A DNA stretch of 64,000 bases from Xylaria sp. FL1777. Taxonomy: Eukaryota > Ascomycota > Sordariomycetes > Xylariales > Xylariaceae. The stretch is taken from NCBI GenBank assembly GCA_022578965.1, contig MU400509.1, forward strand, positions 124,001 to 188,000. The letters run 5' to 3'. Positions 1 to 64,000 of the stretch are shown piece after piece. The notes beneath the pieces are model-generated. The model did not search any database, had not been told where the DNA came from, and saw only the letters and a list, made by a program, of their open reading frames with translations. Position numbers and translations under genes: made by a program. Numbering within the stretch: position 1 is the stretch's first letter; each line of letters begins with the position of its first letter.

Positions 1-387
1 TAAACTGGTTCGTGCCGACTGTAGCTGGCAGGACATCGTCTAAGGTGAGGTGGTGGGAGATGGGGACGAGGGCAAAGAGAATATATGCGGGAGGGGTTAG
101 GGGAAATTAAAAGAGAGCAAAAGGATTGTGTGAACATCTACAAAAATAAGGAGAAATACAGAGGAGAAGGAAGACGAAGACTTTGGAGCGTTGACGTTGA
201 ACGCCGTTTATCTTCGCGCAGATGGGAGGGGTTTCTCAAAGAGCGTCATGTCGTGCTTGGGAGATGCTGGGCGAAAATAGCTAGAATGGGCGCTCGTGGT
301 CATGATAGCAGTACGGTTGATAGTCGAGTCGAGGACCTTCGTGGCAGAAGGGACGAAGTCTAAAGAGCGCATATGACGGGGCAACAT
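1..387 (-). other. Possible 5' end of a gene running off the left edge
   Basis: On the minus strand there is an ATG at 387 followed by about 59 open codons, and a second ATG at 36 preceded by a good TTAG acceptor-like site and open to the window edge. A further TTTTTGTAG acceptor-like site lies near 140. This could be the first exon(s) or 5' leader of a minus-strand gene whose body lies outside the window. I do not recognise the protein and could not find a convincing donor to join the pieces, so no CDS is drawn. Confidence 0.2.
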
Positions 388-835
388 GGCGCGGAGTGAA
401 AATGGCACGGATTTATTAGAGGAAACGACTCTCGGTAAAAATAAACAAGATCATTACATTCGGCATGTGTAAAAAGTGTGGTTCTTTAAATTCCTCCTCT
501 AGGACGCTATTGTGAAGACATATCATCAACGTGCAATCACTTTTCAGCTCAGGAACACCATATATCACAGCCGTAGAGAAAAAGAAGAAAATTATTGCTG
601 ATTGAACTCTTTAACTAGATTCCTATACACACAATCCTCTCTTCTTCAAGCGATGAAGAAGATGGTGCTTTACGCCCGAAGCCCCTTCAAGCTTCTATGC
701 TAAACCCGTAGCCCCAAACTCCTAATGACAGAATTCGTACACTTTGGTTGATGTCTTGTAAGCTTGCTACCCTAGCCCCCTACTGCCAAAGACTAGAAAA
801 GGGAAGCCGAAAATTTATTAGCTTTAAGCATCTAT
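388..835. other. Intergenic, no gene seen
   Basis: AT-rich stretch just beyond the BIG1 stop codon, probably carrying the BIG1 3' UTR. Only short unconserved open frames are present. Confidence 0.5.
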
Positions 836-1996
836 CTATTGCTGCTTCTTTTGAGCCGCAGGTCCCATCTCCTTGTCGAAGGCACCGTACGAGACTTCAA
901 GACTGGCCAAGGCGGAGATGCCGGCGTACAGGATAGACATCAAGATGATGAAGGCGATCAAGCCCATGAAAACACCTAAATAAACAATTCGAGTCAGCAC
1001 TGTTGCGGATTTCCACTATAATATACTGTTGGAACATATACGCGAAGGAAATCGACCTACCAGGAGTGAAGTATTGGTATTTCTCAAACAGCGGCAAGTT
1101 CTTGTCTTTCTTCGCTTGCCTCCTAACCCCGTTGACATCGTGAAGCTGCCTCTTCAGCTCCGAGTGGCCCGCACCGCTATCGGTAAACTCAGCCGTGTAT
1201 GTCTGGGGCTGTTCCGTTCGGGGTCCGCCGGTGTAGACGACGGTGTAAGATTCGCCTGCGGAAGCTTCGTACTGCTCGAGGACTATGCCTAATTCATCGT
1301 CTGTCCACAGAGAAATTTCACGGGTTAGCCACCAAGGAACAAACCATCTCAAAATCCACAACCCCCCAAGTCCTCGATGTGCATCCAAAGATACTAGGAG
1401 AGAACTAGGATTGACAGAGTAGGGGGCAAAGGACGCAGTCTCTAACCATTTTCCTTGAGCGCCCTTGCGCTTTCAGCAGCGGATGACGGGACGGGCAAGA
1501 GTTCGACCACGTTGATAGAAGACTGCGGTAGGTCGCAGGTCTCCCGTATATATGTGGCGATAGACCTGACGTCAAGCTCGCCCGCAACCTCGGCGATGCT
1601 GTAGCTGCTCGCGGCATGTCCGAGTGATTTACTGAGCTTGGGCACTGCGGCCTTGGAGCTCAGGTGTGCGGCGTTCAGGTTCGGCTGGGAGATGAAGAGA
1701 TAGCGGTTCGTCGGGCATGATGAGAGGAGCTGCTTCGTCGATTCGAGCACCGTTAAGCTTGATTGGAGCTGATCCTGGTTCGTTGGCTTTGAAAGTCTAC
1801 GGAGCAGCACTTTATTAGTATACCCCTAATACAACGGCGATAGTTTGTCGCGTAAGCGTGGTAGCAGGGCGTTTTCCCAGCTTAACGTGACGGCTACGTA
1901 CTTGGCTGTCGAGAACAGGATGAAGGGGGAAGAATCCGAGAAGGCGTGCGAGGACGCGCACAAGCCCGCGATGGTCGCGGCTACAGATAGACGCAT
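836..1996 (-). CDS. BIG1: BIG1 family protein (V-ATPase S1/VOA1-like, beta-1,6-glucan synthesis)
   Basis: Four exons on the minus strand: 1996-1902, 1796-1447, 1300-1061 and 975-836, giving 274 aa. Donors are GTACGT, GTTAGA and GTAGGT, and acceptors are TAG, CAG and TAG. The protein begins with a signal peptide (MRLSVAATIAGLCASSHA), continues as a lumenal domain, and ends with one membrane helix (FMGLIAFIILMSILYAG) and a short tail ending SYGAFDKEMGPAAQKKQQ, which is the typical BIG1 C-terminus. In yeast, Big1 is an ER membrane protein needed for beta-1,6-glucan, and the domain is shared with V-ATPase accessory subunits. The tail and topology are seen directly; the glucan role is inferred from the family. 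It is divergent from RRP17. The 146-nt intron 3 is longer than the other two. Confidence 0.85.
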
Positions 1997-2945
1997 CGTA
2001 TTTGTTCGTTGTTTGGTCGTCTCCCTGAGGTGAGATGAAAATACGGCCTTCGTTCGTTGCAACGAAGGGGTTATCGAATCCCCAGAGGTTGACTAAGTAC
2101 TTATGTCTGATAGATAGAGCTCGAGCTTGCAGTGCAATTGTCGGAGCCTACCTACAGTAGGTACCTACGATTGACACGCCATTCCCAAATGGGACGCCAA
2201 CCTGAGGCATGCCGCTTTTTAGCCTGGGGCAGACCTGGGAGCGTGAGCTGAGCCCGCTGGAACCGTGTAGCTATTACTCATTGAACGTTGCGATTGCCTG
2301 TCTGTCTATTTGTATACATACATTAAATGTTAATCACAAGGATACGTTACACCCTTATTAATTCTTTTTAATAAAAATCATATATTGTACTTATATTCCT
2401 GGAGCAATAAACATGGATTCTATCTTCTGTCCCGCGTTAGCTCACAGGCCTTGGTTTGTCTCCGCGAATCACTTCTAGTGCTGTAAATAGTATACGGAAA
2501 GAAGGCGACGCCTTTCGCATGCTTAGAGAGGCTGAAGCAATGGAGGACGGCAGTTCGGTCAACATATTCACAGCATTTTTAGGCCTATCCGCACCTTTCT
2601 TAGGGTCCAACCCATTGCTAAGACCCTACGCACTTAAGTATGTACCGCCAAGCAATATGCCCATGTCCGTGGCGCTTCGACCCTGCTGCCGTCCCTAAAT
2701 TTGACTGGCTTATAGCGGGGTCAAGGACGCCCCAGATGTGACTTAACATTTGCTGAACTTTTTTATCTTAGCTTATCAGCACTGGCAAATGCGTGCACTT
2801 ACCTACCTCCTACCCTTACCAGCCTTATACCAAAATTTCCCGAAAATACAGCACGGCTTAGCGGTATCACTCGTATGCTACGTAGTCTCTAGTCTCTCTC
2901 GAATCGGAACGACAATTATAAAGACCAATCCGAAATTCAGACAAC
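1997..2945. promoter_or_regulatory. Shared divergent promoter region of BIG1 and RRP17
   Basis: About 950 nt between two divergent start codons, so it must contain both promoters. Around 2146-2176 there is a short copy of the AGGTACCT-type repeat. No conserved coding frame is seen. Confidence 0.5.
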
Positions 2946-3707
2946 ATGTTCGCCTACCCACGTCCCAAGAAGCTCTTAGCACCGCCGCCCAAGAAGCGCA
3001 AGAGACAGCACACGATCGAGGAGATAAAGTTTGACGCCGAGGCGCGCACCGAGTACTTGACGGGCTTCCATAAGCGCAAGCTACAGCGAGCCAAGCACGC
3101 CCAGGAGCAAGCCGCCGAGCGGGCACGGCAGGAGAAGATTGAGACCAGGAAACAGGTAGGGAGTTACAGCGAATCTAATCCAGCTTCGAATCCGTTCATT
3201 GTTGTGCGAGTACTAACCAGGCCGCGTGAAAAACAGCTCCGCGAGGACCGGAAACGAGAAGTCGAGGAGCACGTCCAGAACGTCAACAATGCCTTGAAAC
3301 AAGCGGCGCAGGCAGGCTACATAGATAGCGAAGAGGGCGAGTCCTCCGACGATGGTGACACGGTCGAGGAATGGGGCGGGTTTCAGGACACGCTTGGACA
3401 GCAGGACACGATAGACCACGAAGAGGAGTACATCGATGAGGATCGGTACACGACGGTGACGGTAGAGTCTGTGAACGTGTCTAAGGATGGCCTGACCAGC
3501 TCGCGGCCTGACGAAGAAGAGTCGGCGGAAGAAAAAGAAGAGGAAAGCATAGATGAGAATACTCAGACCCGGCCTGTCAAGAGGAGCAACAAGAATAGTG
3601 ACCCGACTAAGAAGAAAAAACAGAAGTTTAGGTATGAGACCAAGCTGGAGAGGCAAATCACGATCATCAAACAAAAGGCTAGAAATAAAAGGAGGTCTAG
3701 GGATTGA
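2946..3707 (+). CDS. RRP17: Nucleolar protein 12 / Rrp17 family ribosome biogenesis factor
   Basis: Exons 2946-3155 and 3237-3707 give 226 aa. The intron (3156-3236, 81 nt) has a GTAGGG donor, a TACTAAC branch site and an AACAG acceptor. Removing it joins ETRKQ to LREDRKREVEEHV, the expected continuous Nop12/Rrp17 (NOL12) domain. The N-terminus is very basic (PPKKRKRQHTIEEI), then comes a charged helix, an acidic middle and a lysine-rich tail (KKKKQKFRYETKLERQ). Yeast Rrp17 is a nucleolar 5'-3' exonuclease of 60S pre-rRNA processing; that role is by homology. Because the intron is a multiple of three with no stop, retention would give a 253-aa form with 27 extra residues. Confidence 0.85.
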   Translation: MFAYPRPKKLLAPPPKKRKRQHTIEEIKFDAEARTEYLTGFHKRKLQRAKHAQEQAAERARQEKIETRKQVGSYSESNPASNPFIVVRVLTRPREKQLREDRKREVEEHVQNVNNALKQAAQAGYIDSEEGESSDDGDTVEEWGGFQDTLGQQDTIDHEEEYIDEDRYTTVTVESVNVSKDGLTSSRPDEEESAEEKEEESIDENTQTRPVKRSNKNSDPTKKKKQKFRYETKLERQITIIKQKARNKRRSRD

Positions 3708-4068
3708 ATATTTCACCAATCGTTTCCGACATATTGTTCTATAGGTGTGCTCTATACATTACAATGTTTCGCGTTCAAGGGGGAACAGCTTCATGAGTAG
3801 GAGGCTTTGGTCTCGCATTAATTGTCTGCCTGTCGAAGCTGCCCTTCTACATTTCCTCACGCATTGCCTCTCCCCCAAAACACTTGACAGCGTGAGCTAG
3901 TCGACCGGCTACACAGCTATCCCTCCAAGTAGCCCGGCATAACAGGTGTTAGGGAAATGAAACCTCCTATCTCCACAAGTCTCGGCATCCACATACTTCT
4001 TCCTATCCCATCTCCTCCTTCTACTCTCTCGTTCTTCGTGCGTGGAATCGGCGTATCGGTGCGGGTAC
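3708..4068. other. Short convergent 3' intergenic
   Basis: 361 nt between the stop codons of RRP17 and tropomyosin. It should hold both 3' UTRs. No gene is seen. Confidence 0.5.
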
Positions 4069-4832
4069 TTAGATATTGCCGATCTCTTGCTGAAGGTCGT
4101 CCAACTCCTTCTGAAGGGTCGAGTGTTTCTTGGCCATCTCCTCGTACTTGGACTCCCATTGGTCTCGCTCTTGCTCGAGGGCTTGTACCTTGCGTTCAAA
4201 GTGACCGGCTTTTACGTCAGTTTGGCGGAGTCTAGAAAAAGAGGGTATGGTTAGTTTACTGCCGCGTCTTGAACTATTCCATTATAGGAGGCAGGTGCTA
4301 CTACTTACTTTTCATTTGTCTCACGAAGGGTCTTATCGGCTTGCTCGGCCTCTTCCTCGAGCAGCTGAAGTCTTCGTTGCAGGGTCTCATTGTGCGTACC
4401 ATGTTGCAGGCTCTCATCGGCCGACTTCTTCAGCTCCTTAATAGATGTGTCCATCTTCTCGTTCTCAGTCTCGAGGAGACCGTTCTTGTGTGTGAGGGAA
4501 GTGATCTCCTGCTCCTTGGCGAGGTTCTCTTGTTCGAGGGCCTTGATTTTGGACTGTAGCTCTTCGACTTTGGCGGAAGACTCGTCGGCTTCCAAACGAA
4601 GCTGGTTCATGCGCTGCAGCATATGGTTGCTTAGATTAGTACGCGTAGTTGTGCATAGAACGAATCATCTGATGGCTCGTAGGAAATAAACAGCGTGAAC
4701 TTTCCGTCAGGAGCTGTGATGTGAAAAGGCGCATAACCATGAAGGCGAGTGCGGTGGCTGCTGGAGCTGGTGATGGTGGGGTAAAGAAAGGGGAGCGGAA
4801 TGCTAATAGCTCACCTCCTTGATGCGATCCAT
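4069..4832 (-). CDS. TPM1: Tropomyosin
   Basis: Three exons: 4832-4815, 4613-4309 and 4231-4069, giving 161 aa, the standard size of fungal tropomyosin (S. pombe Cdc8 class). The first exon encodes only MDRIKE, the second continues RMNQLRLEADESSAKVEEL, and the whole protein is one uninterrupted heptad-repeat coiled coil ending LQQEIGNI. Donors are GTGAGC and GTAAGT; acceptors are CAG and TAG. Tropomyosin forms head-to-tail dimers along actin cables and supports cytokinesis and polar growth. Intron 1 is long (201 nt) and contains an in-frame ATG (4622) just before the exon 2 acceptor, so a transcript starting inside the intron could encode an N-terminal variant. Divergent from the securin-like gene. 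Confidence 0.92.
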
Positions 4833-5968
4833 GGCTAAGTTGGGAGTGTTCAGGCGCCTCTTGCCGAAGGTCAAAAAAAGATTTGGGGAGGAAGGTGAAG
4901 GTTGATAGACAGGCAAATGATGGAATGGCTTAGTTGGGAAGTGAAGCCAGGTAAAACGAAAGCAGGTCGAGAGGGAGGCAGGTAATAAAGAAAGGGACGA
5001 CGAATGCTAGGTTGATTGATCGACTGGATGAATTTCATGTGGTAAAGAGGGGGGATTCCGCCCGCGACTGCCCCGCCTGTCTGTGCCGTTAACTCCCTAC
5101 TGCTTTTAGGCCCCTAAGCCTGCTACAAGGTTGACAGACAGGGTATAACGATACCTAGGCAGCACCTTAGGTAGGTACTACCTAAGCTGTACGGTACCTA
5201 CCTCTCATGCAAGGTACCCAGAAGCAGCAGCTGCATAGTAATTCACACTGTCTAGTATTCCTCATTACAGGCAGAAATAATGTGCATATACAAACATACA
5301 CACTGTACATTCCTATGTAGTGCTTTGGGTCTGCCTCGAGTTTTAGCCTATCTAGGTGCCTTGGTAGATCATATGTCGAGGTACTTGCTATTGGAGTCGT
5401 AATAAAAAACCTACTGAATCATAATGTAAACTCGAACAAACTAGAAGAAAATGTTATTCACTAGGACCATCTAGTTTATTGTAGTATGATCGTTTCATCA
5501 TATGGCCTACCTATTGTAGGTAGGTACCCAACCAGTTTAGGTACACAGAGTACAGCGAGGTAGGTTCACTAGGTACTGTGTACGTAGGTAGCTCTAATTA
5601 GGGGCTGGTAGGGGCTCTGCCCCTCTCTAATTGGCTGCAGCAGCTACACACTAAATGGCATGCCCCCAGTTGCTTGGGCAACTCCCAGAACTGGATTGAA
5701 AGTAATTAAACAATCCAAACCTTCCAATTCTTGTCACCCAATACGAGTCAATCTATTCAGTTAAGCTCCATAGCAACCACAAAACAGTCAAAACTCTGAC
5801 CTAGATGACAAGCTCCCCTTGATTCTATTGACCGCTGAAGGCAGTCAACAAACAGAAAAAAAACCCTTCCTCCACTTCCTCCACCACCTCCGGGTTGCAG
5901 GAAGGCGGTTTTGCCAAGACTCGAAAACAGACCAGACGTCAAGATAAACCACAGATCCAGCTCAAAAT
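4833..5968. promoter_or_regulatory. Divergent promoter region of tropomyosin and securin-like gene
   Basis: 1.1 kb between divergent starts with no conserved coding frame. It contains two dense AGGTACCT-type repeat patches and TC-rich tracts just upstream of the securin-like ATG. Confidence 0.5.
5150..5600. repeat. Dispersed AGGTACCT-type repeat patches
   Basis: Two clusters (about 5150-5230 and 5505-5600) of TAGGTAGGTAC / GTACCTACC words. The core is self-complementary, so it reads similarly on both strands. The same words recur in many other intergenic stretches of this window but were not noticed in exons. Confidence 0.7.
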
Positions 5969-7403
5969 ATGTTCGCAGCCCACAATCAAGAGAACTTAAC
6001 CTTCAGCCGTCAGCATGCTGCTGCTATTAAGCAGCAGCAGGGCCAGACGAGCCGTCCGCTCGGGGCGAAGACGCCTGGGGCCAAATACTCCAAAACACCC
6101 ATGAAAGTTCCCTTGAATGACGAGAATGATGCAAATGCCATGACTTCGAAAGCATTAAAAGGTGGCGACAAGTCCAGTTTTGCGACTCCTATGAGTAAGC
6201 TTCCTTAAAAGAATCTTGTCTAGAGAAAGCTATACTAATCATCGAATAGCACAACGCGCGCGAGCTGTCCTCGGCGACAAGACCACAAACGCCAAAGCCA
6301 AGGGACTGCAGACTGTTCATGTCAAAAGTGCTATCCAAGAGATCGAGAAATCACAGGCAAGGCCCCAGACCACAGTTCGGCCTAAGCAGCGAGAACCCCA
6401 GGCGGAGACGCATAAGTTGCAAGTTCATGCAGAGGAACCAGATGCTTTGAGTGAGGATGAGGTCGAGTACTGCCCTCCAAGACCCAAGGATCTGCCATAC
6501 CAATCGGACGTCTTCCCTGATGGTGTTCTAACCTTCGATGCGCTGAAGCCGGAAAACATGATGAAAGGCTATTACCGATACTACTTTAACCCCATCGACG
6601 AGAACGGTGTCTCCAGACGCGATAGACAGCTAGCCCAGGAGACTCAAAAAGCTATACGGGAAGGCGAGAGACAGATCAAGGAAGACCTGGAAAATCTTGA
6701 ATGGAGCGTCAAGTCTGAACTAGAGCTTGACGCCAAGGCAGTCAAGAAGTCGTCCACTTCCACGAAACTACCCGCACCACGAAAGCCGCTATCAACCGTT
6801 CGGTCTAGGAACGCAGCTAACGTTTTATCGATGGATGATACGACAATGTCAATGCAGAGAAAGGCAATCAAGAAATCTGAACCCAGCAAGCCTCTGCACA
6901 AGAAATCGGCATCATTTGTCATGCCAACGCTGAGAATGAGTCGGCCGGGCAGCTCGCAGCTCCCATCAATCCCCAAGAAGTCGGCCACTGAGCTGGATGC
7001 TACTTCACGTACGACTATCGGGTACAACAGGGGCCGCGCCACCGCATCACTACTGACCAAGACGAATACCTCAACTCATACCAGAAACAAAACATTGTCG
7101 TCAGTGTCCTCCTCTATACATAAAGGAGGCATTCCTCGCTCTAACACCACGCTATCCAACGACTCGGACAAAACCATCACGCCCGCTCGCTACGCGCACA
7201 GCCAGGCCACCTCGACTGCCGCTCCCGCCGCAGACGAGTACTACGCCTCGCGAGAGCGTGTTCCCTTCCTATCTATCTTCGATCCCGACAACTGCGGCGA
7301 GGGGGAGGACGACGACGACGACCCGCTAGGCATCAAGAACAGCACTCCAGCATTCCCAGAAGACGAAGACGAGGAAGAATTCGAGCTCAAGCTCGACGAT
7401 TAA
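5969..7403 (+). CDS. Securin (Cut2-like)
   Basis: Exons 5969-6194 and 6250-7403 (GTAAGC donor, AATAG acceptor) give 459 aa. The protein is disordered and basic at the N-terminus and acidic at the C-terminus. Features matching fission yeast securin Cut2 are an N-terminal QEN box-like site, LGAKTP/KTP motifs, a destruction-box-like RAVLGDKTTNAKAK at about residue 80, and an acidic EDEVEYCPPRP block resembling the Cut2 IEYMPPP block. The C-terminal PFLSIFDPDN segment next to an acidic run could be the separase-binding part. Securin holds separase inactive until APC/C-driven destruction. Sequence conservation in this family is very low, so the call rests on motif order. It could instead be another APC/C substrate. 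Confidence 0.6.
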
Positions 7404-8884
7404 GCCGCCCTCGATGTCCTATCTTCACTCACATGTCTTATTACGATTACAGAGCTAAATGATTTGGCGTTACCCGGTTGACTGACTAATTGACTGATTA
7501 AACCCCCGCGTCTCGCATCCGAGATTGTTGATAGACGGACACATGGGGGCGTTACTGGCACTGGATTCGGCGTTTAAAGTGCGTTCGGGGCTGTTGCCCT
7601 TGTTTGATTACACATGGCCTGAGGGCAACTGTACGAGCTAGTTACATACTTGCCTACCTCACTACCTAGCAACTTGTCTGCATCCCTGCCTAAGCAGTGT
7701 TGCTCCAGGAAGCATGCATGCTATTCGTTGTCTTGTCAGGGAGGAAAGAGTTGGCCAACTCGGAGTATTCTCATAGAGCAGAGCTGCTAGCACGGGGAAG
7801 CTTTCTATCCCAACTGCCAGAGGAACGAGGATAGAACGGGAAGGAAATGTGGCATTCCTTCGTTCGCCCAAGCTGTACTTCCGAGATTCGTGTACAATTG
7901 GCGTTATTGAGTTTATCGATTGAGTAATGAAAACTATTTTTGAAACCCTCTTTTTTTCAGTTCGTGTTGAAAGGAAATTATCGATTTTAGTGCTGTGTTT
8001 ACTTACCATAATATATCAAGCTCATCCGCGTAAGTGTATCTCAACTGCCGATTTCTCTACACGTGCAAGCGATGTATGGCCATGAGTACTTCGGGCTGTT
8101 TAGAATAGCATTTATTATGTATATCTTTCAAGAGATTATGCTTAAAATGATTCTAACTGGACCTTGACGGACAATTCTAAGTTCATATTAAACTACCAAA
8201 TCACATGCATTTCAGATTTTAGTTTCCATTTTTTAATACCGTCTTCAGAGCAAATGTACTTTTTGTTGAATTATGGACAATTATATTACCAACCCCGGGT
8301 CTTCATCATAATCTGTACACGCCTGATCATGATAATATAACGCGAGATTCTGCCCCTATGTACACTTTTGGCCAACATTCTCTGCCAACATCACAGCTCT
8401 ATAAGGTTGAATATCTCGTGCTCCATCACCTGTCGTTCAGCAGTCCCTAAGGGGGATAGGGAGGTGAATATCGTTACTTCCGCTGTCTTCATATCTAACT
8501 GGCCACCAGCGTATCCCGATAATCGGGCCTTACGCTGGATTTACACTGGAACCCATTTCCCTATTGTACGTTGCCGAAAAACGTACGGAGAAAATGCCCA
8601 GATTATGCTTATGCCCCTGCGCACATGCAGAACTAATACTACAGGTTTTCTTTTCATCCCATTTAGCCATTTTAAAATCCGTTCTCCGCATGCATTATAT
8701 CGAAGCTGATCCAAAGGTGTCGAATCGAGCATCGAGTTGTGTAGGAGTGAGGAACTGAAATATAAGATGAAGGAAGCGACTGCGCCAGAGAGACGGAGAC
8801 GGGTATATAAATGAGAAAAGCGTCTCTCCAGTAGCAGCCTTCCTTACCAACGTCGATGGTCGATACTGAGCAATAGAGATCAAA
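7404..8884. other. Convergent intergenic, no gene seen
   Basis: 1.5 kb between the stop codons of the securin-like gene and SET1. Open frames here (for example 115 codons on the minus strand at 7662-8009) show no family resemblance and no coding bias that I can see. Confidence 0.5.
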
Positions 8885-11800
8885 TTAATTGAGGAACCCT
8901 TTACATGCTGCGGTACCGCAAAGGCAGGGTATACGGTCCAGGCTCCCGATTTCACGCTCAAACTTGTAATCATAGGTTAACTCTTCATCTGTGCACGAAG
9001 TTAGCCATGTTAATTCAAGAGATCATAAGATTAATAGAGAAACGTACTCTGAGCAATGTCTCGGAGAGCATAGATGACGATCCGTTTGCTGCCTTCCACT
9101 TTGATAATCTTCGCCGTGCAGTTAGGCATGCAACTGTGGTTGATAAAGCGAGCGATGCCGCCTTTCTTTGTAGCATCAATAACCGTGCTATCGTCGATTC
9201 GAAATAGATAACTACTACCTATACCGCTCTTCAGGTATCGGTTCTCTCGAATCTCGGAAATCTGTTGTCGGACCTGTTCGCCTACATACTCGATAATCAT
9301 GTCGTCTTTGTTGATATTCTCCATAGCATAAAGTCCCCAGTTATGAATGGCAGAACGCGCAAATTTGACAGGCTTCTTCCGCTTCTTAAGCTGATTGAAG
9401 CGTAATACATCGGAGTCTTGGCCTAGTGTCCTTTTCTGATCGTTCAAATCGGCCACAAAACGTCGGTTGTTGGCGCGGTTGGCCCTTGAATTTCCTTTGG
9501 CCAGCAATTTTTCGGCAGCAAGTTTAGCCGCCTCAGCAGCCGCAGCAACGGCATCTCTACTATCTTTCTTCGCAGCCCGCTGCTGTCGTTCTTCCCGGGC
9601 TTTCTGGACTTTAAGATGATGGGGAAGGTATTTAGATTTCTCGGAATTGAGGATCTTCTTCACGCCTTCCGTCCGAGCAGAGCCTGTGGAATTGGGGACA
9701 TAGTAGCCGTCAATCGTAAGTGGGCTATTAGGTGGCATTTCTTCCCTGGCATTAAGTTCTCGTATGCGATTGTGTTTCCATATCCACAGTCGAGGATCTC
9801 CAACTTCGCTTGGTATTGTCCTCTTTTTGAGTTTGCTAACATCCGGTTGATCGTTGGACTGGAACTGGAGATCTGGGATTGTCTCGAGGGCCAACTTGAA
9901 TGTTGAAGGAATGGGCATCGCAGCGATCACCTTGTCGGAAAAGCGATCATCCTTAGGCAGCACTTCCTCGGTCTCCTCAACAATAGTTGGCTTTCGAGGC
10001 GGTTCTTTAGACACCGAGGTGTCAACTTTTTGTGCCTGATCGAGCGCTTCTTCAACAAATGCATCCTCCTGTTTCTTCTTCATTGCCTCCCGTTCTTCCA
10101 AGAGCTGCTTCTTGGTTTTCCTTTTAGCCTTAGTAACGGTCGTCTTCTTTTTGCCCTTGATGGGTTTCTCGACAGGCGTAAGCAGTTCTACCGCCACTGG
10201 CTCTTTCGTATCTAAATCAGCATCTGGAAGGAGAACATCTTCTGTCGGACTTGGGAACTCATGTTCCAGAGTATCAATGGTAACCCCAAAGAGCTCTTCG
10301 TCGGATTTTCTCTGGCGCTTGATAGCGGCCTCAACCTGAAGATCTAGTTTCCTCTTCTTGGATTTGACAGCACCGTCATTAACTAAGAAGCTAGCATCGG
10401 TCATAGAATCCTCATCGCCGAATCCGTCTTCAAATGCATCTTCATCTGTGCTCATGCGGCTATGGGGGCGCGATTCAAGCTCCTCTGTATCGCGTGCGAT
10501 AGAATCACGCACCTCGCCTTCGCCCTCACCTTCAGATGCCTCGTCATCGCTATCTGGTGGCTGCAGGCGATGATGCAAGGAGCGGAAGGCATTGCGTACC
10601 ACAGAGGGTCGCTTGCGGGCAAATGGGTCCGTGAAACCATAATTGCGCTGAGCAGCACTGTGACCTTTGACTTTCCGAATTCTAGGTAGGGCAGTGACGT
10701 TAAGACGCGCAGTCCTACGTTCAATAGGATCAGCACGAGAATTCGGAGTGCTGACTGGCGATACGTCGTGATCTTCGATGCTGATAATGGGCTTGAGGGG
10801 TCCAACTGGATCCTCGATATTCAACTTGCGCCTCTTTGCAACATGATTTCCGGGGTCCAGGAAAGTGGAAAGGGCTGGAACTGCAACTTTGGTCCGGATA
10901 TGCCTAATTAAATGCTCCATCATCTCACGGCGAACAACTTCGATAGCCTCCACAACGGGATCAAAGTTCTGTGCCCGTTGTTTCTTCTCTTCTTCGAGTA
11001 TGTTCTCCTCTAGTTGGCGCCGTTCCTCACGAGGTCGGTATTGGTGGTCTTCTCGATACCGTGTATCTCCAACTGGCCGCCTCTCGAGATCACCAGGCCG
11101 CGGGTGATTAGACGGATGTGATGAGCTCGAAAGCGTTGCGTTGTGTAGTTTCATCGCCATGCTATAAGTGAAAAATGCACTTCCATTTGCTGATTGGAAA
11201 CACCTGCAAGCTTCCTCACGACCCCGGGAAGAATTGGGAAAGATAATATAATACCCCATGCGATCCGTGAGAATGTCGTCGATCAGGTAGGATTTGAGGC
11301 GCTTCTTCATGTGTGGAACAGTTGTGACCATTACTGGGACGCTTGAATCTGGTACAAAGATATATGGTTCGCCTCTCAGCGTACTTGGTATAGAGGGGGC
11401 GCCTGCTAGATACGGATTCGGTTTAGTAGAAAGCGTCCAATTCGTCGGGTCGGCGAGCAGTGGCCGTTGTCGTTCAGCGGCAGGGCCCTTTGGGGCAGTA
11501 GGGGGAGGCCGAGAAAAGGCGTCGGAATGGGGCTTCACACTAGCAAGGCCGTCACCATGGGGCCATGTCGAAGAAGGTACGTTGTCGGCATGCGATCTTG
11601 GGCCTACGGGCACGGGCGGTGTAGCCATGGCTCGAGCCATCTCTTCTCGATCTTTCTTGATGATCGCCTCAAGCATCTGCCTACTCTTCTTCCCATCACG
11701 GTCAAATTCAACCTTGACGTGATTGGCCTCGATCTTTCGTCCGTTCATCGCTCTAACAGCTCTCTTCGCAGCGTCCACTGCAGACATCGCTGGTCGCCGG

Positions 11801-12876
11801 GGTTGAGGTTTCGCATCCCGAAAACGGAAAGTAGCAAACCCCAGGTAGCTCCCAGTATCGGGATGCATCTTGTTGCTACTCTCGGCTATGTCGCCGAACG
11901 AGGCAAAAATGGTCGCGACCTTTGAGAAGGTAATTAATGGGTTAAAGCCACTGACCACGATTTGGGTAGGCGGCCCCGGCCCAATCGAGGTAGCGGGGTC
12001 ATAAACATAGGGCTTGAGGTTGTACGGCGTCTGACGCAAACGTGCCTTTGGAAGGTGAAAGTCGACATTGATGTAGTCCAGCCAGCTGCCTTTTGCGAGG
12101 CGCGGGTCGGGAGGGGGGGCGTCATCTTCCTATACAGCGATTTTTATTAGCCAAATATCTCACACCAAAATCAGATGACGCCCCCCTCCCCTCACATGTA
12201 TGATATAGTATAGTATTGGTTCACGTACCGAGCCGAAAGCTTTGTATTTCGGTTTCATGGTTTTTTTTTCTACCGATGAAAGCGTCTTATCAGTTGACGG
12301 ATCGTGTACACATCTCATACCCTGTGTGGTACGGTTGGGATCTCGGGCCGGGAGGCGCTTGACGACACTGGGGGGGGCGGCAGATGACTCCATAGCGGCG
12401 GCGAGGCTCGTAGAGTCAGCTTTACCGTCATAGGTAGAAGCAGCGGCGACATGCTCCTTTGAGGGTTGGGTGGTGTTGCTGTTGTTGTTGTTGTGATATG
12501 CGGGCGAGCCAGCAGCAGTTAGCGGGGTGATGTCGCTGTTCTTCGAGGCACGCGCAGTGGCATTCACAGCAGACGTGTTATTATGAGTGCTAAATATAGA
12601 GGAAGTAGTGCTCGCACGAGAACTGGCGGACCCGACACCATTGAGCAAGTCTCCCTGCGGGTACTCGGTATATGTATCTTGACTTGGCGGTCGCGCAGAG
12701 TCCGATGCGGACGGGTCGTGCTTAGCATCGCGGTGAGCGGGAGCAGCAGTTCTAGGATGGCTGTCGGGGGCATCTAAAGCCTTGCTATGTCGCTCGCGTT
12801 CTCGTTCATTGGCTCTGTCTCTAGCAGCACGAGGAGCGTTGGGAAAGAATTCCCGGTAGCCAGCGCTCGGAGCCAT
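8885..12876 (-). CDS. SET1: Histone H3 lysine-4 methyltransferase, COMPASS catalytic subunit
   Basis: Three exons: 12876-12229, 12129-9048 and 8988-8885, giving 1277 aa, normal for filamentous-fungal Set1. Both introns have GTACGT donors. Order: a disordered Ser/Asn-rich N-terminus; a conserved [20 protein letters not shown] block; an RRM at about 272-353 ([11 protein letters not shown]); the Set1 RNA-binding region; an acidic/lysine-rich middle; an n-SET segment ([18 protein letters not shown]); a SET domain from about 1135 with [15 protein letters not shown] and the catalytic [11 protein letters not shown]; then [11 protein letters not shown] and a post-[16 protein letters not shown] zinc motif. 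The last exon supplies the end of SET and the post-SET cysteines. Set1 mono-, di- and trimethylates H3K4 at active promoters. All catalytic motifs are intact. Confidence 0.96.
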
Positions 12877-14503
12877 GATATGGAGGGATGTCGGATACGG
12901 CTTCCTCTACCCACCAAGCCTCATGTCTGGCGCCGAGGAGTTGCGGACAACCATTCATGTATGTGGCAGCGAGATGGATGGTGATTTCTTTTTGCAATTT
13001 TAATTTAATTTTGGGGGGGAAGCGGAGTGGACGGCGATTGAGCCTGTTGGGATGAGGAGGTGGGATGGGTGACGGGCTGGACAAGAGGACAGAGGGCAGA
13101 GGGCAGAGGACGGGAGGACAACGCGAAACCCGTGTGTCCACGCGACAGATTAGGGAGATCTGACGTGTGTGGGACTGTTGGCGAGAAACAAAGCGCCAGA
13201 CGAGTTGGAGGCCACCAGCGTCAACAAAGGTGCTGCGAGGGGGGCTTGCGGGTGCACGATGATCGCGGACGGGCGAGGATGGTGCGGCTGCGAGGAGAAG
13301 AGCGCAACGAGGGTCAGTTGAGGGCAGGAGTCCGGGAGGTGGTGGTACATGGAAATGGCTGAGGGAGGTTAAAGTGTTTCCGCAGTGTCGAAAAGTTGAA
13401 TTTGGCTGGTACGGAGCAGTGATCTCAGGCTCAGGGATAAAGCAGGTACCCAAGTACTTGTGGGGCGTCGCTGGTACTGCTCTTAAAAGGGTTACCCAGA
13501 CCGGTCTAGCGTGTTGACAGGGCCTGTAAGGAACCCCCCAGCATACTTACTGCGCACAAGCCACCTACCCCCAGATTAAAAAAAATTGTGGCTGGATCTC
13601 GGCTGTGAATACAACGAACCTGTTTTTTGCTTGTGACGGTGCCGCCTCATCTACTGTCCAGCACCTAGGTATAAATAAATATGATTAATGGACCAATAGG
13701 AATTCCCGACTCAATCCCCAGGTACTGCCCACGTCTATTTATGCGTCTGCCGGCCGAGTACCTAAATCTGTATCTGTTTGGCGGTTTGTCTTATAAGATC
13801 AATCGTAGGATTTTTTCTTTCTTTACCCGGCAAGAAGAGACAAGGCCATATCAACCATTAAATAGAACATGACAACTCCTAAAGTTAAAAATACATCACT
13901 AAACTTAAGAGAGTTACGATGTAAGGTAAAAAGGGCTCTCTCTCTCTCTTTTACTACCCGCGGCGTACAACCGTACAGTACGTTGTACAATTTGCACTAC
14001 GACGGACCAAGCTCGCCAAGTGTGTCATGTTGGCGCCAACGCTTTATTCGACCAATGAATCGCTCATACAGACTACCTACGATTCATCAGAATTCCGTAC
14101 TACCGTGTTGCAGTTCGAACTCCAAACTATAAGTGCGAGATGCAAGTACAGCTGGCCAATTTTTTGCCTTTTTGTATTTCAAGGCTTATTTCACCTGACG
14201 GCAGTGAGGGATTACACAGGTGCTAGTACACTCAGCAAATAGCCGTGCCCACACTTCACTACCCGACTAGCAAGCCGGTCGGGGTTATATTACTACGAGC
14301 CTGAGCAGGTTGACAAAATGAACTGGGGAAAGACTATAATACGGCGATATGTCGCTCTTGGCCTATTGGACCTCTCTTGTGCAACATAGTTCCTTTTGTT
14401 TCTGTATCGGATGAATATCCCCGCTAGTATTTTATTCCTTCGACGACGACAAAAGCGCTGATGAGATGAAATCGCTTTCACCGTAGTTCGACCACACATC
14501 ACG
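12877..14503. other. Divergent intergenic between SET1 and MFS gene
   Basis: 1.6 kb, GC-rich next to SET1 (probably its 5' UTR and promoter) and AT-richer towards the transporter. A 210-codon minus-strand frame at 12821-13453 overlaps the SET1 start and looks fortuitous. Confidence 0.45.
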
Positions 14504-15940
14504 ATGTCAGATTCGAAAGGAGCCAGAGCGGCAATCGATGAGAAGCCGGAGCCCATCGTGATATCCGAGTCCGAGGATTCCGCTCCCGAACCTGTCAAGG
14601 CTCCTCCGCCTCCTCCACCGCCAGCTGGGGTTGGCGATGCCGGGCCACCGAACGGAGGTCTAGTGGCTTGGCTGCAGGTCGCCGCGGCCTTCGTGCTCTA
14701 CGGCAACACTCTGTAGGTACAACCCCTTTGACCTCGTCCTGTGATGCGTTGTGTGATACTGTGCTCTCCGTTGTGTGCCCAGCTGACCGACTTACTCAGC
14801 GGGTTGCTCAACACTTTCGGTGTTTACCAGACGTATTACGAGACACACTTGTTGAAGGAATACTCATCCTCTGACATCTCATGGATCGGCTCGATCCAGT
14901 CGTTATTCCTCATGGCCGTCGGGGTGCTCATAGGGCCGTTCTACGACGCCGGGCACTGTCGTATCTTACTGATCGTCGGCACCATCTTCGTCGCGCTTGG
15001 TTTCATGTTAACGAGCATCAGCACCTCCTACTGGTCCATCTTTCTGGCACAGGGCGTGCTGACCGGGCTCGGGACGAGCTGCTTGTCAATCCCATCCATC
15101 GCCATCGTGCCGCCCTATTTTAAGCCGGCCCGGCGACCCTTCGTGATGGGCACATCAACGCTTGGAAGTGGTCTCGCCGCCACCATCTACCCGATCATAT
15201 TTCAGTCCCTGCAGCCGGTGATCGGGTTCCCCTGGGCGGTGCGCGTGCAGGGTTTTATCTCTTTGGTGCTCTGCCTTTTTGCTGTTATTGTGGCTCGGCC
15301 GCGATACACCAAAACTGCCAGAAAGCGTACATTCCGGACCCTATTCAAGGGCGCCAAGCTTGGCGATCGCTACTTTATCGTCTACGTGACATCAATCTTA
15401 TTTAACAACTTAGGTTTCTTCGAGCCATTGTTCTACCTACAGAGTTATGCGGAGTCGCACGGGGGTGCTGGACTACCCGTGACGAAGTACCTCCTTGCTA
15501 TCTTGAACGGATCGTCCATCTTCGGACGACTTATGCCGTCGGCTCTGTCTAGGTGGTTTGGGATTCTCAATGCATTCATCGTTACCGTGACATTATCGTC
15601 TGTCAGTATATTTTACTGGACTAGTGTATACAATATCGCTGGCAGTATTGCCATGGCCGTGTTATATGGCTTCTTCTCCGGCGGTGTTGTGGCGTTCGCA
15701 CCTGTTGTGCTAACATCGATCACCGAGGACCTATCGTACCTCGGGACCCGGCTAGGCGTGTTGAACATTTTTAAGGGCATCGCCTCAGTCATTGGCGCCC
15801 CGATTGGCGGCGCCATAATCCAACGCAGCGGTAGCTATCTCGGCATGCAGCTCTTTAGCGCCTTCTCCGTCCTTCTCACTGCGGTCTTCGCCGGTGTCCT
15901 TCAAATAATGATTTCGAGAGACAAGGAACGGGCCACCTGA
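14504..15940 (+). CDS. MFS transporter, monocarboxylate (MCT/SLC16)-type
   Basis: Exons 14504-14712 and 14800-15940 give 449 aa. The intron has a GTAGGT donor, a CTGAC branch and a CTCAG acceptor; splicing joins LYGNT to LGLLNTFGVYQTYYE, the hallmark first-helix sequence of fungal MCT-like carriers. A cytosolic N-tail with a polyproline run (PPPPPPP) precedes GGLVAWLQVAAAF. About 12 hydrophobic helices follow in two halves separated by a basic loop (RPRYTKTARKRTFRTLFKGA). The family includes Mch and Esbp6-like proteins for monocarboxylates and related small molecules; the substrate here is unknown. No biosynthetic neighbours hint at a cluster role. Confidence 0.88.
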
Positions 15941-16516
15941 TACAGATACACGTCAAGAGTTTACAACATGCATCATTAAGAATAGAAGTAATAGCGACCG
16001 CGATACCCTCTCTTACATCTTGCTAAAGTTTCTTGTATATCTACAAGGCTAACGGCCGTTTATCTGTAAAATTTTATTTTTACGTGACGCAGCTTCTTAT
16101 TTAATAAAAATATGTAGAGTGTAATGTTCAGATAATCCTTGGTTCGTTACCCACCGTAAATCAAGATTCGAGCGGTGATAGCTATAGCAATAAAGTCAAA
16201 TCGGTTCATAATAATATCTGGTGTTTTACCTAAAAAGCTAAAGCTTAAGATTATTACCTTATAGCCAGCAAATATAAATGCATGACACCCGCACAAATTG
16301 AATATATCTGTACCCCTACTGCCATGGCATCTGTTACAGGTATGATCATAAACTCGACGTGATAGTTTATCATCCAAGACCCTCAACAATGAGGAGAACG
16401 ATGTGTATTCATACGTGACCGTTTTTATAGCTTTCCCCTAAACGCCGATGGTATGCCATGAAAGCACAAACTCTTCCTACTCCTAGAACGCCAAATAACC
16501 TACATGTGCTGACTCT
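15941..16516. other. Convergent 3' intergenic, no gene seen
   Basis: 576 nt between the MFS and FCF1 stop codons, AT-rich, with no conserved frame. It probably holds both 3' UTRs. Confidence 0.5.
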
Positions 16517-18301
16517 TCATGGGTCGGGAGCTCCTGGAAGACGTTCAATCACATACTTTCCTCTTGCCACGTTCATGACTAAAGATATGTCAGCAGTCAA
16601 CTCAAAGAGCATCGAGTGGACGCCATGATGTTTAGGGAAAGCAGTCTACGGAGAAAACGGTCGCAACTGAAACGGGTGCACTCACTTGGTACTCCTGGTA
16701 TCTTTCTTATGCGTCGAACGAGGTCCTTATCGTTAGTTGCGACTTAAAGGGTGAGAATTAGCGAGGTTCTTCAAGTTGACGGTGACCGAATAGGAAGGGG
16801 ATCGGTCCAAATATGACTTACCGATATACACTCGATGCTGCATGACCCGGTCCACAATGCAGTCACTGTAATATGGAGTTAGCAGGACCTCTTGCCCGGA
16901 AGATATGAAGAAAGTCTGAGAACGAATTAGAGAATAGCGTTCGACTTACTCTGCATATGTGCCTTTATGACTATTTTCAAAGAAGATTAGTAGTTATTTC
17001 TCCTAATAACCCACTCCAAGATATGTCGAGCTCCCGGGATCGGTTATAGGACCTGACTCGAAATCTTACTTACTCGCATGTAATCCGCTCCCATCTTTCA
17101 TCGCGAGCTATTCGTAAAGCCATCCTGTACCTATAAGAGTAGTTAGGACCATGCACTTGTTATTAACTGTTTCATGCACCCTACTTTGGACCAAGCTTTT
17201 CTAATTCGGCCATCTTGAAAGGCGTCAGCCAAGGTCACACACCCAATAGAAAAGCGTAGTGAGTTCATGCGGTTCAGCTTACCACGCAAGAGGTAATAAT
17301 GCTACAGTATGGTCAGTGAATGTTTAAGCTAGCTAGAACAGCAAGTTTCAAGATAGGAACAAATAGAGTCAAGTTCGAGTATACTAACGGAATGCATTTG
17401 GCATAGAGACAATCTGTCAACATTACATCCAATTAGTTACGGTTTTCAAGCCAAAGGATCAAAATCAGCATCAAACTAGCCCACAATTCCGCAGTACATG
17501 AGGCTCTAAAAGATGGCCTTCCAGCTTTGACGCCTGTAGAGTCGGGATACAAGTATTTCGAACTGGGGGTTTGACTTACCCATCATAGATTCTAAAAGCG
17601 GAAGCTTACGCTGAATCGTGTGACTGAGAAAATTCGTATCGACAAGTACTGAGTAGGGCGGCTTCAGTGCTTGACTGAATGTAAACATTAGCCATGAAGT
17701 CTTGTACTGGTATAAAGGAGCGTAGACAAGACAGGTGCGTATGCTACGAATCGAGATTGCCTGTGTTCAGCTTGAATACAAAGAAGCCAACCCTTTTACA
17801 ACCAGGCGGCATCGCCATCTAGACACGTCCCAAGGAGAAACGGGAGCCGACAGCCATGCTTCATGTTTCGGAATTGGGTTGAGCGATACTTATAGTTCGG
17901 GTGACTCGAGACGGCTCCAAAACAAGGGGCCGAAGGCGAGAGCGAGACTCATAGTTACAGCAGACAATAAGAAAAGGGTACTGACTTTGCTTGAAAGAAG
18001 AGACTGGATGGCATCTGAGGAATTTCACGGACGACCTGGTCGTTAGATGGGCCGCTCGTTTTGGCTTTCTGAGGATTCTGGGCATCAGCCTTGCCCGCAT
18101 TTTTCTTCAAGCGCGCGTCCCGCTGGCCGATGACTACCAAGTTTCTCCATGTTAGCCAGTCTAGCTTCTCAGCAGTGGTGCTTGTTGGCTTACTGCGTTT
18201 GACCTGTGCCCAGTTAGTCGTATATTCGAAGCGACCAGAATTAGTAGTGATTAGGTCTTTCTCACAGTAGCAAACTTGCGTGTCTTCTTAGCCACACCCA
18301 T
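16517..18301 (-). CDS. FCF1: rRNA-processing protein Fcf1 (Utp24), PIN-domain endonuclease
   Basis: Twelve exons: 18301-18266, 18203-18194, 18133-17986, 17674-17580, 17413-17389, 17301-17283, 17213-17185, 17130-17074, 16970-16950, 16865-16822, 16742-16686 and 16578-16517, giving 200 aa. The protein starts MGVAKKTRKFATVKRIIGQR, contains ALKPPYSVLVDTNFLSHTIQ (PIN domain, catalytic Asp in VDTN), MAELEKLGPKYR, WERITCDHKGTYADDCI and IVATNDKDLVRRIRK (second acidic site), and ends IMNVARGKYVIERLPGAPDP. Fcf1/Utp24 cuts pre-rRNA at the 5' end of 18S (A1/A2) in the SSU processome. Exon 2 is only 10 nt and exons 5-7 and 9 are 19-29 nt, while intron 3 is 311 nt. All phases and the total length close, and the family sequence is complete. 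One change is ITSCV where relatives have ITDCV. Confidence 0.93.
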
Positions 18302-20146
18302 GGCGACTTCTATATCAGCCCGAAGAGCAGAGCGTTAGAAAGTGGAGATTCTCTAGAAGGTCTTTGTTGTTTTTGATGATGGTGCCGCTTGAGAGGAAGG
18401 AAGGTTGCTGGAGGATATAATGCTCAGGCATAGATAGATACTATCTTTAAAAAAAACTAAAACTGAATGTTGTATGGTAGACCCACAACTGCTATGCAAA
18501 CTACCCAAAGCGGCTAGTCGTAGAATACCACGCAGCAGAGTTATGGTAACTAACTCACTTATTAAAATGATCGACGCCACGGTGCCTCCCAAGTACATAA
18601 GGGAAGTAGATAGTCTGACTAGGTTCTGTTCTGTAGTCAATGCGCCTAAATAGAATCGAGGGTCTCTACTATATATAGTGTATAGTATACGATCCGGAAG
18701 CGCAACAACCTTGAACTAGGTACTACGTACGCTACTGGTAATGGGAATCAACTCTCCAAAGCCCTGACAGCAGTTCATCTAAGTGTTCGTATCTATCCCA
18801 TGCCTGCCGATATGTATACTAGATGATGACCCATGTTAAAATCTATGCGTACCTACAGTAGATGGCCGAAGCGTGAATGAATTAGGTATGTACTAGGTAG
18901 TACCTGGGAGGCAGGTAGGTAGTGAGCATCCACTAAGAGTCCAAGACACGTCTTAAAGGACGGATCTGTACCATATCTTGGCAACAATGCCCCAACACAG
19001 AATATCAACCACAGATGGAGTGTATCCAATTAATATTCAATCACCAGATCCAGTCGTGGCGCACACGCAGAATGTTGTACTCTGTAAGACAGCGCCCTTT
19101 TTCTGTAGGAGGTATGCTATATTACATACATATATGAAGACAGCTGCCAGATTCTGTCGAAGCGAACAGGTACCTGCCTCCATGTAATGTAGGTACAGAC
19201 ATGAACTATGACTACCTGCCAGGTACAACACTGCCTACACCACCTCACTACCTTACATGCTACATTGGTGGCCTACCCTAAGGCACCTACAGGTGAGAAG
19301 AGGTAGGTTAGGTAGGGCCCTACTTAGGTAGGTATTGAGAGTACCTAACTGCTTAGAGTGTGGCATGGTGTGTAGGTATAGGTATCGAGTATCGTACTGC
19401 CTGAGATACCTGCATGTAGGTAGCCGATCTACTGTACATACCCAAGGTATTTTAGCCTCTTCTCATTCTCAGACCAAACTAAGACCATATGCGTACTTAG
19501 TATAATGGAAGAGCCAAAAAAACACGAGGCTTCCAGCGGCTGGTCAGCTCTCTCCCTGTCAGGTGGACCGGCTGGTAAGCTGCCTGGGCATACTGCTGCG
19601 GATGTAGTGAGCAGCAGTCTAGTCTTGTTCTGGACTTGTTGGCAAATCCCAACTAGTCTGCCCTCCTCCCTTTTAGATCCCTTTGGCTCCTTTCCCCGTC
19701 ATTCCTCACTTACCTGTCGTATTTGTCGTCGCTTCGTCGCTTCGTCGCCCGCTTTTGTTCTCCTTTTTTGTACACTACGTCCACTACACGCCGGGGAGCA
19801 CCTCATTCCCGCCATTGGCCGTGCAGTCTTGAATCTCACATGCTTCCTGCCTTCGTTTGATTATTTGTGTTTTCTGTCCGCTCACGCCAGTCACTCGTTC
19901 TGCGCAATATAGCGCCCGTTTTCCCAGCCGAACCCGACCGAGAACACATCATTCTCTCAACATCAATCGGCCTGCACATCTAGTATCCATTTATCGTCGC
20001 GTATTTGTAATTGCGGACGTGCTAGTTACCTGAATCCGTAGCCCACTGAATACACAGGTCGAATCGCCTTGTGCCGTTCCGGCTCCCGCCTGCTTGTAGG
20101 CCATTAATAGCAAAAACTTGTCGATATCTGTCTCTCCCCGAGCGAG
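18302..20146. promoter_or_regulatory. Divergent intergenic between FCF1 and Csi2-like gene
   Basis: 1.8 kb with no conserved gene. The middle (about 18700-19450) is rich in AGGTACCT-type repeat; the last 500 nt are C/T-rich, as in fungal leader regions. Confidence 0.45.
18700..19450. repeat. AGGTACCT-type repeat field
   Basis: Repeated GGTAGGTA, TACCTAC and ACCTGC words, among them runs at 18885-18925 and 19180-19440. Same word family as at 5150-5600, 33930-34150 and 38330-39060. Confidence 0.65.
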
Positions 20147-21238
20147 TTGCCCATTATGCGCCCGCGATCTATCCTGCTGGGCCTGGCAGCCGCGTTTGCG
20201 TCGCCTGTCATTGCGCAGAAGAATGGCAACGACAATAAGGATGATACCACTACTTCTACGTCTACGTCTACTAAAGCCGATGACAAGACTTCTACATCCG
20301 CTAATGCCGGTACTGCATCTACATCGACTACAGCAAACTCTCAGTCCACGACTACAACTGACGCTAAACCAACGTCGTCACTCCCTGACATAAACCAGAC
20401 ATCTAAGACATCCTCGTCTACCTCTTCAACTACCGCCGCGAGCAGCAGTGTCCCACCTATCACGAGCAGCACTGGCGATACTCCTCCTTTGCCATCTCTC
20501 CCAGGCTCTTTTAGTTATCCTCCTCCGGCTGTCCCTCCCACCAAAAACGCCCCGTTCATGCAGCAGTCAAACCTACCCCAGGGCACTGTCTTCATTGCTG
20601 TCGGTGCCATCCTGGGTGCTTTCGCTGTCGCCATCCTAGTCTGGCGGGGCGTTGTGGCTTGTCTGTTACACCGTTCTGTTAAGCGTGCTACTTTAGCTCA
20701 GCAAGTGGCAAACGACAAGAACTCGTATCCGCCTCCTGCTGCTCCTTTTTACAAGTACAGTGATCATGCATCCTCTGTCTCTCTTCATAACGCCCCAGGA
20801 GCTCGCCCAGCTCGAAAATCACGTGGACCGATACCTTCTTCAACACCGAGCCAGTCGAACCTATTCTTCTCTCCTACGGCCCCGGCTGGAGCCGCTGGTG
20901 CTGGGAATCGCGAATCACGGTTCCTGCCTTCGGGCTTCTACGCGTCCGGTGCAGCTTCTCCACAACAAGGCCATGAACATTCTATCAGTTTAACAAACCT
21001 ACGACCAGATTCTCGTGGGCATGCCCGGGCTGTCGAGCCTAGTCCCCCAGACTCTCCCAACTTAGTTCCTCCTCATGGCATAGGGCGGAGAAATCTAAGT
21101 TCGAGCACCCTTAACCTAAACAGGCCAGCCAGTGGCCGAGCTCCCAGTGCCTACCTCGAGGACTTATTAGGTGACCAGCCTGAGCAATTCCCTCCAGGAC
21201 ACCGTAACACGTGGAATCAACCCTCGAACCGTTTCTAG
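20147..21238 (+). CDS. Csi2-like single-pass cell-surface protein
   Basis: Single exon, 363 aa; a second in-frame ATG at 20156 gives a cleaner signal peptide ([20 protein letters not shown]). After the signal comes a Ser/Thr-rich, probably heavily O-mannosylated segment (about 30-110), a proline-rich stretch, one membrane helix at about 147-173 ([20 protein letters not shown]) and a cytosolic tail rich in Ser and Pro. The [13 protein letters not shown] block before the helix and the [16 protein letters not shown] block after it resemble fungal Csi2 proteins, which have been linked to chitin and septum formation. The topology is clear from the sequence; the Csi2 assignment is by memory of the family and less certain. 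A stress sensor-like role is an alternative. Confidence 0.65.
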
Positions 21239-22970
21239 CCCGATTCCAATGTTGCGAGTCCATACAACGCTCTGTATGGTAAAGGAGTCTAGAAACGAGA
21301 CGGCGTTGGTTACATCGGAGTTATCTTGTTCTTGGTAGTAAAAACCGACCATACATGGGTCTTCAATATTCTCGGGATAGGATGTTTATGGCATGTCAAG
21401 CAATACCCAATTGAAAACTGCCAGTTCATTTTCTCGGTACCGGCTTTGTGTAAAGTCACTGTAATGGTATGGAGTTGGCATCAAGGGTGGCGTTAGCAGG
21501 AGGCGGGCTGCTCGGCATTGGTATACAGTTAATAGACTACGTATTCCTCTATCTTTCGATTCTTTGAAGGGTACTGTTTTCCCCGATGCAAGTATAGATG
21601 TGATGTGCCAATGTTTGTTAAGGCTATCTACCAGAATTCGAATATGTCCCCCTGGGATTATAATTTAATGTTCTTCAGCATATGCTTAGCTATTAGTTGG
21701 CACCATGAATCTCAACAAATAAGGTGTACGACTATTGAGGGCATGGTCGGCGAGTTCCCATAATGATAATTGAATAGCTTTGTCATCCCTATCAATTCGA
21801 CTCTGTCATTTATCCATTCCAAAAAAAATCGGAATATACAATCAATCACAAACAAGGCACGCTTGGGGCTCCTTAGTGCACCGCATCCGTTGTTCATAGA
21901 GCCAAGGGTCCAAAAAGACGTAATTATATAGATAGACATAATGTTCCTATACTACGAGGAGTATACAAGGGATCTAGTCTAGTCTTTATGTATAGGAGAA
22001 GTGTACACCAACCTGATATCTGTCGTGTATACCTACTTAAGATGAAGTTCTGTTCCTTGCAGGAATGTTATATGTATACAAGGCCGAAGGCTAATGTCGT
22101 AACCACCTATCGGTTGACAAACCTGTAACCTGAAACGAATTCAACCAGGACTTTTTGAAACCCGAACCCTCGTCAATCTAGCACTTTGCGGGGGGGGTTC
22201 CTACATGTACTACATATACTACATATACTGATGCATTTTCTTTCCGTTGGTTGTCTCAGACCGCCGCAGTACGCAGTACACCATTACACTATCTGTATGT
22301 ATATACTACAGGAATCCGCGATCCCTGCTTCTTGATATATGCCTACCTATCCCAGCCATGGTGTGTCCTTTATCCGGAAGACACGGGGGAACACGTGAAA
22401 TTCGGTTGGGGAAAAGGACAGGGAAGGAAAGGATGCAAGCACTTCATCCCGCCACATTCTGACGTTTTTCTACGTGATCAATCATATTACCGTACTTCCT
22501 TCACAACTCGTCCGTGTCTCCCTTGCTTTCGCTTACAAATAGACACCAGACGCTAGAAACCCCCGAATTTAAGTAGATACTTAGGTAGACAGGGCGCTCG
22601 TATGGGTCGCTAAGGTAGTAGTCGCCAAAGGTTTAATATGAAAATGTCATACAGTCTCTATCACTTACCTAAATCAGCTTTCCCATTCATCAGACCCCCT
22701 CTAATTCGATACATTCTCAATTATATCTCGAGTACCTTAACACCCCTCTGGCTACTAAGACGCAAGAAGCAAGAAAACCTGAGACATTCAGAGTCATGAA
22801 GATGGAGACATTCGGCGAAAGCATGCTAATACGTATGCTCTGCTCGTGCTTTATGTATCTGGTGAATCTAAATATCTATACGCTATACCACCAATGCGAT
22901 ACAAGATTGCTAACATCCAAAGAAAAATGTACCTTTTTTAACACCGGAGATCCAAAATTCGAAATCGCCC
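21239..22970. other. Convergent intergenic, no gene seen
   Basis: 1.7 kb between the Csi2-like and ABC transporter stop codons, AT-rich, with only short frames lacking family resemblance. Confidence 0.45.
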
Positions 22971-27687
<4,717 letters not shown>

Positions 27688-30600
27688 AGTCTACGCACGC
27701 CCTTTTTTTTTTTCGAGCACCGCCTACTGGCCGCGCAGTTAAACGTAACGCGAGCCCCAATAGTCTCGTTATCTTAATCCTGAAGATTGAGGTGCTGGTC
27801 CCACAACGGATCCCAGCCCGGAGCTAATAGACAACCTTTCTATTTAAAAAGGCTAAAATGGGTGAGTGAAAGACGACGACGACATAGGTGATTGGCCAGG
27901 TATGGTCTAAACAATTAGACAAATGATCACGCCAATCGCAAGCAACAGCACGTGGAATTATATTATCTTGCCAAATAGCTAAGAGGAATCTAGAATATTT
28001 CCACCCGTATATGGTTATTGCAGTGGTGAGCAGCCAAGATGAATAGTGACCGGGAGCGGGAGCGAGTGCGAGAGAACCGGGTGTAAATATGATGACAAAA
28101 GGAAGAGGAGGCGGCAACGGGCTTTGATAGGTTCCCGTTTTGGTGGATGCTGGCAGTACTTTATTCATGATGCTTTGATTTATCCCCAAAATTCGATGGC
28201 CCCTCCTCTGACTCCTTCCGTATTGTGCTTTCCGCCATGGGCCTTGCGCTTTTCCTCTTCTCGGTTCTCTTGCCATCTCTTCACGCGGCGTTAAGTCGCA
28301 CTTGCCGGCTCCGAGCAAAAGCTAGCCAAACCATGCACTGACTATACTATACGGCCAATGGCGGATCCCTGCTAGCCGAACTGACCTAATGCACCTAACC
28401 TACCTACTCATACAGTACGTAATCTGCAGTGTAACGGTATCGGCATCTTTTCGTTACTACTATTTGTAGGTAGCCAGGCAGCAAGTCAACTGGTGGAGTT
28501 TCTGATTGTGCCTTTTGATGACTCCTTATGCTATCTAGGTATGTAGGCATTCACTTATTAGACGTGCCCCGGATACAATCGCATAGTCCGTGTACCACCC
28601 CCGAAAGAGGTGAGAGATAAGAACCTACTTACACAATAGTTAGTATGCCAGTATACATGTATACCAAAATTATCGTACCAGCATTTAGTTTTTTCTTTTA
28701 ACATTTCTCTTAATAGATATTTTACGTAGAAACCAGGACTGCCAAGGGAATTGGCTGTCCCAACTGTTTGGAATTTGCATCCAGCCCTACCCCAATACCC
28801 AATAGTATACATCTGACCCCGGATTAGGAGGAGCTTATACTAACGGTGTCGAGAACTTAAACGACTAATACGAATTGATTATGAAGCAAGACGGCAAGAC
28901 TACCGGATTTCGGACGAGTTATGACTAGCGTTGAACTTAGTTTTTTTTATTTTTTTCTCTCTCCTTACTATAATTTCCGAACATCTATTGTAGTTTACCG
29001 GGTTTAAGTTCGAATCCTATCAGTACTAGCCCTAGCGTTTAGGCACAACCTCGTTACTATCGGAGACTTTCGATCGGAGTTGGCAAATATCTATTACTAC
29101 AATATATGAGTATGCAAATCATGCTCCGTATACGGTCATCAATCTCACAGCAAAACCAACTCATCCATCACATCACACCGCTTATTGTGGCTCTTCCTTT
29201 TCCTTCGCGGGGCCAATCATTGCGCTCGGATTCCCAGTCAAAGACAACCGGTATCGACGTTGATTCATCATCACCACTTGCATCATGAAACCCGGTTCAT
29301 ATGTATGTGAGACCATGGAGAGCGGGTTGCATCGAAGCCCGTCCCCTGCGAATCGGACGCCACAGTGTCGGTACTCCACGTGCCAAGACACATATATATT
29401 AACAATACCGTGGCCGCGCCGCACACCGCGCTTATGAACATCCTCATCGAAGAACCCCAACTGCACTCTTTGTCCGCTTTAGTAATCGCCGTCACTAGCA
29501 TTCTACAGGTACCACCCAATTCTGTCAGAGCCAACTCATATGTGCATTCACTGGATCTGCATCGACGCTTCGGGAACAGCTAAGCAAATTTGCCATCCCC
29601 CATTGTCCTCATTATAATACCGCGTCGGTACCGAGATCGTATAGAGTCAGCCGATTGGTCAGTTCACCAACCCTTTGCGAATTCCACACCCGAAACCGAA
29701 ACCGAATTTCGTCTAGCGGCTCAACCTTCACGACTACTACCGTGAAGACCTCACCTGCAAGTAGCTCAAGTAGTATATATTATGATAGCATTCTAAGTAT
29801 TCAACTACAAAGCATTGATATAGATATAGAAGAACCGTATAAATATCTTAAAAACTACTTACTCTTACAATCTCTCTAAGTGTATGTCAAAATCACTTGA
29901 CTCAATTTATCAGTACTATGAAAGTCGTTCCAGAAAGTAGATTGTATTCTTATTCATTGGGTTTAGAGTCAAGCACGGGAGACGCATGCGGAACACATTC
30001 AAACAAGCAAGAGACGAGGCACGAAGAAGGTCGTCCAAAGTATAATTTCACTACACAGACTAACAAATGTAAACAAATATCCATGATTGTTCCTGCAAAG
30101 AAGAAATCCTGTGCTAGCTAAGCAAACACATTCTATGACGCCGCCCTCTACAAAGCACACCGAGTATCTAGAGGTTTGCCGTATAAGAATACTAGGACCT
30201 TTCGTATAAAACTACATATTAATATTCTTTAGGTAACTCGAATTAGGTATAGAGTAGGTTCAATTCCTATCCATCCAGGCGCGATTTGGTGCGGCCATAC
30301 CTTTAGTCACACACATGTTGGCGACCGAGTCCACAAAACAGACTAAGCTACCCGGGTAAACTACTTACTAAGTAATCGTATCATATACGGAATATCATGC
30401 ATGGCTCCTATGACTAGGCAGAAATAATAACACAGGGCCACAAAAATGTCCCAAGATGCGATGTTCCGAGTCGCCCTGGTGTAATACATCATCATGCAAT
30501 CTCGTAATTACTCACTGTCAAGGTGGGTGGGTATATCGTAGATAAAAACGCATGTTGTTGTGCAAGCAGACTAGGATTACACTGGGAAAACCGCATTTTG

Positions 30601-31260
30601 TTGTTGTATAAGTGGTCACTCACGCATACGCGCACATACATAATCTTCAACTGCTCGCAAATAGAGCCGTAGCAAGCAAGGAGTACTATATAAGTAGCGT
30701 GAAGGCGGCTTTCCAACTAAAAAGTTTGACGAAAGCTACCCATATCCAAAAACCCTTGGCAACTGGAAACGGTGACCTATGATGAATAAATATCAAGAAC
30801 GAGTTCTAGCAGCGTGGTCCTTATCTCTGTCCTAAGCATACTTATCAGATGCCTACTAAATTTTCGTAGGCATATTAACACCAAGATCACGTCATATTTA
30901 TATATGTATATATCCTACGCATCAAATTACAAGCCATAGCAATGCAGTTCTTTGCAGGTAATCATCAATTAGGTTTCCTCTATTTTTAGTTCAAGAAACT
31001 ATCGCTATCTTCACCGCCGTGGTCAGTGCAGGCAGTTGTCTTTTTGGTGCTACTCATACATCGGGGGAAAGAGACAAATACGCCGTTCCATATAAAAAGC
31101 GATTCCGTAGGTTGAGAACCCTAACCCTTCAAACCGTAGTTCGCTCGCCCTCTCCAACGCCTCGCAGGAAAGAAAATAACCAGCAGGTGGGCTGATCACA
31201 AACCAATTCGCAACCCGTCCATGAAGACACACTATGGAGCTTTACATGGGAAAAAACCTA
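27688..31260. other. 3.6 kb gene-free region
   Basis: Between the YOR1-like start and the IES1 stop. The part next to 27688 should be the transporter promoter. At 28380-28560 there are AGGTACCT-type words. The rest is AT-rich with many stops on both strands; I see no gene, tRNA or intact mobile element. Confidence 0.4.
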
Positions 31261-33373
31261 TCAAGTGCTCTCGGTGTCCTCATCCTCGTCGAGACCCAGT
31301 AATGTTTTGTCTACGTCATCAAGTTCCTCGTCCTCATCTTTGGCCTCGGCCGCAGCCTCGAGCTCATCAGCGCCACTGTCAATGCCTAGAAGCTCCTTAT
31401 CGACCTCATCTAAGTCATCAGCATCCTCCATAGTCACGTCTCCGTTGGTATTATTGCCAAGCCTGCCGTTGACGCTAGCCTTCCCGTTCGCTCGGGCTTT
31501 CTTGATCTGTACTTTATCCGGGGTAGCGAGACGTTCGAGCTCCATAATCGGGTCAGGAAGGGTTTCATCTGAGATATGAACTACGGGGCGTCGCTTGTTC
31601 GGTGGAATGATCCCTAAATCTCGTCGACCACCCCACCGCTTAAGCCGCCGATTGGCTCTTCTCACGGCTGCCGCATACGATGCGGGTTCTTCACCAAAGT
31701 TGTCCTCTTCTTGTATGAGTTGACATAGCCCGCCGAAGCCTCGATCTCGAAAGACAGATCTGCTGCTTATATGTGTTCTAACATCTTCCTCGTCACTGTC
31801 AACAAAAGGATCCGCCATGGCGTCTAGGCGCCGTTTTGTGCGGATTATCACACCCTCCTGTCGCCGCATCTTCCGTGAAACGTGATGCTGTCTTCGCAGA
31901 CCACGGTCCAATATATATTCTACACGCTGACTACGGTTGCGCTCCACTGCTAGCTGGTGTGCGGTAGGAGGACGCGGCTTTCGTGGGACAATGCCTTCAG
32001 CGTGGGAACCTGGGCCGGCAGGGGAAGAGGCATCAAAGACTTGATATTTCAGAGAGGCGCCACCGCGACGTATAGTGCTGTTGATACCAAGGCGAGATAA
32101 AGCTCTTGGAGGTGGAGTTGACCGGGTACTATCCATGTCCGACTCGTGCTTTGAAGGTCGTATGCGTGGTAGGATCGCCGCTGAGGGACTCTCCTCGACA
32201 AGGAGCTTAGATCTTGAACCTCTCTTGGTCTGGCTGTCAACTACATAGGCTTGATCGGCGGCAATGATCTTAGCTCTGTGGCTTTGTTTCTCGCGCCCAA
32301 ACTCGACCTCTTCTGGCGAATCGATATTCTCGCGTGCTTCTTCTTCCGCAGTCATCTCTTCCATGCGAGGGACGCCTTGGTTGGCGAGACCGAGTTCGTA
32401 ATCGACACCAGCGCCAAATGGATTCTCTTCACAACCCTCTTCAGTAAAGTCAGATTCTAGATACTGCCACATTAACCATAAAAATGCTCTGGCGCGAGAT
32501 TTGCTGGTATAATTTGTTTTCATGACGAGGTCATGAAACTCGCCGCCGCTCGGGAAGTGTAGTTCTGCAACCTGGGACGCCTGGTGGCCTATCAGAAAAA
32601 TGAGGTTGACGGGGTTCGAACGCGGTGACTTTAGGTTCTTGAAGTCGGCTAGCTCGTGGGGTTCTTGCCTATCCTCGGCAGCCCCTTTCAAGATAGATTT
32701 CAACCTAGGAGCATCTTGTAGCTGCTTATAGGCAGAGGCGTCTTGATGGGCTTGTAGTGACGGGATAGCATGGTAGGTTCTTAGTTGAGCTCGCATTTCA
32801 GGGAAGACTAGATGCTATAGGTCAGCAGAATCCTTCCCTTCATGATGCAGGTGTGACCGTACAGTTCAGCGTTGTATTCATTCGTCCGACGTTGACGAGT
32901 AAACAGACCATAGCCATGCCCTTCGCAGCCTCACGATCACTTAGTAGCTTGTCTCGGAGAACTTTGCTGGTCTTGCTGCTCCTCGCCATCGTGTCGATGT
33001 ATAAATCCGCAAAGCTCTGCTTCTCCGAGTTTCCCGGTTCGTAGCTGTTGGTGAACACTTTTGTCTCGTCATCGAAGACAGCGCGTAGAAAATCGTACTG
33101 AATGTCACGTCTCCATAAGGGCTCGCCGTCCTCTTTCTTGAGGTGCCTGATCTTGCCGACGACGGGAAACGAACCGCCTCCAGCAGAGGTGGCGGCGGCA
33201 CCACCGGCAGCAGTAGAGGCCCTGGATTTTCGTTTGGTTCCGTGCGCTGAGTCGGGGCCGACCATGCTGGAGTCAAGATTGACATCGGGCGTGCCGTCTC
33301 TCGGAGTGCCGGGCGTGCTGGACGGTTGCGACCATTGGCCCGGTGACCCACGGCTTGAAGCCATGGAAGTCAT
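31261..33373 (-). CDS. IES1: INO80 chromatin remodelling complex subunit Ies1
   Basis: Exons 33373-32863 and 32807-31261 give 685 aa (GTACGG donor, CTAG acceptor, splicing NTTLN to FFPEMRAQL). The N-terminus is low-complexity, followed by a conserved block (RHLKKEDGEPLWRRDIQYDF, FTNSYEPG, FADLYIDTMARSSKTSKVLR) and, after the splice, PRSNPVNLIFLIGHQASQVA and YTSKSRARAFLWLMWQYLES, which are typical of the fungal 'Ino eighty subunit 1' family. The C-terminus is charged, ending in repeated acidic ELDDVDKTLLGLDE-like motifs, two related copies about 30 residues apart. Ies1 is a fungus-specific accessory subunit of INO80. A second in-frame ATG lies three codons after the first. Confidence 0.87.
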
Positions 33374-35439
33374 GGCGGCGACGACAGAATCGGTGATGGA
33401 AAGCGAGGCAGAAAAAGAGATGTAGAAGATGCAAAGGTGGGTGGGAGCCGATGGTTGTCAGGGTATCAGTGTGATCTGGACAGCGTGGCGTGGCGGCTGG
33501 ATGACCACAGCTGATTGCGCGACCGAGAATGCTGAGATGCTGCTGCTGAGCTGGGCTGCAGGACAGTGAGATCTAAGTAACCAACAACTACTATAAGTAC
33601 TAGAATACCGGTGCGTGTAAGATGGACCGCGTGTCAATGTCTCCACAGTACTCTAAGTTGCCAGGACTGTGCGCGAGAAGCCGAATGGAGATGACAATAA
33701 AACCACAGAAAAGAGGTGGTTGAAAGAAAGTGCAGTGGCCTGGCTATTGTTCCATTGTGGAGGGAGGAGACGGGAAATGAGTGTTTGCTCCGTCTGCAGG
33801 TTCTAGGTAGAGTGAATAGACTCGCGTTTTGGGCGTGGGCGTGGGCGAGTCATCAGAACAGCTTTAGGTTCTTGGTGCCACCACGGGCGCGCCTTGTTCA
33901 TTTTGCAAATCCTGCTCTCGTCAATTTACTTTAGTAGGTTTGGGGGTTGCGGATGGGTTAGCTCCCCTACTCGTACCTACTAGGTAGCCTTGCCGCTGAG
34001 CCTGTGCTACTACAGTAGGTAGCTATAGGTACCTGCCTATCAGTACCTACTACGTACATACTCCGTACCTACTCCGTAGAATGCACACAGCCACAGGTGT
34101 CTCATAAGTAAGCACTTACTTACATCCATGGATACATACCTAAACAAAAAACATGGTTGCGATTTAAACTCTATATTTATCCTGCGAAATAAAGCCGTTG
34201 TTGACACATAGTAAAGTTCGTTTATTCAATGGATTAAATGTCAAAATAAAATATAATGCATTTATTCAAGGTTGTTAGTGCACATGAAATACCAGACGAA
34301 CCCAAGTTTCTTATAGCCAGTTAACTAGGTACCTATCGTCATATCACAGCTTAGATGCACCGAACTTCACAACAAGTCGCTTCAGCAATGACATCACAGC
34401 TAGGACTGTGTCGGCAACTATGAAGAAAGTGATGTTTTTATTATTTAGGAACACTCAACTCAGTTCGTCACAAATGGATCCTATGCTGGTCCAACACGGC
34501 GCAAAGAACCTTTAGCGAAGTTCTCAGCCGATATCTGCAAAAGGGCTATCTACCAGGCAGATGGGATCTCATCTTGTCCATATGCCAGTATCATTGGAAT
34601 AGGCCCCAGACATGCTCTGCGCATCTCAAAGGGGTCTGGAAACTGTACCTGATCAACCAGACGCCATTTTAGTTTTCTCGCGAACCACCCTAGTAATTAC
34701 CATCCTATGCTATGTCCATAGCCTGCCCTGTCCCGCGATTTTCCACCGCAGAGGGGCAAGCCGTCGCGCGCGAGAGCCCTACCGAACTGAAACCCACGAG
34801 CGTTCTGCTTTTTGTCTATGAAAGAAGATGCCGGTAACATATGCGCAACCATACGGAACACGTATTCACCCCGTTCTATGAGGATGTGAGCAGAGATTCG
34901 ATCTCCGTTCAGAGGGTAAAAGCAGGAACATGAATAGAGATCGTCGTCATCGTCGTGAGAAGTATCGGTCCAATGTCTTTCGAAAGACCAACCAGGTTCT
35001 AATAGATGAAATGTCTCCCGAGACTTATAGCTCAAGGTCCATCTGTGACCTGAAAACGTCTCATGCAGCTGCTCGGATGCAATCCCCGCAATCGTCTATG
35101 GGTATCAAGTCGTGAGGGGGACACGAATGCGCAGCCTAACAAAGACAAATGCCGTCTATCATAAGCCAGAGTCTCATGCCGTGAGACTCGAACCTGCCGA
35201 TCCGGGTAGGTTGGTCTGAAGTTGCGTGTGCCGTAGAAGAAACTGTGTCGGATACAATTGGCGACGTGCCAAAACCTTGTGTGAAAACCACGCGAATGTA
35301 CGGAAAAAGAAAATGTAAAAGAAACGTCTATGTGCTGCACTCTCAATGCACTCGTCCACCAAAAGAGCTTGCCAGATATCCGTGGAGCACATGGCTGGAG
35401 GGGTTAATATGTCACGAATGGCAAAATCGTGATACGAGT
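33374..35439. other. Intergenic with repeat field
   Basis: 2.1 kb between the IES1 start and the DED1 stop. AGGTACCT-type words are dense at about 33930-34150. No conserved frame; the end near 35440 should carry the DED1 3' UTR. A perfect 17-nt hairpin-like inverted repeat lies near 35170. Confidence 0.4.
33930..34150. repeat. AGGTACCT-type repeat field
   Basis: Tightly packed TAGGTAGC, GGTACCTGCC, CCTACTACGTAC words, same family as elsewhere in the window. Confidence 0.65.
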
Positions 35440-37641
<2,202 letters not shown>

Positions 37642-38329
37642 AATGACAGTAAGCGAAATTGGTAGACGCGAGGAAGGTCAAAGTCGAATTGTCTGTAAGA
37701 GACTGACTACGTTGTTGTTTGTCGACAAGGGATTGTTGTTGGGTTTCTGGCGAAAATTTTTCTTTTCGTGACGTGCCCAGCCGTTTGGAACTCTCGACGA
37801 CAAGAACGAATGCGTCCTATCTGAGAGAATGCAAGATGGCAAGGAACGAAAAACAAATCACAGATAGAAAAAGTAAGTGCAGATGGTCCTTCAACACACA
37901 GGACCCCTTTGCGCGATGATTGAAAAAAGATGGAAGGATAGGTGAGAGTAGGAGAGGGTGTGGGAGGAAAGAGAAGAAGAAGAGACGAAGGCTGGACTAG
38001 CCCAAGGGCAAAAAATTATTAGGTGTCTGTGGCCTGCAGGCTCAGGCTGTAAATGACGGTATTGGTGGATGCAGAAGAGGTATCCGTAATACCTGCAGTT
38101 GTATCTAAGGTCGCGCAGCGCAGTTGCAGTTGGGGGTACCTTGTACCAAAGGAGCCTCAATGACCTAATTCTACCCCCCAGGGAAGGAAAATAGAAACAA
38201 ACCAATATTTGGCAAAGAGAAGAAGCCCAAGACGAATAGATTTGGCCGAGATCCTTTTTCTCTCAAGTTCTTCTCTCGAAGTTCTTCAAAAAAGAATTGG
38301 GTTGAAAGGGACGAGGGGCTGATTTGCCA

Positions 38330-39060
38330 ATGTCTAAGTACCTGTACTGTACTGCGGTAGGCATGTGTTTTACATAGTAGAACTCAAATTGGGAGTACTA
38401 CATACGTGAATGGGAAAGGGGCGAATAGTGGACCCACAGTCTCAATGGTTGCTGCGCTACCGCTGTAATATCGCCCACCTACGGTCTAGGTACCCGAGTA
38501 GGGAGCCTAGGTGAAGTGGCGGCAGGAGGGAAAAACGACGTCTACTGCGCTAATTCAGGTAGTGTACTCAAGCAGGTATGTAGTACAATGTGATAACTTA
38601 TCTAGGTATTTACCTAATTTTCATCATTACTTTATATAAAGTACAGGGAGGCAGGTACCTATCTTGGTCGGTAGGTCAGTAACATAAGTAGGTATGTAGG
38701 CGTGGTCTCAACCTACCTACCTATTCATGGCTTGCATGCTGGAAATTGTTGGCCTCCCTCGTCGGTGTCTTACGACAAGATGCTAGCGATCAGGTGAAGG
38801 GGGCTAAGTTTGATAGATACTTACTTATCTATAAAGTGACACAAGGTACTGTGCTAAAGAAGACAAGTACTTGCCTCCAGGGCCTCAGCAAATGACTTCA
38901 AATCGCCTATGCGTATATGTCTTAACTGACGTCGTTTTGGCCTCGTTCAGTCAGGGATGTACCTAGATAGCGTTCACTAGCCTGACAGGGACAGGTACCT
39001 ACTTAGACACATACCATGTAGGTACTGCGTAAGGTTGTCTCTTCTATTTCGTACCTACTG
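38330..39060. repeat. AGGTACCT-type repeat field
   Basis: Runs such as GGTAGGTCAGTAAC, TAGGTATGTAGG, CCTACCTACCTATTC and GGTACCTACTTAG recur through 700 nt upstream of DED1. Confidence 0.65.
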
Positions 39061-39310
39061 CTGCACTTACACCTGGCCAATCAGAGTTTCTAAGTTTTTC
39101 TAATACTTTGCTGCTCATCACTAGACAACTTGTGGTTGGTCCTATAATGCGAGTTTTGTTTGATTATACTGAATATACTGGTTCTTTTTACTTGTATTTT
39201 AGAGTGTTGGATTGATCACAGGAAAATTTTAGGACATGCGTAAGGAACTTGAAGCGGGGTAGATCTGGCATATGTAGCTTTGTAAGTATAGATTCTATTC
39301 TCAGGTTTTT

Positions 39311-40150
39311 TTGCCTCTGACGACTCTACCCACAGTTAAGAATACTTGTGTAAATACTTGTGTAATCTCTAGTTACGAGAAGCATTTGATTAGGATCACT
39401 AATGCTTTTAAAGTACGTGTTTTTATGACTGGCACCTTTTGTCTAGCCAACATACCTACGATTTCCGATATCCCTAGGAAGATTTCCTTCTTCAACCGTG
39501 GTACTAAGCTCACTAACAAACGCTGGCAAAGGCTTCAAGAATTATACTCTCGTATTGAGAATTTTACTTATACTAGAGCTAATCCTAAAAATCTTACACT
39601 CCTTTATTTCACCTCTAGATCAATGTTTTTTTCTCGGTTGTTCTATTCTATTCTATTATGTGTTATTAGGTGCCTAGTATAGCCTAACGGCAGTCTTGCT
39701 ACTGATCCGGATTACCTACTATGTTTTCTTGACTGACCGGCTATAGGTCAAGTTATCCGGGGGCGATATTCTTCGCCACCTCTGATCTAGCTCTGACTCG
39801 ATAGGCAGATCTAATTTGTTCTCGTTTTTTAAGCGTAAGGCGAATTTAGTTTAGCGTAGTTGTCGCTTTTGCTTACATAGGCTCAGCCTCACTTACAGTC
39901 TTGAAAACGGCATTGTCTTGACCGTTAACGAAAAGTTATTTATACAGTACGTCGTTTTGGCCCGCAATATCAAGATATATCCTGTCTCTTCTTGTCGTTG
40001 TTGTTCTATCAATCGTTGAAGGGCTTTTGTGCCTAGGCATTTACTATGTGTATCAGCTGTTACTAGGTAAAACTGTTTTAATTGATCCGGATCTAAGATG
40101 TACGCCTGTGATCCAGCTAGGTATACTTTCTGGGCTAGGCGCGATCATTC
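39311..40150. mobile_element. Possible highly decayed retroelement
   Basis: Minus-strand translation near 39930-40100 gives an RRDRIYLDIAG-like peptide, reminiscent of the segment before the integrase core of copia-type polyproteins, surrounded by many stops. On the plus strand a 123-codon frame (39311-39682) has no recognised family. No LTRs or target duplications were found by eye. This is a weak, tentative call. Confidence 0.15.
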
Positions 40151-40633
40151 CTTATAGGTACTACCTAATGAGAAGTTAAACTTGAGGATTCTTACCATGA
40201 CAGTTATTCCTCCGGCATACAGGTGCTTCATGCAAGCGTTGATATAGAAGTTGAAAGCGAGTTCAGCCTTCTCATCGATGACAATACTATCGACGCAGCA
40301 CTGTAAGACTAAGGTAACATGTGCTTTGGACCTTGTCTTATTGTCTTATTGCCTTATTGCCTTATTGCCACCTCTTCCTCCTGGGCACTGGAAATGGGCT
40401 GCATCTCGCAATCCTGCTGCCGGAGAAGCACATTTTGCCACCATATCAGAAACACGTCTCCTAAGCATCACGTTGACTTGGATTGCTACCCGATTTGGTC
40501 ATCTAAAACTTCAAATGGTCAGTAAACACCTCTCTGCTGTATAAAAGGCAATCTATCCACATTTTAGTACGACGATTATTGCAGAATTCGCGCGGTTTCC
40601 GTAAGAAATCCATCGTATAGGTGGATTAAGAGT

Positions 40634-40911
40634 CACCAGATCGGACCTACATTTCATGGGTGTCTGGCGAAATTAGATGGACTCATTGGATTCATTATGG
40701 CGCGTATTACCGACTCCCACCATACTACTCCATAGGACTTCGCTTTGTGTTATTGGGTGTCATTAAGGTTACACAAGTTAGGCATCAAGCACCGGGACAT
40801 CAACAAGCATATTTTCTCATCTGAGACGGAAAAGCAGTCATTATCGACTTCGACAGCGCCTCACGGACGGCAAGGGCCGATGAGCTAGAAGATGAGGGCG
40901 CGACCTGCTGA
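40634..40911 (+). pseudogene. Kinase-like pseudogene fragment (HRDINKHNFLI type)
   Basis: The plus-strand frame from 40634 reads QIGPTFHGCLAKLDGLIGFI, is broken by a TAG at 40733-40735, then continues DFALCYWVSLRLHKLGIKHRDINKH up to 40810. Just after this a one-base loss shifts the frame; the next frame gives FLI, a TGA at 40822-40824, then DGKAVIIDFDSAS. The pair HRD...N (catalytic loop) and IIDFD (Mg-binding loop) is the active-site signature of fungal protein kinase-like/APH-fold proteins. With two stops and one frameshift and no N-terminal lobe, it is a dead remnant. Confidence 0.65.
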
Positions 40912-41351
40912 ATGAAAATGTTTAATACGTCTGGGAGGGGCGGTAGAGTCGTTGAGTGACTTAATGCGAACGAGAATATCAAAGCGAGACTCAGCGATAC
41001 GAGTATTTTGGTATTCCACTAGGAAGTTTAGATGTCGCTGATGGAATTCCTTTTGACTTATCGCTCACCTGAAGGCCGGATTACATACCCGGCTAATGTG
41101 TGAAGTTATCCTAACATAAATGGGCTCCCTAATCAACTTATAACATCCCTACAGACGGGTGGTATGATAATCCAGTCGGCAAGTACAGCAAGCAACTTGT
41201 CCTGAGCATCGGTATATCCTTCGAGATGGAAGAAGACTTCAGTATGAGTAGAACCAGTGACATTCAAGAGAACTAACTATTCAACTAGCTGAAGTACAAG
41301 CCTTCTAGTTGTAGGGAAATCATATTTGTTTAAGAAGCAGCTAGTAATATA

Positions 41352-41693
41352 ATGTTCTATGCAATATATGCAAGGCAACAGGTTCCTGCAGCACATACTA
41401 ACTACCTAGGTATGGACCGTATCTGCACTCTATTAGGTGCACAACACGAGAGGAGCGGCCCGAGATTGCCAACGAGCCCGACGAATGCCGTGATGTTAGG
41501 TGGTAAATACTTTGATGGAATCCTGGAGCAATTGAAAGTGGCTCGCGAACTATAGGACGTTGGTATCCGGCCCGAATTGACCACTAAATTGAAACCCAGG
41601 CCGCTGCAGCAATACCATGATTCTGATAGCGTGCTGATTGCGGCCATACTAGATACTCATTCTACGTTTATGATAGAATACGCTACAGCATGA
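41352..41693 (+). pseudogene. Unidentified broken reading frame
   Basis: A 113-codon plus-strand frame interrupted by a single TAG at 41553-41555, with sensible amino acid composition on both sides (LGMDRICTLLGAQHERSG before; DVGIRPELTTKLKPRPLQQY after). I do not recognise the family. It lies 440 nt beyond the kinase-like relic, so both may be remains of one lost locus. It may also be chance. Confidence 0.25.
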
Positions 41694-43201
41694 GGATATT
41701 GTGAGTTTTCTGTGTTCAAAGGACTGAGTATGATGTCGTGAATTTATGAATCAACCTTTGGATGTTCTAGTTAAGGACTTTATTGATAGAGCGACTTTCT
41801 AGGAAGTGGTTATGCAGCACTCCTTGATCTACAAAAAAACCCCCAACCACAACATTAGTAGCTTATATAGAAACAGTATAACTTGGTAGAGTTTCTTGTA
41901 CACTTAACCTCTAAAGGCTTTTCAGGGGTTAAATCACCAAGTAGGTAGTTAGTATTATGAACTGCGATATGTTTTGGTCCGTTTTGATCGCAAAACGGTT
42001 ATTTCCTGTCTGTTGATGTTCACTTACGGTGGTATAAGTCCGTTAAAATCTCGGGCTAGAGCGGCATGGCTCAGCTGAACTTACCAGGTCGTGGGATTTG
42101 GAGGGCCCATGGGCAGTGTCCACTGATTTCGTCGGAGTGATTGATCATCAGGCGCTGGCCAGGTTTTTTGTGTTACAGATAATTCAAACAAGCACATCCT
42201 TTCTTTCTTGTGTACGGAGGTATAAATCTAATGGAAACAGACTACATTCGTGTGTGTTGTCGAGTGAATCATCCGACCTGGGGTTTCCCCATAATCGAGC
42301 TACAGTGTATGGAAGAGCGTAATCCGCGGGGTCCTAATAAACTTGCTCCCTACAGTAGACACGTCGTTTACCTACCTAGGTAGGTACCTGCAGCTGAGAT
42401 GCGTACTTAGGTAATATATAGCAGAAAAGGAAAAGCAGGGGAAAGGAAATGCATCCCGTATCATTACTATAAGCTGCGACAGAACAAGTGTCTCAACGCT
42501 CCAAAGATATGAGGACCATGCAGCCCACCGTCCACGTCGAGAGTACCCCGGACTGACCGAGCCGATCTGGAAAGTCCTAGGCCATAGAAAATGCACACCG
42601 CTAAAGCAAGCACCTTGCATGTCGATGTGTGTGCTCGTTGTGTAACTTGCTTCCCTCTTATCTTATATCAAGGGTGGCTGCTGAGCATGACATATTACAT
42701 TTTGTGGTGACTAATAACCACTACTCAAGGCTGGCAACTGGATAGTAGATTAAGAACCTGTTCCTCGCCAGGTGTCACTTTAGCAGGAATGATGTCCTGG
42801 TATTAAGTGGTTCGATTTTATGCTGCCATCAATAGGCCGGTACCAAAGAGGCGGGTGTCTATGGAAGGTCCAACCAATTCTCCATTTGCAGCGACTTGTG
42901 GCGTCAGATCCTCTTGGCTGGATAGCCTTGCCACCAACTATTGACATCCTCCACCACATATGAGTGAACCATGATTTTTAAGGCGACTTCTCGCACTGCT
43001 GGGTGGTATCTCTCGTCCGCCCATCCTGGTCTAACAATCAACATTCGCTCCTTGTCCAAAGGGTAATCTTGATTTCACTTGGCAGCCCATTCATTGGTCA
43101 TCATGGTCATTCCAAACGCTTGATCCTTGATTGGCTGCGATCATGAGTTTTCAAAAATGTATAACCCTAATTTACATGAGCAGCCCTAGTCTAGCCACCA
43201 T

Positions 43202-43925
43202 TTAGGGACATTTGACAACTTTGTCGTCGTTGAACTCGATATCTCGAATGCCGTCCTTAGTCACCGCCTTGACTATCATACCCTTGAAGTCGATGGGTAA
43301 CCGTCTTTTCAGCTCATCGGTGCACATCTCAAGAACTTTAATCCCCTGTACAAGAGTCATGTCTGGGTGATGGTGCTTGTCTAGAATCGAGAGACAATAG
43401 TATTGCGCATAACCATGGGCGGCATAGGGGACTGGCGCCAGCGCCGCTAGGTAATCCAGCCAGAACAGGCTGGGTTTGTGGGTGATGGGGTCAACGCCGC
43501 CAAGGAGGAGGTTCACGTTATACGGCTTTCGTGATCGTAGACTCGTCGCAAGCTCGCCACGTACATAGTGTGCTAGGGCCGTAGGAGACAGGTCCGTCTC
43601 GTTTCGCATGGAATAGAGCTGGGCATTGGCTTGGATGTATTCGGAGAATTGTACTACACTATACGTCAGAAAAAGCTATAGCTATTGAGGTTTGTAGATG
43701 CTGCATGCCTGTATCGCCAGCTTCTCCGGAAAATGCTACCAGAGTGTGCTTGTTCAGTTGTCTAGTCTTATCGTCGGACGCTTTGAGAATAGTGGCCCCT
43801 CGCATAGCAGCTTTTGAGGCGGCGATCAAGGTGAAATCCTTGCCCGTGATACCAAGCAGTACCTCCCTAGTATTATATGAGTTCCTGGCGCGGTTCTAGG
43901 GAAGGATGAGATGGAGTTCTTACAT
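43202..43925 (-). CDS. PRE1: 20S proteasome subunit beta-4 (Pre1/PSMB2)
   Basis: Three exons: 43925-43924, 43866-43709 and 43653-43202, giving 203 aa. Exon 1 contributes only the first two bases of the start codon; splicing AT to GGAGGTACTG makes ATG GAG, so the protein starts MEVLLGITGKDFTLIAASKA, exactly the beta-4 N-terminus. Other family blocks: SDDKTRQLNKHTLVAFSGEAGDT, VQFSEYIQANAQLYSMRNE, LGGVDPITHKPSLFWLDYLA, HGYAQYYCLSILDKHHHPDM and DFKGMIVKAVTKDGIRDIE. The family is non-catalytic, consistent with no Thr nucleophile or propeptide here. Intron 1 has GTAAGA...CTAG. Intron 2 (43708-43654) begins with GC (CAG|GCATGC) and ends TGTAG, with a CTGAC branch. No GT donor fits the conserved DTVQF junction. 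Divergent from RRP9. Confidence 0.93.
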
Positions 43926-44430
43926 CTTGACAAGGAACGGCGTTACAGAAAGCTTCGGCTATTATTGGTGATTACCGTCGGAGGTTAGGTGATAGAAGAC
44001 GTATCCCTTGTTTCCGTGTCTATCAAGGTGGAATTCAGTGTTGTCCCAAGTGTGCAACTGAAAGAGCCGTTGGTGGGGGAATGACGAAGCTTCTGTGATG
44101 CTGCAAACATGGGATATTGTAGGATGTCACTGGGGATGGGATCATGTAGACGCGCAAGGAAGCTACAGCCTAGGCCAGCCTCCAGAGCTTGCATAACTAC
44201 CTAGGTAGGTACTAAAGTTGGTAGGTACCTACCGTATATGTAGGTACTTACGTAGCAGTAGGTATACTGGTTAGATCCACTTTCCATTTCATGGCAGGGG
44301 TTGCTTATTTCTTATCGCTTATCAGCAGACCTTCCCAGAACTTTTTTTTGAAGAGCTCTGTTTGAAAGAAGAGTTCGAAGCGCACGACAACACGTCATTG
44401 CAAAGGGAGAAGACTCTCCTTCTTGGCAAG
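43926..44430. promoter_or_regulatory. Divergent PRE1-RRP9 promoter
   Basis: 505 nt between the two start codons. It contains a compact AGGTACCT-type patch at about 44195-44265, placed between the two transcription units. Confidence 0.5.
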
Positions 44431-47151
44431 ATGTCTTCGTTCTTTTCCATTCCAGGGGCCCAAAGGAAGCGCAAGCGAGATAATGACGGCGCTGCAGGCA
44501 AGAGACCGGCGCGACCACGCCCCACCACCAAACCGCAAGCCGCCGGTCCCAAGAAGCGAGTTGAACGAGACGAAGAGATATCGTCGGGAAGCGATTCCGG
44601 ATCCGAGCCTGCCGATGATGTCGATGTATTTGCGTCGGAATCAGAATCGGACGATGACGACGAAACGGCAGCACAGAAAAGATTGCGATTGGCTTCGGAA
44701 TACCTGTCTCGAGTACGGGAGGAGGTTGAAGCTACAGGGTGGGATGCCGAGCAAATTGTGAGAACGCTCCTATTGCGCCTGGTGTGATGCCGAGTATTCG
44801 TCGAGAGTCGCGCTAATGCCTTGCGGTTAGGACAAAGATATGATAGCTGCTCGATTGGTAACTACCGCCGAACGCGAACACTGTGACTATGATCTAAAGA
44901 TATCGCTTTTAGGAGGACGATGTGGCAGAAAGCAAAGGAAAGGTCTTCCGTCACGTCGCGTCAGATATCGACCTCGACTCACGGCCAACAATGTTCCGAG
45001 ACAATACGCATACAGTGACCTCTGTGGCTCTCTGCTCGCCTTTTGTCTACCTGGGTGAGTGACGTTGACGGTTCTCTTGTTCCTGTTTGGTCAATGTTCT
45101 TGTGTGCTGGATCACCTTCCACGCTGTCCTCCGATCTTGACAGTAACTGACTTCATATGTCAAAGTGACGAAAGACTCGCAGTTGATAAAGTACCGATTA
45201 CAACCTCCCCCAGATGAACAATACAAGCAGACAACTCGAAAGAAGCCCAAGAAGCAAGCACCGCCCCGGAAACGGCCCCAGCGGGTCGCTTTGGTGAAAG
45301 GGAGGCACAAAAAGGCCGGGGATAAGAATTTTAAGGGCCACGTTGGGCAGATATTATGCGTAGCAGCCAGTGATGACGGAAAATATGTCGTCACAGGTGG
45401 TGATGATAAAAGAATTGTGGTCTGGGATTCTTCTCTCAAGCCTTTGCGGGTATTTACGCACCACAGAGATTCCGTGACCGGGTTGGTCTTCCGTAGAAAT
45501 TCCCATCAGATGTACTCATGCTCGAAGGACCGTACTATCAGAGTCTGGGTGAGTCTTTGGCTTCCATATTTCTCAGGTCTACCCCCGGAGCGCAGTGCTA
45601 ATTCAACAACGAAGAACTGCGATGCCCTCGCATTTGTCGAAAGCCTATTTGGTCATGCCGACTCGGCTCTAGATGTCGATGCATTAGCCTTAGAGAGGCT
45701 GGTGTCAGTAGGAGCAGTAAGTATTTCCCAGAGTCAATCCTCCCCGCCCATAGGATTCCTTGCATTTCATCCTATATACTCCCCAACAGCTGAGTTATGA
45801 ACGAATAAGTACTGATCTCGACAACTACAGAGAGATAGAACAGTTCGCCGTGAGTGATATTTTACAATATATCCATCCCACTTAGCCAAAATATGTCAAC
45901 TCCATTACATATGCGGCACTGTACCCATCGAAACAATTACTGTATTCATTTCCCTCTCGGGGCAAATCCTAACATTCGTTTAGTCTGGAAAGTGGCAGAC
46001 GAAACCCAGCTTGTTTTCCGGGCTACTTCTGGGACTGGGGATAGGAAGAAGGAAGTCAACCATGGTGTGGTAAGCCACTCTCATTCTATTTTCACTCCCG
46101 GTTAATAATTGACTGAGGTTATTAATTTGTCCGATATAAGGATCCTAATTCTCTTGCTGCAACTGGAAGCCTTGACCGGGTAGCGTACATCGATGAGAGT
46201 TATTTTATTACGGGGTCTGATAACGGGTGCATTTCTTTGTAAGATTTTCTGTTTTGCCAGCTTGCCATGATGAAGGGAGACGGACAAACCGTGTTCCTTG
46301 CTCCACGGGCTTCTCTACAATCCATACTTAGATTGATACTAACTATTACAGATGGACGCTGTCTAAGAAAAAACCACTGGACACTATAATAAGGGCACAC
46401 GGATTAGAAGATCCTCTACTTCCTTCCGTTGCTAGTTCAGAAGAGCACCCTTCATCTAAAGTTGTACCTCCACCTCAGCCCCGAGGAATTACCAGTCTTC
46501 GAGCGTTACCATATTCTGATTTAATCCTTTCTGGTAGCACTGATGGGTTCATTGGTAAGTATAAGATCCTCTGCGTGCAATGCTTTCGTTCTAAGCAATA
46601 TATTGAGATCAGTACTGATTCTTTTCCAGTGAGTATAAATATTCGTGTTCGCCTCTAGCAACGCCGCACGACGGCGAAGTCTAGAGAACAGAAATAAGAT
46701 CCCAACTAACATGGTCTTGTAGCGCGTTTGGAAATTTAACGAAAAGGAAAAGAGACTTGAAAGCGTTGGTATACTAGGGCAGCCGAGTAAACAAATCGCT
46801 GCCAATGGCCTAATAAATCAAATATCGACGGATGCTATGGATATCACTAATGAAGACGAGAGGATTAATCATGCCACTGATACCGACGGCGTCAGCAAGT
46901 CAGAAGCAGAACCTTATCAAATTAAGGGAGTTGTCAACGACATAGCCATCATATCAAGGGGCAAATCGGGCGACAATGAGACTTTTATTGTAGTATGTGC
47001 GGTCGGAAAGGAACACAGGCTCGGGAGATGGGGTTCCAACATCAAAGGGGCCAAGAACGGCGCCGTGGTATTCGAATTACGGAAAAAGTCGAGGAAAAGA
47101 GATGCTGAAAGCAGTGTGAACGGGGTTGAGAACGCAGCTAATGCAAAGTGA
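44431..47151 (+). CDS. RRP9: U3 snoRNP-associated WD40 protein Rrp9 (U3-55K)
   Basis: Ten exons: 44431-44757, 44831-44857, 44913-45054, 45166-45548, 45615-45716, 45831-45849, 45984-46069, 46141-46238, 46352-46553 and 46723-47151, giving 604 aa. The N-terminus is MSSFFSIPGAQRKRKRDNDG with acidic Ser-rich segments, then AESKGKVFRHVASDIDL and the WD40 propeller: FKGHVGQILCVAASDDGKYV, VTGLVFRRN, SLFGHADSALDVDALALERL, VGARDRTVRLWKV, TGSLDRVAYIDE, FITGSDNGCISLWTLSKKKP and SGSTDGFIRVWKF. Rrp9 binds the U3 snoRNA B/C motif in the SSU processome. I chose the start at MSSFFS; an in-frame ATG at 44362 would add 23 unlikely residues. Exon 6 is 19 nt. Exons 9 and 10 join only if the intervening 169 nt are a twin intron (see 46554-46722); every conventional splice tested by eye ends in an early stop. 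Confidence 0.93.
46554..46722 (+). other. Candidate [D1,2] stwintron in RRP9
   Basis: Exon 9 ends TTC ATT at 46553. Base 46554 is G. An internal intron follows at 46555-46629 (75 nt: GTAAGT donor, TACTGAT branch-like site, TTCCAG acceptor). Its removal joins G46554 to TGAGTATAAAT (46630 on), creating a perfect GTGAGT donor for an external intron (94 nt after the first splice) that ends at 46722 with a CAACTAAC branch and TTGTAG. Exon 10 then starts CGC GTT TGG, giving GFIRVWKF, the expected WD blade. Stwintrons of this class, an internal intron between donor bases 1 and 2, are known from filamentous ascomycetes; this one is inferred from sequence. Confidence 0.8.
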
Positions 47152-47637
47152 GGGGAATTTTGACGCTCTTAGATGTAACCACATCCCCTCTCAAAGCGAT
47201 CAAAGGGATAAACAAGTAGAAGAGAGGCGCATTGTTGATATAAAGATGGTCTGTTAGAAGACGCTGTATATCCTGCTCAGCTCCGGCATGTAGAGCTAGC
47301 ATTACTATAAAACAAGATCTCCGCGGAGTACACGAACATCTTCGTACTAATAATGGATCGAATCACGGATATGTAGGTACTTGCCATACGTAGTGAGAAT
47401 TAGTTTGTATGCCATTGCTTTTGCTCCTATGAACAACCAGGGCAAACATTAAACATGAAAAGCTTCGAATGCCATGACTCCCTTATAGCTTCTTTCCCCC
47501 GTGTCTTAAGTCCCATTTATCCATATATACCTAGAAGCCTATACGGCATATATGCCGTCTTTACGCCATTAAAAAAAGTGAAGGCCGATATAATCTTATA
47601 GCTCTCCGTTCGTTCACCGATCGTTTCGAGCTACCGT
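47152..47637. other. Convergent 3' intergenic
   Basis: 486 nt between the RRP9 and YPK9 stop codons, AT-rich, no gene. Confidence 0.5.
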
Positions 47638-50600
47638 CTAGCATGAATTCTGCATACGTTCGTAAATGATTTTGTACTCTTTTCTTTGCTTAGTTGTCTT
47701 CGTGAGCGAGTGCTTCGCCTTTCCGAAAGCACGAGCTAGGGACTGAAAGACGTAGTTCTCGCATATCCAGGCAAGCACCAGATACACAACGCCCAGCACC
47801 AGCAGTGTAACCTTGAAAGACGCGCTGATTCGCGTGAGTTGCATGAATTTGCGTAACCAGTGCGCAGGCGTGAAGACCATATATAAAACTATAGTGAGTG
47901 CAAGGACAATGGTCGTCATAAATGGGTCTAAGGAAATAGTCAGCTCGGATCGTATGGCTTTGTTTGCTGTTTCTGGAGTCGAAGATTCAGGTATTATGCT
48001 CTGCTTGAAGACAAAGGTGGTCAAGGACCTTGGGGGACGAGGTCGTATCCATTTGGTGCGACGAATGGGTTGTATAGATACTAGAGTGCACAACTCACAA
48101 TTCTTTGTTATCGGTTGCCGGAAAGGCTTGCCTGCATTAAGCACTACGCCGATAAAGATGTACTCGAAGCAAGACATTAGGAATAGCGCGGTGTTCTCCG
48201 AATTCTTGATGTTGGACTTCTCAGGATCTACATGAGGTGGGATAAACCTTACGAAGGAGAAAATCATTTAGCAGAGTACAAGGATCATGGCTCAGGCTTA
48301 CGTACCACTCTTGCTCTTGTACGATGAGGAACGAAGAAGCTTGAATGAGAATGCATATAATCATTTGACCCAAAAGTGGTGTGAGGACCTTCCGGGACAC
48401 TAGATTGGCTGTTGGTCGTTTCTTGCTTAACACTGGGTAAGGTCCGGACCAGCCCACTGTGAAAATATTCAGCACCTATTCTGTGATGCGGCGTTGGTTA
48501 CATGAATATGACTTACTGAAAATAGCAATAGGCAATATGAGTAGAACATCAATGAATAAAAACTAGGAAATTGCTAGTCAGCAGAGAACGTGGGAGTGTC
48601 ACTGTCAATCTAACCTGAAAGTCTCCCAGGTTTGAAGCCGACGCGTAGAGGAAGCTGACTGAAGTGAACTGGATTGCCGAGTAAAGGCTCATAAACTTGA
48701 AGCAACTAAAACTGGTGACCAGTGCAGCTCGGCCCTCTCTGCTGAGTGGTTAGCGCTAGTTGGGAATGACTTTCTTGAGTAGCTTTCAACGAACCTAATT
48801 ACGTCAGGGACGCATCGAATATCGAATATTCTTGATGTGAATGGTGCGGCGACCGATGCCTCTGCCTCTGACAAGGAGATGCCAACATCTGCCGCTTTCA
48901 GGGCACCACAGTCATTGGCTCCGTCACCACAAAACCCGCAACAATAGCCAATACTTTGAAGTTTCTCAACTAACTCGTGCTTCTCATCAGGGGACATCCG
49001 CGCGAATATTTTGCCACGAACGAGCATCTAAACCGTGTTAGAGTATCAACTGCTCACTCGACCTTATTTACGGAAGGAAGTAGACGACACTTACCTTTTG
49101 CATAACGTCGTTCGGAGCGAAGTCGATAATCCACCTGAATACATCGCCACTTATCGCGAGCGAATAGTTTTTGAGGTTGGTTATATCGTACGGTAGAGAG
49201 GCATCGCGCTGGGCCGGCACAGGGAGTGGCTATAATGAGACGTTTAGCGAAAATTGTTCTAAGCGATAGGGTTTCGAACCATACAAGCAGACTCCGGCTG
49301 TCTAATTGGTACGCAGCGTCATCTATGCTTTCCCATTGAAGCCGTGCATTTGGATCCCGAGAATTGCCCTCTACAAAATGTGGTACGAAACAATGAGCAT
49401 TTCGCTCAACTAGACCACAATTCCTTGCCACGCTGATGGCTGTCAAAATATTGTCTCCTGTGACCATAATAGAACCGATATTCGACTGGTTAAGTTCCTT
49501 CAAAACTGCAGCTGTTGTTGGTTTTAGCTTATTCTCAAATATGATAAACCCGACGAACTCTAGGTCCGTTTCGACGTCCTCCCTTTTTATCTTTTGGGAT
49601 TTGACCCAGGACAATTTCTTCATGTGCTTCGTAGCACATGCAATGACACGATATCCCTTATGCGTATAATATGACAAGAGCTCGTCATAGTCATCAGGAA
49701 CTGGGCATGTCAGCCTTCGTTTATACATATGATGAAGAAAAGGAATAGAGCATACAGCTTTCGGGTCGGCAAATGTCCCGCATGCATTCTGGCGCACCCT
49801 TGACATATACATCTCCTTGCTGTTGACCGAACCCTCGAACAATAACGCTAGCTCTGCGTAACTGAGATACGAATTCGAAGGATCTCAATACCCCAAGTTC
49901 TAGGGGAGCCTGGAGTAAAGTTAGATATCAAGACCGTGTCGTACCACAGCGAGGGCACTTACATTTGTGCCATTGATATTCGCATACTCATCCGTATCGT
50001 AAAGCGGCGCTGGAGGAGGCCTTGCTATTGAAGGGGAAAGGCCGCCATGCTCGTCATCTTCTTGGTCGCCTCCCCCCTGTGTACCTTCTTCAAAGAGCCA
50101 CCCCGTAAACTCAAACATCTTCAAGTCCAGCGGATCCCCGACGAGCTCGCCATCAACAGAGCGGAGAGAGTGGCAAGTGGCCATAGCGAAAAGCGCCGCA
50201 CGACTAATATGATATTTATCTTCAGAGTCAGAAGCGAGGCTCGAGTAAGGCACTAATGCGGCTGCTTTAGAGACAACGTCGTCGAATCGTTTCGTCGATC
50301 GAGATACTAGCCTGACGCCGAGAACATCTAATCCATCTTCGGTGAGAGTGCCAGTCTTGTCGAAACACATAACATCGAGCTTGCCACCAACATTGACCCT
50401 TTGTGGGCTAATACAAAAAATTTGCTTCTTCTTCAGGCGACTCAAAGCGAAATTGGTTCCAATTGTCAAAGTAGCTGGCAGAGCTGGTGGGACTACAATA
50501 GTAATCAAATCCAGTGCTCTAACGATGATCAAGTGCCAGGCCAGCCCAAGGCGAACAAAATTGACGAAAGAAACAACGAAACCGAGTAGCGCAATACATC

Positions 50601-52546
50601 CCATGACCGATATGTATCGGAAGGAATCTCGATAAAATTTGAATCCTGATGGCTTTGGGAACAACATGGACCGGACCAGAGAGCCTTTGGTCGTATTAAA
50701 TCCCGTCCGTACAACCATAGCAAGCGCAACCGCTTCGTCATCTCTGTTATCATGTGGTCTCCTCGCACGTACTATCTTCGTTCCGCAAAATAGAAAATGG
50801 CGAGCTGCTTCGGGCGAGATCGTCGAGGCACTGAGGTTCATGATCTGAAGTGTCTCGTTGGTGGCCGGGATCTTGGAGACCGGGACTGACTCCCCGGTGA
50901 GCATACTCTCGTTTACTATACAGTCTCCGCTTAGCAGAATACTATCACCAGGGAACTGTGTAAGGCTGGGGTCGCTGATTTCATACACGTCCCCGGGGAC
51001 TAAGTCACCCGAGGAGACGTTTGCCCCTATAAAGAAATTAGCAGAGTGAGAATTGAGCACGACAAAATGAACCTACAGAAACCATTGCGAAGAACGCGCA
51101 CATCGCACTCAAACCGAGATATGTCTCGCAAACGCCGCATTGTCTATCTATGTCAGCAACCGACACGATATGATGGGGGATAGAAAAGCAAGATACTTAC
51201 AGCACGTGTCTCTACAAGGGTAGCAATGATGCTGGCTGCGGACATGACGAATATACATATGGCATAGTAGTAGTACTGGTCCAGTGACCATAGAATCAGA
51301 CTTGCGATTTGGAAAACATAGAATGGGTGAAAGACCTGGTCGTTCATATTAATTTCTACAAGCATCTTCCGAGTAAGGTAACGCACCTCGTCCACTAGCA
51401 GCTGAGGGATCGACTTCTGTTCAATATCTATAATGTTGGCACCAAAAACAAGCGCTCGTTGGTCTTTCTCATCCCCATCGATGCCAATTCGAAGATCCCG
51501 AACCCTAGTCCAACTCGGATCTTTCCACCCGTTACAAACGATAAATTTATCTTTCAGAGGGTGGAAAAAGAAGCGGACATAACGATAATCGAGAGTTTGC
51601 AATTCGCTCATTATAGGATCACCATCATCTTCGAGTAGCTGTGCAAACATTTTCTCGGGGGCACCAAAAACAGTGGAAAGTGGCCTGTCGTAAGGCAGAC
51701 GCCTAACCTTCAAGGTAGCCATCTCACTCCACTGGTTCTGTGCGTGTTTGAAACCAGAATTAGCAGTAGAAACTACGTTAGAAGAGGTGATAGACTAACT
51801 TCGAGGACAACCCACTGACACTCGCGAAGTGGACAGGGTTCTCCGATCAACTTAACTCGCCACCTGGGTAGCCAGCGCAAAAGCAAGTATGCGAGGCCCA
51901 AAGTTAACGAGCAGAGAATGATATAGGCTAGATAGCCTAGACGGCTGGTCCGAAATCCCGCTATTACAATGGTAAGGTCCTCGCTAACGATATGTAGTTT
52001 TTGGCTGATTCGACCATGGACACGGCTGCTTGAATCAGTCCTGGCGCTATCAGTTCGAAGAAGTCGAGCATGGACGGAAGACCTGGATAGGGTAGACGAT
52101 CTCCTCCTATGCATAGCATAGCCTTGGGTGCTCCCGTTCTCAATCTCACTATCTGAAGCTTGGTCTTCGTCATGGGCTAATTCGAAAGGAATGTCATCGA
52201 TGTCAAAAGGGACGGCTCCGTTTTCGACATATTGCTGCTCAGTCTCAGGTACATTTTCCTCCTCATTATAATACGTAAAACTCGCGGTCGAGTCGGCGCG
52301 TTGGCGACGATGGGAAAAGGCGGAAACGCTCGTCGGCAGGCTCTCGGCGATAGGACCAGCAAACAACTACAGACAGGATGGGGTCAGAAGAGCTGGCATG
52401 AATATAAACACGACAGGCTTACACACCTCGTCGTGAGCCATTTCTACATCCTCGAACACGCTAGCATTGCTCTGATTAGAGCCGAGCCGGTACAGAGGAG
52501 CAACGGCCGGGCGCTCTCCCGGCGCAGTAGCTTCGTCATCGTCCAT
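47638..52546 (-). CDS. YPK9: P5B-type ATPase (Ypk9/ATP13A2-like), vacuolar/lysosomal
   Basis: Fourteen exons: 52546-52427, 52366-51800, 51737-51201, 51143-51077, 51026-49963, 49909-49756, 49700-49285, 49229-49095, 49027-48795, 48738-48615, 48562-48517, 48456-48306, 48247-48099 and 47927-47638, giving 1350 aa. A disordered N-terminus leads to an acidic block, an N-terminal hydrophobic region, [17 protein letters not shown], an A domain with [10 protein letters not shown] (about 473), the P5B signature PPALP (610-614) followed by [17 protein letters not shown], the phosphorylation site [10 protein letters not shown] (Asp about 653), KGAPECM, MVTGDN and [20 protein letters not shown] (about 1054), then six C-terminal helices. 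PPALP rather than PPELP separates P5B from P5A (Spf1). Ypk9 in yeast is vacuolar and protects against metals; ATP13A2 exports polyamines from lysosomes. Intron 13 (48098-47928) is 171 nt against mostly 50-75 nt for the others. Confidence 0.93.
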
Positions 52547-54919
52547 GGCAGAACGTTGGAGCTGGTTGATCAAGCAATCAATTGCTCACTGAGTTCACCA
52601 CCGCGCCAACCCTCGATCAACGCCCGGGGGCCAGCAGCGTGTCGCACCGATACTATGATGCCTTTTCTGCCAGGTGCGGACAGCTCCTCGCTCATCACCA
52701 GAAATGGGCTCTGGGGTTTCCGAGAGTCGGCAGATGTTGTCGCAATGGAACATGGAGCTGTCCAAGTACGCGACGCTAACCGGAGATAGTGCACTTGCGG
52801 TACCTACTATACTACCGCCTTATCGTAAGTACCTAGCATTTGGTAGAGTAACTAAGCTAAGGTACTAGGTCTAACCCATAATTCAAGCTATAGAATGACT
52901 TTAGATGGAAGAGCGACCAAGACAGCGGGCTACTCGCATGTGATGAAGAAAGCTGTTGCCCGACATGACATATAGATGTGTAGGACTTAATATTGCTTTT
53001 GTAGGATTGGACAGGCTCAATAGACAATGTCTTTGATATGGAATGGATTGACCTATGTAGTTGAGCTACCAAGATACTTCGTACTAGGTTCCCACCCAAA
53101 TCTTTATCGATAAATGACAGATAGCGATAAGGTCTATGGCTATCAGTATAGTGGGGTAAGCTGCTCGCATTCCCTGTTCTAGAAAGACGACGACTTAACA
53201 GGGAGGCTTGGCTTGCTTAATACCGGTATTGACCGTCTTTTTTTCCCTGGGTGTCGAAGCTGCCATGCATACTGCAGAATTACGGGTGAGTGAATGGGGA
53301 TAGCTTTTGATCTGACCTGTATTTTTCTATGAGCGGAGACAGGTGGCATGCAGCATTGGGCAGGGCCAGAACTGCAGAGCAGGCCTATGACGTGCGAATT
53401 TTGCCATCTCCCGTTGCTCAAAGGAAAGGGGAAACTTGAATTGGGTGCATGCGTACGTATGCGTGTAGGGACATGAATGGTGGCTCTGGGAACAATTCAC
53501 AGTTCAGTCTGATTTTCTACCTTCGGTAGATCCCCGAGGGAGGGCGCTTCCAGTCGTCCATCGTCCGTTGAGCGCCGCCTCATTTCGAGTTACAAGTCCT
53601 AGTTGGCACTTGTCCCGACCTGTCCAAGTCAGTTTACTGTGTGTTGTTGAGTACTGCTTACTGCTTATTAGCGGTGTATTTCTTAGTCGGCTAGCTTGAG
53701 TTGGAACTCTTATCAAAACTATGCGAGGCAGTATTTTGTGCTCAAGCAATGTTCTGGACACCTACCGGCACCTTTCCCTTCAGGTGTCATGCAAACGGAC
53801 GAAGGGCGTATCTAGGGAAGTATCAAACAAAATCCGGGATAATGAATCCCTGCTCTGCTCTCGTAGAGTTCGGGTTTCTTTCGAGGAGAGACCATGGAAT
53901 ATCTACCTAAATGTGTAAGGGTAGGTAGCAGTAAGGCCGGACGATACCCAAGGAGTCATTCTCAACCACCACGTGTGTTTCTCTATCATCGTCGAGGTTG
54001 TGAGATGGCAGACCACTGAGCTCTCAGCTACTTCCCCACCTCAATGCTCCCACCAAAATCTGCCCACGATCATGTATACTACTATATCCAGCGAACTGCT
54101 AGGTACAAGGCCCTACTTGTACCTACCCCGTCGGAGTTCCCTTAGCTTGAGGTATGCTGCCTCTGAGTTGTACGCACACAGGTACGTACTTTGAATGGCT
54201 GGGTCTGAACTCAACTAGCATCCCACCAAATTGAATGTTAGAGGCAAAAAAAAAAAAAAAAAAAAGTTACCGGTAAGAGTATAGTTGGGATCTAGTCTCA
54301 GGGAGATACCTATTGTATACTACCGGTAGCCCCTGTCCATTTAATCCCACCTGGGCATGACATGTACACTACAGTAGTGCCCCATGCGTGGTCACTGCAT
54401 TCATATTACCTACCACCATAGGCTCATAGGCATACACATACTCTAGGTAAGGAGGTAACTTAAACAATAGCAATCCACCATTTCTTCTACATTTCACACT
54501 CGTCATCTTGTGCGCTTTATTGCTCCTCGTTCTCTTCCTCCCCTTCTTCAAGCAAGGCTCCTACTTCGACTGTGGAATTTCCTACCTGTTCCCTACACGG
54601 CTTCGTCAAAGTTCTTTCTGTTTCCGACGGCGGCAGACTTGGCATCTCATCATCTTTACTGCCTTCCCCGGCTGGGTACCTTCGGTAGCCTCCCAACCTA
54701 TTTAGTGGCTACCTACCCTCTACCTCTACCAATCGACCGCCGTTAGGTGCTACCTGCACATCGCCGACCCTGCCAGACCCGCCCGCACTTCCTACCGCCT
54801 CCCACTATCAGAGCCCACTATCCCTGCCCTTTTTCTCCGCCACTTTTTTCCTTGATCATCTTCCTCCCAACACTCTTGCACCCCATCGTCTCGACCCTCT
54901 GTGACAAAGAGCATTCACA
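52547..54919. promoter_or_regulatory. Divergent intergenic between YPK9 and NAP1
   Basis: 2.4 kb with no conserved frame. Small AGGTACCT-type patches lie at about 52800-52870 and 54090-54150, and a 20-nt A tract at 54246-54265. The 400 nt before NAP1 are C/T-rich, as in highly expressed fungal genes. Confidence 0.45.
54246..54265. repeat. A20 homopolymer tract
   Basis: Twenty consecutive A residues in the YPK9-NAP1 spacer. It could be a nucleosome-excluding promoter element or the tail of an old retroposed copy; no upstream match is evident. Confidence 0.6.
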
Positions 54920-56384
54920 ATGGCTGAGCCCATCAAGAACCGCCGGCCTGAGATCGCCGCTCCGTACGTACACAATTCAGGCATCATGCGCTCAATACTA
55001 CAGATGAGACAGACCGATACTGAACTTTGATATCCAGTACCCCGCAGAACACGCCCGCCAGCAATGCACCCATCTCTTCTCATGCCCAGCAACCAGCTGT
55101 TGCCAGCATCAAAGAGGGTCAGTGGTCTATGTAATTCCCCCATCTCCTGCTTGACACAGCTAATTTCTCTTTGTGCAGAGGACCTGGACCGTGCTGCCGC
55201 CGCCTCCATCTTTGCCCAGAACCCCCGGCTGGTGCAGATGATTCAAGGTCGTCTTGGCTCACTTGTTGGTCGATCCTCTGGTTATATCGAGTCGCTTCCT
55301 GCTTCTGTTCGCCGACGCGTTGCCGGTCTCAAGGGCATCCAAAAGGATCACTCAAAACTTGAGGCCGAGTTCCAGGAGGAGGTTCTTCAGCTAGAGAAAA
55401 AGTACTTTGCCAAATTTACACCACTCTACGAGAAGCGCGCCAAGATCGTCACTGGCAAAACCGAACCTACCGACGAGGAGGTCGCGGCTGGTGAGGAGGA
55501 AAATGACGAGGAAAAGGATACCGAGAACCAGGCTGACAAGGAGAAGCCGTCTGAGACGTCTGAAGTTTCTGGTATTCCCGAGTTCTGGCTATCTGCTATG
55601 AAGAACCAGATCTCTCTTGCGGATATGATCACTGACCGCGACGAGGAAGCCCTTCGCTCTCTAGTCGACATACGAATGGAGTACCTCGACAAACCCGGTT
55701 TCCGCCTCATCTTTGATTTCGCTTCAAACGACTACTTTAGTGACAAGTTTATTACCAAGACCTACTATTACCAGAACGAGAGCGGCTATGGTGGTGATTT
55801 CATTTACGATCACGCCGAAGGTCACAAGATCAACTGGAAGGAAGGACAGGATCTCACAGTTCGCATTGAGAGCAAAAAGCAAAGGAATAAGAGTACGTAG
55901 ACCTACTAGTACACTTCGCGGGAAACCCTAACTAATCTTTGTATAAGACACCAAGCAAACTCGCATTGTCAAGAAGACTGTACCTACCGAGTCATTCTTT
56001 AACTTCTTCTCTCCCCCGAAGCCCCCAACCGACGATGATGAGGACGATGCTTCCAGTGACATTGAAGAGCGCCTGGAGCTCGACTATCAACTTGGAGAGG
56101 ATATCAAGGAGAAGTTAATTCCACGTGCCATTGACTGGTTTACGGGTGAGGCGTTAGCTTTCGAGGAGATTGATGACATGGACGAGGATGGCTTCGTAGA
56201 TGATGAGGATGAGGAGGATGATGATGACCTCAGCGAAGACCGTGACGATGACGAGGAAGATTCAGAGGAAGATGTACGTGAAGTCGAATTTTCTCAACCT
56301 CTTTAACAAGAGCTAACCTCCTTCCGTCTGTAGGATGACACCGCGAAGCCGAAGCAAGAAGCTCAAGAATGCAAACAGAGCTAG
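54920..56384 (+). CDS. NAP1: Nucleosome assembly protein 1
   Basis: Five exons: 54920-54963, 55038-55117, 55179-55892, 55948-56273 and 56334-56384, giving 404 aa. Donors are GTACGT (three), GTCAGT and others; acceptors are CCAG, GCAG, TAAG and GTAG. Order: [18 protein letters not shown], a Pro/Gln-rich stretch, the long dimerisation helix ([20 protein letters not shown]), an acidic insert, the earmuff domain ([39 protein letters not shown]), [28 protein letters not shown] and a very acidic tail. NAP1 chaperones H2A-H2B, shuttles to the nucleus and also binds Clb cyclins in yeast. The last exon replaces the usual KPEECKQ-like end with [10 protein letters not shown], which is family-like. Confidence 0.96.
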
Positions 56385-57594
56385 ATGGCATCATACCCTT
56401 GAAGCTTTCTATCGCTATTCAAGCGAAATCTACTAGAAAGGATTGCTGGGCTGCATTTATCTCCTCTTATCCTTTCTTAGGTTTGTCGCTATCTTACCCC
56501 TAATAGCGGCCATGATCAATCCATTTCCATGCCGCAGGGATCACGCTGGCCTGCAACTCCTTCTTCCGAAAATAGACTGGTATTTACGTCAGGTTTCAGG
56601 CTGCTTTCATAACCACATCCTGTACTGATGATAGTTTTCCTTCGAGTTTTACCCTAGCTATGGTTAACGCCGGGGTAGTTGGGCTGGCCGGGAAAAGTGG
56701 TGGTATGCTGTTCAAAGAGACACGCGTGGATGGGCCACGCAGACTCTTGAGCTTAAGCTTACAAAGCACAACTGATGGTACTGACTTATTTCCGTCCAAC
56801 AGAGCGCTTCAACTGAACACTGGGTGACTTTGCATATATGTATGTCTACACTGCTCGTGGGCCTGAGGGCTTCTTCAGTTATGTCCGTGGGTGATGTTGG
56901 TCGTTACTTCTGTCTATTTAGTTCCTGTGATAGAACAGGGACTCCATATCAGGTAGTTTAAACGACTATGTGAAATAGAGTCGTTGTACAGTGGATAGCC
57001 CGGACAGTCTAAAGTGCAAATTTCGAGCAAGAGGTAAAGGAAGCTAGTTACAGCCACTTTCTGGGTGGAATAGCGCCCGAAACATTTCGAAGGACGAGAT
57101 ACATAGGGTAACTGGTGTGTTTTATTATAGGTGATTTCCTGTCGTCCGTTTAGCTGCGTAGGCATTCATAGCGATTTCGCCTATAAGGGTAAGTGAAATA
57201 GTATTACGAGATGAGGTGACAGAAAGATTTATTGAGGCGATTTTCGGCGTCTGTAACGTACCCACACTGTCTCCATCAGCAATTCTTCCAGCTGTAAAGT
57301 GAGGTTCCGATGTCGACCGGTCGGTGTTACTCACCTCACCAGTCTGGGGGCCCTGGAGCGAATCAGAGCCGATGAACAAAGCATACGTGTAGGGGGCGCC
57401 AAATAGTAGGTACCAAAGCGAGAAAGATAAAAAAAAAATTATACTTTCGGGCTTTCCTCTGACTCAACTGTTCCACATGTGTTTTTAGCTAATTGAGACG
57501 TACCGTTTAGATTGTTGTCAAGGCCACCGTCCAAGGCCTAAACCCAACCTTGAACCCTTCTACATTTTCTGCCGCCAGCCGTCTATTTCCTATC
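56385..57594. other. Intergenic, NAP1 3' side and SER33 promoter
   Basis: 1.2 kb, no conserved frame. The 120 nt before the SER33 ATG include an A-rich tract near 57430 and form the likely leader. Confidence 0.45.
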
Positions 57595-59402
57595 ATGGCG
57601 CAAGCACAGAATATCTTGACTATCCACCCGCGTGATGACGTGCAGAGGCATATGAGCGTGTCGACTTCACCTACAGCCATATTCCAGTCTCCGCATTCTA
57701 GCTTTGGCGGGGTGTTGGCTCAACGAGGAGTACCGAAGCAATTAAAACCCTTCAATACCCAAGACATCAAGATCCTCCTTCTCGAAAACGTGAATCAGAG
57801 TGGAAAGGACATATTGACCGCTCAGGGCTACCAGGTGGAGGCTTTGAAAACCTCGTTACCTGAAGACCAGCTCATCGAGAAGATTCGGTCAGTGCACATG
57901 TGCCATCATTCATTGTCCATCTCGGGCTACTAACACAATACAGAGATGTGCATGTTATTGGCATCCGATCCAAAACTAAGTTGAACGAAAAGGTCTTAAA
58001 AGAGGCCAGGAACCTGCTGGTCATTGGATGTTTTTGTATTGGAACCAACCAGGTCGATCTTGAATTCGCAGCTCGTCATGGCATTGCTGTTTTCAACTCA
58101 CCGTTTGCCAACTCCCGCAGTGTGGCCGAGCTGGTCATTGCTGAAATCATCACACTTGCGCGTCAGCTCGGCGACCGTTCCAACGAGATGCACCGAGGCG
58201 CCTGGAATAAAGTGAGCAGCAAATGCTGGGAAATCCGTGGCAAGACACTGGGTCCGTCCTTTCTTTCCCTTCGCGATCTAATTGTCGATACTAACCCCGG
58301 GCAATTGATCAGGTATCGTGGGATATGGACACATTGGATCTCAGCTGTCAGTTCTAGCTGAGGCCATGGGCATGAACGTCATCTACTACGATGTCGTGAG
58401 CTTGATGGCACTCGGTACCGCCCGACAGGTGCCGACCCTTCAAAGCCTCCTCAACCAGGCGGATTTCGTCACCCTGCACGTGCCTGAGCTCGCCGAAACT
58501 AAGAACATGATTTCTGCCGCTCAGCTCGCAGAAATGAAGGATGGGTCATATCTGATCAACGCGAGCCGCGGCACGGTAGTCGACATACCGGCTCTAATTA
58601 ATGCCATGCGAAGCGGAAAGATTGCAGGCGCCGCTCTGGACGTTTTCCCGACAGAACCTCGTGCCAACGGTGATTACTTCAACAACAGCTTGAATGGGTG
58701 GGACGATGAGCTTCGTAGTCTTAACAACATTATCCTTACTCCTCACATTGGTGGCAGCACTGAAGAAGCCCAACGAGCAATTGGCATTGAAGGTATGCTA
58801 ATCCAGCCACATATCATCTTCTGTTACTGTGCTAACTAAAAGCCTGATCAGTGGGCGACGCTCTCGTCCGATACATCAACCAGGGTGTCACAATAGGTAG
58901 CGTCAATATGCCAGAGATCAACCTCCGCTCGATGACATCTGAAGAAGCAGACTGCGCCAGAGTCAGTGATTTATCTATAACTTTTTGCATGTGGCGAGCT
59001 AAGCTAATTGGATTTGCAGGTTATCTTCATCCATCAAAACGTGCCAGGTGTCCTTCGTAGAGGTAAAATATGGACTGCAAGCTTGCGTATACAAGTTACA
59101 TTAGCCGCTTACCAGTGCAATAGTGAACGAGATCCTCGGCGAACACAACGTTGATAAGCAGATCAGCGACAGCAGAGGCGATGTATGGTCCTCTTTGCGT
59201 GCTTTGATATACAGATACTAATGTTGTTTCAGTGCGCGTATCTCATGGCCGACGTGAGCAGTGTTCAAACGAGCGACCTTAGAGAGATCCTCGACAACCT
59301 CGAGGCTCTGAGCTGTGAGCATCGACACCCCAATCTGATGTGGGAGCCGTGGAAACTAACTTATATGGTACAGCTCGCATTTTGACACGTGTATTATACT
59401 AG
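57595..59402 (+). CDS. SER33: D-3-phosphoglycerate dehydrogenase (serine biosynthesis)
   Basis: Eight exons: 57595-57887, 57944-58251, 58313-58792, 58852-58961, 59020-59062, 59124-59182, 59233-59314 and 59374-59402, giving 467 aa (yeast Ser33 469). The ATG chosen starts MAQAQNIL; no earlier in-frame ATG exists. The substrate domain carries FNTQDIKILLLENVNQSG and VHVIGIRSKTKLNE. The NAD domain carries TLGIVGYGHIGSQLSVLAEA. Active-site groups are Arg in NASRGTVVD, Glu in DVFPTEP and His in LTPHIGGST. The C-terminal ACT regulatory domain spans the last four exons (RVIFIHQNVPGVLRRVNEI) and ends SRILTRVLY, as in Ser3/Ser33. It oxidises 3-phosphoglycerate to 3-phosphohydroxypyruvate, the first step to serine, and is usually inhibited by serine through the ACT domain. 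SER3 and SER33 are yeast paralogues; either symbol fits. Confidence 0.95.
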
Positions 59403-60971
59403 GTAGGGATCATGACGGACAGCGGATGGAGTTCGGCAAATTAGGTTGTTTGCAGCATTCAGTAATTCAACTTATGGTAATTGAGCAACTACAACAAAAA
59501 CGTTGCAAAACATGGGAAAGACAAAAATTCAACTTATATGGTTAGAGGGGGCTACGGTTTCAACGTCATATAAGTAAACTCGAGGGACAAAACGCTGGGC
59601 AGAATAGTGCAACGTAAAAGAAAAACAAAATGCATCGTTGAGTTTCCTTATACACCGAAACAATCCTGAAGAAGCTGTAGGAAACTTACGTACACGTAGC
59701 GTGCGGATCTGACACGAGTGTCCACGGCTAGGGACTCTTTCACAAGCAACGACCCCAATGCTATAGACGTCTAAATTCTACTATTTTACGTTTCAACTAA
59801 ATTAAAGTGATCTAGTTGTAATAGCACAGCCTATTAATTTTTTAAACGAGTTCCTGAGTTGTTTAATTGGTCTTTAAAGTAGTAGACTTCCGGCTGGTTT
59901 GGAGTATCTGGGTGGTTTTTTTTTTGTTGGACTTACCCTGCCAAGACCAATATGATGATAATCTTCTCCGGATATTGTGGCAATCGCATGAACGACAAGG
60001 GTATCGACGTAAATTGATGCAATTTCGAATGTCGAGGCCCTCGACATAATGTAGCAGAGAGGGGAGAGGGAGGTGGATGCCCTGTCGATCTCGTGGCATT
60101 GCAGCATGCACAGCTCCAATGTCGTACCGTTATGCCTTTTGTTGGTAGGCAAAGATGTATGCGATGTAGGTACCGCTGATAGCAAAATATGTAGGTGTCA
60201 TTAGGCAGTGACACACTACACGTTGGCCGATGGGTTTTTCCTGCAATAGAACGAATCAAATAAGAAACAGGAGAACTGAAACATGAAAGATGGCCAACCG
60301 CCGGCACTGACCGGAACCAGATCCTGGCCACTCACCACGAGGGTACGATGAAGAGGAAAGAATTGATCGACGGCTCGGGCAAATCAACGGCTCGGAAACC
60401 CAGTAAATGGGGTTGGATTCGGACGACAAGCAGGTTCTCCTACCTAGGTTCCAGGTACACACTTTAGAGGTGCACGACAGATTCGGCCTAGCGCAGTCGC
60501 CGCTTTTGCTCCGTTAACTGAGGACATAATTTATGTAGCAGTTATGCACAGAGAAACGGTTAATAGGGAGAACGTTTATGTTCGAACGGCGGACGGGAAT
60601 CTACCCCAGACGGCTCCACGACTTATATCAAGTTCTTAAATACGCCTTTTACTACGAGCAGATCTTTCTTTCTCGTTTCTACAAGTCCAACGCAAGCCGT
60701 TTTCACATGTCTCAAAACAGTACAGATATACTATTGTAATATTGACGCTGAGCCGCTGTACGGCTATCAAGCAGGAGGTTATCATCCTCTTGCACTAGAC
60801 GATATTCTCAAGGATAGCCCATATAAAACTGTTTATAAGTTAGTACGCCGGCAAGTTAGCTAGCGAAGTGCTGCTTGCCTGCGCCCTGAGACAACGCGTT
60901 TACATGGTCAAGCCGATTTCCCTTCCTTTTCTTTCTAAGAATACAACGGTCCTCAATCAACCAACTCCAAT
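59403..60971. other. Intergenic, no gene seen
   Basis: 1.6 kb, AT-rich after the SER33 stop, with no conserved frame on either strand. Confidence 0.45.
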
Positions 60972-62392
60972 ATGAAGTGGCCTTGTGCGCTTCAGTCATG
61001 TAATCAGCCGGCTTTGAGATCGCTCCATAGACAGTGCGAACTCTGCCACCGACATTTCTGCACAAAACATGTGGTGTCAGCGCTGCATACTTGTCCTACA
61101 AACGAGGTTCGGATGGGCGATACAATACTTGAGCAGGGTCAGAACGTCTGACATGGTTACAGGATATCCACGCTATATACATATCTGGGGACCCAGCTAA
61201 GCTTAAAGGCCTAAATTCAGTCCGACGAACGGCGGGCGAAGAGGTCATCTCCAGATTGTTAGCAACTATCAATTGCGATGCCCTTCGCGTGCGCGCAGAG
61301 ACTTTACGCGATGGGATCAAATGTACTGTCAATCTCCCATCAGCCGATCAAGCATACTTCAACTTTGACGTCCTTGGTGGGTGTAACTACCATGGCTCGA
61401 TCGTGTTTGACGACGGCAAGACTTGGTTGGCAAGGTTCCGACTCCCGAATCACAATGCACCTCCATTGCAGGAGAGGAACTTCGATAGGCGCAGCGAGTT
61501 TGCTACATATCGTTTCCTTGCTAAAACTGCTGTTCCAGTCCCCGAGGTGTACGACTGTGCTGATGACGAAGACCCTATGAATCTTGTTGGCGCTGGGTAC
61601 ATTCTGCTTGAAAAGCTAGCGGGGAAGCCGTTAGCCTGGCATGAAGCAAATGAGGTGCAGAAAGAAAAGTTCTCTCGTCAGTTAGCAGAGATCTATGCCA
61701 ACTTGGAACAGCATCCTCTCAATGGGCTAGGACGTCTACAGCTCTCGTCTATGGGGCTACCTGAAGCCGGACCAGCCTTCTTCGACTACGACTCGAATGG
61801 AAACTTGATCCCATTCGGCCCATTCAGTCATTCGAACGACTACTACACAGCCTTGATTCAGCAGAACATCCAGCTAGTCAAAACCGGGGAGGTCGCAACT
61901 TCTGCACCTCTAGATCAATACCTAGTCTTCATGAGTCTCCTTGACTCTCTCCCGCCAAATGAGTCGGGTCCTTTTTTTCTTCGTCATGTGGATTCTAGAG
62001 ACGTGAATTTCCTGGTCGATGATGACTACAACATCACTGGTATCATCGACTGGGAGCTGGCCATTTCTACTTCAAAAAGCTCCGCATTCCAATCGCCTCT
62101 CTTACTATACAATTTAGGCGAACTCTACCATAAAGGCCTATCAACGCCAAGCGAAGATGAAAAGCGCCTTTCTAAGATCTTGCGGGAGAAAGGGGCAGTT
62201 GAACTTTCTGCATTGGCCGAGAAAAAGCTGCATTTTAGAGTTGATCAAGTTATTGAGGCCGATCCCTGGGAACGGCAAAAATTCGTGAGCCTTTTCAGTG
62301 CGTGGTGGAAAGCCACCAATGGGGTCGAAACATTCGATTGGGATACGTGGTACAAGAAGGCACTTGATATGTATGGCGATGGAGGCCTATGA
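60972..62392 (+). CDS. AN1-like zinc finger plus APH-family phosphotransferase
   Basis: Exons 60972-61106 and 61163-62392 give 454 aa; the intron has a weak GTTCGG donor and a TTACAG acceptor, and phase is kept. Residues 1-45 form a Cys/His cluster (CALQSCNQPALRSLH, CELCHRHFCTKH, H.C) like an AN1-type zinc finger. From about residue 70 the protein resembles fungal aminoglycoside phosphotransferase-fold enzymes: NYHGSIVFDDGKTWLARFR, AVPVPEVYDC, YILLEKLAGKPL, the catalytic loop RHVDSRDVNFLVDDDYN and the metal-binding GIIDWELA. The kinase motifs are intact. The substrate is unknown; the fold is used for small-molecule and protein phosphorylation. If the first exon is not joined, translation would have to begin further downstream, since no ATG precedes the conserved region at 61256 (TTG). 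Confidence 0.75.
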
Positions 62393-64000
62393 GAATCAGA
62401 TATGAGGGGCACAGTATTGCATATACGAATCGAGTAACCAACATTAGTTGTCAGCAAGATCTATGTAACACACAGATAGGCGCAAGATCGCTCGACTTAC
62501 ATGTCTACCAGCTGACTTGCTTGATGTTGCGCTGAATCCGGCGCAGGTTCGTCTTTCCTCGGATATCCCGGCGATGCGTTTTTCATTCTCGGTGTTTCCG
62601 GCCTTATAAACTAGGTGACGTACACTCATAACGTTGCGTTGTATAACGTCGCGTTATGGCTGTCGGGGTACCTAGGGTTCTCTCTGTTTACTCAAGTCTC
62701 GCCGTAGACAAGTGTAAAATTTAACAGAATTAAGTCGATGGTGATTGGGCATAAATGCCGTTGTTGGGGGTTTATGTAAGTATAATCTACGATACTTTAT
62801 GTTAATAAATCTTATCAGATCTGGTCTCCTCACCCCCTTTCTCTCTGTTTCTTCCAAGCGAGCTTGCTTGATTATTTAAGACGCATAGATATTTAGTACC
62901 GAAACAGGCGGAAAACCTCGAGAATCCTGGCTAGGGAATGCGAGTACGTTTGTTAACGTGGTATGGAAGCTCGTCGGCACTGGGACAGTGATAGAGAGTG
63001 AAGGGATTATAAGAACATTAAGACATTGCAGTCACCGGTGATATAATAAGTCCTAGGAGATTTCCTACTTCATGTTGACGTTCTGGTTGTTGTGTGTTAA
63101 GCCTTGCAATTAACACGGTACTAGGTAGGAATCCGTTTTGAATAAAATGGTCATTTGTTCTTTTTGCAGCGCATTTACGGTATTTTGTGCATTGAAAATT
63201 ATGTACCTGGGGTTGTGCAAAAGCGGGCCTTGATTAGGCCAAGCTAGAGCTAAAAGCAGCATTTCGATTCAGGACGGTAAAACTTACAGTATTCCAACCT
63301 CTTTTGCTCGTTTGGGAACCCCTGCAGATGTTGGCGTACCATGAACCTGTGGCGGGCGCTTTTGTAGTGTAGAGGAGAGGGAGAGAGGGAGATAGAAGGA
63401 AAGTCCCGCCACTTTTTTTTTTCCAAACATCGCCGTCGAGCGAGGGATACCTTGTGCGCTGGTCTTTACAGCTATAATACGGTATGCAATGTGTTGATTA
63501 CTGCAGCGCTGCTGCAAGCATCCAGGTCATAACTGGACGTGTTTTGTGTCCGTGCTCATATTGTCGATATATGCGAATTAATATCCTCTATATATACTGA
63601 GTAGACCTAATTGCCAATAAGAGAAACGCGCATCGTGCCACCTAGGGTAATAGGAATCTACACGACAATTACTTCACCCATTGCAGCTAATCTCGCCCCA
63701 GTGGAGAGCTACCCCTTAAACCTGCTAGTTAGTCAGCATCAGCAAGATTCTACTACGTATACTATGTTGTATAGACTAAAAAGCAAGACATACATATAGG
63801 AATAGGGTTACCTCTAGCCAATACAGGTCCACTGCTTTTATACTATTTAAATGGACCGCAGCATACCAACCAACACAAATGTGTCGTGGGGTATATAATT
63901 ATAGATATCAATGCAATAATAAAGTATAATCAGACATACCTAGAGAATGGGAGGGGAAAAAAAAAAAAGTCAGCGAAATAATCTGTCATCTCCATGCGCA
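62393..64000. other. Right-edge region, no gene seen
   Basis: 1.6 kb downstream of the phosphotransferase gene, AT-rich, with A- and T-tracts (63410s, 63957-63968). No conserved coding frame or RNA gene recognised. Confidence 0.4.

Follow-up and report, generated by a model that had tools for sequence, protein, structure and literature searches.

A probable [D1,2] spliceosomal twin intron in the RRP9 gene of Xylaria sp. FL1777

We report that RRP9 of Xylaria sp. FL1777 very probably contains a spliceosomal twin intron (stwintron) of the [D1,2] type, 169 nt long and lying between exons 9 and 10 at 46554-46722 (+) of the window, the 64,000-nucleotide stretch of contig MU400509.1 that was analysed and to which all positions refer. 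The case is made at the level of the DNA, where the motifs, their arrangement and the junction that the protein demands can be read, and it points to a donor split between G1 and T2, consensus elements in both constituent introns and a junction beyond the reach of any single canonical intron.

The RRP9 gene and the interval between exons 9 and 10

The gene lies at 44431-47151 (+) and has 10 exons (44431-44757, 44831-44857, 44913-45054, 45166-45548, 45615-45716, 45831-45849, 45984-46069, 46141-46238, 46352-46553 and 46723-47151) that together give an open CDS of 1815 nt encoding 604 aa. Reassembly of this CDS from its exons bore out the first-pass annotation in its coordinates, exon count, CDS length, frame and product (GSTDGFIRVWKF). 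Judging by the open CDS, the orthologue records and a near-full-length match to a solved Rrp9 (PDB 5oql chain X; residues 1-597, E 1.9e-172), the gene is RRP9, which encodes a WD40 protein of the U3 snoRNP; yeast and human Rrp9/U3-55K also match the product, more weakly than chain X does. A model with a different end to intron 5 was discarded for being out of frame. The nearest protein record among the best 120 of 1553 matches is P0001, "WD40-repeat-containing domain protein [Xylaria sp. FL1777]", which is identical to the window product except for two gene-model differences (100% over 603 tree columns). Intron 4 (45549-45614; 66 nt, stop-free) is retained in P0001 as 22 residues that are absent from six aligned records. 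A search of the species' own genome (58.7 Mb, 588 contigs) found no second copy of RRP9, the C-terminal part of the product matching this locus alone. Elsewhere in the window, open stretches downstream of RRP9 at 49057-52366 (-) presumably belong, from their motifs, to a P-type ATPase, and another at 22974-25214 (-), also by motifs, resembles an ABC transporter.

Exon 9 ends GGG TTC ATT (GFI), the junction that follows is in phase 0, and exon 10 starts CGC GTT TGG (RVW). Homologues place this junction after I462 (GSTDGFI|RVWKF), which corresponds to 46553|46723, and at I462|R463 the 604-aa product aligns without a break to each of the 78 more distant records (P0043-P0120) and to 5oql chain X. 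Given that the 169-nt interval starts with GG and that the junction is unable to slide, the bases at its edges being different (T/G and G/C), no single GT-AG or GC-AG intron can make 46553|46723.

All of the elements that had been proposed for a nested arrangement are present in the interval. The G at 46554 would be G1 of the split external donor and is followed by a candidate internal intron of 75 nt (46555-46629; GTAAGT...CAG), in which a branch-point element, ACTGAT (46614-46619), stands 7 nt upstream of the CAG. The remainder of the external intron (46630-46722; TGAGT...TAG), 94 nt with G46554 included, carries the element ACTAAC (46705-46710) 9 nt upstream of the TAG, so that the published branch motif occurs once in each of the two introns. 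Together with TGAGT, the G that closes the internal acceptor also forms an overlapping donor GTGAGT (46629-46634) that exists before any splicing, and the 75 nt from 46554 to 46628 contain no stop in the frame of exon 9. With G46554 joined to exon 10, translation yields IARLEI and then a stop, as the first-pass annotation had said, and removal of 46555-46629 does place G46554 beside TGAGT to build the donor GTGAGT.

We enumerated the nested decompositions of the interval in which an internal GT-AG or GC-AG intron of at least 40 nt is removed and the remainder again runs from GT or GC to AG. There are six, in every one of which the internal intron starts at 46555, and a consensus external donor arises only with 46555-46629. 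Scored against the gene's own eight ordinary donors, this GTGAGT reaches 9.45 bits and the remaining three GT donors -1.67, -4.84 and -8.93 (scores cover the GT donors only, and not the two GC ones). The published search formula for [D1,2] stwintrons (model A; PMC9024468, section 2.1), run on both strands of the window, gives one match on the + strand, exactly at 46554-46722. Shuffled windows give a mean of 0.15 matches per strand, with 52 of 60 free of any match, and when only the interior is shuffled between fixed termini, 193 of 20000 sequences continue to satisfy the formula. A second match at 28679-28535 (-), surrounded by stops in each of the three frames read, is probably due to chance.

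The ends of the interval can form a near-terminal stem of 9 bp with two G-U pairs, its 5' arm being TATAAGATC (46560-46568) and its 3' arm GGTCTTGTA (46713-46721). Stems of at least this length arise in 67 of 3000 shuffles, and the gene's eight ordinary introns form stems of 4 to 7 bp; we regard it as a mild signal that recalls NTIRE elements. Neither the folding of the whole 169 nt (52 of 300 shuffles as low) nor the pairing of the two 30-nt ends of the stwintron (193 of 500) was better than that of shuffled sequence. We do not claim that the internal intron was copied from the external one, the two sharing only a 9-nt word that 46 of 1000 shuffles reach.

Traces in orthologue protein records

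RRP9 relatives were drawn from the best 120 of 1553 protein matches and divided between P0042 and P0043, where identity drops to 56%. The first 42 records belong to Xylariaceae according to their names or their position in the RRP9 tree, with P0037 labelled only as Xylariales and P0016 and P0035 otherwise named; the other 78 comprise Hypoxylaceae, a few more records labelled Xylariaceae sp., other fungi and records without a name. P0016 (Lasiodiplodia mahajangana) and P0035 (Hypoxylon argillaceum) cluster with Nemania in this tree, and their source names look wrong. Automatic classification of the junction in the 42 gave 26 exact, 11 insert and 5 gap records. The classes used here were assigned by eye after the data had been seen, which corrected seven of the 26 "exact" calls (P0013, P0015, P0016, P0017, P0026, P0033 and P0040) and left 19 clean, and donors were back-read from protein sequence alone.

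At junction 9 the protein is garbled in 23 of the 42 closest records and in none of the next 78 (best 120 of 1553 matches). The 19 clean records among these 42 are compatible with a stwintron or an ordinary intron alike. The garbled ones, again within the best 120 of 1553, fall into several types: nine are V-type, with an insert starting VS or VR (P0001, P0006, P0008, P0012, P0017, P0018, P0027, P0032 and P0038); two start with V and are truncated or deleted (P0037 and P0025); four have G-type inserts (P0011 GMC, P0013 GAY, P0015 GTC and P0041 GMY); the insert of P0019 starts with G and then runs into a deletion; two are shifted in frame (P0023 and P0033); and five are otherwise garbled (P0016, P0026, P0030, P0036 and P0040). 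As a control, indels were counted mechanically in the closest 42 of the best 120 of 1553 matches. Junction 9 carried them in 16 of the 37 rows that could be scored (5 had been dropped because of coverage), whereas each of the other eight junctions did so in 0 to 4 of 38-41 rows and none of 253 positions away from junctions in more than 3. The same count over the 78 distant records found none at junction 9 (0/78), 68/78 at junction 7 and 3 at junction 2, so these distant records are not free of indels elsewhere.

The G-type inserts fit a G followed by a donor of the form GTNNGT, which would be GTATGT in P0011, GTGCGT in P0013, GTACGT in P0015 and GTATGT in P0041; the third residue must then come from a codon beginning with T, and it does so in four of four. 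In P0023 (X. cubensis) the peptide ARLEVQRKGQ equals RVWKF... read after one extra G at 10 of 10 residues, a fit equalled by 0 of 5000 shuffled peptides, and in P0033 (X. bambusicola) ACMEIRRK does so at 8 of 10 residues (equalled by 1 of 5000). No leading base other than G fits at all in either record. On this reading of the peptides, the extra G is the lone G left by one-step excision from the internal donor to the external acceptor. The frame of P0033 after STDGFI is that of the lone G over 8 residues, after which the usual frame resumes with the length unchanged, as if one base of exon 10 were missing downstream, which could be a real compensation or a sequence error.

The V-type inserts are compatible with an external donor GTGAGT or GTGAGA, and an ordinary intron with GTGAGT would fit them too. 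As far as the protein sequences can tell, then, the six G-type and lone-G records, and P0019 in part, fit only the nested form, and the V-type is ambiguous. The types differ between sister species (X. scruposa G-type, X. curta V-type), and of two records named X. flabelliformis one is clean and one V-type. In the tree the V, G and garbled labels cluster no more than shuffled labels do, as would be expected of annotation accidents; the "exact" label shows some clustering (equally low values in 5 of 500 shuffles). This tree was made before the two lone-G records were separated, and it neither dates nor proves the gain of the stwintron. The simplest account of these records would be one stwintron common to Xylaria and Nemania that gene prediction has variously broken, with the same stwintron possibly present in Rosellinia, where the records are V-type only. 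The RRP9 stwintron may well be inherited within the Xylariaceae.

Other readings of the interval

The first-pass annotation had also held that other single introns lead to stops, which is wrong: 175 of 995 single introns around the gap (GT-AG, GC-AG or AT-AC, at least 41 nt) leave the frame open, 46629-46722 among them. Most of these open introns have poor donors or lose conserved sequence, and those from donor 46555 to acceptor 46777 or 46855 are open but delete RVWKF. The intron 46629-46722 (donor CCA|GTGAGT) deserves closer attention, as its donor equals the gene's best, and the first-pass annotation had overlooked it; 46554-46628 would then be coding, and Rrp9 would have 629 aa with 25 extra residues. 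P0011 and P0015 carry inserts of 27 and 28 residues, exactly a form of the 629-aa type, and the inserts of the window, P0011 and P0015 resemble one another slightly more than shuffled peptides do (scores as high arise in 12, 19 and 65 of 1000 shuffles). However, these inserts have only 6 to 8 of 24-26 residues in common between flanks that are nearly identical, and the region encoding the 25 residues contains an intron donor, a branch element and an acceptor. The insert would separate GFI from RVWKF within a WD blade, at a point that we take, from WD40 architecture, to be a beta strand; an insert at this position occurs in 0 of the 78 more distant records of the best 120 of 1553 matches, and a protein search keyed to the insert returned 36 records, every one already within the 42 classed. 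An HMM built from the 78 distant records scores the 629-aa form at 791.1 bits and the 604-aa form at 816.8, and the Pfam WD40 scores are 94.9 and 105.5 bits, respectively. We take the likeness of the three inserts, the sole result leaning toward a coding insert, as a leftover from related introns, and consider a single intron at 46629-46722 very unlikely.

The NCBI record P0001 reads the junction as two successive introns (46555-46629 and 46647-46722) around a mini-exon of 17 nt, which would add VSINIR and give 610 aa, the rest being as modelled here. The donor of the second intron, GTTCGC, scores only -1.75, below the range of 6.92 to 9.45 spanned by the eight ordinary donors of the gene, and the 610-aa form reaches 805.0 bits with the HMM of the 78 records rather than 816.8. 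The patch at this junction varies in length in the other V-type records (4, 5, 5, 6, 7, 10, 16 and 29), and P0001 further retains intron 4, which six other aligned records do not. We regard the mini-exon as extremely improbable, and give no more credence than this to a spurious or frameshifting G46554. A single base does set the start of the intron at 46554 or 46555, and without G46554 one intron at 46555-46722 would restore the frame. Yet the same extra G is implied in other species by the four inserts that fit G + GTNNGT and by the two frames shifted by exactly one G, the remainder of the RRP9 frame is intact, and a spurious G would leave unexplained the internal acceptor, the hybrid TGAGT and both branch elements, an arrangement that few interior shuffles reproduce. 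The [D1,2] stwintron accordingly remains our preferred reading.

Proposed splicing, relation to known stwintrons and significance

In the splicing pathway that we propose, the U2 spliceosome would remove the 75-nt internal intron, so that G46554 would come to adjoin TGAGT and create the donor GTGAGT. A second round would then excise the 94-nt external intron up to TAG46722, which would leave the junction ATT|CGC and an intact WD blade, GSTDGFI-RVWKF, in the 604-aa Rrp9. Two ordered reactions are suggested by the anatomy. We infer the order of the two reactions, and their dominance in the cell, from published stwintrons of the same type, for which splicing intermediates are described in RNA reads (PMC12403724, PMC9024468). 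The same papers describe, for other [D1,2] stwintrons, one-step missplicing that leaves the G and shifts the frame; translation of the joined sequence indicates that such missplicing in the window gene would give IARLEI and a stop.

The suggestion that the arrangement could regulate a U3 snoRNP gene is unsupported, nothing that we found pointing to regulation, and we take the RRP9 stwintron as constitutive housekeeping splicing rather than a demonstrated switch. Before splicing, a single G both ends the internal acceptor and begins an external donor, and so the two possible first cuts would be mutually exclusive. Internal-first splicing would give the 604-aa Rrp9, and external-first splicing an in-frame product of 629 aa with a 25-residue loop in the WD blade, an isoform switch that we think most improbable. 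The stretch concerned is 75 nt here, and the records of two relatives have the weakly alike inserts of 27 and 28 residues. We do not claim the stop-free internal intron as a sign of selection, since a lack of stops in this frame also turned up in 536 of 5000 shuffles; were selection to preserve both the absence of stops and a length divisible by 3, the stwintron would build an isoform switch into this protein of the U3 snoRNP.

The [D1,2] type is already known and well described in Xylariales (PMC9024468, PMC12403724). More than 1500 [D1,2] stwintrons are published for the Hypoxylaceae (PMC9024468) and 215 sister [D1,2] stwintrons for the Xylariaceae (PMC12403724). Sister stwintrons are similar in sequence, recent and species-specific, and uniquely occurring ones are mostly found at conserved positions (PMC9024468); in the sisters of Xylariaceae the distance from branch to acceptor is almost invariably 14 nt (PMC12403724). 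A DNA search of the own genome with the 169 nt (E 0.001) found the query alone. Given the lack of a similar own-genome copy, the 9-nt branch distance and the traces in many species, the RRP9 stwintron would be best filed as one of the uniquely occurring class. It resembles the uniquely occurring [D1,2] stwintrons of Hypoxylaceae (PMC9024468) in G1/T2 placement, in its fit to model A, in having no own-genome copy and in a position apparently conserved within the family, and differs from them in lying in another gene, in Xylariaceae, and in being proposed from sequence. With the sister [D1,2] stwintrons found in Xylariaceae and in Hypoxylaceae (PMC12403724) it shares type and fungal order, and its 9-bp stem may resemble NTIRE-9/10. 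In contrast to these sisters, it has no copy in the genome and a branch distance of 9 rather than 14 nt, and its position is apparently common to many species whereas theirs belong to one. The lipS [D1,2] and bioDA [D2,3] stwintrons of Pezizomycotina likewise split a donor and hold one gene position across many species (PMC5639578), although the genes differ and the bioDA donor is split one base later.

A literature search, with supplementary tables outside its reach, found no publication naming a stwintron in RRP9, and the searched text of PMC8469720, PMC6616335 and PMC7138796 does not mention RRP9; the RRP9 example thus looks new. Apparently family-wide and situated in a gene for ribosome assembly, it enlarges the set of [D1,2] stwintrons and could help to date stwintron gain and loss. 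Public databases mis-annotate it: among the 42 closest RRP9 records of the best 120 of 1553 matches, 23 have gene models that fail at this one junction. The ways in which they fail can be decoded, with the external donor read, the internal donor read or a lone G left, and stwintrons might therefore be detectable from protein databases alone.
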